A DNA stretch of 49,174 bases from an uncultured Treponema sp. (lineage in GTDB: Bacteria > Spirochaetota > Spirochaetia > Treponematales > Treponemataceae). The stretch spans positions 1 to 49,174 of the forward strand of contig CAMNBC010000002.1 in the NCBI GenBank assembly GCA_946532115.1, read 5' to 3'. Within the stretch, counting starts at the first letter, position 1. The number at the start of each line of letters is the position of its first letter. This document shows positions 1 through 49,174 of this stretch, one piece after another. The position numbers and the translations under genes are program-made. The notes under the pieces were generated by a model, which was given only the letters and a program-made list of their open reading frames with translations, made no database searches and was not told the DNA's origin.

Positions 1-2
1 AT

Positions 3-881
3 GTAAAGGCAGATGTTATAGAAGTTTATAAACTTATTGCCGCCGCAGAAAGCAATGCACATGGAAAGCCAGTCACAGACATTCACTTTCATGAAGTTGG
101 CACAATGGATGCAATTGCAGACATCACATCTGCTTGTTTGCTGTTCAACAAAATCGGCGCTAAAAATATTTTCTCATCTGCAATAAATGTGGGCTCAGGA
201 CAGGTTCACTGTGCCCACGGAATTCTTCCGGTCCCTGCCCCTGCAACAGCCTTTATCTTAAAAGACATTCCAATCTACAGTAATCATATAAAAGGCGAGC
301 TTTGCACTCCAACAGGAGCTGCCCTTCTCAAGCATTTTGTAAATCACTTTGGAACTATGCCACCAATTAAGATGAGCGCAATCGGCTACGGAATGGGTAA
401 AAAAGATTTTGAAGCCGCAAACTGTGTCCGCGCAATTCTTGGAGATTCAGATGAAAAGCCGGAAACAATTCTTGAATACACCTGCAATCTCGACGACATC
501 AGTGCAGAGAGAATCGGTTTTGCAATGGAGCAGTTATTTGCAGCAGGAGCGGTAGAAGCCTACACAATTCCTGTAACAATGAAAAAATCCCGACCGGGCC
601 ACTTGCTTTGTGTAATGTGCCGTGAACGCGACAAACAGAAAATTCTCGAAACAATTTTTAAACACACAACAACCCTTGGAGTACGCGAAAATATCAGTAA
701 CCGCTACTTTCTTGAGCGAAGTATAGAAACTGTAAAAACAGAGTTCGGCGATATCCGCATAAAACGCGCAGAAGGTTACGGTGTAAAAAGAGAAAAATAT
801 GAATACGAAGACCTGGCAGCAATTGCACGTAAGACTGGTTTGAGTATTGAAGAAATAGTACAAAAAATCACACAGGAGTAA
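3..881 (+). CDS. larC: LarC-like nickel pincer cofactor biosynthesis protein (5'-truncated by window edge)
   Basis: Frame is open from base 3 through the listed ORF. Sequence DIHFHEVGTMDAIADI...SAINVGSGQVHCAHGILPVPAPAT...TPTGAALLKHF is typical of the LarC/DUF111 family. LarC1- and LarC2-like parts are in one continuous frame here. Confidence 0.9.
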   Translation, partial: VKADVIEVYKLIAAAESNAHGKPVTDIHFHEVGTMDAIADITSACLLFNKIGAKNIFSSAINVGSGQVHCAHGILPVPAPATAFILKDIPIYSNHIKGELCTPTGAALLKHFVNHFGTMPPIKMSAIGYGMGKKDFEAANCVRAILGDSDEKPETILEYTCNLDDISAERIGFAMEQLFAAGAVEAYTIPVTMKKSRPGHLLCVMCRERDKQKILETIFKHTTTLGVRENISNRYFLERSIETVKTEFGDIRIKRAEGYGVKREKYEYEDLAAIARKTGLSIEEIVQKITQE

Positions 882-887
882 AAAAAG

Positions 888-2072
888 ATGGCAGACTTAT
901 CGCACAGAAAGGCTGAAGCAAAAATCCAGCTTAAAGGCTCGGATGGAAAACCACTCGCAAACACAAAGGTTCACATTAATCAGGTGAATCACGAATTTCT
1001 TTTTGGCTGCGGAGCCTTTGAAACTCTGCCCTACACTAACGACACACCAGATGCTCGCATGGAAGACCGCATGCAAAAATGGCTCGGCCTCTTTAACTAC
1101 GGAACTCTGCCATTTTACTGGGGCGGTTTTGAACCGGAAGAAGGCTCTCCACACACAGAACAGCTTATAGCAGCTGCAAACTTCCTTAAAAGCAAGGACG
1201 TAACCGTAAAAGGTCATCCATTGTGCTGGCACACAGGTTGTGTTCCATGGCTTATGAATTACGACAACAAAACAATTTTGCAGAAGCAGCTCGAACGCAT
1301 TCACCGCGATGTAGGCAATTTTAAAGGCATAATTGATATGTGGGATGTTATCAATGAAGTTGTAATCATGCCGATTTATGACAAATATGATAATGCCATT
1401 ACAAGAATCTGTAAGGAACTTGGCCGCGTAGGACTTGTAAAAAAAGTTTTTGATGCTGCACAAGAAACAAATCCGGATGGAATCTTCCTTATTAATGATT
1501 TTAATCTTTCTACAAACTATGAGATTTTGATTGACGGCTGTCTCAATGCCGGCACTCCAATCAAGACAATCGGCTTGCAGTCACACCAGCACCAGGGCGT
1601 ATGGTCTTACGAAAAGACAGAAGAGATTCTGAGCCGCTTTGAACACTTTGGACTTCCAATCCACTTTACAGAAAATACAATTGTTGCAGGACCACTCGTT
1701 GCTCCGGAAATCACAGACCTTCAGGACGCACATTATGATGACAATGCAGCAACTCCAGAACTCGAACAAAAGCAGGCAGACGATCTCGAAAAGATGTATC
1801 GTAATCTTTTTGAAAATCACCCTCTTGTTACAGCAATTACAAACTGGGACTTTGGTGACGGAGCCTGGCTCAACGCACCAAGCGGCGTAATCCGTAAAGA
1901 CGGTTCATTGAAGCCTTCTTACGAAAGACTCCACCACCTTATAAAAGAAGAATGGCACACAGAGTATGATGCTGCAACAGATGCAGAAGGTTATGTAACA
2001 GTAAAAGGCTTTAAGGGAAAGTATGAAATTACCGCTGCAGATAATGTAATCACTTACAAATTAACTAACTAA
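888..2072 (+). CDS. GH10 family endo-1,4-beta-xylanase, no obvious signal peptide
   Basis: GH10 hallmarks: GHPLCWHTG, WDVINEVV (acid/base Glu), HFTENT (nucleophile region). RBS-like ggag precedes ATG. N-terminus MADLSHRKAEAK lacks a hydrophobic leader. Confidence 0.9.
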   Translation: MADLSHRKAEAKIQLKGSDGKPLANTKVHINQVNHEFLFGCGAFETLPYTNDTPDARMEDRMQKWLGLFNYGTLPFYWGGFEPEEGSPHTEQLIAAANFLKSKDVTVKGHPLCWHTGCVPWLMNYDNKTILQKQLERIHRDVGNFKGIIDMWDVINEVVIMPIYDKYDNAITRICKELGRVGLVKKVFDAAQETNPDGIFLINDFNLSTNYEILIDGCLNAGTPIKTIGLQSHQHQGVWSYEKTEEILSRFEHFGLPIHFTENTIVAGPLVAPEITDLQDAHYDDNAATPELEQKQADDLEKMYRNLFENHPLVTAITNWDFGDGAWLNAPSGVIRKDGSLKPSYERLHHLIKEEWHTEYDAATDAEGYVTVKGFKGKYEITAADNVITYKLTN

Positions 2073-2093
2073 CGATAGTAAGTAATAACAAGA

Positions 2094-2699
2094 CTACAAG
2101 GCTTTTCGAAAAATAAAAGTCTTGAAGTCTTCATCATCACTGCTAAACTGCTCGTAAATTCCCTCTTCCATAAGTTCGTATCCGTGATTAACGTACCATT
2201 CCCAGTTACATTCAATATCTGTCCAAAGATACAAATTTTTATACCCACTGTTTTTAAGTCGCGCACAAAGTTCATTTAACAAGCGGGAACCAGCACCAGG
2301 CTTTCTACTTACATACAGAGTAAGTTGAATGTCATCTTTATTCATTAAAGACTGAGTTTTTTCATCCATATATTCGATATAAGTCCTGCTCATTTCTGAT
2401 GCAACACAAAAATCTTTTGAAAACTTTTTAGATTCCCTTTCATACCATTCCAAAGCTTTGCATACTCCGCCTTTTTTTGTAAAAAAGGCACAGGAACAAA
2501 AATCCCCGTCCGATTCATTCTCTGCAAAATCAACAAGTTCATAACGCAAATCATTTTCAAAAATGTTATTTCTTACTATATATTCAACATTAAAACGCCT
2601 AAATTCATCATCCGCTGCAGGCGGACTCCACAAAGGAACAACAACATCCAAAATCTGTGGTATATTTTTCATTTCAAAAGGCAAAATTTTTGAGTTCAT
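2094..2699 (-). CDS. GNAT-family N-acetyltransferase
   Basis: LTLYVSRKPGAGSRLLNELCARLKNSGYKNLYLWTDIECNWEWYVNHGYELMEEG resembles the GNAT acetyl-CoA-binding region and C-terminal strand. Confidence 0.75.
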   Translation of the reverse strand: MNSKILPFEMKNIPQILDVVVPLWSPPAADDEFRRFNVEYIVRNNIFENDLRYELVDFAENESDGDFCSCAFFTKKGGVCKALEWYERESKKFSKDFCVASEMSRTYIEYMDEKTQSLMNKDDIQLTLYVSRKPGAGSRLLNELCARLKNSGYKNLYLWTDIECNWEWYVNHGYELMEEGIYEQFSSDDEDFKTFIFRKAL

Positions 2700-2860
2700 T
2701 TTCTTTCCCTGTAGAGTATCCTACACCTCCGGCATTTTATGGTCAATTATCTAAATTAATTGTACAAAATAATATTTATAACAATATTTTTCTTGACGAT
2801 TAACACTATGTTAATTAAATTTTAAGCAGTAAGAGAGTACTAACACCATAGGAAATAAAT

Positions 2861-3739
2861 ATGAATATTATTGAGAATAAGAACTTTGATGAAGAACGTG
2901 CACTATATGCTGTCAAAGACACAACAGTAAAAAGCTGTCGCTTTGACGGACCAGCAGACGGAGAGTCTGCAATGAAGGAAGCACACGATATCAAAGTAGA
3001 AGACTGTTATTTTAACCTTCGTTACCCTTTCTGGCATGTTGAAAATGCAGAAATCTCTGATTGTCATATGACAGAAAATTGCAGAGCTGCTCTCTGGTAT
3101 GATAAAAACATAACAATTGATAATTCACGTCTTGGCGGAATTAAAGCTTTGCGCGAGTGCCAGAATATTACACTGAAAAACTCAACTGTAAACTCTCCGG
3201 AATTTATCTGGAAATGTAAAGGTCTTACAATTGATAACGTAAATATAGAAGGTTCTGAATATCCTTTCTTTGAAGTTAGGGATGCAAAAATCACAAAGCT
3301 CAAAATGAAAGGAAAATATTCTTTCCAATACAATGAAAATATTGAAATTACAGATTCTGAGCTGGACACAAAAGATGCGTTCTGGCATACAAAAAATGTT
3401 ACAGTCCGCGACAGTATAATTAAGAGCGAATACCTTGGATGGTATTCAGAAAATCTGAAATTGATAAACTGTAAAATTAGTGGTACCCAACCCTTCTGCT
3501 ATTGCAAAAACCTTGTCCTTGAAAACTGTACAATGGAAGGCTGTGATCTTTCATTTGAAAGAAGTACTGTAACTGCGACAATCAAAGGCAAAATTGACAG
3601 CGTAAAAAATCCGCTTGGTGGTAAGATTGCTGCAGATGAAATTGGCGAAGTGATTCTGGAACGGGAACTGCTGGAAACTCTAAAAGGCTTTAGTGAAACT
3701 AAAATTGAAGCGGGGGTTTTAGGGGGCGGAGCCCACTAG
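2861..3739 (+). CDS. DUF3737-type right-handed parallel beta-helix protein
   Basis: Repeating short-strand pattern (VEDCYFNLRYPFWHVENAEISDCHMTENCRAALWYDKNITIDNSRLGG...) as in DUF3737 proteins. Confidence 0.8.
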   Translation: MNIIENKNFDEERALYAVKDTTVKSCRFDGPADGESAMKEAHDIKVEDCYFNLRYPFWHVENAEISDCHMTENCRAALWYDKNITIDNSRLGGIKALRECQNITLKNSTVNSPEFIWKCKGLTIDNVNIEGSEYPFFEVRDAKITKLKMKGKYSFQYNENIEITDSELDTKDAFWHTKNVTVRDSIIKSEYLGWYSENLKLINCKISGTQPFCYCKNLVLENCTMEGCDLSFERSTVTATIKGKIDSVKNPLGGKIAADEIGEVILERELLETLKGFSETKIEAGVLGGGAH

Positions 3740-3858
3740 GAGAAGGGGGTATGGCGAAAAACGAAGTTTTGAGCCTAGGGGGAAGGCTTTCCCCCACATG
3801 TCATCTAAACATTACCCCTATTTCAACATTTTTTAATCTATGATAATATAAGCGAATT

Positions 3859-4941
3859 ATGGATTTGATTAAGAAGCTTGATGAATGCGAAAAACGCTTT
3901 AAGGAAGTAAGCGACCTTGTTATGGATCCAAACCTCGTAAAGGATCCGAAGAAGTACAAGGACACAATGCGCGAGCACGGATATTTGACTGAATTGTGCG
4001 CGCTTTATGATGAGTACAAGAAAGTTCTCCAGGGCATTCAGGACGCCAAAGAAATGATTACTAACGAAGACGACGCTGATATGCGCGAGATGGCCCGCGA
4101 AGAACTTAAGGAACTGGAAGAAAAACAGCCTAAACTTGAGGAAGATATAAAACTTAAACTTGTTCCGCCTGATCCTCTTGATGAAAAGAACATCATTCTT
4201 GAAATCCGTTCGGCTGCCGGCGGTGATGAAGCTTCGCTTTTTGTGCGCGACCTTTGGGAAATGTACACTCACCTTGCAGAACGCAAGGGCTGGAAAACTG
4301 AAACAATGGAAGCTCAGGAAACTGAGGTCGGCGGTTTCAACAAAATCGTAACTTCTATCAGTGGTAAGTTTGTTTACGGAACTTTGCGCTGGGAATCTGG
4401 TGTTCACCGCGTTCAGCGAGTTCCTGCAACAGAAAGCCAGGGACGTCTGCAGACTTCTACTGCAACTGTTGCCGTTCTTCCTGAAGCTGAAGAAACTGAA
4501 ATTGAAATTAAGCCAGGCGATGTTCGCGTTGACGTTATGCGTGCCGGTGGACCTGGCGGACAGTGTGTAAACACAACTGACTCTGCCGTTCGTCTTACCC
4601 ATATTCCAACCGGTCTTGTTGTTATTCAGCAGGATGAGAAGTCTCAGATTAAGAATAAGGAAAAAGCCTTCCGCGTACTCCGTGCCCGCCTCTTTGACCT
4701 TGAAGAAAGCAAGAAGCAGGAAGAGCGTGCTGCGGCTCGTTCAAGCATGGTAGGCTCTGGTGCCCGCTCTGAAAAAATCCGTACTTACAACTTCCCTCAG
4801 GACCGCGTAACAGACCACCGCATCAACTATTCGGCTCACAACCTCCCTTCTTTTATGATGGGCGAAATGGACGATATGTTAGACGCTCTTAACGTTTACG
4901 CTAAGGAAGAGCAGCTTAAGTCGGATATTACTGAACTTTAA
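3859..4941 (+). CDS. prfA: Peptide chain release factor 1
   Basis: GGPGGQCVNTTDSAVRLTHIPTG (GGQ motif in RF1 context), 360 aa, RSEKIRTYNFPQDRVTDHRI. Confidence 0.96.
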   Translation: MDLIKKLDECEKRFKEVSDLVMDPNLVKDPKKYKDTMREHGYLTELCALYDEYKKVLQGIQDAKEMITNEDDADMREMAREELKELEEKQPKLEEDIKLKLVPPDPLDEKNIILEIRSAAGGDEASLFVRDLWEMYTHLAERKGWKTETMEAQETEVGGFNKIVTSISGKFVYGTLRWESGVHRVQRVPATESQGRLQTSTATVAVLPEAEETEIEIKPGDVRVDVMRAGGPGGQCVNTTDSAVRLTHIPTGLVVIQQDEKSQIKNKEKAFRVLRARLFDLEESKKQEERAAARSSMVGSGARSEKIRTYNFPQDRVTDHRINYSAHNLPSFMMGEMDDMLDALNVYAKEEQLKSDITEL

Positions 4942-5036
4942 TTAGGGGGGGGAAGTCTCCCCCTGCGCGCCCACTTCGTTGGTCGCTACCCTCTCTACGG
5001 GGGCTTGGCCCCCGTAACGCCCCCGGGGCCTTAAGT

Positions 5037-5064
5037 GTCATTCCCGGGCTTGACCCGGGAATCT
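5037..5064. repeat. Palindromic repeat family B
   Basis: GTCATTCCCGGGCTTGACCCGGGAATCT. Confidence 0.8.
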
Positions 5065-5069
5065 ATCAC

Positions 5070-6014
5070 ATGACCTTACAAGAAATAAAATCCAAAATCA
5101 TAAAAGACCTCACACAAACTTCACCAAGTCCAAAGCTTGATGCCGAAGTTTTATTATCCTACTGTCTGGGCTTTTCCAAAACAGAGCTCCTGCTAAAACG
5201 CGACTACGAAATCCCGCCTGATAAAGAAATCTGGCTCAACGACGCAATTACCCGCCGCACTGCCGGTCTCCCAATCGCATATATCACAGGCCACAAAGAG
5301 TTTTACGGCTACGACTTTATCGTCTCACCAGATGTTCTAATTCCAAAGCCCGACACAGAAATTTTAGTTGAACGCGCAGTAGACGTCATCTTAGCAAAAA
5401 TTGACGCACGCCCAGACTCGCTTCTCACCATCTGCGACATGTGCACCGGCAGCGGCTGCATAGCACTCGCCGTGGCTAAGACCCTGCTCGAAGACGAAAG
5501 GGTTCCCCCGGAACAGCTGCCCAAGTTCACACTCGCCGACATCTCCGAACCCGCCTTAGACATTGCCCGCCGCAACGCACAAGCTCTGCTCGCGCCCCAC
5601 GGCACACTGGCCGCATCCCGCTTCACCTTTGTGCGAACCAACCTCTTTGACGCAATCTCCGAGGCTATCAAATTCGACGTGATTCTTTCTAACCCGCCGT
5701 ATATTCCGCATACACTGGTCGATGAACTTTTACTCGACGGCCGCAGTGAACCGCGTCTGGCACTGGATGGAGATATAACACTTACCGGCGACCGCGCCCT
5801 CACACAAAGTGGCAGCCCCGCAGACGATGGGCTGGAAATTATCCGAAACCTGATTCCACAGGCAGATGCACATCTTGCTCCATACGGCACAATCCTCATG
5901 GAAACCGGAGAATACAATGCAGAAAAAACAGCGGAGCTGGCTCGCAAGGCCGGGTTCCTGTCTAACATTCACCGCGACCTCGAAGGCCAGCTCCGCGTTG
6001 TTGAGATGTCGTAA
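5070..6014 (+). CDS. prmC: Release factor glutamine N5-methyltransferase (HemK/PrmC)
   Basis: MTase motif I CDMCTGSGCIALAVA, catalytic NPPYIP, adjacent to prfA. Confidence 0.94.
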   Translation: MTLQEIKSKIIKDLTQTSPSPKLDAEVLLSYCLGFSKTELLLKRDYEIPPDKEIWLNDAITRRTAGLPIAYITGHKEFYGYDFIVSPDVLIPKPDTEILVERAVDVILAKIDARPDSLLTICDMCTGSGCIALAVAKTLLEDERVPPEQLPKFTLADISEPALDIARRNAQALLAPHGTLAASRFTFVRTNLFDAISEAIKFDVILSNPPYIPHTLVDELLLDGRSEPRLALDGDITLTGDRALTQSGSPADDGLEIIRNLIPQADAHLAPYGTILMETGEYNAEKTAELARKAGFLSNIHRDLEGQLRVVEMS

Positions 6015-6042
6015 TTTAATGCGGGACACCCCGCATTAAACT

Positions 6043-7578
6043 CTATTTAATACACCAGCTAATTAGTTCCACACCTTCCGGCAAAACAATGTACAAATCA
6101 TGAACACCGCTCACACCATTTACAGTGCCCTTTACACTGCCAGTCTTATCAGCCTTAGCCTCACAAATCTCAGTGCCATTGCCTCCAAAACCATCAATCA
6201 AAAGTTTAATTGATTTTCCTTCAGCACAAACCCCTTCTGCTTCAAAAGCCTTTTCGCTGCCTGTAAACTGAACACCCTTAATGCAGACATAAGCTCCATC
6301 TTTTACAGAAACTAAGGTCTGCTTTGTTGTTACAGCTACATTACGGGAAGAGGCAAAGGTTGCAGCCGGCACAACTCCTCCAAGTGCAAACGGATTCAAC
6401 TGCTCAACGCCCTTCTTTGTTACCTTCTGAATCGGAAGACTTCCATCTTTATTTACTGCAAAGTCATTAATGAATACATTGCGGTATCCACCCTTTTCAC
6501 AGCCAACCATTTTTTCCAAAGTTTGTGTGTGGTAAGCAATGTACCACTTTCCACGGAAGCTGAAAATCCAGTGATGGTTATTTCCCCATGAACCAAAATA
6601 GGTTCCCGGATTTTCAAGAGTGTATCCCTTATATTCAAAAGGTCCCAATGGATTTTTAGAGGTCATATATCCTATTACAGCAACAGGCATTTTATTCGGG
6701 TCTTTAGACTCTTTTCTGTCCTGCCAGTTTGTACAATAAGTGTAATACCAGGTATCGCCAATCTTATTAATTCCGGAATCTTCAAAAAGGAATGGAGCGT
6801 CAATTACCTGAGGCTCGCCTTCTATGTGAACCATATCATCAGCAAGAGCTACACAACGGGCATTCATAGGATGCTCATAAGTTTCCGGATTGTGTCCGCC
6901 ACCAAAATAAAGGTAGCCTTTTCCATCAGAATCAACAATTACAGCCGGGTCAAAGAGCCAGTTGATTTTTGCACAGGTTGGTGTGCTGCGGGAAATCAAA
7001 GGAGCTTTAATTGGATCAATAAATGGCCCTACAGGAGAATCACCTTCAAGTACACCAATTCCGTTTCCGCTGTCTGCAAAATAAATAAAGAACTTGTCTT
7101 TTCCATTAATGTTCTTCCAGCAAACTGCAGGTGCCCAGGAATTGCTTGCCCAGCGGGCAGCACCAGTTGTGTTATTTCTTCCGGCAACAGGAATCTCACC
7201 ACAATCTGTCCAGTTTACCATATCTTTAGTGCAGAAGACATTAAGAGTATTAATCTTATTGTATCCGTTATCAATTTTACCTTTTGAAAATTCAAGCTGC
7301 TGCATATCATTTGTAGTGTAGACATACAGAGTATCCTTATATTCAAGAACAGCAGGGTCAGCACCATATTTATGAGCCATAATCGGGTTGTTTTCCCCAG
7401 GCATCTTAAATGCTTTTTCTGCCATCAGCTTCTGCATATCTGTTACAGGTGTTGCTGACACTTCTACTTTTTTTACTTCTTCCTTTTCCGAAGCCATCTT
7501 CTTTTTTCCTCCAAAACTACTTAATAAAACCATAGCTGCCAGAATCAGCACAGCTACAAAAAGTCTTGCATATTTCAT
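6043..7578 (-). CDS. GH43-family glycoside hydrolase, exported or membrane-anchored
   Basis: ADPAVLEYKDTLYVYTTND, WAPAVCW, DPAVIVDSDGKGYLYFGGG: five-bladed propeller GH43 features. Hydrophobic N-terminus MKYARLFVAVLILAAMVLLSS. Confidence 0.88.
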   Translation of the reverse strand: MKYARLFVAVLILAAMVLLSSFGGKKKMASEKEEVKKVEVSATPVTDMQKLMAEKAFKMPGENNPIMAHKYGADPAVLEYKDTLYVYTTNDMQQLEFSKGKIDNGYNKINTLNVFCTKDMVNWTDCGEIPVAGRNNTTGAARWASNSWAPAVCWKNINGKDKFFIYFADSGNGIGVLEGDSPVGPFIDPIKAPLISRSTPTCAKINWLFDPAVIVDSDGKGYLYFGGGHNPETYEHPMNARCVALADDMVHIEGEPQVIDAPFLFEDSGINKIGDTWYYTYCTNWQDRKESKDPNKMPVAVIGYMTSKNPLGPFEYKGYTLENPGTYFGSWGNNHHWIFSFRGKWYIAYHTQTLEKMVGCEKGGYRNVFINDFAVNKDGSLPIQKVTKKGVEQLNPFALGGVVPAATFASSRNVAVTTKQTLVSVKDGAYVCIKGVQFTGSEKAFEAEGVCAEGKSIKLLIDGFGGNGTEICEAKADKTGSVKGTVNGVSGVHDLYIVLPEGVELISWCIK

Positions 7579-7608
7579 AGTTTCATTATAAAGTTTATTC
7601 CAATAAAT

Positions 7609-7624
7609 GTAAAACGTTTAACCA
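7609..7624. promoter_or_regulatory. Putative LacI-type operator GTAAAACGTTTAACCA in the GH43/esterase divergent promoter
   Basis: Palindromic core AAACGTTT within the 63-bp divergent intergenic region. Confidence 0.5.
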
Positions 7625-7632
7625 AAAGATAA

Positions 7633-8585
<953 letters not shown>

Positions 8586-8586
<1 letters not shown>

Positions 8587-10037
8587 TGAAAAAACAAATC
8601 TTTAATCCCTACATGCCATCCTGGGAACATGTTCCAGATGGAGAACCTCACGTATTCGGTGACCGCGTTTATGTTTACGGCTCCCACGATTTTTTTAACG
8701 GCTGGGTATTTTGCCAGGGAGACTACGTTTGTTACTCTGCCCCGGTAACTGATTTAACGGACTGGCGTTATGAGGGAGTAATTTATCCAAAAACTTCCGA
8801 AGAAATGAATGCAGATGGTCACATGTGCCTTTATGCACCGGACGTAACACAGGGACCGGACGGCCGTTATTACCTTTACTATGTTTATGATAAAGTTGGC
8901 TTTGTTTCAGTTGCTGTCTGCGATACACCGGCCGGAAAATATAAGTTCTACGGCCACGTTCATTATAAAGACGGAACAAGACTCGGAGACCGCAAAGGTG
9001 ATATGCCACAGTTTGACCCGGGAGTTCTTACAGAAGGAAACCGCACATACCTTTATACCGGATTCTGCGGAAATCATATGAAAGACAGAATCGGAGCCAT
9101 GGCTACAGTGCTTGGTCCTGATATGCTGACAATCGAAGAAGAGCCTGTAATCATTGCTCCGGGTGACTGCTACACAGATGTTACAGCTCCAGTTCCAACT
9201 GACTGCCCTTACCCACAGGATTCAATTGAAAACTGGAAGGGCTATAAAGACCATGCTTTTTTTGAAGCTCCTTCAATCAGAAAGATTGGAGACACTTATT
9301 ATTTTGTTTTCTCTTCTCAGGTTATGCACGAGCTCTGCTATGCCACAAGTAAAAATCCGACCTCGGGCTTTACCTATCGCGGCGTAATCGTCAGCAATGT
9401 TGATATGCATATTGATTCCTACAAACCAGCTGATATGCCAGCCTGCTTTGGAGCAAACAACCACGGCGGCTTTGAGCTGATTAACGGCCAGTATTATATT
9501 TTCTACCACCGCCACACAAACGGCAACTGGTTCAACCGCCAGGGCTGTGCTGAAAAAATGACAGTTCTTGCAGACGGCTCAATTCCTCAGGTGCAAATTA
9601 CTTCCTGCGGTCTCAACGGCGGCCCACTCGAAGGAAAAGGCTTTTACCCTGCCTACATCGCCTGCAATATCTTTAATCCGGATGAAAAGAACTTTATTGT
9701 TGATATCCGCCACCCTCGCATTACGCAGGACGGAAAAGACGGCGACCAGGAAGAAGGTTATGTTACAAACATGCAGAACGGATACACCCTTGGCTTTAAG
9801 TATTTTGATTTTAAGGATGTAAAAAAGATTTCGGTCACAACCCGCGGTTATGTTTACGGAAAGTACGAAGTGCGCACAAAGTGGGACGGTCCGGTTCTTG
9901 CAGAAATCACACCAATCGGAAGCAACATCTGGGAAACCTTCTCAGCCGACATCAAGCTTCCAGATGGAGTTGGTGAACTCTACTTTAAGTTCGTAGGCGG
10001 CGGTACTCACCAGTTCAAAGGATTCATACTAGAATAG
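8586..10037 (+). CDS. GH43-family glycoside hydrolase with C-terminal CBM6-like beta-sandwich, no signal peptide
   Basis: FGDRVYVYGSHD, APDVTQGPDGRYYLYYVYD, FEAPSIRKIGDTYYFVFSS. Start overlaps upstream stop (TAATG). Confidence 0.88.
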
Positions 10038-10043
10038 AATGGC

Positions 10044-10070
10044 TGTCACCCCGAACTTGTTTCGGGGTCT
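10044..10070. repeat. Palindromic repeat family B
   Basis: GTCACCCCGAACTTGTTTCGGGGTCT. Confidence 0.8.
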
Positions 10071-10079
10071 CATCTTATT

Positions 10080-10913
10080 TTATCTCTCCGTCAACTTTTT
10101 TCTCTTCTTCTGGTATTGCTTCGGCGTACACTTCATGTATTCACGGAATTTTCTCGAAAAGTACTGAATGTTATTGAAGCCGTTCGCCGTTGCAATCTCA
10201 GTAATATTATTACTTGTGTAAATCAAATCCAGACAGGCCTTTTCTATTCTGTATTTATTAATATATTCAGAAACATTCATACCCGTACTTTCCTTAAACA
10301 AGCGGATGAAGTGACTCTTACTGTAATTCGTAAGTGTAAGAAGCGATTTTAAGCTAAGATTTTCACTATAATTTTCCCGTATATAATGCAGCGCATTGTC
10401 AATTGCAGAGAGACTTCTCTTTTCTATAGCCGAAAGCTGAGAATATCGTTCATACTGTCCGGTTTCTATGGAATAGGAAATAACATCCATCAATAAAGAA
10501 CGAATAATTAAATCCCAGCCCTCTGCATTTTTGCCTAAAGCTTCAACATTATGAAAGCGCTGTGCTAGTTCAGGAGGCATTCGCAAAAAACGGCATAATC
10601 TTATACTTTCAAAAAAAGTTCTTCCGGCATCATCCGTACCACCCAGGGCTGCAGAATTAAACAGTATTCTGTAACAGCGGAATGGCCCACCCACAGTATC
10701 CTGCCTGAAAAAGTGGTCTTCAAATGAATTTATAAAAATACAATCTCCGCCCTGAATCATAGAAACTGAATTTCCGAAGTACAAAACTCCGTTACCGCTT
10801 TCAATATATATGATTTCGTATTCGACTTGCCTCTGGGGCTCTTCTGCATAGTAATCCTGCGAAAAAAAGCGTACGGCAACCGGTTGCCGTTCTTTTCCAG
10901 TTTCATTTCCCAT
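10080..10913 (-). CDS. AraC-family transcriptional regulator
   Basis: C-terminal double HTH: IDNALHYIRENYSENLSLKSLLTLTNYSKSHFIRLFKESTGMNVSEYINKYRIEKACLDL...GFNNIQYFSRKFREYMKCTPKQYQ. Confidence 0.93.
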   Translation of the reverse strand: MGNETGKERQPVAVRFFSQDYYAEEPQRQVEYEIIYIESGNGVLYFGNSVSMIQGGDCIFINSFEDHFFRQDTVGGPFRCYRILFNSAALGGTDDAGRTFFESIRLCRFLRMPPELAQRFHNVEALGKNAEGWDLIIRSLLMDVISYSIETGQYERYSQLSAIEKRSLSAIDNALHYIRENYSENLSLKSLLTLTNYSKSHFIRLFKESTGMNVSEYINKYRIEKACLDLIYTSNNITEIATANGFNNIQYFSRKFREYMKCTPKQYQKKRKKLTER

Positions 10914-11024
10914 AGGGGTATTCTACTATGAAAAATAACGAAATTCAACGCAAAATGAGACTTTTTTATAAATATTATAATACTTTAAGTGTTTTTTTAG
11001 CAAAATAACGGTTTTATCATAATA

Positions 11025-11040
11025 TAAAAACGTTTTACCA
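11025..11040. promoter_or_regulatory. Putative LacI-type operator TAAAAACGTTTTACCA upstream of the solute-binding protein gene
   Basis: Palindromic core AAACGTTT. Closely matches the site at 7609-7624. Confidence 0.5.
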
Positions 11041-11075
11041 TGTTTTTACTAAAAGTTTATAAATGGAGGACTTTT

Positions 11076-12797
11076 ATGAAAAAAATGATGTTAGCAGCTG
11101 CAGCAGCAGTTCTGGCATTGAGCCTGGTGGGATGTAGCAAGGGCGGTGCTTCTGGAAAGAAAGACGCTCTCAACATCTCTGTATTTACAATTCAGCAGCG
11201 TGAACAGCCACCTGCTGACAACAAGACCTACAAATGGATTGAGGAAAATTTCGGTGTAACATTCAACTGGGATATCCTCGTAGGCGACAAAGACCAGAAG
11301 ATTGGTGTACTTATTGCTTCTGGTGACCTTCCTGACCTCGTAGAAGTAGACTCAGAGAAGTTCCAGGGTGCAGGATGCTTGCGCGACCTTAAGCCACTCG
11401 TTGAAAAATATGCTCCAAACTTGATGAAGCACTATTCTTCAGAATGGAAGAAAATGCTTGATGCAGACTCTGAAAAGGATGCAAACGGCAAAATCGTAAA
11501 AGAACACATCTACTCACTCCCTAACTATGGTGTAAATGATGGTGTTCCTTCTGATACATACTACAACCAGAATGGCTGGTGGATTCAGAAAGCAGTTCTT
11601 AAGGAATTCGGATATCCTACAATTAAGACAATCGACCAGTACTTCGATCTTCTCGAAGCTTACTACAAGAAATATCCTACAATTGATGGAATGCCAACAA
11701 TTCCATTCAATATCATCACAGCTGACTGGGAAGCATTTGACCTCTGGAACCCACCTAACTTCTTGGCTGGTTATCCAAACGATGGTAACGGACACGTTAC
11801 TCTCGAAAATGGTAAATATGTTTACACAGACAACTTCGTAGATGCAAATGCTAAGAGATGGTTCAAGCTTGCTAACGGATACTTCCAGCGCGGTTTGATC
11901 GATCCAGCTTCATTCACAGATAACCGTGACCAGTACTATGCTAAGATTTCTCAGGGCCGTGTACTTGGTATGTTTATCCAGGGATGGCAGTTCATGGGTG
12001 ATAACGCTGAAAACGCACTCTGGTCTGCAGGAAAAGACGAGAGAACATACGCTCCACTCGCTATCACATTTGATGAATCTATCCGCCCTCACTACCGTGA
12101 TCAGGCTCTTCCAAACCTCCAGAGAGGTTATGGTATCACTGTAAAGTGTCCTGAAGACAAGGCTATCAAGATTCTTCAGTTCATGGACAAGATGATTTCT
12201 GAAGAAAACCAGAAGATCCTCTACTGGGGATTCGAAGGTGAAGATTACCTCATCGATACAGACGGTTCTAAGACTGGAACAAAGGGTGCTGCATACCGTA
12301 CACAGGCTATGCGCGACCAGCAGAAAGATCCACAGTACAACCAGAAACACTACGCTCTCCTCTGGAGAGAAGAAGCTCCAAAACTTGAAGGAACAATGGC
12401 TTCTGGCTATACACGTTCTATGGATGACCTTCCATGGGAATATGAGCTTTCACAGAAACAGGTTGATATCGACCTCTGGAAGGCTTATGGTGTAGGTTCA
12501 TACGCTGAATTCGTTGATCCTAACCCACCAAAGAATGCCGGCTGGTACCCAATGTGGCAGTGTAACCCATCTGCTGAAAAGGGTGGATTCGAAGAAGAAG
12601 CAGCAGTTGCTATGACAGGCTTCGAAACAGTACAGCGCAAGTACCTCCCAGCTATGATTATGGGAAAACCAGAAGACTTCGAAAAGACATGGGCTGAGTA
12701 CGAATCATTGCTCAAACCACTTACTGAAACATACAATAAGTTCATGCAGCAGCAGCTCGACAACCGTGTAGAAGCATTCGGTGGCTTCAAAGACTAA
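11076..12797 (+). CDS. Extracellular solute-binding lipoprotein of a carbohydrate ABC importer (LplA-like)
   Basis: Start refined to MKKMMLAAAAAVLALSLVGCSKGG (lipobox LVGC) with ggagg RBS at ~11065. Adjacent LplB/LplC-type permeases. Confidence 0.92.
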   Translation: MKKMMLAAAAAVLALSLVGCSKGGASGKKDALNISVFTIQQREQPPADNKTYKWIEENFGVTFNWDILVGDKDQKIGVLIASGDLPDLVEVDSEKFQGAGCLRDLKPLVEKYAPNLMKHYSSEWKKMLDADSEKDANGKIVKEHIYSLPNYGVNDGVPSDTYYNQNGWWIQKAVLKEFGYPTIKTIDQYFDLLEAYYKKYPTIDGMPTIPFNIITADWEAFDLWNPPNFLAGYPNDGNGHVTLENGKYVYTDNFVDANAKRWFKLANGYFQRGLIDPASFTDNRDQYYAKISQGRVLGMFIQGWQFMGDNAENALWSAGKDERTYAPLAITFDESIRPHYRDQALPNLQRGYGITVKCPEDKAIKILQFMDKMISEENQKILYWGFEGEDYLIDTDGSKTGTKGAAYRTQAMRDQQKDPQYNQKHYALLWREEAPKLEGTMASGYTRSMDDLPWEYELSQKQVDIDLWKAYGVGSYAEFVDPNPPKNAGWYPMWQCNPSAEKGGFEEEAAVAMTGFETVQRKYLPAMIMGKPEDFEKTWAEYESLLKPLTETYNKFMQQQLDNRVEAFGGFKD

Positions 12798-12832
12798 TTA
12801 AGCACTGACCTTTTGGTCTAAACTTAGTTAGT

Positions 12833-12868
12833 GACGGAGGAATGCAAAAAAAAAAGCATTCTTCCGTC
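12833..12868 (+). terminator. 13-bp hairpin with a 10-A loop (GACGGAGGAATGC-A10-GCATTCTTCCGTC)
   Basis: Stem fully paired with one G-U wobble. Immediately precedes a second hairpin with a U-tract. Confidence 0.6.
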
Positions 12869-12870
12869 TA

Positions 12871-12906
12871 AAAAAAAGTCCACGCTTTTTAAGTGGACTT
12901 TTTTTT
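12871..12906 (+). terminator. Intrinsic terminator between the SBP and first permease gene
   Basis: AAAAAAAGTCCAC-GCTTTTTAA-GTGGACTTTTTTT perfect stem followed by a T run. Confidence 0.85.
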
Positions 12907-12931
12907 ATATCATTTTTATGGGTGTTTTTTT

Positions 12932-13912
12932 ATGAAAACTAAAAAAGATTCTGGTTCTGCAAAGGATAAAACTACTACAGAACTTATAAACTTAAATAAA
13001 AAAAGTAAAATGAAACTTCTTGGAAAGCAGAAAATGCTTATCCTCATGTCGCTTCCTTTCGTACTTTACATCATTTTGTTCAGATACATCCCTCTCTGGG
13101 GATGGACAATGGCTTTTCAGGATTATAAGCCATACAAAACTTTCTCTCAGCAGGATTGGGTAGGTTTTAAGTGGTTTGTTGAACTTTTTAAGCAAAAAGA
13201 ATTTTTGCTTTCATTAAGAAATACTGTAGGCATGAGCCTTATCAGTACTGCTTTAGGATATATTACTGCAATTTTACTTGCTGTCTTTATGAACGAAGTT
13301 CGCTTCATTGGTGTAAAAAGATTCGTTCAGACAGTTTCTTATCTTCCGCACTTTCTTTCCTGGGTTATTGTAACAGGTCTCGTTGCAAACGTACTTGTTG
13401 GAGATAATACAGGAATTTTAAATAGCATTTTATTGGGCCTTAATTTAATTGACGAACCAATTCAGTGGCTTGCTAAACAGAAATACTTCTGGCATATCAT
13501 AGGTTGGACTTATGTTTGGAAGGAAGTAGGATGGAATACAATCGTTTATCTTGGTGCAATGACAGCAATTGACCCTTGTCTTTATGAAGCTGCCCAGATT
13601 GATGGTTGTGGTCGACTCCGCAAAATCTGGCACATTACATTGCCGGGAATCAAATCAACAATCATCATTATGATGATTATGTCTGCCGGACACATTCTTG
13701 ATGCAAACTTTGAAATGCCATACTTATTGCAAAATGGTATGATTCAGGATGTAGCAACCACAATTGATATCTATGTATTGAAATATGGTTTCAAACTGTC
13801 ACGCTACGGTCTTGCAACAGCTGCCGGTATCTTTAAGAATGCCGTAAATATTTTACTGCTTGTATTAGCAAATACTATCGCTAAGAGAAGTGGTGAGGAG
13901 CGTCTGATATAA
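12932..13912 (+). CDS. Carbohydrate ABC transporter permease (LplB-like)
   Basis: Multi-span protein with EAA loop EAAQIDGCGRLRKIWHITLPGI. ATG at 12932 preferred because the listed start at 12893 lies inside the terminator. Confidence 0.9.
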   Translation: MKTKKDSGSAKDKTTTELINLNKKSKMKLLGKQKMLILMSLPFVLYIILFRYIPLWGWTMAFQDYKPYKTFSQQDWVGFKWFVELFKQKEFLLSLRNTVGMSLISTALGYITAILLAVFMNEVRFIGVKRFVQTVSYLPHFLSWVIVTGLVANVLVGDNTGILNSILLGLNLIDEPIQWLAKQKYFWHIIGWTYVWKEVGWNTIVYLGAMTAIDPCLYEAAQIDGCGRLRKIWHITLPGIKSTIIIMMIMSAGHILDANFEMPYLLQNGMIQDVATTIDIYVLKYGFKLSRYGLATAAGIFKNAVNILLLVLANTIAKRSGEERLI

Positions 13913-14850
13913 TGGAAAAGACAATTGACTATGCAGCAGCCAGAAGGCGCACAAATATCAGCAATCTGATTTTTGATATAATTATTTATCTTACACTGAT
14001 TTTCGTTGTTATTGTAACTGTATATCCTTTCTGGAATACAATCGCAATTTCTTTAAACGATGGCCTTGATTCTCTTACAGGCGGAATTAAGCTTTTACCA
14101 AGAAAGTTTACCTGGAAAAACTATACTAATCTCTTTACCACTCCTCGTATCTTCCAGGCAGGTATTATTTCTGTATCACGAACAATCATTCAGACTGTTC
14201 TAAGCGTATTCTGTACAACAATGCTTGCATACGCTTTGAGCCGCAAGGAATTTGTTCTCAGAAAACCTCTCACAACTATTCTTGTAATTTCTATGTATGT
14301 AAATGCAGGTTTAATTCCTGGATACATGCTTATCAAGAATCTTCACCTTCTTGGTAAATATGCAGTTTATATTGTTCCTGCCCTTGTAGATGTATTCAAC
14401 TTCATTCTTGTAAGAACTTACATCAATGGTTTACCAGACAGTTTCGTAGAATCAGCTCGTATTGATGGTGCCAATGAGTTTAGAATCTTCATTCAGATTA
14501 TCTGGCCACTTATCGTTCCTTCAATTGCTATGGTTTCACTGTTTACTGCAGTAGGAGCATGGAACAGTTGGTTCGATACATACCTTTATGCATCTAACAA
14601 ACCTAAGCTTCATTCTTTGCAGTATGTATTGATGTCTATTCTTCAGGCCAGCCAGAACCAGAGTGCAAACGCAAATGATGCTAACGCTATGGCCGTTGCA
14701 GCAGGTTCAGGTGCAACCAGCACATCTGTTACACCAATCAGTACACGTTCTGCAATTACCGTAGTTGCAACATTGCCAATCCTCGTTGTATATCCGTTTG
14801 TTCAGAAATACTTCGTTGTTGGAATGACAATTGGTGGTGTAAAAGAGTAA
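13912..14850 (+). CDS. Carbohydrate ABC transporter permease (LplC-like)
   Basis: ESARIDGANEFRIFIQIIWPLIVPSIAMV EAA-type motif. TAATG overlap with upstream gene. Confidence 0.92.
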   Translation: MEKTIDYAAARRRTNISNLIFDIIIYLTLIFVVIVTVYPFWNTIAISLNDGLDSLTGGIKLLPRKFTWKNYTNLFTTPRIFQAGIISVSRTIIQTVLSVFCTTMLAYALSRKEFVLRKPLTTILVISMYVNAGLIPGYMLIKNLHLLGKYAVYIVPALVDVFNFILVRTYINGLPDSFVESARIDGANEFRIFIQIIWPLIVPSIAMVSLFTAVGAWNSWFDTYLYASNKPKLHSLQYVLMSILQASQNQSANANDANAMAVAAGSGATSTSVTPISTRSAITVVATLPILVVYPFVQKYFVVGMTIGGVKE

Positions 14851-14885
14851 GCCTAAAATAAGAGGCAAGCAGTGCTTGCCGACTT
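14851..14885. repeat. Dispersed palindromic element family A, short form
   Basis: GCCTAAAATAAGAGGCAAGCAGTGCTTGCCGACTT, directly abutting the permease TAA stop. Confidence 0.75.
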
Positions 14886-14897
14886 ATCAAACTAGTG

Positions 14898-14934
14898 CGG
14901 TGGTTTTTAGATATCGAAACCACCGTTTTTTTTT
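14898..14934 (+). terminator. Intrinsic terminator after the permease operon
   Basis: CGGTGGTTT...AAACCACCG followed by about 9 T, abutting the ggag RBS of the next gene. Confidence 0.85.
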
Positions 14935-14944
14935 GGAGAAAAAA

Positions 14945-16336
14945 ATGCTTCGTATAGTAAAAACTAAACTCGGAATCGTTGAAGGCATTCCTGCCGCAGA
15001 CCCTCGCATAACAGCTTTTAAATCTGTTCCATTTGCAAAACCACCAGTAGGAAATTTGCGTTTTGCACCCCCACAGCCTGCTGAACCTTGGGATGGAGTA
15101 CGCCAGTGTTATAAATTTCCTCCAATTCCAGTTCAACCCTCCCCTAACCGAAATCCTCCACCTGAGGATGTATATTCACGAGAATGGTCGGTAGACCCGG
15201 ATATTCCAGTAAGCGAAGATTGTCTTTACCTGAATATCTGGACTCCTGCAAAGACAGGAAAAGAAAAACTTCCTGTTTACTTCTGGATTTTTGGAGGTGG
15301 CTGGCAGGTTGGTCATACTGCAGAAATGGAATTTGACGGTGAACGTATAGCTCGCCGCGGAATTGTAGTTGTTACTGTAAATTATCGTGTAAATCTTTTT
15401 GGATTCACCTGTCATCCGGAATTAACGGCAGAATATCCTGAAAATCCAGCAAATGCAGGCCTTCAGGACCAGCTTGCCGGCCTTAAATGGATTTATGAAA
15501 ATGTAGAAGCCTTTGGCGGCGATAAAGAAAACATTACGATTGGCGGCCAGTCTGCAGGAGCCGGCAGCGTACTTTTCCACATTGGTAATCCGGACAGCCG
15601 CAAATATTTTAAGAGAGCTGTTGTAGACAGCGGTCTCATATATGCGCCAAACATGCCTGATATGTTCCCTAAGCGTAACGTAGCAGATGCAGAAAAGCTT
15701 GGTCAGGAATTCATTAAATTCTGTGGCTGTAATTCCCTTTCAGAAGCCCGTAAACTCACCACAGAACAGCTTCGACAGAAATGGGACCAATGGGGAGGCT
15801 ATCCAAAATCAATTGCCAGCTGGACACCGGTCTTTGATGAAAAGTACAACAGAGGCAGCTTGATTGAAGTTGTTTCTGAAGGCAAGTGTACTCCCTGCCC
15901 TATTTTTACAGGCTTTACAACCGATGAATTTATTTTCGGTGGAATGCACGCCGTAGAAATGGGTGTAAGAAAACTGATGAAGGAAGAGGAAAAACGAAAT
16001 CTCAATATTCAAAATTACTGCTATAAATTTGATGTTCCAATTCCAGGCTGGGATCATCCTGGAAAATTCCACTCCGTTGATTTGTGGTTCTGGTTTGAAA
16101 GTCTGGCAAAATGCTGGAGACCATTTAAGGGAGTGCATTATGATGTAGCACGTCAGATGTGTGATTATCTCTGTAACTTCATTAAAAATGGAAATCCAAA
16201 TGGTAAAGACCTGAATGGTGAACCGCTTCCGGAATGGACGCCATATACTTCAGAGAAAGAAAACTTCATGGAATTTACAACCGGCAGCGCTCAAAACCGC
16301 ATACCGGCAAGTGAAGAAATGAAGAAGTATCTTTGA
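14945..16336 (+). CDS. Type-B carboxylesterase family protein
   Basis: Start refined to MLRIVKTKLGIVEG. SEDCLYLNIWTP, WIFGGGWQVG oxyanion region, GGQSAGAGSV nucleophile elbow. Confidence 0.92.
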   Translation: MLRIVKTKLGIVEGIPAADPRITAFKSVPFAKPPVGNLRFAPPQPAEPWDGVRQCYKFPPIPVQPSPNRNPPPEDVYSREWSVDPDIPVSEDCLYLNIWTPAKTGKEKLPVYFWIFGGGWQVGHTAEMEFDGERIARRGIVVVTVNYRVNLFGFTCHPELTAEYPENPANAGLQDQLAGLKWIYENVEAFGGDKENITIGGQSAGAGSVLFHIGNPDSRKYFKRAVVDSGLIYAPNMPDMFPKRNVADAEKLGQEFIKFCGCNSLSEARKLTTEQLRQKWDQWGGYPKSIASWTPVFDEKYNRGSLIEVVSEGKCTPCPIFTGFTTDEFIFGGMHAVEMGVRKLMKEEEKRNLNIQNYCYKFDVPIPGWDHPGKFHSVDLWFWFESLAKCWRPFKGVHYDVARQMCDYLCNFIKNGNPNGKDLNGEPLPEWTPYTSEKENFMEFTTGSAQNRIPASEEMKKYL

Positions 16337-16342
16337 TTTTAT

Positions 16343-16414
16343 AGATTGCTCCGCCACGCTCGCAATGACAAATATCCGTCATTGCGAGGAGTCCGAAGGG
16401 CGACGAAGCAATCT
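16343..16414. repeat. Dispersed palindromic repeat family C (GTCATTGCGAGGAG...GCGACGAAGCAATCT with inverted partner)
   Basis: AGATTGCTCCGCCACGCTCGCAATGAC then GTCATTGCGAGGAGTCCGAAGGGCGACGAAGCAATCT, between convergent genes. Confidence 0.8.
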
Positions 16415-16416
16415 AT

Positions 16417-17739
16417 TTAAAGATTTTCCCCATTTTTTTCAATCACTTCTTTATACCAGTAAGCAGAATCCTTTGGAATGCGATTAAGAGTTTTGTAATC
16501 GCAGAAAATCATACCAAAACGCGGATTATAGCCTTTAGCCCATTCAAAATTATCCATGAATGACCACTGGAAATAGCCGCGGACATCACAACCAGAATCA
16601 GCTGCAGTTTTAAGTCCACGCAAATATCGCTGTAAGAAATCAATTCTGTTTGGGTCATGAACTTTACCATCAAGGCTAATCCAGTCATGACAAGAAAGTC
16701 CATTTTCTGTGATATATATAGGAAGCTTATAGCGTTTGGTAAAATGTTTTACACCCCACTCAAGTCCTGAATCAAATGTATCCCAGCCGATTTCTGTATG
16801 TGGAGTTCCACGGAATCTTTCATATTCACCAACATACTTAGCCTGATAGATATTCAAACCAATAAAATCAATCTTTTGACTAATCAGTTTCATATCTTCT
16901 TCTGTAAAGGCAGGGAACATGTCTCCCGCAGCCTTCAACAATTCTTCCGGATATTTTCCAAATACAATCGGATCTGCCCAATATGAATCCATCCAGTAGA
17001 AAGGTCCAAGAGGACAAGAAAAATATGAATCATAAGCATTCTGCTCATCAGCTTTTGAAACAGGAATTGCAGGCATTGTTGCAAGTGTAATTCCAACCTC
17101 AGCATCCGGTACAAGACTTCTCAAAACCTTAACTGCCCTTCCGTGTGCAAGATGTACATTATGGCCAATATGAAGCAGATCTCTTGTACTCATCTGGAAT
17201 CCAGGAGCATGAGATCCCTGAGCACAACCACAGCCAACAAAAACAGAAGGTTCATTAAAAGTAATAAAATGCTTTACTCTGTCACCTAACCTTTTTGCAA
17301 TTGCTGTAGTATACTCTTCAAACCAGAGCGGACTTTCAGGATTAGCCCAACCACCTTTTAGCTGCAGACAATAAGGCAAATCCCAGTGATAAAGAGTTAC
17401 ATAAGGAATAATATTATATTTTAAGAGCTCGTCTACAAGGTTACTGTAAAATTCAAGCCCCTTTTCGTTTATACGACCTGTTCCATCAGGAAGTATACGA
17501 GTCCAGGCGATTGAAAAACGATATGCCTTAAGCCCCATATCAGCCATTAATTTTACATCTTCCTTATAACGATGGTAATGATCACAGGCAATGTCTCCAT
17601 TTGAGTTATCTTCTATCTTTCCACCACGATGACAAAAATCATCCCAAATTGAAAGAGATTTTCCATCTTCATTCCAGGCTCCTTCAATCTGGAAAGAAGC
17701 GGTAGCTGCCCCCCAGGCAAAATCTTTTCTAAAGCTCAT
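16417..17739 (-). CDS. GH1 family beta-glucosidase
   Basis: FAWGAATASFQIEGAWNEDGKSLSIWDDFCH, TFNEPSVF, YITENGLSC. Confidence 0.95.
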   Translation of the reverse strand: MSFRKDFAWGAATASFQIEGAWNEDGKSLSIWDDFCHRGGKIEDNSNGDIACDHYHRYKEDVKLMADMGLKAYRFSIAWTRILPDGTGRINEKGLEFYSNLVDELLKYNIIPYVTLYHWDLPYCLQLKGGWANPESPLWFEEYTTAIAKRLGDRVKHFITFNEPSVFVGCGCAQGSHAPGFQMSTRDLLHIGHNVHLAHGRAVKVLRSLVPDAEVGITLATMPAIPVSKADEQNAYDSYFSCPLGPFYWMDSYWADPIVFGKYPEELLKAAGDMFPAFTEEDMKLISQKIDFIGLNIYQAKYVGEYERFRGTPHTEIGWDTFDSGLEWGVKHFTKRYKLPIYITENGLSCHDWISLDGKVHDPNRIDFLQRYLRGLKTAADSGCDVRGYFQWSFMDNFEWAKGYNPRFGMIFCDYKTLNRIPKDSAYWYKEVIEKNGENL

Positions 17740-19106
17740 TACTTAATCTCCTCATTAATTGCCTTTATAATCTCCGGGAAATACCATTCCTGAGTTGTAC
17801 GGTTATAATAACCATAATGTTCACCATATTCAGTTCCTTCTACTTTCCAAACCCCATTATCCCAAAGGAAACAAGGCATTCCATAAACACGAGATTCTTT
17901 TATAAAATCATGGAACCAGGCAATACGATCTTCAAGGTTATTTTTGTTTGTTGCACCATATTCACCAATATATACTGCATAACCATTAGCAATAAAATGG
18001 TCGTTAAGTTTTTTGAACATAGAAGTAAATTCTTTCTTCACAGAATCAGAATATTTAGTAATTCCAGGAGATTCCATTGCAAAATTATATGGTGTATACA
18101 TATGAACAGAAACAATAAGGCGGTCCTTACTTCCATCAAAATCCTGAGGCATTTTAAAAGTTCGAGCCAAAGCAGATTCTGGAGAAGCCTGAAGTGAAGG
18201 AACAGCAACCAGACGCTTTTTATTATTTCCGCCGCTTGCACGAATTACATCAAGAATATTTTGAGTTAGTTTATTCAAATTATTCATTGCCTTTATTGAT
18301 TTTGGAGAAGTTGCATTATACCACCATTCTTCAGATGTTCCACAAAGACGAGGTTCATTCAAAACCTCAAATACAAGATGCTCGTCATAGCCATTATTAA
18401 ATGCGAGTGCAATCTGAGCCCATACATTGCATACAAAGTCAGCTGAATTCTCGTAATTTTCATCAGTTGGATAAAATCCTTCACGAGCAGGCATTTTTGC
18501 ATCCTTAGCATAATTATCATGATGGATATTGATTACTACATACATACCATCTTCAATAGCCCAGTCTACTACCTCTTTAACCCGGCTCATCCATGCTGTT
18601 TGAATGGTATAATTGCTATCCATGATATGATGTCCCCAGGAAACTGGTATACGGATGGTTTTAATTCCGGAAGCAGCAAGACCATCTATCATGGCTTTTG
18701 TTGTTTTTGGCTGTCCCCAGCTTAATTCTGACTGCAGGCTTTTTCCACCGCCAGTTGCATCAAAAGTATTTCCAAGGTTCCATCCGGTTGTCATATCGCG
18801 AACGACATCAATTGCCTTGCGCTCATTAAAAGTTTTATTACCATTATCAACAACTGCATTATCTTTATTGAATTTAATACGCTCAACTGCCGGTATGTTT
18901 TTTTCCTCTACAACAGGAGCTTCTGTTTTATTTGTCTCTTTTTTTGCTTTAGGCTTATCTGTGGTTTGTGCCTTCAAGAAGGCATTCGCCATTGAGTTAT
19001 TATTGTCAGCTGGCAGAGACTTTTTCTTTTCACAAGAAGAAAAAATTGTCATTACCAAAATAACAAGGCAAACGCCCCACACTTTTCTGTTAAAAAAAAT
19101 CTTCAT
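17739..19106 (-). CDS. GH5 family endoglucanase (cellulase), lipoprotein
   Basis: Lipobox IFSSC; TTGWNLGNTFDA, IRIPVSWG, VFEVLNEPR, IGEYGA. TAATG overlap with GH1. Confidence 0.93.
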   Translation of the reverse strand: MKIFFNRKVWGVCLVILVMTIFSSCEKKKSLPADNNNSMANAFLKAQTTDKPKAKKETNKTEAPVVEEKNIPAVERIKFNKDNAVVDNGNKTFNERKAIDVVRDMTTGWNLGNTFDATGGGKSLQSELSWGQPKTTKAMIDGLAASGIKTIRIPVSWGHHIMDSNYTIQTAWMSRVKEVVDWAIEDGMYVVINIHHDNYAKDAKMPAREGFYPTDENYENSADFVCNVWAQIALAFNNGYDEHLVFEVLNEPRLCGTSEEWWYNATSPKSIKAMNNLNKLTQNILDVIRASGGNNKKRLVAVPSLQASPESALARTFKMPQDFDGSKDRLIVSVHMYTPYNFAMESPGITKYSDSVKKEFTSMFKKLNDHFIANGYAVYIGEYGATNKNNLEDRIAWFHDFIKESRVYGMPCFLWDNGVWKVEGTEYGEHYGYYNRTTQEWYFPEIIKAINEEIK

Positions 19107-19187
19107 ATTCCTACCTCATTATAATATTAGCAAGAATATGAAGATTTTGACAGTCAGAAATATCTCTTATAATTGGTATAAATATGA

Positions 19188-19244
19188 GATGCTGAAACAA
19201 GTTCAGCATGACATGCCAGTCACCCTGAACTTGTTTCAGGGTCT
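19188..19244. repeat. Paired inverted copies of palindromic repeat family B
   Basis: GATGCTGAAACAAGTTCAGCATGAC and GTCACCCTGAACTTGTTTCAGGGTCT. Confidence 0.8.
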
Positions 19245-20979
19245 ATCTGCTGAGTTTGCGGTAAACTGTTCGTTTTGGAACTCCGGCGTCTTCACCAAAT
19301 TCCTTGAGCTTCCATTCAGCATACTCAGACCAGTTTCCTTCAAAGAAGCGGACCTCGGAGTTGTTTTCGAAGGCGAGAATATGTGTACAGATACGGTCCA
19401 GGAACCAGCGGTCGTGGCTTACAACAAGAGCACAGCCGGCAAAGTCTTCAAGTGCTTCTTCCAGAGCACGGACTGTTTCCACATCCAGGTCGTTTGTAGG
19501 TTCGTCGAAAAGCAGAACGTTTCCGCTTTCCTTGAGCATCATACCAAGGTTGAGTCGATTGCGTTCACCACCGGAAAGCACACTTACCTTTTTATTCTGG
19601 TCTGGGCCATTAAAGTTGAACCAGCCGCAGTAAGCGTGGGCATTTACCTCGCGCACACCACCTTCCAGGGCACGGCCCTTTTCATCTACGGCACCAAGTT
19701 TTACAAGGTCTCCGCCACCGCCAAGAGTTTCATAAACAGTCTTGTTCATATCAAGGCCACTTCTCATCTGATCTACGTAAACAAGTTTAACTGTCTGACC
19801 AACTTTAATTTCGCCAGAATCAGGCTTTTCACCGCCTTCGAGGCCTGCTGCATCAACAATCATCTTAAAGAGAGTTGTTTTACCCGCACCGTTAGGGCCG
19901 ACAATACCAACAATGGCACCTGCCGGAATATGAACGTTGAGATTTTCAAAGAGAAGCTTGTCGCCAAAGGATTTTGTAAGATTTTCAATATCAATTACCT
20001 GATTGCCAAGACGTGGACCTGCAGGAATAGAAATCTGAGTATCTTTAAGCTGCTTTTTGCTTTCCTGAGCCATGAGCTCGTTATAGCGGGTAATGTGTTC
20101 CTTATGCTTTGCCTGACGTCCCTTAGCACCCATGTGAATCCATTCAAGCTCGCGCTGAATTTCCTTCTGACGTGCAGATTCATTTTTATTTTCCTGAGCA
20201 AGGCGGGCATTTTTCTGTTCGAGCCAGCTTGAGTAGTTACCCTTGAATGGGTAGCCTTCGCCACGGTCAAGCTCAAGAATCCAGCCTGCAACCTGGTCAA
20301 GGAAGTAGCGGTCATGGGTTACGGCAATTACAGTTCCCGGATAGTCGTGGAGGTGCTTTTCAAGCCAGGCTACAGTTTCTGCGTCGAGATGGTTTGTAGG
20401 TTCGTCGAGAAGGAGGATATCCGGCTTCTGAAGAAGGAGGCGGCAGAGAGCAACACGGCGGCGTTCACCTCCGGAAAGTACATCTACAACCTGGTCTGCA
20501 GGAGGACAGCGGAGAGCGTCCATAGCAAGCTCAAGATTGTTATCCAGGTTCCAGGCATCGAGGGCATCCAGCTTTTCCTGAACCTCACCCTGGCGGGCAC
20601 AGAGCTTATCAAAATCTGCATCCGGGTCGCCAAAGGCTTCGTTGATTTTATCGAATTCTGCAAGAAGGTCTGTAATTGGTTTTACACCTTCCTTTACAAT
20701 TTCCATAACAGTTTTGCCGGCTTCGAGTTCAGGCTCCTGTTCCAGGTAACCGATTGTGTAGCCCGGCGCCAGAGAAGTTTCACCGGCAAAGTCTGTATCC
20801 TTTCCGGCAAGAATTTTAAAAAGAGAAGATTTTCCGGAACCGTTAGGTCCTACAACGCCGATTTTCGCACCATAGTAATAGGAAATACTGATATCTTTAA
20901 GAACCACCTTAGTTCCATAAGAACGTGTAACACGGTCCATTGTATATATAATTTTCTTATCATCGAATGTCTTTGCCAT
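19243..20979 (-). CDS. ettA: ABC-F family ATPase, energy-dependent translational throttle EttA
   Basis: Two Walker A motifs (GPNGSGKSS, GPNGAGKTT), LSGGERRRVALCRLLL and LSGGERNRLNLGMML signatures, EttA-like layout. Confidence 0.93.
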   Translation of the reverse strand: MAKTFDDKKIIYTMDRVTRSYGTKVVLKDISISYYYGAKIGVVGPNGSGKSSLFKILAGKDTDFAGETSLAPGYTIGYLEQEPELEAGKTVMEIVKEGVKPITDLLAEFDKINEAFGDPDADFDKLCARQGEVQEKLDALDAWNLDNNLELAMDALRCPPADQVVDVLSGGERRRVALCRLLLQKPDILLLDEPTNHLDAETVAWLEKHLHDYPGTVIAVTHDRYFLDQVAGWILELDRGEGYPFKGNYSSWLEQKNARLAQENKNESARQKEIQRELEWIHMGAKGRQAKHKEHITRYNELMAQESKKQLKDTQISIPAGPRLGNQVIDIENLTKSFGDKLLFENLNVHIPAGAIVGIVGPNGAGKTTLFKMIVDAAGLEGGEKPDSGEIKVGQTVKLVYVDQMRSGLDMNKTVYETLGGGGDLVKLGAVDEKGRALEGGVREVNAHAYCGWFNFNGPDQNKKVSVLSGGERNRLNLGMMLKESGNVLLFDEPTNDLDVETVRALEEALEDFAGCALVVSHDRWFLDRICTHILAFENNSEVRFFEGNWSEYAEWKLKEFGEDAGVPKRTVYRKLSR

Positions 20980-21011
20980 ATAAAATCTAAATCTCCTTTA
21001 TTTTATGTATT

Positions 21012-21102
21012 ACGCAAGCACAGCTTGCGTTTGAGCCGGTTTTGAGGATAATCCTAAAACGACCCTCGCGGCTCGTTTTTTAACGGATTTTCGATTTTAG
21101 GC
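21012..21102. repeat. Dispersed palindromic element family A, long form, in the ettA 5' region
   Basis: Minus-strand GCCTAAAATCGAAAATCCGTTAAAAAACGAGCCGCGAGGGTCGTTTTAGG...ACGCAAGCTGTGCTTGCGT. Aligns with 40876-40970. Confidence 0.85.
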
Positions 21103-21125
21103 ATATCGTCGAAAGTCTTAGCCAT
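21054..21125 (-). other. Short upstream ORF: duplicated ettA start fused to repeat (MAKTFDDMPKIENPLKNEPRGSF*)
   Basis: First 7 codons encode MAKTFDD, as in ettA, with synonymous differences (GCT/GCA, ACT/ACA, GAC/GAT). AGGAG lies upstream. Confidence 0.7.
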
Positions 21126-21246
21126 AGTGCTCGAAACTCCTGTTTACATACTGTTTGTTCATTTACAGTTTACATAAAAAAAACGAATGAAACAACACAT
21201 AACAGCACCATTTTCAAAGACATTCTAAAAATCAGTATAAATCAGC

Positions 21247-22074
21247 TTATGAAAGACGCTTGATAAGATAAGGCAGAGCCTGTTCAAACTTTACGCCGTA
21301 CCAGTGATCTTTATCTCCAGCGGTAAGTTTGATTGCCTCCACTACTACATCAGCACCAAGGCTTGCAGCTTCAAGCAGAGATTTTCCACGAAGCAGAGCG
21401 CCCGCAACTACTGAAGCATAAAGGTCACCGGTTCCATGAGAACTTACAGCCTGCTTTTCATTAAAGTAATATTCAACTTTATTACCATCATAAACTGCAA
21501 CACCAAGCTTAGAAGGATCAAAACTTACGCCTGTAACAATTACATTTTTTGCACCAAGGGCTGCAAGATCGCGAGCCATCTTTTCAATAAACGCCTTATC
21601 ATAACCTTCAGCAACATAAGGCTGCCCAAGAAGAAAAGCAGCTTCAGTAAGATTTGGCATGATTACATCTGCGTCTTTAATCAGATTTTTCATCTCCTGT
21701 GGGAAGTCTTCATCAAAACCGGTATAAAGTTTTCCGTTGTCGGCCATTACAGGGTCAACAATACGGAGCGCACCAGGGCGGGCAGCTTTTTCCATAATTT
21801 CGAGAATGTATGGAATCTGAGCCTTTGAAACATAGCCTGTATAGAAAGCATCAAAGCTTACTTTCTCAGTAAGCCAGCGCTCAAGGATTTTTGGCATATC
21901 CTCTGTAAGGTCGTGGAAAGTCCAGCCGGAATAGCCCGCAGTATGATTCGAAAGAACAGAACTTGGAAGAATTCCAGTTTCGATTCCGCAGGCAGAAATT
22001 ACAGGAAGTGCAACTGTAAGCGAACACTGTCCGACACAAGAAATGTCCTGAATTGTCAAAAGTCTTTTATCCAT
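21247..22074 (-). CDS. Pyridoxamine/pyridoxal kinase (PdxY-like)
   Basis: PfkB/ribokinase-like vitamin kinase: TIQDISCVGQCSLTVALPVISACGIETGILPSSVLSNHTAGYSGWTFHDLT, SSHGTGDLYASVVAGALL. Confidence 0.9.
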   Translation of the reverse strand: MDKRLLTIQDISCVGQCSLTVALPVISACGIETGILPSSVLSNHTAGYSGWTFHDLTEDMPKILERWLTEKVSFDAFYTGYVSKAQIPYILEIMEKAARPGALRIVDPVMADNGKLYTGFDEDFPQEMKNLIKDADVIMPNLTEAAFLLGQPYVAEGYDKAFIEKMARDLAALGAKNVIVTGVSFDPSKLGVAVYDGNKVEYYFNEKQAVSSHGTGDLYASVVAGALLRGKSLLEAASLGADVVVEAIKLTAGDKDHWYGVKFEQALPYLIKRLS

Positions 22075-22191
22075 TTTATTACCTCGAAAAAATTGCCAGA
22101 TGGCGTTGTTTATTGTTTATAGGCAAATAGTATCGACAATCTGATATTATAGATATATTCAATTTACACTAAGTTTAATATAATCAGATTT

Positions 22192-23628
22192 ATGATAACT
22201 CTGGACTTTGAAAATCGCGGGAACAAAACGCTGACAGATTTTCTTTACAGCTCAATCAAAAATCAAATTCGAGATGGAGTGCTGAAAGAAAACGAAAAAC
22301 TTCCTTCTAAACGGGCTTTGAGCGAGCACCTTGGAATCAGTGTAATTACCGTACAGAATGCCTATATCCAGCTGATTGATGAAGGTTATATTTATTCTAT
22401 AGAAAAGAAAGGATTTTTTGTTTCTGATATTGCTCGACATTTGAAAAAGGAAAACGCCGCAACCGACCTCAAAACTGCGCATACAGAATCAGAAAGCACT
22501 GCAGCCCCACATACATTTTTTGCAGATTTTACGAGTAATTCGGCAGTCCCCGGAAAGTTTCCTTTCAGTCTCTGGTCAAAAACAATGAGACAGGTTCTTG
22601 CTTCAGAAAATGATAAATTATTAAAACGAACTGATGTCTTTGGAACTCTGGAACTGAGGCACGCAATATGCAGACATCTCAAAGCATTCCGCAACATGGA
22701 CATATCAGAATCTCAGGTAATTATTGGAGCTGGGACAGAATCGCTGTATTCTATGCTTGTGCAGTTTTTAGGAAGTAATCAGATTTTTGCCGTAGAAAAT
22801 CCAGGATATCACAAGGCAGCAGAAATCTTTCGCTTGCACGGCACAAAATGCGTACCTGTAAAAATTGATAATAATGGAATAATTGTTGAAGAACTCGAAA
22901 AATCCGGCGCCACGGTTGTTCACGTTTCGCCATCTCATCATTTTCCAAGCGGAATTGTTATGAATTTCAGACGTCGAACAGAACTTCTTGATTGGGCTAA
23001 TACAACACAAAACCGCTTTATAATAGAAGATGATTATGACAGTGAATTTCGATTTATAGGAAAGCCACTTCCAACCTTGCAAAGCATTGATAAAAACAAT
23101 CGTGTAATTTACATCAATACATTTTCAAAAACGCTCTCACCATCATTCCGAATCAGCTATATGATTTTGCCACCGGAACTTGCTCTGGCCTTTTCTAAGA
23201 AGCTCGGATTTTATTCGTGCCAGGTTTCAAGTTTTGAACAGTTTACCCTCGCCCGTTTTATTGATGAAGGTCATTACGAAAAACACATCAATAGAATGAA
23301 AAACTATTACAGAAGTCTCCGCAACAATCTGATTACTGCTATTGAGAACTCCGAGCTTTCTAAAGTTTTTTCGATTCATGAAGAGAACTCTGGACTTCAT
23401 TTTCTTTTGACGCTGAACAATGATTTTGATGCCCGAGTTATACAGGAAAAATGGCGGAAGGCTGGAATCAACATTCAGCTTTTATCAGATTATTTTTATG
23501 ATGCAAAACCAAAGCCCGCCACCGAAAGCTTTGTCGTAAACTACTCGGGAATCAAGCGGGACAGTGTTGGTGAGGTTATTCAAAGTATGAATCGAGCTCT
23601 CAGCGAAGTTCTTTATTCAACTCCGTAA
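22192..23628 (+). CDS. MocR/PdxR-type GntR-family regulator with aminotransferase-like domain
   Basis: N-terminal wHTH (LPSKRALSEHLGISVITVQNAYIQLIDEGYI) fused to fold-type I aminotransferase domain (NTFSKTLSPSFRISYMILP, PLP-Lys region). Confidence 0.92.
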   Translation: MITLDFENRGNKTLTDFLYSSIKNQIRDGVLKENEKLPSKRALSEHLGISVITVQNAYIQLIDEGYIYSIEKKGFFVSDIARHLKKENAATDLKTAHTESESTAAPHTFFADFTSNSAVPGKFPFSLWSKTMRQVLASENDKLLKRTDVFGTLELRHAICRHLKAFRNMDISESQVIIGAGTESLYSMLVQFLGSNQIFAVENPGYHKAAEIFRLHGTKCVPVKIDNNGIIVEELEKSGATVVHVSPSHHFPSGIVMNFRRRTELLDWANTTQNRFIIEDDYDSEFRFIGKPLPTLQSIDKNNRVIYINTFSKTLSPSFRISYMILPPELALAFSKKLGFYSCQVSSFEQFTLARFIDEGHYEKHINRMKNYYRSLRNNLITAIENSELSKVFSIHEENSGLHFLLTLNNDFDARVIQEKWRKAGINIQLLSDYFYDAKPKPATESFVVNYSGIKRDSVGEVIQSMNRALSEVLYSTP

Positions 23629-24626
23629 CAGTCGTAGCCGGAAGAACGCAGTCGGTCAGCAACATTACCGTTTTTGTCTTCGCGAACAAGGACAATGAAA
23701 TATGTAGTTCCGCTGGCTCGTTTTTCAGTTGAGATGTAAGCATCAAAGCCTTTGGCTTTTACTTCATCTGCAAGAAGCTTTGCATTACTTTCGGTGCGGA
23801 AAAGGCCAAGCTGCCATTTTGTAAATTTAGCAGGAACTACAATCTCAGCTTCTGACACTGCATTTTCTCCAACTTTTGAAGCATCTGATTTCTGAGCGTC
23901 TGTTTCTGCAAAGGTTCCAGTCCCCTGTTCCGCTTCCCCACTCTTTGGTACAAAGAACCAGAAAGGAGTTGGAAGCAGTTGAGCATCACCACATACAATA
24001 GAAGCTTCTATAGATTTTGGATAAAGTTTTGTAATCTGCTGTGAATATCCTTTTTCACCGGTTACATACCAGAGGGTAAGAAGTACCGCAGGTTTTACGG
24101 CATTCATAGAATCAACTTTGAGATAAGCCTGAAGCATTACAACCGGCTCCTGAATATCAGCTACATCATCTGCCTTACAAAGCGCAGACCACTGGGTATA
24201 AAGCTTTATATAAGCCTGTACTGTCGGATTTTTAGAATTGCGTACTGCAGAATTCAGATAACTATCTGCAGTAGCATAATCTCCAGAACTCAAGGCACAG
24301 CGTACAGCATCAAGAACAATCTGTTCATTTGATTTTTTGGGCATACCTTCTGCATCTCCTGCAGCAATTGCTGCAGCCTGTGCATATGATTTTTGAGCAT
24401 CATCATATAAAGCCATTTGTTCCTGCAGTGAAGCAAGAAATATATAAGCCGCACGTTTTTCTGCAGCTACAGTCATTTTTGATATCTGATTTTTTAGATA
24501 TGAAACTGATTCTTCTACCGAATCTTTTTTTGCTGACTCTGACGTTACAAATGAAGCAGTGAGTTCTGCAGCAAAAAGAAATGTAAATAACAAAAATGCA
24601 GTAACAAATGAAATTATTTTCTTCAT
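23613..24626 (-). CDS. SPOR-domain protein with signal peptide and TPR-like region
   Basis: Signal peptide MKKIISFVTAFLLFTFLFA; C-terminal FTKWQLGLFRTESNAKLLADEVKAKGFDAYISTE...YFIVLV. Confidence 0.8.
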   Translation of the reverse strand: MKKIISFVTAFLLFTFLFAAELTASFVTSESAKKDSVEESVSYLKNQISKMTVAAEKRAAYIFLASLQEQMALYDDAQKSYAQAAAIAAGDAEGMPKKSNEQIVLDAVRCALSSGDYATADSYLNSAVRNSKNPTVQAYIKLYTQWSALCKADDVADIQEPVVMLQAYLKVDSMNAVKPAVLLTLWYVTGEKGYSQQITKLYPKSIEASIVCGDAQLLPTPFWFFVPKSGEAEQGTGTFAETDAQKSDASKVGENAVSEAEIVVPAKFTKWQLGLFRTESNAKLLADEVKAKGFDAYISTEKRASGTTYFIVLVREDKNGNVADRLRSSGYDCYGVE

Positions 24627-24629
24627 ATA

Positions 24630-24971
24630 TTATACTTCGGCTTCCGGCTTGCGTTCTTTTATCTTTTTAGCTTCTTTTTCAGCTTGTTTTTCTTTTGCAA
24701 TACGAAGTTTTTCTTCTGACCGAGCCTTTTTTTCAAGTTTTTTCTGAGCTCTGATTTCAGCATCACTAGCAGGGGCTTTCATTTTTGCAACAAGAATAAA
24801 AAGCAGGGCAAAAATAATTCCTGCTCCAAAGGCAATCAGGGCAAGAACAGCTACCGGCAGGTCTGTATAGGTTTTGAAAAACCAGAAGGTACATGCATTA
24901 CTGAGGTTCATGCCAACAAAGAAGGCCATAAAAATTATAAGTAATAAAATCAGAATCAGACTAACTATCAT
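24630..24971 (-). CDS. LapA/DUF1049-like small membrane protein
   Basis: Two hydrophobic segments then a charged coiled tail; NLSNACTFWFFKTYTDLPVAVLALIAFGAGIIFALLFIL. Confidence 0.7.
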   Translation of the reverse strand: MIVSLILILLLIIFMAFFVGMNLSNACTFWFFKTYTDLPVAVLALIAFGAGIIFALLFILVAKMKAPASDAEIRAQKKLEKKARSEEKLRIAKEKQAEKEAKKIKERKPEAEV

Positions 24972-24984
24972 TTTACTCCATCTC

Positions 24985-26379
24985 CTATATCAACTCTCCA
25001 CGGAAAGTATTTCCGCTCAGTTCTGTTATTTTAACATTCACAAAATTTCCGATTTTTGATTTGTCAGCTTTGAAGGCAATCTTTTCGTGCTGTTCTGTCT
25101 GGCCAAGCAGTTCTGTCTTATCATCACGGCTTACCCCCTCAACAAGAACCATTACAGTGCTGCCAACACGTCTGCTCATCTGCTCGTGAGTATGCTCCAA
25201 CTGTAAATCTATCACCTTCTGAAGTCTTTCTTTTCGTACATCAACCGGAATCTGTTCCATTTTTGCCGCCGGAGTTCCTTCCCGCGGATTATAATAGTAC
25301 ATCATGGCAGATTCATACTTTACCTGACGCATCAAATCAAGAGTATCTTCAACATCAGCTTCTGTTTCACCAGGGAAGCCCATCATAATATCTGTTGTAA
25401 GCGATACTTCTGGTATTTTTGCTTTTATACGTTCAACAAGCTCTAAATACTGCTCGCGGCTATAACGGCGATTCATTGCCTTGAGAACTGCAGTAGAACC
25501 GTTCTGAACCGGAAGATGAATGTGGCGGCAAATTACAGGTTCTTTTGCAATTACATCAATTACATCATCAGAAAAATCTTTTGGATGAGAAGACATAAAA
25601 CGAACCCATTTAACAGGAGAATCTGTTTCACGAAGATGGTCTGCTATTATCTGCAGCAGGCCTGCAAAGTTTATGTCATCTTCTGAATCTTTACTGCTTG
25701 CCCCGTGGTAAGAATTTACATTTTGACCGATCAAAGTAATTTCGCGAACATTCATTTTTCCAAGCAAATCAATTTCATTAAGAATCTCATCTACCGGGCG
25801 GCTCAATTCTCTTCCACGTACATACGGAACAATACAATAGGTACAGAAATTATTACAGCCATGCATGATTGGAACAAAAGTTGAGAATGCACCAGGCTCA
25901 GCCGAAATTGAAGCAAAACGATACTGTTCAGAATCGTCAATTGCAAAAGGCTTTCTCCCCTCTTCTACAGCAGAAATTATCTCCGCAAAATGATGTTTTG
26001 CATAAGTTCCAACAACATAATCAATAAACGGATAGTCTTTTTGAAAACTGGTAAGAAGTCGCTCTGCCATACACCCCATAACAACCAGGGTAAGCGGCTT
26101 TGGACCGTCTTTTACATATTCAACAGCTTCTTCAAGCATTTTAGTTTTTGCACCAAACTTACACTCTCGCACAGCTTTGAGTCCGTTAAACCAGCCGAGT
26201 CTTCCCAAAATACGGTTTTCTGCGGTTTCACGAATTGAACATGTATTAATAACTGCAACATCTGCCGTCTGAGCTGATTCAGAACGCTTCCATCCACGGG
26301 CAATAAAAAGCTGTTCAACTGCAGCCGATTCAGCAATATTCATTTCACAGCCGTAAGTTTCAAAGAAATAGGTTTTCAT
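24985..26379 (-). CDS. miaB: tRNA-2-methylthio-N6-dimethylallyladenosine synthase
   Basis: Radical-SAM motif MHGCNNFCTYCIVPYVRGRE, N-terminal UPF0004 domain FETYGCEMNIAES, C-terminal TRAM. Confidence 0.95.
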   Translation of the reverse strand: MKTYFFETYGCEMNIAESAAVEQLFIARGWKRSESAQTADVAVINTCSIRETAENRILGRLGWFNGLKAVRECKFGAKTKMLEEAVEYVKDGPKPLTLVVMGCMAERLLTSFQKDYPFIDYVVGTYAKHHFAEIISAVEEGRKPFAIDDSEQYRFASISAEPGAFSTFVPIMHGCNNFCTYCIVPYVRGRELSRPVDEILNEIDLLGKMNVREITLIGQNVNSYHGASSKDSEDDINFAGLLQIIADHLRETDSPVKWVRFMSSHPKDFSDDVIDVIAKEPVICRHIHLPVQNGSTAVLKAMNRRYSREQYLELVERIKAKIPEVSLTTDIMMGFPGETEADVEDTLDLMRQVKYESAMMYYYNPREGTPAAKMEQIPVDVRKERLQKVIDLQLEHTHEQMSRRVGSTVMVLVEGVSRDDKTELLGQTEQHEKIAFKADKSKIGNFVNVKITELSGNTFRGELI

Positions 26380-26468
26380 AAGTTAATAATATACAGGAAA
26401 AATAAGAATTTATAAATATATGGATAATACCTTTGCGTTAACTTTATTTTTCCTATATAATAAATGAA

Positions 26469-27467
26469 ATGAGAAACCTTGTAACAATGAAAGACATCGC
26501 AGACGAGCTGGATGTTACAGTAATGTCTGTTTCTAAAGCGTTATCAGGTAAAGACGGGGTGAGTGAAGATTTGAGGGCCAAGATTCTGGCAAAAGCAGAG
26601 GAACTTGGTTATAAGAAATCACAACCCTCGAATAATGATGACGGTACATCGCACAATATAGGCATTTTAATAGCAGAACGCAGTATGAATGCCAATGCTA
26701 CATATATGTCCCTGCAGCAGCCTCTTATTTCTAATCTTTTACAGTTAAATTACTACGGAATTACCGAAATTATTTCTGATGAAACAGAACATCTTCTTAT
26801 TCTTCCTAAAATATTAAAAGAAAACAAAGTAAATGCCTTTATTATTCTTGGTCAGATGAGCATAGAATATGTTCAGGTACTGAAAAATACAAATAAGCCA
26901 TTTCTGTTCCTTGAACATATTTATGATGATGTAAATGTTGGTGGAATTATTACAGATAACCTTTATGGCGGCTTTACACTTGCCAATTATCTGCTTGAAC
27001 AGGGGTGTAAAAGCATTGGTTTTGTAGGAAACATTCAATTTGCCGAAATTGTCATGGATCGTTATCTGGGAATTGCAAAAGCGCTTCTCCACCATGGCCT
27101 TGATTTAAAAAAAGAATACATAATTTCTGATGTAAATGATTATGGCGAAGAAATAAGTCTTATTTTGCCAGATAAAATGCCAGATGCATTTATCTGCAAT
27201 GACTGTCGTACAGCTTACAAGCTTATACATAATCTGGAAGGTCTTGAATATAACATTCCAAAAGACATTTCTGTTGCCGCATTCGATGACGGTATTTTTG
27301 CTGATATTGGAATCCCTAAACTAACTACCTACAGCATCAATTATAACACTATGGCACAACTTGCTGCAGAAAGTATGGTTCTGAAAATTGAGAATCCTAA
27401 TTACCATATTGGCAAGAAAGTTGTACACGGTGGCGTAATTATTCGTGACTCAGTAAGAAAAAACTAA
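26469..27467 (+). CDS. LacI-family transcriptional regulator
   Basis: N-terminal HTH TMKDIADELDVTVMSVSKALSGKDGVSEDLRAKILAKAEELGYKKS; periplasmic-binding-like effector domain. Confidence 0.93.
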   Translation: MRNLVTMKDIADELDVTVMSVSKALSGKDGVSEDLRAKILAKAEELGYKKSQPSNNDDGTSHNIGILIAERSMNANATYMSLQQPLISNLLQLNYYGITEIISDETEHLLILPKILKENKVNAFIILGQMSIEYVQVLKNTNKPFLFLEHIYDDVNVGGIITDNLYGGFTLANYLLEQGCKSIGFVGNIQFAEIVMDRYLGIAKALLHHGLDLKKEYIISDVNDYGEEISLILPDKMPDAFICNDCRTAYKLIHNLEGLEYNIPKDISVAAFDDGIFADIGIPKLTTYSINYNTMAQLAAESMVLKIENPNYHIGKKVVHGGVIIRDSVRKN

Positions 27468-27702
27468 ATAAATCATTCTCTCCCCCCACACAACCAGACA
27501 AATCTCTTTTTTTTCCTAAAGTTAAGGTTAAATCATTTTAAACTTAAAAAAATGATATTAAAAGATCTTATTTTTTGAGTTTTTTCTTAAATATGACTAC
27601 AGTCACAATTCATTTTTGAAGCATATCTACATAACTACCAATTGTTAGTAAAGAAAATCGATGGATTTTCAAAAAAATTTAGCATTTTTTTTACAATTTT
27701 TC

Positions 27703-27737
27703 TTGACATATTACTTAAGTCATATTACTATAGTCAT
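27703..27737 (+). promoter_or_regulatory. Predicted sigma70-like promoter (TTGACA-N17-TACTAT) overlapped by two 14-bp tandem repeats
   Basis: TTGACA 27703-27708, TACTAT 27726-27731; ATTACTTAAGTCAT and ATTACTATAGTCAT exactly adjacent at 27710-27737. Confidence 0.6.
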
Positions 27738-27891
27738 AGGGTAAGTAAAGTTATCCTAAAGTTAAAAATATATATTTAATAATGATTATTAAAAAATAGT
27801 TAAAAAAAAGATTTAAAAATGAATTAAAAAAAAGAAAAAAGTTATTTAAAAAACGAGTTATTAGGTGTTTTGATTTTTACGTACGTTATTG

Positions 27892-27932
27892 AGAGCCGTT
27901 TGATAGTTATCGGGTAATTATCAAACGGCTCT
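27892..27932. terminator. Strong 18-bp hairpin, possible terminator
   Basis: AGAGCCGTTTGATAGTTA-TCGGG-TAATTATCAAACGGCTCT. Weak T-tract (CTTCCCTTT) on + side. Confidence 0.6.
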
Positions 27933-27992
27933 TCCCTTTAACGGAATATACAATATACACAAATATTGTAACACAACAGTTTTTATGCAGGA

Positions 27993-28763
27993 TTATTCAG
28001 AATACTCAGCCAGAGCATAGGCATTGTGATTGTGGATACTTTCATCAGTCTCTGCTTCTACAGCAAAATATGAAAAGCCTGCCTTTTTTAATCCAAGATA
28101 CACCTCACGGACAACATCCTCAACAAAACGAGGATTATCATAGGCATTTTCTGTTACATATTTTTCATCTTTTCGCTTCAGCAGTGTATAAAGTGGAGTC
28201 GATGCACACTTTTCTATCATTGAAATTATATCTTCTATCCAGAAAAAGTCTTTATACAGCAGACGTACACTTACAGTTCCTCTTTGATTATGAGCACCAT
28301 ACTCACTTATTGCCTTGCTGCACGGACAAAGAGTTGCAATTGGCACCTGGATTGACACATAAAACTTTCGCCCCTCATCTTCGCTGACTTCACCTTCATA
28401 AGAGCACTTATACTGCATTATACCGGCAGCACCAGTTACAGGAGCTTTCTTTTCAATAAAATATGGAAATTCAACACGCCCAAAAGCCTTTTGTGCAGTC
28501 AGTTTGTTACGCATTTCCTCGAGCATATCAAGGAAATGGTGCATAGAAATATCTTCGTGGTATTTATGAAACACTTCTATAAAGCGCGACATATGCGTGC
28601 CTTTGAAGTTATGTGGAAGATTCACGAATAAATCTACAGTAGCTGTAGTCTGCTGCTGTTTTGCATTTTTATCAAGCACCGTTACCGGGTAATGAACACC
28701 CTTTACACCTACTTTTTTCAGCGGAACGGCGCGAGTATCTTCTTCACTTTGGATATCTCTCAT
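27993..28763 (-). CDS. folE2: GTP cyclohydrolase FolE2 (type IB)
   Basis: KVGVKGVHYPVTVLD, ATLCPCSKAISEYGAHNQRG signature. Confidence 0.92.
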   Translation of the reverse strand: MRDIQSEEDTRAVPLKKVGVKGVHYPVTVLDKNAKQQQTTATVDLFVNLPHNFKGTHMSRFIEVFHKYHEDISMHHFLDMLEEMRNKLTAQKAFGRVEFPYFIEKKAPVTGAAGIMQYKCSYEGEVSEDEGRKFYVSIQVPIATLCPCSKAISEYGAHNQRGTVSVRLLYKDFFWIEDIISMIEKCASTPLYTLLKRKDEKYVTENAYDNPRFVEDVVREVYLGLKKAGFSYFAVEAETDESIHNHNAYALAEYSE

Positions 28764-28774
28764 TATTTTGTACC

Positions 28775-29650
28775 TTATTTTCCCTTGCGTTCAGCACTTT
28801 CAAGTGTATTCTGCATGAGCATTGCAATAGTCATTGGACCTACTCCACCAGGAACAGGAGTAATAAATGAAGTTTTTTCCTTCAAATCATCAAAATCACA
28901 GTCACCAATCAAGCGGAAACCAGACTTTTTGCTACTATCTGGAATACGGTTTACACCAACATCAATTACGACAGCCCCAGCTTTTACCATATCACCTGTA
29001 AGAGTGTGTGGATGACCACTTGCTACAACAATAATATCTGCCTGGCGCGTAATTTCAGCCATATTTTTAGTACCTGTATGGCACATTGTTACAGTACAGT
29101 TTACATCTTTGCGGGCGAGCAATATAGAAACAGGCTTTCCTACAATATTAGAACGTCCAATTACAACAGCATGTTTACCACTTGTCTCAATTCCAGCCTT
29201 CTGTAAAAGAACAATAATTCCGTGAGGAGTACAAGGCAAGAAACCCGGGCGGCCTATCATAAGATTACCAACACTAACCGGATGGAATCCGTCAACATCC
29301 TTTTCCGGTGAAATTGCCATTATTACTTTTTCTTCATTTATATGCTTAGGCAATGGCAGCTGAACAAGAATTCCATGAACACTATCATCTGAATTAAGCT
29401 CATCAATAAGTTTAAGAAGGTCTTCTTCGCTTGTATTTTCCGGCAAGTGAACTGAACGATCTACCATTCCAACTTCAGCAAGAGCTTTCTGCTTACCGGT
29501 AACATAACTAACACTGGCAGGATTCTCTCCTACTAAAATAACTGCAAGACAAGGTGCAATACCTTTTTCTTTTAATTCTGCAACCTTAGCTGCAACCTCT
29601 GCACGAACATCTGCAGCAACCTGTTTTCCGTCAATAATAACTGCGCTCAT
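28775..29650 (-). CDS. folD: Bifunctional methylenetetrahydrofolate dehydrogenase/cyclohydrolase
   Basis: [51 protein letters not shown]. Start refined to [10 protein letters not shown] with GGAAGG upstream. Confidence 0.95.
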
Positions 29651-29750
29651 GTAACCTTCCATGCCCCTTTCTGTTTTATTGATAAACTGCCATAAAAACA
29701 GTATATTCTTATAGTAACAAAATATACTGAAATAAAAAAAAGGTCGCAAT

Positions 29751-30338
29751 ATGAAACGCTTTATTTCCATATTTATATCTCTGATTTTATGCACAACTGC
29801 GGTATTTGCGCAGGACAGTTATGAAGATGATGAAGATATTTATGATGATGGATATGTTTACGAGCAGAACGGTGCCGGAGACAGATTCCTTAAAATTGAT
29901 ATGGGTGCAAATTTCCCTTTAAACTTTGGCGATCAGTTATACACAGGTGCTGCAGCATCAATAGGTTTCTATTATTTTCTTAATAGTTATCTTGCCGTTG
30001 GTGGCGATGTCATTCTCAGCTATAATCTTTCTATAGGTAAAAAACCTTTAATTACGGTTCCTGTTACTTTTGGTGCTATGTTTCAGCCATGTCTTGGAAA
30101 ATTTGAATTTCCATTTATGTTGAATGTCGGATTTGCTACTGTAAGCTGCCAGCAGTTGATGTATTTCCCTGCTTTTTCCGCAAAAGCATCTGCAGGAGCT
30201 TTTTACCGCTGGAATGAAACCTGGTCTTTTGGTATATCAGCACACGGATACTGGATTCCTCAATGGTATACAAACCCGGAATATAACGATTACGGATTAT
30301 TTACTTCCGTTGATTTAAGTGTAAGATATCACTTCTAA
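29751..30338 (+). CDS. Predicted outer-membrane beta-barrel protein with signal peptide
   Basis: Signal peptide ending VFAQD; alternating amphipathic strands; C-terminal aromatic residue (VDLSVRYHF). Confidence 0.65.
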
Positions 30339-30363
30339 TAAAATTAATAACAGGATTATTAAA

Positions 30364-31566
30364 ATGAAAAAAAATAATTTATTTGCAGTAATCATTCTAC
30401 TTCCATTTCTTATGCTCTTTAACAGCTGTTTTTCTCCAGTTTTTTATGAAATCAGAAAAGATGTCAGACCTGAATCTGCAACAGTATCTGGAAATATCCC
30501 TCAGATTACAAGATATACACTTAATGGTGAAGAATATATTTTTGCAAGTGCAAACGGTGGTTTAAGATATAAAAAAGCTGATAACCAAGAACACGGAACC
30601 TGGGCTACCATGGCAGTTCCTTTTTCACTTCTTAATTTCAATTACGATTCTACAAAAATGAATGGAGCTCAACTTATAGGAGTTTTTGCAAATTCAGAAA
30701 CACTCTATCTCATTGCAGCCACATTTTCTACAGAAGGCTCAGAAGGTACGACAAACCCTTCTAAACTTGAAATCTGGGCTTCAAATACTCCAGATGTAAC
30801 GGACAGCTGGAGTCAGATTAATAAAGATTCTTCTATTGATTACTTTCCATTCCTTTATGATTCTGTAAATGAAGTTTATAAAGCAAATTACAATGTATTC
30901 CAGACTAATACACCTAAACAGACTAACAGACATGCTTATATCTGCTGTTATATTAAAAATGAAGATGGAACTTCTGGAGCATATAATTGTTTTGAACTTT
31001 CAGGAACAAGCATTCAGCCAGTATCAATTTCGAAACTGGAAGACGCAGAAGCAGGAAACAGAGTTTATTCTGCAGCATATTTTAAAGGCGAAGTACGCTT
31101 CTTTACTTCAAGAGCTGTTGTAACTGATGAAACATATTCATCTGATGCAAAGAATATTTATTACGCAGATGGAGATGGTCTGTATTATTATTCATCAGCT
31201 GAATCAACATATATAAAAGCATGTTCTACAGGAACTGTTATTTCTACCCTTGCAACTACAAAAGATTCAATTATAATTGGTTTAGGAAATCTTTTGAGCC
31301 TATCTACTGACGCAGGTGGAATTAAACGAGTGCTTCGGGCAGAGGATGGTACACCAGGCAGTGCAACAGTCAGCTTTGAAACAAATGCAGATTTCCAGAT
31401 TTCAACTGCTTATAACGTTCTTTCTCTACTTAACACAACTCCAGAAAATGAAGAAAAAAACAGCATACTTTATGCATCTATAACCTTCAGTGGTTATGAT
31501 GGCATATATGATAATATTGGAATTTGGTCATATTACCCGACACGAGGTAACTGGAACCGGGAATAA
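30364..31566 (+). CDS. Hypothetical lipoprotein
   Basis: N-terminal leader with LMLFNSC lipobox. No family recognised by eye. Confidence 0.6.
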   Translation: MKKNNLFAVIILLPFLMLFNSCFSPVFYEIRKDVRPESATVSGNIPQITRYTLNGEEYIFASANGGLRYKKADNQEHGTWATMAVPFSLLNFNYDSTKMNGAQLIGVFANSETLYLIAATFSTEGSEGTTNPSKLEIWASNTPDVTDSWSQINKDSSIDYFPFLYDSVNEVYKANYNVFQTNTPKQTNRHAYICCYIKNEDGTSGAYNCFELSGTSIQPVSISKLEDAEAGNRVYSAAYFKGEVRFFTSRAVVTDETYSSDAKNIYYADGDGLYYYSSAESTYIKACSTGTVISTLATTKDSIIIGLGNLLSLSTDAGGIKRVLRAEDGTPGSATVSFETNADFQISTAYNVLSLLNTTPENEEKNSILYASITFSGYDGIYDNIGIWSYYPTRGNWNRE

Positions 31567-31614
31567 GCCGAAAATAGCAAAACAGATCAAAGGCAAGCTG
31601 TGCTTGCCGACTTT
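31567..31614. repeat. Dispersed palindromic element family A, short form
   Basis: GCCGAAAATAGC...AGGCAAGCTGTGCTTGCCGACTTT, directly abutting the upstream TAA stop. Confidence 0.75.
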
Positions 31615-31635
31615 AAAAAGAACACGGAGTTTTTT

Positions 31636-34239
31636 TTGTCAGAAAGCTTATTTGAACAAATAAAACTTACTCAGGAACCCCTGGCTGCACGTATGCGGCC
31701 AAGAAATCTTGATGAGTATATAGGTCAGGATCATATTGTCGGTAAAGGCAGATTATTGCGCCGTGCAATTGCAGCAGATCAGCTTACATCTGTCATTTTT
31801 TACGGACCTCCAGGAAGCGGAAAAACAACTCTTGCCCGTGTAATTGCAAATCATACAAAATCAAACTTTCTTACCCTTAATGCAGTTCTGACTGGCGTTC
31901 AGAATATCCGTGATTCAATTAAACAGGCCGAAGATTATTACAATTTATATTCTAAACGTACAATTTTATTTGTTGACGAAGTACACCGCTGGAATAAGAG
32001 CCAGCAGGATGCTCTTTTGCCCTGGGTAGAAAACGGCACAATTATTTTAATTGGAGCAACTACAGAAAATCCTTTTTTTGAAGTAAATAAAGCGCTGGTT
32101 TCACGTTCACGCGTTTTTCAGCTAAAACCTCTCACCTATAAAGATCTTGAAAAAGCTGCACACCAGGCTTTAACTGATGTAGAACGCGGTTATGGACACT
32201 GGAAAGTTGAGTTCGAAGCCGGAGCGCTTGAACATTTAATTGAAACTGCAAATGGCGATGCACGTTCCCTGCTTAATGCCCTGGAGCTGGCAATTGAAAC
32301 TACACCGGAAAAATGGGCCCCTTATGCAGAGCCTCCGGTTCCAGCCTACGGGACTCAGATTTACATTTCAAAAGAAGCAGCAGAAGAATCTATTCAGAAA
32401 AAAGTTGTTCTATATGACCGTGACGGAGATTACCATTACGATATTATCAGTGCATTTATAAAGAGTTTACGGGGGCGGGATCCGGATGCAGCCTGTTACT
32501 GGCTTGCCAGAATGGTTGCTGCAGGAGAAGATCCTCATTTTATTTTCCGAAGAATGCTTATTTCTGCATGTGAAGATACAGGTCTTGCAGATCCTCAGGC
32601 CGTTTCTATTGTTAATTCCTGCGCAGAAGCATATGACCGCGTTGGAATGCCAGAAGGCAGGTATTTTCTTGCACACGCAGCATTGTATCTTGCAACAGCT
32701 CCTAAATCAAACAGCAGCATGGCATTCTTTGATGCACTTGCTTCCGTTGAAAAAGAAGATGCAGAAGTGCCAAATCATCTTAAAGACAATAGCCGCGATG
32801 CAGAAGGTTTTGGACACGGAGCCGGGTACCTCTACCCTCACGCTTACCGCGACCATTGGGTTGCACAGCAGTATCTGCCTGATACATTGACCGGCCGGGT
32901 ATTTTACACTCCAAGCACACAGGGTTACGAAGCAACAATTCGTGAAGAAGTACTTTCAAGACGTGAACTTCAGATTGCAGCAATACTCGAAAAAGCACAG
33001 AATCATGGAGAATACACAACAGATGAACTTGCATCATCTCCAGAAACGACTGGCTCAATAAACGTATTCAGTGCCAGAAAAAACAATTCAACCAGTTCTG
33101 GTATACAAAATGCTGAAAAATCAGAATTCGGCGAAAATCCAATTTCCGAATGGTGGATTAATGAGCATTTTAAGAGTGGCAATGTAAAAACAGAAGAAAA
33201 TCTCACATTCAGCCCTAAGGATCCTGCAAAAGAAGTGGTTTTAGACAGGGCAGAACGTTTCTGGCAGCAGAGACTTGATTCAAACCGTGCAGAGGTTCTT
33301 CTTGGAATACGAGATACTATGATTTCGATGGCAGAATTATTACGCCATCACCGTTCTTTAATCTGGAATGCAGATAATGGACTTTTACTATGGGATATTG
33401 CACGAAAAACTCCGGAAGGAGTTACCTGTGGTGTGTGCCGTAGTGAAAAAGGAATGCAAATTCTCGAACAATACGGACGTACCTTAGGAAGCCTCGACCG
33501 GCCAATTTTACAGTATCGTGGAAATTCAATTTCCACCGATTTTCTGACACAAAAAGATTTTTACAATATTTTGGTTAAATTCCAGTATAACGGAGCTGTA
33601 TTTGACAGAGTATTCTTTACTGACCCGTTTGCAAGCGAGCCTTCAATTATTGCACTTGCAGATTCTCTTGCCGGCATAATGACTCCTCAGAAAGACACAG
33701 ACTCAGAAGATGCATCCCCGGCAATTCCTTATACAGATACCGATAAAATTGTAGAAAAAGCAGGTGAAGATTTTGCCTATGAATGTCCTCTTGCATCAGG
33801 CTGGAAAGTAATTATTTCTCAGAAAATTCCATGCCGTGGACAGCATATAAGTGACATTGTACGCAAGCAGATTCTCTCGCCGGAAAGTCTTTCTCCATTC
33901 CGGGAAATACTGGATAAAATGGAAGCCGCAGAACAGGAATTCTTTGGAGACAGAGATAATCCTCTGTTCTCCTGGGATGGAATCTACATCGCAAACATTT
34001 TCCGCAAGCGAGGCTTTACAGTAAAAGCCGCTTCCCAGGTCCTCACAGAAAAACGCCGTATAACACCATCCGAGATAGAAAAATGGTTCAACCCCGAAAG
34101 TTCAGCATACGGAGCAAAAATGTGCGAGGCCTGCGGCAGTTCAGAATTACAGAAAATTGTAAACCTCTTGATTACCGCATGCGATCGCACAATATTTGAG
34201 TGGAAAAGCGAAATCGCATTTTTTACTATTGAGCATTAA
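31636..34239 (+). CDS. RarA/MgsA-family AAA+ ATPase with long C-terminal extension
   Basis: [50 protein letters not shown]. Start probably TTG at 31636 (cggag RBS). About 450 aa beyond the RarA-like core. Confidence 0.88.
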
Positions 34240-35954
34240 TCTCGGATTGAATCTATATTTGCTTTACCGCCTGGAACAAAAGGAAGTACATTTTCTTCTG
34301 AATCAACGCTGATACGAACAAAACATGGTCTGTTCTGACGTTTATTGTCGAATGCCTTTTTATACCAGTCCGGATCACTGTCACCGTCAATTGCCTCAAT
34401 ACCAAATCCTTTTGCAATTTCAAGAAGTTCTGGTGAACGACCAAAAATAGAAGCACTGTAATTCTTATCAAAAAGGAATTTCTGCTGCTGGTAAACCATA
34501 CCTAAAGTTCCATTTTCAAATACAATTACAGTTACGGGAAGATTCAATTCTGCAAGAGTTGCCATTTCCTGAATATTCATCATAATTGAACCGTCACCGC
34601 TAAAACATACAATTCTCTTTTCAGGATTAGCAATTGCCGCTCCGATTGCTGCAGGTAAACCAAACCCCATTGTTCCAAGACTTCCCGAAGTCAGGAATGA
34701 ACGAGGTCTTTCAACTGGATAATATTGAGCAGCCCACATCTGATGCTGTCCTACATCTGTTGTAGCAATCAAACCATCAGCTGCAATTCCAGCCTCACTT
34801 GCAAGTTGTGGAATTTTAGAAATAATTTCACGAGGATTAGCAAGCTTTTCATTTTTAGGACGGCCGCACTCAACAGAGTGACATTCGCTCTTAAGCTTTC
34901 TGATTTTCTTTAACCAGTTTTCTTCACTTGTGATTTTCTTTTCGCTTACAAGCTGGGCAATTACAGGAAATACAGATTCAACATCTGCTACTACAGAAAT
35001 ATAAGATTCAAGAATCTTATCAACTTCTGCAGCATCAATATCAATATGAACAATCTTTGCATCTGGACAGAATTTACTTACAACACCAGTTGCACGATCA
35101 TCAAAACGAACTCCCGCAGCAATTACAAGATCTGCATCGTGCATCGCAACATTTGCAGCATGACTTCCGTGCATACCAACCATGCCGATAAAGCATTCAG
35201 AACTTTCAGGTACGCAGCCAAGGCCCATAAGACTGGTTACTACAGGAAGCTTATAATTCTGCAGAAAGGCTTTGATTCCGCCTGCGGCTTCTTCTGAATC
35301 GCAGCCACCGCCACAGTAAAGAACCGGGCGTTTTGCTGCTGTCAGCAGGTCTGTAATCTTTCCCATTTTTTCAGAATACTCATCAATAGGAGTATGGAAA
35401 CGGATATCGTGCAAACGGATTTTTTTGATGTCCGGCCAGGTATCAAAATCACATTCCTTGAGCTGAACGTCGCGGGGAACATCAATCAAAACTGGACCAG
35501 GGCGGCCACTTGTGGCAATCTCAAAGGCCTTAGGAATTGCGTCCAGCAAATCATAAGGAGTTTTTATAAAAATAGAATGCTTTGTAATTGGGAAGGAAAG
35601 CCCAAATGTATCTGCTTCCTGAAAGGCATCGGTTCCGATGAGACTTGTGTTTACCTGTCCTGTAATTGCGATGATTGGGATAGAATCTGCGCGGGCATCT
35701 GCAATTGCAGTAAGAAGATTCATGGCACCCGGGCCGCTTGTTGCAAGACAAACTGCAGGCTTACCTGTAGAACGTGCCATACCCTGGGCAATGAATCCGG
35801 CAGCCTGCTCGTGGCGCACAAGGACGTGTCGGATTGAAGAGCGGTTGAGTTCGTCATAAAGAGGGAGAATAGAGCCTCCAGGAATTCCTGCTACGGTTTC
35901 AATACCATACATTTCCAGTAACTTAACAATAATTTGTGCGCCAGTGTGTTTCAT
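34236..35954 (-). CDS. ilvB: Acetolactate synthase large subunit (ThDP-dependent)
   Basis: GIPGGSILPLYDEL, RHEQAAGFIAQGMARSTGKPAVCLATSGPGA, GDGSIMMNIQEMATLAELNLPVTVIVFENGTLGMV. Start refined to MKHTGAQIIVKLLEMYG. Confidence 0.93.
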   Translation of the reverse strand: MKHTGAQIIVKLLEMYGIETVAGIPGGSILPLYDELNRSSIRHVLVRHEQAAGFIAQGMARSTGKPAVCLATSGPGAMNLLTAIADARADSIPIIAITGQVNTSLIGTDAFQEADTFGLSFPITKHSIFIKTPYDLLDAIPKAFEIATSGRPGPVLIDVPRDVQLKECDFDTWPDIKKIRLHDIRFHTPIDEYSEKMGKITDLLTAAKRPVLYCGGGCDSEEAAGGIKAFLQNYKLPVVTSLMGLGCVPESSECFIGMVGMHGSHAANVAMHDADLVIAAGVRFDDRATGVVSKFCPDAKIVHIDIDAAEVDKILESYISVVADVESVFPVIAQLVSEKKITSEENWLKKIRKLKSECHSVECGRPKNEKLANPREIISKIPQLASEAGIAADGLIATTDVGQHQMWAAQYYPVERPRSFLTSGSLGTMGFGLPAAIGAAIANPEKRIVCFSGDGSIMMNIQEMATLAELNLPVTVIVFENGTLGMVYQQQKFLFDKNYSASIFGRSPELLEIAKGFGIEAIDGDSDPDWYKKAFDNKRQNRPCFVRISVDSEENVLPFVPGGKANIDSIRD

Positions 35955-35972
35955 TTGTTTCTCCTGTTTCGT

Positions 35973-36000
35973 GTCATCCTCCGGCTTGACCGGAGGATCT
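35973..36000. repeat. Palindromic repeat family B
   Basis: GTCATCCTCCGGCTTGACCGGAGGATCT, inside the ilvB 5' leader. Confidence 0.8.
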
Positions 36001-36007
36001 TTTATAT

Positions 36008-36035
36008 AAAAAAAAGCTCCCCGACCGGAGAGCTT
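36008..36035 (-). terminator. Intrinsic terminator/attenuator in the ilvB leader
   Basis: Minus strand AAGCTCTCC-GGTC-GGGGAGCTT followed by T8. Confidence 0.85.
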
Positions 36036-36081
36036 CTTTCTTATATTTTTGCTTTTGCCAAAATATATCATTCACTCCCGG

Positions 36082-36141
36082 TTATCTTATAACCTGTACG
36101 ACGAGGACTGATACGACTTTGACCAAAGAGTTAAATTTCAT
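36082..36141 (-). CDS. Branched-chain amino acid leader peptide MKFNSLVKVVSVLVVQVIR
   Basis: ATG AAA TTT AAC TCT TTG GTC AAA GTC GTA TCA GTC CTC GTC GTA CAG GTT ATA AGA TAA; 10 of 19 residues are V/L/I (7 Val); upstream of ilvB with attenuator hairpins. Confidence 0.8.
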   Translation of the reverse strand: MKFNSLVKVVSVLVVQVIR

Positions 36142-36204
36142 ACAATATATTTTCCAAATTTTTGAAGTTGTGTCAAGACAAGATTTATAATATAATAATT
36201 AAAA

Positions 36205-37734
36205 ATGTCATTAAATTGTAATGAAATAAATCTTATTCTGAATGAATTAAACCTTGAAGGTGCATTTATTCAGGATATTATTCAACCCGGATATGATACT
36301 CTTGCTTTGTACACTTATAAGGAAGGCAGTGCAAAAACTGTACTCATTTGTACAGCTCAAAATTCCGTTCGGCTTAATGAGACTCGCAGAAAAATTACAA
36401 AAAATGAAAAACCCCTGCGTTTTATGGAATTTCTCCGATCCAGAATTAAAGGCTGCCGCATAAATTCTGTTACACAACTTGGTTTCGAACGTGTAATAAA
36501 ATTTGAATTAAGCAGAATTGTTTCGGAGAAACCTGGAAATTCCTCAAAAGACTATATTCATATTTCTTTAATTAAAAAACCGGTTCTTTCAAAAGAAGAA
36601 ATAGAAGCACAGAATGGACCCGAAGAATATGAAGAAAACTATATTCTTTATGTAAAATTATGGAATAATGCAGCTAATGTAATTCTTTGTGATGTTAATA
36701 GCATAATCCTTGAACCTATGTTCCGAAGACCTGAACGAAACGAAGTAAAGGATGAAAAGTTTCTGATCGAAGTTCGGACTCTGGAAGAAAGCGAAGTGCT
36801 TTTAAAGTATCCGGTTCGTGGATGGAATGAATATCCGTCTTTTAACGCTTATATTGACTGGTGGTATTCTGAACATTCTGATACCCTCTCCCGTGAGGCT
36901 CTTTTAGAAAAAGCAGAGAAGTGGTACAACACAGCCCGTTCTAAAAAGGAATCTGCACTTCATAACCTGGAATCTAAACTGGAAAGTTTTAAGAATGCAG
37001 GTCAATTGAAACATCAGGGAGATCTGATATTAAGTTTTGGTCATTTAATAGACGGAACCTCCCGATACCTTGAATGTGAAGATTATGAATCTGGAAAAAC
37101 GGTACGGCTTTTGATAGACCCTAAAAAATCTGCACAGGAAAATGCACAGGACTATTACAAGCAATATAAAAAATCAATTTCCGGTACTGAAGAACTTGCC
37201 CGCGATATTGAAATAACAAAGAAACAACTTGAAAAACTTGATTCACTTTACGAAGAAATCAAAAACGAAAAGAATCCTGTAAAAATAGAACAGCTTTTAC
37301 GCCGTGATACAACTCCTAAACAGCAGCAGAAAAAAACACACCCTGGGCTGGATTATACTGTTAACGGCTGGTACATTCTTGTTGGACGTGATGCAAACGA
37401 AAATGATGAACTTTTACGACATCATGTTCGTGGAGATGACTTATGGCTTCATGTCCGCGACTTTCCGGGTGGTTATGTATTTATAAAAGCAAGAAAAGGA
37501 AAAACTGTTCCCCTTGATATTCTGTTAGACGCTGCTAATCTTGCTGTATATTATTCTAAGGCACGCAATGCAGGAAAGACTGACCTTTATTACACACACG
37601 TAAAATATCTCCGAAGAGCCAAAAATGGCCCTAAAGGACTTGTACTTCCAACACAAGAAAAAAATCTATGTATCACTCCAGACAAGGCTAGACTTGCCAT
37701 GCTTGATTCACTGCATCAAGAAGCTCAAATATGA
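36205..37734 (+). CDS. rqcH: NFACT-family protein, RqcH-like ribosome quality control factor
   Basis: C-terminal NFACT-R domain: GWYILVGRDANENDELLRHHVRGDDLWLHVRDFPGGYVFIK; N-terminal NFACT-N-like region. Confidence 0.85.
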   Translation: MSLNCNEINLILNELNLEGAFIQDIIQPGYDTLALYTYKEGSAKTVLICTAQNSVRLNETRRKITKNEKPLRFMEFLRSRIKGCRINSVTQLGFERVIKFELSRIVSEKPGNSSKDYIHISLIKKPVLSKEEIEAQNGPEEYEENYILYVKLWNNAANVILCDVNSIILEPMFRRPERNEVKDEKFLIEVRTLEESEVLLKYPVRGWNEYPSFNAYIDWWYSEHSDTLSREALLEKAEKWYNTARSKKESALHNLESKLESFKNAGQLKHQGDLILSFGHLIDGTSRYLECEDYESGKTVRLLIDPKKSAQENAQDYYKQYKKSISGTEELARDIEITKKQLEKLDSLYEEIKNEKNPVKIEQLLRRDTTPKQQQKKTHPGLDYTVNGWYILVGRDANENDELLRHHVRGDDLWLHVRDFPGGYVFIKARKGKTVPLDILLDAANLAVYYSKARNAGKTDLYYTHVKYLRRAKNGPKGLVLPTQEKNLCITPDKARLAMLDSLHQEAQI

Positions 37735-38669
37735 AAGTAAATTGTCCAAATCTAGAAAATAGAAACAGGAAATACCAGGGAAAAAGTCTTTCTAACTTTT
37801 CTTCGACAAAAGCTTTTATCCGTACATTATTCCAACCATATACATCACCGTATGTACTGATGCTTATATTTGTTGTATTAAAAGATTTTTTTCTGCTTCA
37901 ACTTCATCAAAAATTTCATTTGTCTAAAAGACCAGTAATAAATGTTGATACGGAAATTGATAAAAAAATTCCTTTTTCTCCTGAGCATGTAAAAACTTAT
38001 ATTAGTTTTATTGATTATTTTATAAAGCCGGCTGATATGCTGGAAAAACGCATGGGATATAAATACGCAAGCCAGTACGTTTGTCTTTATCTGAAATTTC
38101 TTTCTACACTCTACAAGAATTCAGCTTCTATTTACCGTCATTGCATGACAACCACCACAAGACCTAAATATCTTAAGACACAACGATTCCGTGCCATTCA
38201 TTTTTTTGACCCTCATCTGCTTTGCGTACCAAGTCTTCATGTAGCAATTTCTGCAGGTGTATATGCATGGTTCAGGCAGTTTTTTCAGCTTAACATTTTA
38301 CCACAAGAAGATGCACAAATGTATCTTGCAGAAATTAAAGCACATGCAATTTCAATTGTAGAAAGTGTTCTATTCGTAAAGCAGCACAGCGTAAACTGCA
38401 TTCCCCTTGCCCTTTATATGCTCACTTCTACAATGAATAAATCATTTTTTTCGATAGAAGATGCAATTGAGTTTATTGAATCTCTGTTCTTAAACTCAAC
38501 AGAAATTTCTCCGGAAAATCGCAAAGAAATAATTGATTATTTTATTTACATGTACGACCGTGCTCTTCTAGAAAGTAAATATTCAGCAAACTGGCAAAGC
38601 TGTATTCTGCACTGGCTTTCAGATTTTGCAAAGCATACAGGTCAAAATATTAATCTTCGCACAGAATGA
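37731..38669 (+). CDS. Conserved-looking hypothetical protein with PAP2-like residual motifs
   Basis: ATGA overlap with rqcH; FFDPHLLCVPSLHVAISAG and SVLFVKQHSVNCI recall PAP2 motifs. Confidence 0.55.
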   Translation: MKVNCPNLENRNRKYQGKSLSNFSSTKAFIRTLFQPYTSPYVLMLIFVVLKDFFLLQLHQKFHLSKRPVINVDTEIDKKIPFSPEHVKTYISFIDYFIKPADMLEKRMGYKYASQYVCLYLKFLSTLYKNSASIYRHCMTTTTRPKYLKTQRFRAIHFFDPHLLCVPSLHVAISAGVYAWFRQFFQLNILPQEDAQMYLAEIKAHAISIVESVLFVKQHSVNCIPLALYMLTSTMNKSFFSIEDAIEFIESLFLNSTEISPENRKEIIDYFIYMYDRALLESKYSANWQSCILHWLSDFAKHTGQNINLRTE

Positions 38670-38705
38670 TTTGAAAAAAAAGCTGTAATCTGATATTTTT
38701 ATTCT

Positions 38706-40547
38706 ATGAGCAGCGAAAAAGTTTTTACCTCTGATGTAAAAAATCAGGCTGCCCTTCTGGAAGAGTTTTTTTCAAAGCATGAATATCTTTCTTCAGAAGA
38801 AAAGGCGGCTGTCACAAAGGCTTGGTCTCTTTTAACAACTAAGGCCGGAAATACAACCCGAACCGGCGGAGAACCTTACTATCTTCATCCATTAAGAGTT
38901 GCAAATATTCTTGCAGAAAGTAAACTGGATAGCGAAACTCTTGTTGCTGCAATTCTTCATTCTATTAAAGATTTTGAATTATCTGATGAAGAATTAAAAA
39001 CCACTTTTGGTGAAAACATCTGCAATATTATTATAACTGTAAATAAAATCCTCAATCTTCCCATTAATACAAAGACAATTCATCAGTCTGATGCAATCAG
39101 AAACATGCTTTTTGCCATGTGTGATGATGCAAGAATTATACTTATAACCCTTGCCGATCGCCTTGACCGGATCAGAAATATAAAGAATTTCTCGGCTGCT
39201 GACCAGCACACAATTGCTAAAACAATTATTGAAATCTGGGCTCCACTTGCAGACCGTCTTGGTATGCAGGCTGAAAAAAATGAATTTGAAGATTTGAGCT
39301 TAAAATATACAAATCCTGCAGTATTCCAGCAGATAAAAGCAATCGTAGCTCAGAAAAAGGACGAACGGGCAAACTATCTCGAAAAAGCAGTAAACAGTAT
39401 TTATAAGTCCGCAGATAAGATGGGAATGAAAATTGAGATTCAAAGTCGTGCAAAACACTTTTATTCCATCTATCAGAAAATGCGTAAGCGTAATAAAGAG
39501 GCAGGGGAATTGTTTGATTTGCTTGCACTGCGCATTTTGTGTAACACCACTGCAGAATGTTACACTCTTGTTGGAATTGTACACGGACTCTGGAAACCTC
39601 TGGACGGACGTTTTAAGGATTACATTGCAATGCCAAAAAGCAACGGCTATCAGTCTCTGCATACAACTGTAATGTGCGAGGGCAAGCCTCTTGAGATTCA
39701 AATCCGAACTCATGAAATGCATAATATGGCGGAGCATGGTATTGCTTCTCACTGGTTGTATAAAAAAGGAAGCTCACGCGAACTGATTGAAGAAGACAGA
39801 CTTGCAATCATAAATAAACTGCAAAAGTTTAAGGACAGTCTTACAGAGGGCAATAATTTTGAAACACTTAAAAATGAATTTCTTGGTGACGAGATTTATG
39901 TCTTTACTCCAAAGGGAGATGTAAAAAAACTTCCTATGGGAGCAACAGCTATTGACTTTGCATATTCTATACATACAGCTATTGGTGAAAAAATAATTGC
40001 CGCAAAAGCAGATGGTAAGATTATTCCTCTTTCACGTCCATTGCAGAATACACAGATTATTGAAGTTATTACAAATCCTCAGGCTCATCCTACAGAAGCC
40101 CAGCTTAAACTTGTAAAAACCACAAAGGCTCATCAGAAAATCCATTCATGGCTTATGGCTAATGATCCTACCTTCAGTGAAAGACTTGCTCTTAAAGCAG
40201 AAGAAAATGCTGCGGCGGCTGGAATTGAAGGCACAGTGGGAATGGCTGGCGGCGGGGCTATGCATTTTAGCCGCGTCAAAAAATCTCGTCCTAAAAAAGG
40301 TGCTAAAGAGGCAGCCGAAATACGTCCTCAAAAAAAATACGGAGTTCTTGTACAGGGAGAACGCAGGGTGCTATATAATCTGGCACAATGCTGCAAACCT
40401 GTATATCCGGATTTGATTGCAGGCTATGTAACCCGAACAAAAGGCGTATCAATTCATAGGGCAGACTGCCTCATCTACCAGCGAATTCCTCACAAAGAAG
40501 ACCGCAGCGTAGATGTTGCATGGGATACAAAAGATTCAAAAGAATAG
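38706..40547 (+). CDS. RelA/SpoT-family (p)ppGpp synthetase with degenerate HD domain
   Basis: Synthetase core RAKHFYSIYQKM, FKDYIAMPKSNGYQSLHTTVM, EIQIRTHEMHNMAEHGIASHW; TGS domain; HD motif reads LHS instead of LHD. Confidence 0.93.
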   Translation: MSSEKVFTSDVKNQAALLEEFFSKHEYLSSEEKAAVTKAWSLLTTKAGNTTRTGGEPYYLHPLRVANILAESKLDSETLVAAILHSIKDFELSDEELKTTFGENICNIIITVNKILNLPINTKTIHQSDAIRNMLFAMCDDARIILITLADRLDRIRNIKNFSAADQHTIAKTIIEIWAPLADRLGMQAEKNEFEDLSLKYTNPAVFQQIKAIVAQKKDERANYLEKAVNSIYKSADKMGMKIEIQSRAKHFYSIYQKMRKRNKEAGELFDLLALRILCNTTAECYTLVGIVHGLWKPLDGRFKDYIAMPKSNGYQSLHTTVMCEGKPLEIQIRTHEMHNMAEHGIASHWLYKKGSSRELIEEDRLAIINKLQKFKDSLTEGNNFETLKNEFLGDEIYVFTPKGDVKKLPMGATAIDFAYSIHTAIGEKIIAAKADGKIIPLSRPLQNTQIIEVITNPQAHPTEAQLKLVKTTKAHQKIHSWLMANDPTFSERLALKAEENAAAAGIEGTVGMAGGGAMHFSRVKKSRPKKGAKEAAEIRPQKKYGVLVQGERRVLYNLAQCCKPVYPDLIAGYVTRTKGVSIHRADCLIYQRIPHKEDRSVDVAWDTKDSKE

Positions 40548-40551
40548 AAAA

Positions 40552-40851
40552 TTATGAAAGATCCTCTGCCTTTGTAAAGAACAGACTTATTCCTTCATGC
40601 GGAAACTGTTCTTTTACAGTTTCTATGATTTTTTTAATTTTTTGAGCAGCTTCCAGTTCTACATAGGTAAAAAGTACAAAATTCATTTCTGGCCAGACTG
40701 TGTCACCACTTTTTTTTGTACGTATACCGCGTCCCTGAACTTCCGGAATCAGGGTATACTGAACAGATGGAATTTCTTGTTCGAGACGTTCAGTAATATC
40801 TTCCTGAACAGACTGATTTGAAATAATCTCGACTCTATAAAGCTCAGCCAT
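40552..40851 (-). CDS. PII-like/DUF3240-like small protein
   Basis: 99 aa ferredoxin-like pattern MAELYRVEIISNQSVQEDITERLEQEIP...AAQKIKKIIETVKEQFP; last gene after the RND operon. Confidence 0.6.
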   Translation of the reverse strand: MAELYRVEIISNQSVQEDITERLEQEIPSVQYTLIPEVQGRGIRTKKSGDTVWPEMNFVLFTYVELEAAQKIKKIIETVKEQFPHEGISLFFTKAEDLS

Positions 40852-40875
40852 ATTATTATCTCCTAAATCTTAATT

Positions 40876-40970
40876 AAGTCGGCAAGCACAGCTTGCCTCT
40901 GAGGCATTTTTTCGATGAACCTAAAACGACCCTGTCGGCTCGTTTTTTAACGGTTCTTCGATTTTCGCCT
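40876..40970. repeat. Dispersed palindromic element family A, long form, overlapping the RND 3' end
   Basis: Minus-strand GGCGAAAATCGAAGAACCGTTAAAAAACGAGCCGACAGGGTCGTTTTAGGTTCATCGAAAAAATGCCTCAGAGGCAAGCTGTGCTTGCCGACTT. Confidence 0.85.
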
Positions 40971-43900
40971 CATAACCAAACTATAAAGTACAGGAATTAC
41001 CAGCAGGGTAACAAATGTACTTGAAATCAAGCCTCCAACCACTGCAATGGCAATTGGCCTTACCATTCCAGACTGTCCGTCTGTTGTAAAACACATTGGA
41101 AGCATACCAAGAATTGTTGTAAGTGTTGTCATCAATACCGGTCTAAAACGGCTCTTTCCGGACTCAAAGCATGCCTGTTTCAGTTCATATCCACGACCAA
41201 CCAGAATATTAGTGTAGTCAACAAGAATAATACCATTATTAACTACAATACCTATCAGCATGATTACACCTACGGCTGTCATAAACGAAAGTGCTTCGCC
41301 TATAATTTTATGAATCAAAATTACACCAATAATAATGAACGGCATTGTCGCAAGGTTAATGAGAGGAGCTTTAAATGATTCATAAGTAGCTGCCATTACC
41401 CCAAATACAAGCAGAATGGCCATAATTGCAATTCTTGCATAGAAACCATACTGGCTCATTGTATCTTTCCAGGCACCTTTATAATTAAGTACAACGGAAT
41501 CCGGGATGATTACATTTTCCTGAATTGCCGCCTTAATTTCTTCTTCAATGACATTGTCATTTTCTTCTGTAAGATTACTTGCTCGTACATGAATTATTCG
41601 CTTCTGGCTTTCACGGCGTATAGAAACCGGGCCCAAACCTTTTTTGATTGAAGCAAAGTTTGCAACGCTTACCATGCCTCCGTTGCCCCGAACGTAAATT
41701 GATTCAAGATCATTTATTGTTTTGCGGTCTTCTGGTCTATACGCTACTACGACACTATAATCTTTACCATTACTCTTGTATGTACAGGCTGTTGAACCAT
41801 TTATCGCATAGTTGATTTCGCGGGCGACTGTTGCAATGTCTACGCCCATACTGTAGGCGCGTTCGCGGTCTATTACAATTTCTACCTGCGGTAAACCTTT
41901 GTCCATACTTACAGAAGGCTCACTGATTTTTTTATTTGCAGAAATTACATCACGTATTTCTTCTGCTGTATCAAGTGCTGCATCTAGATCATCAGAAAGA
42001 AGAACAATATCAACACTGCTTCCCATCCATTGCCCGCGGAATCCTTCACTGAATGAAAGTCGGGCATTTGGAAATTCTGAAAAATGCCTGCGCAGCTTAT
42101 TTTTCATTTCATCTGCTGAATCAATTTGTTTAGCAGTTTCCGGCAGCGCAATTGTAATAGAACCACGGTTTGTGTTGCGGCCACCAATAGATGTAGTAAC
42201 AGTTTTATAGCCCTTACACTCTTCCTTTACATAAGCTTCAAGAGCAAGCACAACTACCTTTGTTTCTTCAAAAGGAGTAGCTGTGGCCATATTTATGTTC
42301 AATTGAACCTGATCATCACGTCCGGCCGGAATCTGATTAATCTGCATTGTCGGAATAAAGGCAAAGGAAATTACAAGAATACAGATAGCAGCTGTAATTG
42401 TTATAAGACGATTATCCAATGCCTTTTTCAAAATTTTCGCATAAATACGTGTAAAGAACTGAATTACGCCTTCAAAAAATCCATAAAGCATTTTCAAAAC
42501 AGGATTTGTTACAGGCTTTTCTTTTCGATTGGAAAGAGGAAGGAATTTTCCAGCCAAAACCGGTACGAGGAAAATTGCAACAAGAAGTGATGAAACAAGA
42601 GCAATTACAATTGTAAAAATTGCAGCTTTAAACATCTGCCCCATAAACCCCAAATCTTTAATAAAGAAGATAAAAGGAATGAATACGCAGATTGTCGTAA
42701 GATTTCCAGAAATTACAGACATCAGCATTTCCTGAGATCCTAGTACAGCTGATGTTCGCGGCTTGGCCCCACGCTGTCTGTATGCATAGATATTATCTAT
42801 CATAACGATAGATGCATCTACAATCATACCAACACCAAGAATCAAACCTGTCAAAGTCATCATATTAAGGGTAAGACCAAACATGCTCATTGCAAAAAGC
42901 GTAATGATGATAGAGAGTGGAATAGAAATTGAAATGATGATTGTAGACTTAAAGTTTTGTAAAAAGATAAATAGAATAACTACAGCAAGAATCAGGCCCT
43001 GCCATGCAGAAGTAATAAGTGTGTTTATTGTTTCACGAATAGCATCCGTAGAATCTTGAATGATTTGCAGAGTTACGTCAGGAGGAAGATTATTCTCTGC
43101 CTGTTCAATCTTTTTGTAAACATTATTTGCAACCGTAACAGAGTTTGCATCCGACTGTTTTGTAACGCTTATATAAACACCTTTTTCCCCATTAATAAAA
43201 GATTCCTGTGTCGTATCTCCATAACCAATTGAAGCTTCGCCTATGTCCCTAAGACGAATGCTATAACCATTTATTGTTGAAATTACAGTATCATTAATTT
43301 CGTCAAGGCTGGTATATTCACCAGTTGTTCGTACAATATAATTTTTATGACCTTCCTGAACCTTTCCACCACCAAGTTCAAGATTCTGTCTTGAAAGAGC
43401 ACTTGTAACGGTAGGTACTGTAAAACCATATGCTGCCATACGGTTTTGATCCAGTTTTACATTTACCTGTGCTGCTCGACCTCCATAAACTTCTGCTTCA
43501 CCAACACCATCAGCCTGTTCCAGAATACTAACAACGTTAGTTTCAGCAATTGATTTCAGGTCATCTACAGAACGGTTACCGCGAATAAGGATTCGCATAA
43601 TCTCACCGTTATCTCCAGAAAAACGAAAAATCGTAGGAGTTCCAGCATTATCTGGCAGCGCGCGTTTTACTCTGTCCAGCTTATCACGAATATCATTCAT
43701 CGCAGCTGTAAGGTCTGTCCCATATTCGAATTCAAGAGAAACATTTGAAGACCCCTCATTCGAAGTTGAAGTAAGGTTTTTAAGACCATTTACACTCATA
43801 ACGGCACTTTCTATAAGCTTAGTTATTGATTTTTCAACAGATTCAGGGTCAGCATTCGGATAAGATGTATTGATAGAAAGAGACGGATTTTCCATTTCCG

Positions 43901-44012
43901 GCATAAGAGCTGTAGCAACATTACTCAATGTAAATATTCCTACCATACCTAAAAGAGCAAATACTATGAGAATAAGAACCGGATGTTCAAGCGTTTTTCG
44001 ACTAAGACTCAT
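40947..44012 (-). CDS. RND efflux transporter permease (AcrB/MdtB-like)
   Basis: 1021 aa, 12-TM RND pattern; MVDASIVMIDNIYAYRQRG, GIVVNNGIILVDYTN. Confidence 0.95.
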   Translation of the reverse strand: MSLSRKTLEHPVLILIVFALLGMVGIFTLSNVATALMPEMENPSLSINTSYPNADPESVEKSITKLIESAVMSVNGLKNLTSTSNEGSSNVSLEFEYGTDLTAAMNDIRDKLDRVKRALPDNAGTPTIFRFSGDNGEIMRILIRGNRSVDDLKSIAETNVVSILEQADGVGEAEVYGGRAAQVNVKLDQNRMAAYGFTVPTVTSALSRQNLELGGGKVQEGHKNYIVRTTGEYTSLDEINDTVISTINGYSIRLRDIGEASIGYGDTTQESFINGEKGVYISVTKQSDANSVTVANNVYKKIEQAENNLPPDVTLQIIQDSTDAIRETINTLITSAWQGLILAVVILFIFLQNFKSTIIISISIPLSIIITLFAMSMFGLTLNMMTLTGLILGVGMIVDASIVMIDNIYAYRQRGAKPRTSAVLGSQEMLMSVISGNLTTICVFIPFIFFIKDLGFMGQMFKAAIFTIVIALVSSLLVAIFLVPVLAGKFLPLSNRKEKPVTNPVLKMLYGFFEGVIQFFTRIYAKILKKALDNRLITITAAICILVISFAFIPTMQINQIPAGRDDQVQLNINMATATPFEETKVVVLALEAYVKEECKGYKTVTTSIGGRNTNRGSITIALPETAKQIDSADEMKNKLRRHFSEFPNARLSFSEGFRGQWMGSSVDIVLLSDDLDAALDTAEEIRDVISANKKISEPSVSMDKGLPQVEIVIDRERAYSMGVDIATVAREINYAINGSTACTYKSNGKDYSVVVAYRPEDRKTINDLESIYVRGNGGMVSVANFASIKKGLGPVSIRRESQKRIIHVRASNLTEENDNVIEEEIKAAIQENVIIPDSVVLNYKGAWKDTMSQYGFYARIAIMAILLVFGVMAATYESFKAPLINLATMPFIIIGVILIHKIIGEALSFMTAVGVIMLIGIVVNNGIILVDYTNILVGRGYELKQACFESGKSRFRPVLMTTLTTILGMLPMCFTTDGQSGMVRPIAIAVVGGLISSTFVTLLVIPVLYSLVMRRKSKNR

Positions 44013-44995
44013 TTTTTATCTCCCGCAGGAGCAGGAGGAGCTGCTTCTACAAACTCAACATTACCACTGATATCTCTAACCTTTGCTCCCTCATAAAGAG
44101 AAAGCATACCTTCAAGTACAATTACATCTCCATCAGAAATTCCTTCCGTTACCTGATAGAAACCGTCTATATTTTTTCCACGTGTTACCTTTCTTTTTGT
44201 TACAGTACTATCATCTTTTACAATATACAGATAATACTCATCACTATTTTCAACAAAGGCATCCTGTTGAATAACCGGGTATCCGCCATAATCAACGGTA
44301 AAAAGTTTTACACGAGCAAACATTCCGGCATTCACCTTTGCATAATTCTTGTCAAAAGTCAGAATAATCTCTTTTGTACGGGTTGCAGGATCTACAACTG
44401 GAGATATCCGGCTTACCGAAGCCATAAACTTTTCATCTCCATATGCCTGCAGTGTAATTTCTGCCTTCTGCCCTATAGCAAGTTCAGCAACATAACGTTC
44501 AGGGACTCTTGCAGTAATCTGAAGGTTTCCAATATCTCCTATTTTTGTAATTACAGAAGACATACTTACCTTCTGCCCTATTTTTACAGGTGAAGTAATT
44601 ATACTTCCATCAATTGGTGCAGTTACCGGGCTCTTGGCATAATAACTTCCAGGTTCAGAAGGATCAATATAAGCTATAATATCACCAGCTTTTACAGAAG
44701 AACCAAGTGATACTTTCATCTCTACAACTTTTCCACTGTTTGATGGAAAAACATCTATAGATTTCTGAGTTTCAATTTCACCATTTGTATAGACAAAATC
44801 TGTGATTGTCTGATTTCGCGCAATTACAGTACGAACAGCAGTTGCAGTCTGAGGTCCTCGACCAAAACCACCTCCAAAACCTCCAGGAGCCTGATTTTTT
44901 TTCTTTGCAGAATTATTAATCAAAAATACTGCTCCAGCAGTAATTGCAATAAGGATTGCCAGAATAATTACAGTAGTTGTCGTTTTTTTGTTCAT
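44009..44995 (-). CDS. RND periplasmic adaptor subunit (membrane fusion protein)
   Basis: N-terminal anchor, lipoyl-like hairpin KVVEMKVSLGSSVKAGDIIAYIDPSEP...APIDGSIITSPVKIGQKVS; ATGA overlap with the pump gene. Confidence 0.93.
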   Translation of the reverse strand: MNKKTTTTVIILAILIAITAGAVFLINNSAKKKNQAPGGFGGGFGRGPQTATAVRTVIARNQTITDFVYTNGEIETQKSIDVFPSNSGKVVEMKVSLGSSVKAGDIIAYIDPSEPGSYYAKSPVTAPIDGSIITSPVKIGQKVSMSSVITKIGDIGNLQITARVPERYVAELAIGQKAEITLQAYGDEKFMASVSRISPVVDPATRTKEIILTFDKNYAKVNAGMFARVKLFTVDYGGYPVIQQDAFVENSDEYYLYIVKDDSTVTKRKVTRGKNIDGFYQVTEGISDGDVIVLEGMLSLYEGAKVRDISGNVEFVEAAPPAPAGDKK

Positions 44996-45004
44996 ACTAA
45001 CCTC

Positions 45005-46324
45005 TTATTTATTTTCTCCAAGAGAACCAAACGGAATCCCCAGTGTATTTTCCAAATCAAGTACAGCGCAAATAAGATTATATAGCTGAGACTCTCTGTC
45101 TGTTTTTGCTTTTAGCAAGGAGTCTGCTGAATTCTGCAGGGTAAGCAAATCTCGTGACCCGTGGCTATAGGCTGTCAAAGTCATATCATAAGCCTTCTGG
45201 GCAATTTCTACATTACGGTTCAAAAGCTCCATCTGACTCTGCTTTTGTTTGATGTTTTTTATACTGTTCTGTAAATTAAGTTCTGCCGTTGTTTTTTCGT
45301 TTTCCAGCTGAAGTTCAAGATCTTTTAGTGCTGCCTTTTGATTTTCAATGCTCTGTGAACCGTTTGACCATGGTATATAACCGTCGAGTGGAATAGATAG
45401 TCCTAAAGAAATTGAATTACCAGTTGTAGAGAGAGAATCAAAATCTTTAGTAAAATTATTACCCCTCTTACCATAAGAATAACTTGCAGAAAGCGTTGGT
45501 CCGTAAGCCGAGAATCTGCTTGCCAAAAGAGAGTTTTTCTGCTGTTCTATACTTACTTTTATTTTTTTGATGGAAGGAAGCTCTTCAACAGAGTTATCTA
45601 TGGAAAAAGAAGTTGGAGGAATGGCATCGGTCAGGGAGCCGGAAAGCTCAATTTCTTCATTCTGAGGAATTCCCATAATCTGCTTAAAAGATGCAATATT
45701 GTTCTGATATGATATTTCAGCAGATTCGATAGAAGGCCTCTGACTTTCGTAACTATACTGAGATTGTAAAAGGTCAAGCTCAGAAAGCTGTCCCCGGTTA
45801 TATTTGTCGCGGTTGTTTTCATAACGCAGTCGGGCAGTTTCCATATTTCTTTTTTGCAGATTCATACTTTCTTTTGCATAAAGAAGGCTGTAAAAAAGCT
45901 TTCTGATACTCAACTCTATCTGACGAACTGCATCTTCATACGAAGTTTTTCCACTTTCAAACTTAAGCTTTGCATCTTTGATTGAAGTATAAAGCGAAGG
46001 TGTAATTCTTAAACTGACACTCGCTGATATATTATAAGTATAATCTGCAGGATTTGGATTCATAATTGATGGCTCAGCTTTCTCAAGAGGCAGATCTAAT
46101 CCTGCACTCAAACTTGCAGAAGGAATAAGACCATTCCAGGAATTATTATTGCGACGTTCAAGTGTATCTAAATTTATTTTTTGTCTTTTAAGTGAAATAT
46201 TATTATCAGCAGCCAGAATGACTGCCTCATCAATCGTTATAACTCTGACTTGTTTTGTATTTTCCTGCGCATTCAAAATAAAAACGCAGGCGGCTGCAAA
46301 CATTATTGTAATAAAGCGTTTCAT
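45005..46324 (-). CDS. TolC-family outer membrane efflux protein
   Basis: Signal peptide MKRFITIMFAAACVFILNAQ; TolC-type repeated helices; operon with MFP/RND. Confidence 0.9.
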   Translation of the reverse strand: MKRFITIMFAAACVFILNAQENTKQVRVITIDEAVILAADNNISLKRQKINLDTLERRNNNSWNGLIPSASLSAGLDLPLEKAEPSIMNPNPADYTYNISASVSLRITPSLYTSIKDAKLKFESGKTSYEDAVRQIELSIRKLFYSLLYAKESMNLQKRNMETARLRYENNRDKYNRGQLSELDLLQSQYSYESQRPSIESAEISYQNNIASFKQIMGIPQNEEIELSGSLTDAIPPTSFSIDNSVEELPSIKKIKVSIEQQKNSLLASRFSAYGPTLSASYSYGKRGNNFTKDFDSLSTTGNSISLGLSIPLDGYIPWSNGSQSIENQKAALKDLELQLENEKTTAELNLQNSIKNIKQKQSQMELLNRNVEIAQKAYDMTLTAYSHGSRDLLTLQNSADSLLKAKTDRESQLYNLICAVLDLENTLGIPFGSLGENK

Positions 46325-46417
46325 ATTTATTCCTACTATATTATTATACACTAAAACAATAATAGTTACAGTTGATTACACTTTGCATTTGAGAAATATC
46401 TGTTATTTTTTTAGGCA

Positions 46418-46448
46418 TAAAAAAAACGTGCATATCTTAATGCACGTT
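46418..46448 (-). terminator. Intrinsic terminator
   Basis: Minus strand CGTGCAT...ATGCACG followed by T8. Confidence 0.8.
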
Positions 46449-46457
46449 AAAATGTTG

Positions 46458-46480
46458 AGCCGACTGTCAGACTCGAACAG
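46458..46480 (-). pseudogene. tRNA 3'-end relic (T-loop plus 3' acceptor strand)
   Basis: + strand AGCCGACTGTCAGACTCGAACAG; matches the intact tRNA-Thr 3' end in acceptor and T-loop, no 5' half found. Confidence 0.65.
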
Positions 46481-46561
46481 CCCCCCCCCTCCAGTCGCAG
46501 ACTTCGTGTCTGCTCCTTCCGGGCGTCTACGCTCGCTGCCGCCGCCATTGTATAGAACTCT

Positions 46562-46584
46562 AGCCGACTTTCGGACTCGAACCC
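46562..46584 (-). pseudogene. tRNA 3'-end relic interrupted by family A element
   Basis: + strand AGCCGACTTTCGGACTCGAACCC, then GCCTAAAATCGAAGAAG...; no 5' half found. Confidence 0.65.
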
Positions 46585-46660
46585 GCCTAAAATCGAAGAA
46601 GCGTTAAAAACTGGGCTGCAACAGCAGGCCAGTTTAGCTTCATCGATAAAAAAGGCGACT
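46585..46660. repeat. Dispersed palindromic element family A, variant
   Basis: GCCTAAAATCGAAGAAGCGTTAAAAACTGGGCTGCAACAGCAGGCCAGTTTAGCTTCATCGATAAAAAAGGCGACT. Confidence 0.65.
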
Positions 46661-46661
46661 A

Positions 46662-46696
46662 TAAAAACAAAACGGAGCCCGTTGAGAACTCCGTTT
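46662..46696 (-). terminator. Intrinsic terminator downstream of tRNA-Thr
   Basis: Minus strand AACGGAG...CTCCGTT followed by TTGTTTTTAT. Confidence 0.75.
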
Positions 46697-46706
46697 ATAT
46701 ATTATG

Positions 46707-46779
46707 AGCCGACTAACAGACTCGAACTGTTTACCTGCGCGTTACGAGTGCGCTGCTCTACCAGGTGAGCTAAGTCGGC
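46707..46779 (-). tRNA. tRNA-Thr (anticodon CGU)
   Basis: GCCGACT-TA-GCTC-ACCTGGTA-GAGC-A-GCGCA-CTCGTAA-CGCGC-AGGTA-AACAG-TTCGAGT-CTGTT-AGTCGGC-T; full cloverleaf with one A-C mismatch at 31-39; CCA not encoded. Confidence 0.93.
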
Positions 46780-46795
46780 GGATGTACAAAATTGA

Positions 46796-48058
46796 TTAAA
46801 GCCCGGCGCTTCTTGCTCCACCACGAGTATCGACAGTACGCTTCATATCATTGATATTATTTACAATCATGTAGTTGTCGTAAACTTCAATCTTGCGGCG
46901 TTCAACAAACTTATTGATTTCATCCCGTGTAACTTCTGCACTAAGGCCAGCCCAATGAGCAATATCTGCAATAGTAACATTAAATCTGCGCTGTTTTTCA
47001 GCTTCATTCATTACAGGATTCATTTCATCAAGCAGCATAAATACATCAGCAAGACGTGCCTGCAAATCTTTAATAACAAGGATTCTAAAACGTCGCTTCT
47101 GGTCATAAATACGCTTACAGAAAAGCTTAAGAAGCAGGAGCGCCATCTGAGGGTTACCTGTAATTAAAAGCTCAAAGTTTTCTTTATTAAACTCAAGACA
47201 TTTAACGCGGCCAGCAGCCATACAGGTAGCAGAACGAGGGGAATTATCAAGAATGGCCATTTCACCAAAGAATTCACCAGGTTTAAGAACATCAAGATTT
47301 TTCTTGCTTCCATTTACACATTTTACAAGCTGAACTCTACCACTCTGAATGAGATAGAAACAGTCTCCCGGTTCATATTCCGCAATAATAACTTCTCCCG
47401 GTTCATAAGTTTTGGCAAAACGTTCAAATGCAGGTAATGAGAATAATTTCAACGATGCGTTTCCACCATCATCATCATAATCAACAGGAATACCTCGGTT
47501 TACAGATGCAAGTTTATCACTACGAAGTTTAGAATCATTATATTTTTTCTGAACAGTTGCAATTTGTGGACTATTAGGGTATCGCTTCATGAATTTCATA
47601 TAAACATCACAGGCAGAACGATACTGCTCTTCTTCATAAAAACTGTTGGCAACCGCAATCATACCAGACTGCTGATCTTCCTGAATGTTATTTAAGATTG
47701 ATTCAGTTTTTTTATGAATCTGTCGAAGCTGATTAGAGAAAACGCGAAGCATTTTCATAATTAAAGCTTTATTATTACTAAAAAGAAGTTCAAATTCCTG
47801 AATTGTAAGAGCTACAGCTACAGTAGGAACTAATGCCGTTGCTGTTTCTTCACGTCGGAAATGTCCAAGTGCAGATTTAACACCAAAAAATTCTCCACTT
47901 TTTACCTGTTCAGCAACCGGCTGGCCAGATTCAATATCCGTGCTTGTTAAAAGAACAGCTCCCTGCTGCATAATAAAAATGCGCTCATCATGGTCGCCTT
48001 CAAAATAGATGATAGACCCTTTTGTATATTGCATCGCTTTTGGCATACTTTTATACAA
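46796..48058 (-). CDS. Crp/Fnr-type protein with two cyclic-nucleotide-binding domains and C-terminal HTH
   Basis: Two cNMP-binding folds (GSIIYFEGDHDERIFIMQQGAVLL; GEVIIAEYEPGDCFYLIQSGRVQLVK...PGEFFGEMAILDNSPRSATCMA); wHTH TIADIAHWAGLSAEVTRDEINKF. Confidence 0.88.
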   Translation of the reverse strand: MYKSMPKAMQYTKGSIIYFEGDHDERIFIMQQGAVLLTSTDIESGQPVAEQVKSGEFFGVKSALGHFRREETATALVPTVAVALTIQEFELLFSNNKALIMKMLRVFSNQLRQIHKKTESILNNIQEDQQSGMIAVANSFYEEEQYRSACDVYMKFMKRYPNSPQIATVQKKYNDSKLRSDKLASVNRGIPVDYDDDGGNASLKLFSLPAFERFAKTYEPGEVIIAEYEPGDCFYLIQSGRVQLVKCVNGSKKNLDVLKPGEFFGEMAILDNSPRSATCMAAGRVKCLEFNKENFELLITGNPQMALLLLKLFCKRIYDQKRRFRILVIKDLQARLADVFMLLDEMNPVMNEAEKQRRFNVTIADIAHWAGLSAEVTRDEINKFVERRKIEVYDNYMIVNNINDMKRTVDTRGGARSAGL

Positions 48059-48129
48059 CCCCTTTTTAAAAATAGTTCCTACAACTTTATATTATATCAT
48101 ACATTTAAAAATTATGCTATTATAATCTT

Positions 48130-48993
48130 ATGATAGATTTACATGTTCATACAACTGCATCCGACGGTCAATATACTCCTGCCCAAATAATCGAGAAAGC
48201 ATCTGAAAAGAACATTAAAGTAATAGCAATTACTGATCACGACAGCTTTGCAGGTGTAAATGAAGCAATGACTGCAGGTGAAAAACTCGGTATAAAAGTA
48301 ATTCCAGGAATAGAGTTGAACATCAGTTTTCCTACCGGTGAATTTCATTTACTTGGACTGGGTATAAATAATCCATCTGATTCACTCAAATGTATAGTGG
48401 AAAATGTAATTAAATATAGGAATGAACGAAATCAGGCAATTATTTCTAAAATGAATGAAGACGGTGTTCAAATAACACTTGATGAACTTTTAACTGATTT
48501 CCCAAACACAGTAATAGGACGTCCACATTTTGCAGCTGAACTTGTAAAACATGGAGTAGTAAAAACAAGACAACAGGCTTTTGATCAATATCTTGCACGG
48601 GGCCGAAAATGGTATACACCTAGAATTTGTACGAATCTGGATGAAGCAATAGTAGCTATTCGGGAAAGTGGAGGCGTACCTGTCGTAGCACATCCAATGT
48701 CTTTATATCTTTCATGGGGTAAACTTCCAGATATGCTAAAAGACTGTTATGACAAAGGTGTTGCAGGAATTGAAGCCTTTCATCCTGGTGCACGAGTTAC
48801 AGAATGCTTACGCCTGGAAGAACTTGGCCGAAAAATTGGTTTTATAATTACAGCTGGAAGTGATTTTCATGGGGAAAAAATCCGTGCAGATCGAAAGCTG
48901 GGGCATACCTGTGGCGGTAAAAAAATCGACGATAAATATTATTTTGAAGAATTATTGAAAGTACTGCCTGTCGGCTATGCCGACCTTACCTAG
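48130..48993 (+). CDS. PHP-domain metal-dependent phosphoesterase (TrpH/YciV-like)
   Basis: DLHVHTTASDGQYTPAQI, AITDHDS, GIELN, VVAHP, GSDFHG. Confidence 0.92.
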   Translation: MIDLHVHTTASDGQYTPAQIIEKASEKNIKVIAITDHDSFAGVNEAMTAGEKLGIKVIPGIELNISFPTGEFHLLGLGINNPSDSLKCIVENVIKYRNERNQAIISKMNEDGVQITLDELLTDFPNTVIGRPHFAAELVKHGVVKTRQQAFDQYLARGRKWYTPRICTNLDEAIVAIRESGGVPVVAHPMSLYLSWGKLPDMLKDCYDKGVAGIEAFHPGARVTECLRLEELGRKIGFIITAGSDFHGEKIRADRKLGHTCGGKKIDDKYYFEELLKVLPVGYADLT

Positions 48994-49096
48994 TTATACC
49001 GCACCGAAGGTGTCGGTTATCAACAACGTTTACGCGGCACGAAGTGTCCGCGTATAGTCAAGTTATACGGTAGCGTGCCTGACACGCTGTCCGTAT
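48970..49096. repeat. Array of four consecutive hairpins between the PHP gene and 5S rRNA
   Basis: GTCGGCTATGCCGAC; ATACCGCACCGAAGGTGTCGGTTAT; TACGCGGCACGAAGTGTCCGCGTA; ATACGGTAGCGTGCCTGACACGCTGTCCGTAT. Confidence 0.8.
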
Positions 49097-49108
49097 GACA
49101 AAAAAAAG

Positions 49109-49174
49109 CTGGCAGCTATCTACTTTTGCGTTCGGTCGCAAGCTCCCTCACTACCGAGTTTTGCTACGCTTTGC
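49109..49174 (-). rRNA. rrf: 5S rRNA, 3' portion (truncated by window edge)
   Basis: Minus strand ...CGGTAGTGAGGGAGCTTGCGACCGAACGCAAAAGTAGATAGCTGCCAGC matches the 5S helix IV/V and 3' end pattern (GGTAGT...AGTAG.T.GCTGCCAG). Confidence 0.75.

Follow-up and report, generated by a model that had tools for sequence, protein, structure and literature searches.

A predicted small RNA gene conserved beside a LacI-family regulator gene in Treponema

What is encoded, if anything, in the 525 bp (27468-27992) that separate a LacI-family regulator gene from the convergent gene folE2 in a gut Treponema? The window considered here is a stretch of 49,174 nucleotides (contig C2) from the assembly of a gut spirochete related to Treponema bryantii (2.45 Mb, 72.7% complete). 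The original prediction described the gap as free of open reading frames (ORFs), with a promoter, three operator-like motifs and a long hairpin, and proposed either a noncoding RNA or an orphan regulated unit. Comparison within the genus argues for a regulated noncoding RNA gene, by virtue of a unit found in 13 species, compensatory changes in its 5' hairpin and conserved operators. The word orphan has to be dropped, as a LacI gene lies alongside in every species. The gap is likely to hold a small RNA gene controlled by the LacI-family regulator encoded immediately upstream. The features of the locus are given in Table 1.

Table 1. Features of the lacI-folE2 locus (window coordinates)
Feature	Position	Strand	Basis or remark
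LacI-family regulator gene	26469-27467	+	332 aa; Pfam LacI and Peripla_BP_3; orthologs in RNA-bearing species
Upstream operator TGACTACAGTCA	27594-27605		counterpart in 12 of 13 species
Promoter TTGACA-N17-TACTAT	27703-27731	+	sequence match; TTGACA unchanged in all aligned species
Promoter operator ATTACTTAAGTCAT	27710-27723		within the -35/-10 spacer; conserved there as TKACYNNRGTMA in the 10 closest species
Second operator-like copy ATTACTATAGTCAT	27724-27737		overlaps/contains the -10 box
Predicted noncoding RNA, ~200 nt	27737-27940	+	start inferred from promoter; full-length covariance-model match
5' hairpin of predicted RNA	27737-27758	+	27737-27744 pairs with 27751-27758; compensatory changes
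A-rich array of UUAAAAA motifs	27759-27856	+	6 motifs against 1.3 in dinucleotide shuffles
TTACGTACGTTA, operator-pattern match	27877-27888		conserved; full form in 5 of 13 species
Terminator hairpin and weak U-rich tail	27892-27940	+	fold; stem plus T-run at the same place in relatives
folE2	27993-28763	-	far side of the gap from lacI

The coding potential of the gap was examined together with its similarity to known RNAs. As predicted, no credible ORF is present: the longest in the predicted transcript has 15 aa in the window, and none exceeds 18 aa across species. A coding gene retained by relatives and deleted here was rejected as an explanation, no relative having one in the gap. Nor does the RNA belong to an Rfam family, since nothing in 27468-27992 scores above a gathering threshold; the sole Rfam match within the window is a tRNA gene (46707-46779, minus strand). 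In the open-access literature we found no paper describing this RNA, and none on small RNAs of T. bryantii. On the other side of folE2, the folD ORF and the divergent ORF of a TP0733-family outer membrane protein (28775-29794 and 29751-30338) overlap at their listed starts; since the domain of the folD product sets in at residue 54, the true folD start is probably downstream.

The distribution of the element was then considered. The unit formed by promoter, RNA and terminator is found in 13 Treponema species (that of the window and 12 others), always downstream of the orthologous LacI gene. The relatives with names are T. bryantii B25, XBD1002 and NK4A124, the others being assemblies from rumen or gut metagenomes. 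When 59 relatives were searched at the DNA level, the element was detected in three, each match starting at the promoter and none further upstream. Of 146 genomes of the genus, 11 encode LacI orthologs (59-91% identity), to which another search added further ones, and every ortholog has the same arrangement downstream. The covariance search proposed with the original prediction recovered the RNA at full length: a model built on ten sequences placed it in 8 of 146 genomes, each of which has LacI, and a broader one in 13 of 200 at E <= 0.001, again all LacI-bearing. As the broader model was trained on those 13 sequences, their own scores are not independent evidence, and its informative part is the absence of others: among the 200 genomes there is no confident RNA copy without a LacI ortholog. 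Independent RNAs lacking LacI were rejected by score, the remaining matches being at chance level (E 0.15-0.92), and none of 14 paralogous LacI genes inspected (36-40% identity) has the same RNA. Past the RNA, the next gene is folE2 in 12 species; in G065, where folE2 is missing from this position, the RNA remains with lacI. In L061 (G116) the lacI-folE2 gap carries after the terminator an extra segment, TTCTCCCCGTCATTGCAAG...CAACGACAAGGCGATTC, which looks like an inserted dispersed repeat.

Could this simply be an ordinary AT-rich stretch separating convergent genes, in which motifs arose by chance and a terminator serves lacI and folE2? The composition of the region and the position of a hairpin between convergent genes agree with such a reading, and so does the promoter: TTGACA-N17-TACTAT is present as predicted, but matches of this kind are not commoner than in shuffled sequence (4 found against 7.1 expected), so that its credibility comes from its conservation alone. 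The comparative data contradict this explanation, which we regard as very improbable. The promoter-to-terminator block (27703-27940) is 66-84% identical to that of the window, above both the fourfold sites of lacI (40-54%) and the spacer upstream (29-51%), these being all-column figures since A+T bias inflates ungapped identities in AT-rich stretches. The operators are conserved and unique, and the 5' hairpin covaries. All species have a terminator, with a stem and a T-run at the equivalent position. In G003, G015 and L055 a separate terminator directly follows lacI, so that the RNA is more than a 3' extension of the lacI mRNA.

Structural conservation was examined in the predicted RNA itself. 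In the 5' hairpin, four of the eight pairs show changes on both sides, and 88.6% of cells are paired, against at most 51% in slid-partner controls. The hairpin predicted at 27892-27932, which spans 41 bp, was confirmed (fold z = -5.8); its tail is weak in the species of the window (TTCCCTTT). RNAalifold, run unguided, recovers both structures. One exception concerns L055, in which pairs of the 5' hairpin are broken; G025, G094 and G065 also do not show this hairpin in the same form. Read by eye, G025 and G094 appear to close differently: UAGUAAAUAA, close to the 5' end, would lie opposite UUAUUUACUA or UUGUUUACUA ahead of the terminator. Between the two hairpins, the motif UUAAAAA or UUCAAAA occurs 5-8 times in 12 of the 13 species, against 1.0-1.8 times in shuffles, G065 having only 2 copies; its spacing is almost exactly 11 nt in G025 and G094. 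The locus thus presents the sequence features of a trans-encoded small RNA gene: its own promoter, a terminator, conserved structure and no ORF. This agrees with the A-rich noncoding transcript of about 200 nt in the original prediction. One further repeat of the original prediction, TCCTAAAGTTAA, does occur twice (27514 and 27754), its 27514 copy lying in the poorly conserved upstream spacer.

To the operators a common pattern, TNACYNNRGTNA, can be attributed: the ten closest species have a copy between the -35 and -10 boxes, and another lies 72-135 bp upstream. The upstream site had been called a perfect palindrome; it has two perfect 5-bp arms around a non-palindromic 2-bp centre, and is not a perfect 12-bp one. 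The two adjacent 14-mers at the promoter are as described, and three operator-like copies are indeed present in the window. The copy overlapping the -10 box, however, keeps its full form only in the species of the window and in G003, and is degraded in most species. In the 2.45-Mb assembly TGACTNNAGTCA, from the upstream operator, has a single exact occurrence and ATKACYNNRGTMAT has two, both in the RNA promoter, to which the strict operator form is essentially confined. The regulon that a genome scan for the operator was expected to identify did not emerge: strict counts elsewhere resemble those of a reversed-pattern control, and a multi-gene LacI regulon was rejected. The distances from operator to operator (117, 114, 113, 135, 72, 125, 84 and 102 bp) vary but share a helical phase (R = 0.73, p about 0.01 at 10.5 bp), which, with 8 mutually related species, is supportive and not decisive. 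The best period in a scan from 6 to 20 was 10.5, the textbook helical period being 10.5 bp. A common phase at varying distance suggests looping, since repression by looping is expected to leave such a phase. The downstream TTACGTACGTTA was rejected as a loop partner, its phase with the promoter operator not being kept (14.95-15.81 turns). In G025 and G094 the operators, of the form TAACYNNRGTTA, are confined to the upstream region, and no recognisable operator match was found in G065; simple occlusion of the promoter therefore does not fit all members.

The adjacent gene is the obvious presumed regulator, as it accompanies the RNA in every species. A Pfam profile search gives its protein matches over both cut-offs (PF00356, 39.4 bits; PF13377, 82.8 bits), making it a member of the LacI/GalR family, with a LacI-type helix-turn-helix and a periplasmic-binding-protein-like effector domain. 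Its conserved core begins MKDIADEL, with an in-frame ATG near 26487. In an alignment to 7ff4, the ARSL-type hinge segment after the helix-turn-helix is absent. A hinge helix with an ARxL-type motif is usual, though not universal, across the family. At the RNA locus the operator centres are a variable NN, without CpG. The Treponema paralogs also lack the usual ARSL-type segment, and a hinge-less LacI subgroup seems to exist within the genus. The promoter region of lacI itself (26432-26462) bears ACCTTTGCGTTAACTTTA (reverse AAAGTTAACGCAAAGGT), and a AAAGTTAA core is visible upstream of most lacI orthologs; the half-site spacing is unlike that of the RNA operators, and the site is possibly autoregulatory or that of another regulator. 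In L021-L039 many paralogous lacI genes are directly preceded by motifs like TTTAAGTAA / TTACTTAAA, which suggests autoregulation of these paralogs through a related half-site.

How might such a locus work? Repressor dimers would bind the operator between -35 and -10 and the second one upstream, on the same face of the DNA, and would probably loop it and close the promoter. Binding of a small-molecule ligand to the LacI effector domain would lift repression, and RNA polymerase would then make an RNA with a protective 5' hairpin, an exposed UUAAAAA array and an intrinsic terminator. This RNA may serve as a decoy that offers an RNA-binding protein many sites; a less specific reading is a trans-acting RNA with no need of Hfq. 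Dependence on Hfq was rejected: no PF17209 match was found in 39 genomes of the genus or in that of the window, with positive controls, in line with the way the supposed Hfq of Borrelia has been reinterpreted (PMC11607428). The repeated and drifting motif suggests the decoy. In its full form, a dedicated LacI-type sensor releasing an RNA whose array titrates an unrecognised RNA-binding protein in Hfq-less spirochetes, as a CsrB-like decoy for a different protein, the proposal is tentative and rather unlikely to hold in every part.

Two other functions can be envisaged for a conserved block of this kind. A LacI-regulated small RNA could instead pair with U-rich mRNA leaders. Base-pairing is the usual mode of most trans-encoded regulatory RNAs, including the CcpA-repressed RsaI (PMC9266662), and among the closest species conservation is good in blocks such as ATTTAAAAATGAATTAAAAACAAAA. 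Yet the array drifts, its 11-nt repeat in G025 and G094 is more in keeping with a series of binding sites than with a single seed, and Hfq was not detected in the genus; the best conserved segment (GTTTTTAACTTT) has a complement that shows no enrichment in four genomes, and antisense targets of the conserved GUUAAAAA segment were rejected on the same ground. We consider pairing quite possible, if somewhat doubtful; the decoy step taken alone is about as likely, and the decoy is narrowly favoured. The block could also act as DNA, phased A-tracts curving it and joining the operators, TTACGTACGTTA included, with an incidental transcript. The spacing of the A-tracts, about 11 bp, and the third operator-like site after the array in several species speak for it. 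The compensatory changes of the 5' hairpin are needed only by an RNA, however, a terminator closes the unit, and the downstream site is out of helical phase and lost in several species, all of which makes this action improbable.

Small RNAs are, to our knowledge, hardly described in Treponema. A conserved RNA that has a dedicated regulator and carries a repeated motif offers a concrete entry point in a genus without detected Hfq, and the inducer, the transcript and any protein that binds UUAAAAA repeats can be sought directly in T. bryantii, a cultured rumen spirochete.

In OxyR-OxyS and GcvA-GcvB, a regulator gene lies beside its small RNA gene. The same holds for SgrR-SgrS, where a transcription factor is encoded beside the small RNA gene under its control (PMC8743547). 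The Treponema locus resembles these three pairs in the adjoining of regulator and controlled small RNA genes; it differs in that their regulators are activators of other families, encoded divergently and working with Hfq, whereas here the gene of a presumed LacI-type repressor lies upstream in the same orientation and Hfq was not detected. A LacI/GalR-family protein, CcpA, represses the small RNA RsaI in Staphylococcus aureus (PMC9266662). CcpA is a global regulator, while the Treponema operator occurs essentially only at the neighbouring RNA promoter, and an Rfam search found no relationship between RsaI and the Treponema RNA. With the protein-sequestering RNAs of the CsrB/RsmZ type the RNA shares its noncoding nature and its many copies of a short motif, but those carry multiple GGA motifs in stem-loops; a CsrA sponge was rejected since, although CsrA is encoded, each Treponema RNA has 0-2 GGA triplets. 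The arrangement of the operators recalls the repression loop of the lac operon, with LacI-type sites around a promoter at phased spacing; unlike in lac, the output is an RNA, the operator centres are not CpG and the regulator is devoid of an ARSL-type hinge segment. Regulator genes beside small RNA genes and a LacI-family repressor of a small RNA were thus already known; what is new is the RNA family itself, which lies outside Rfam.
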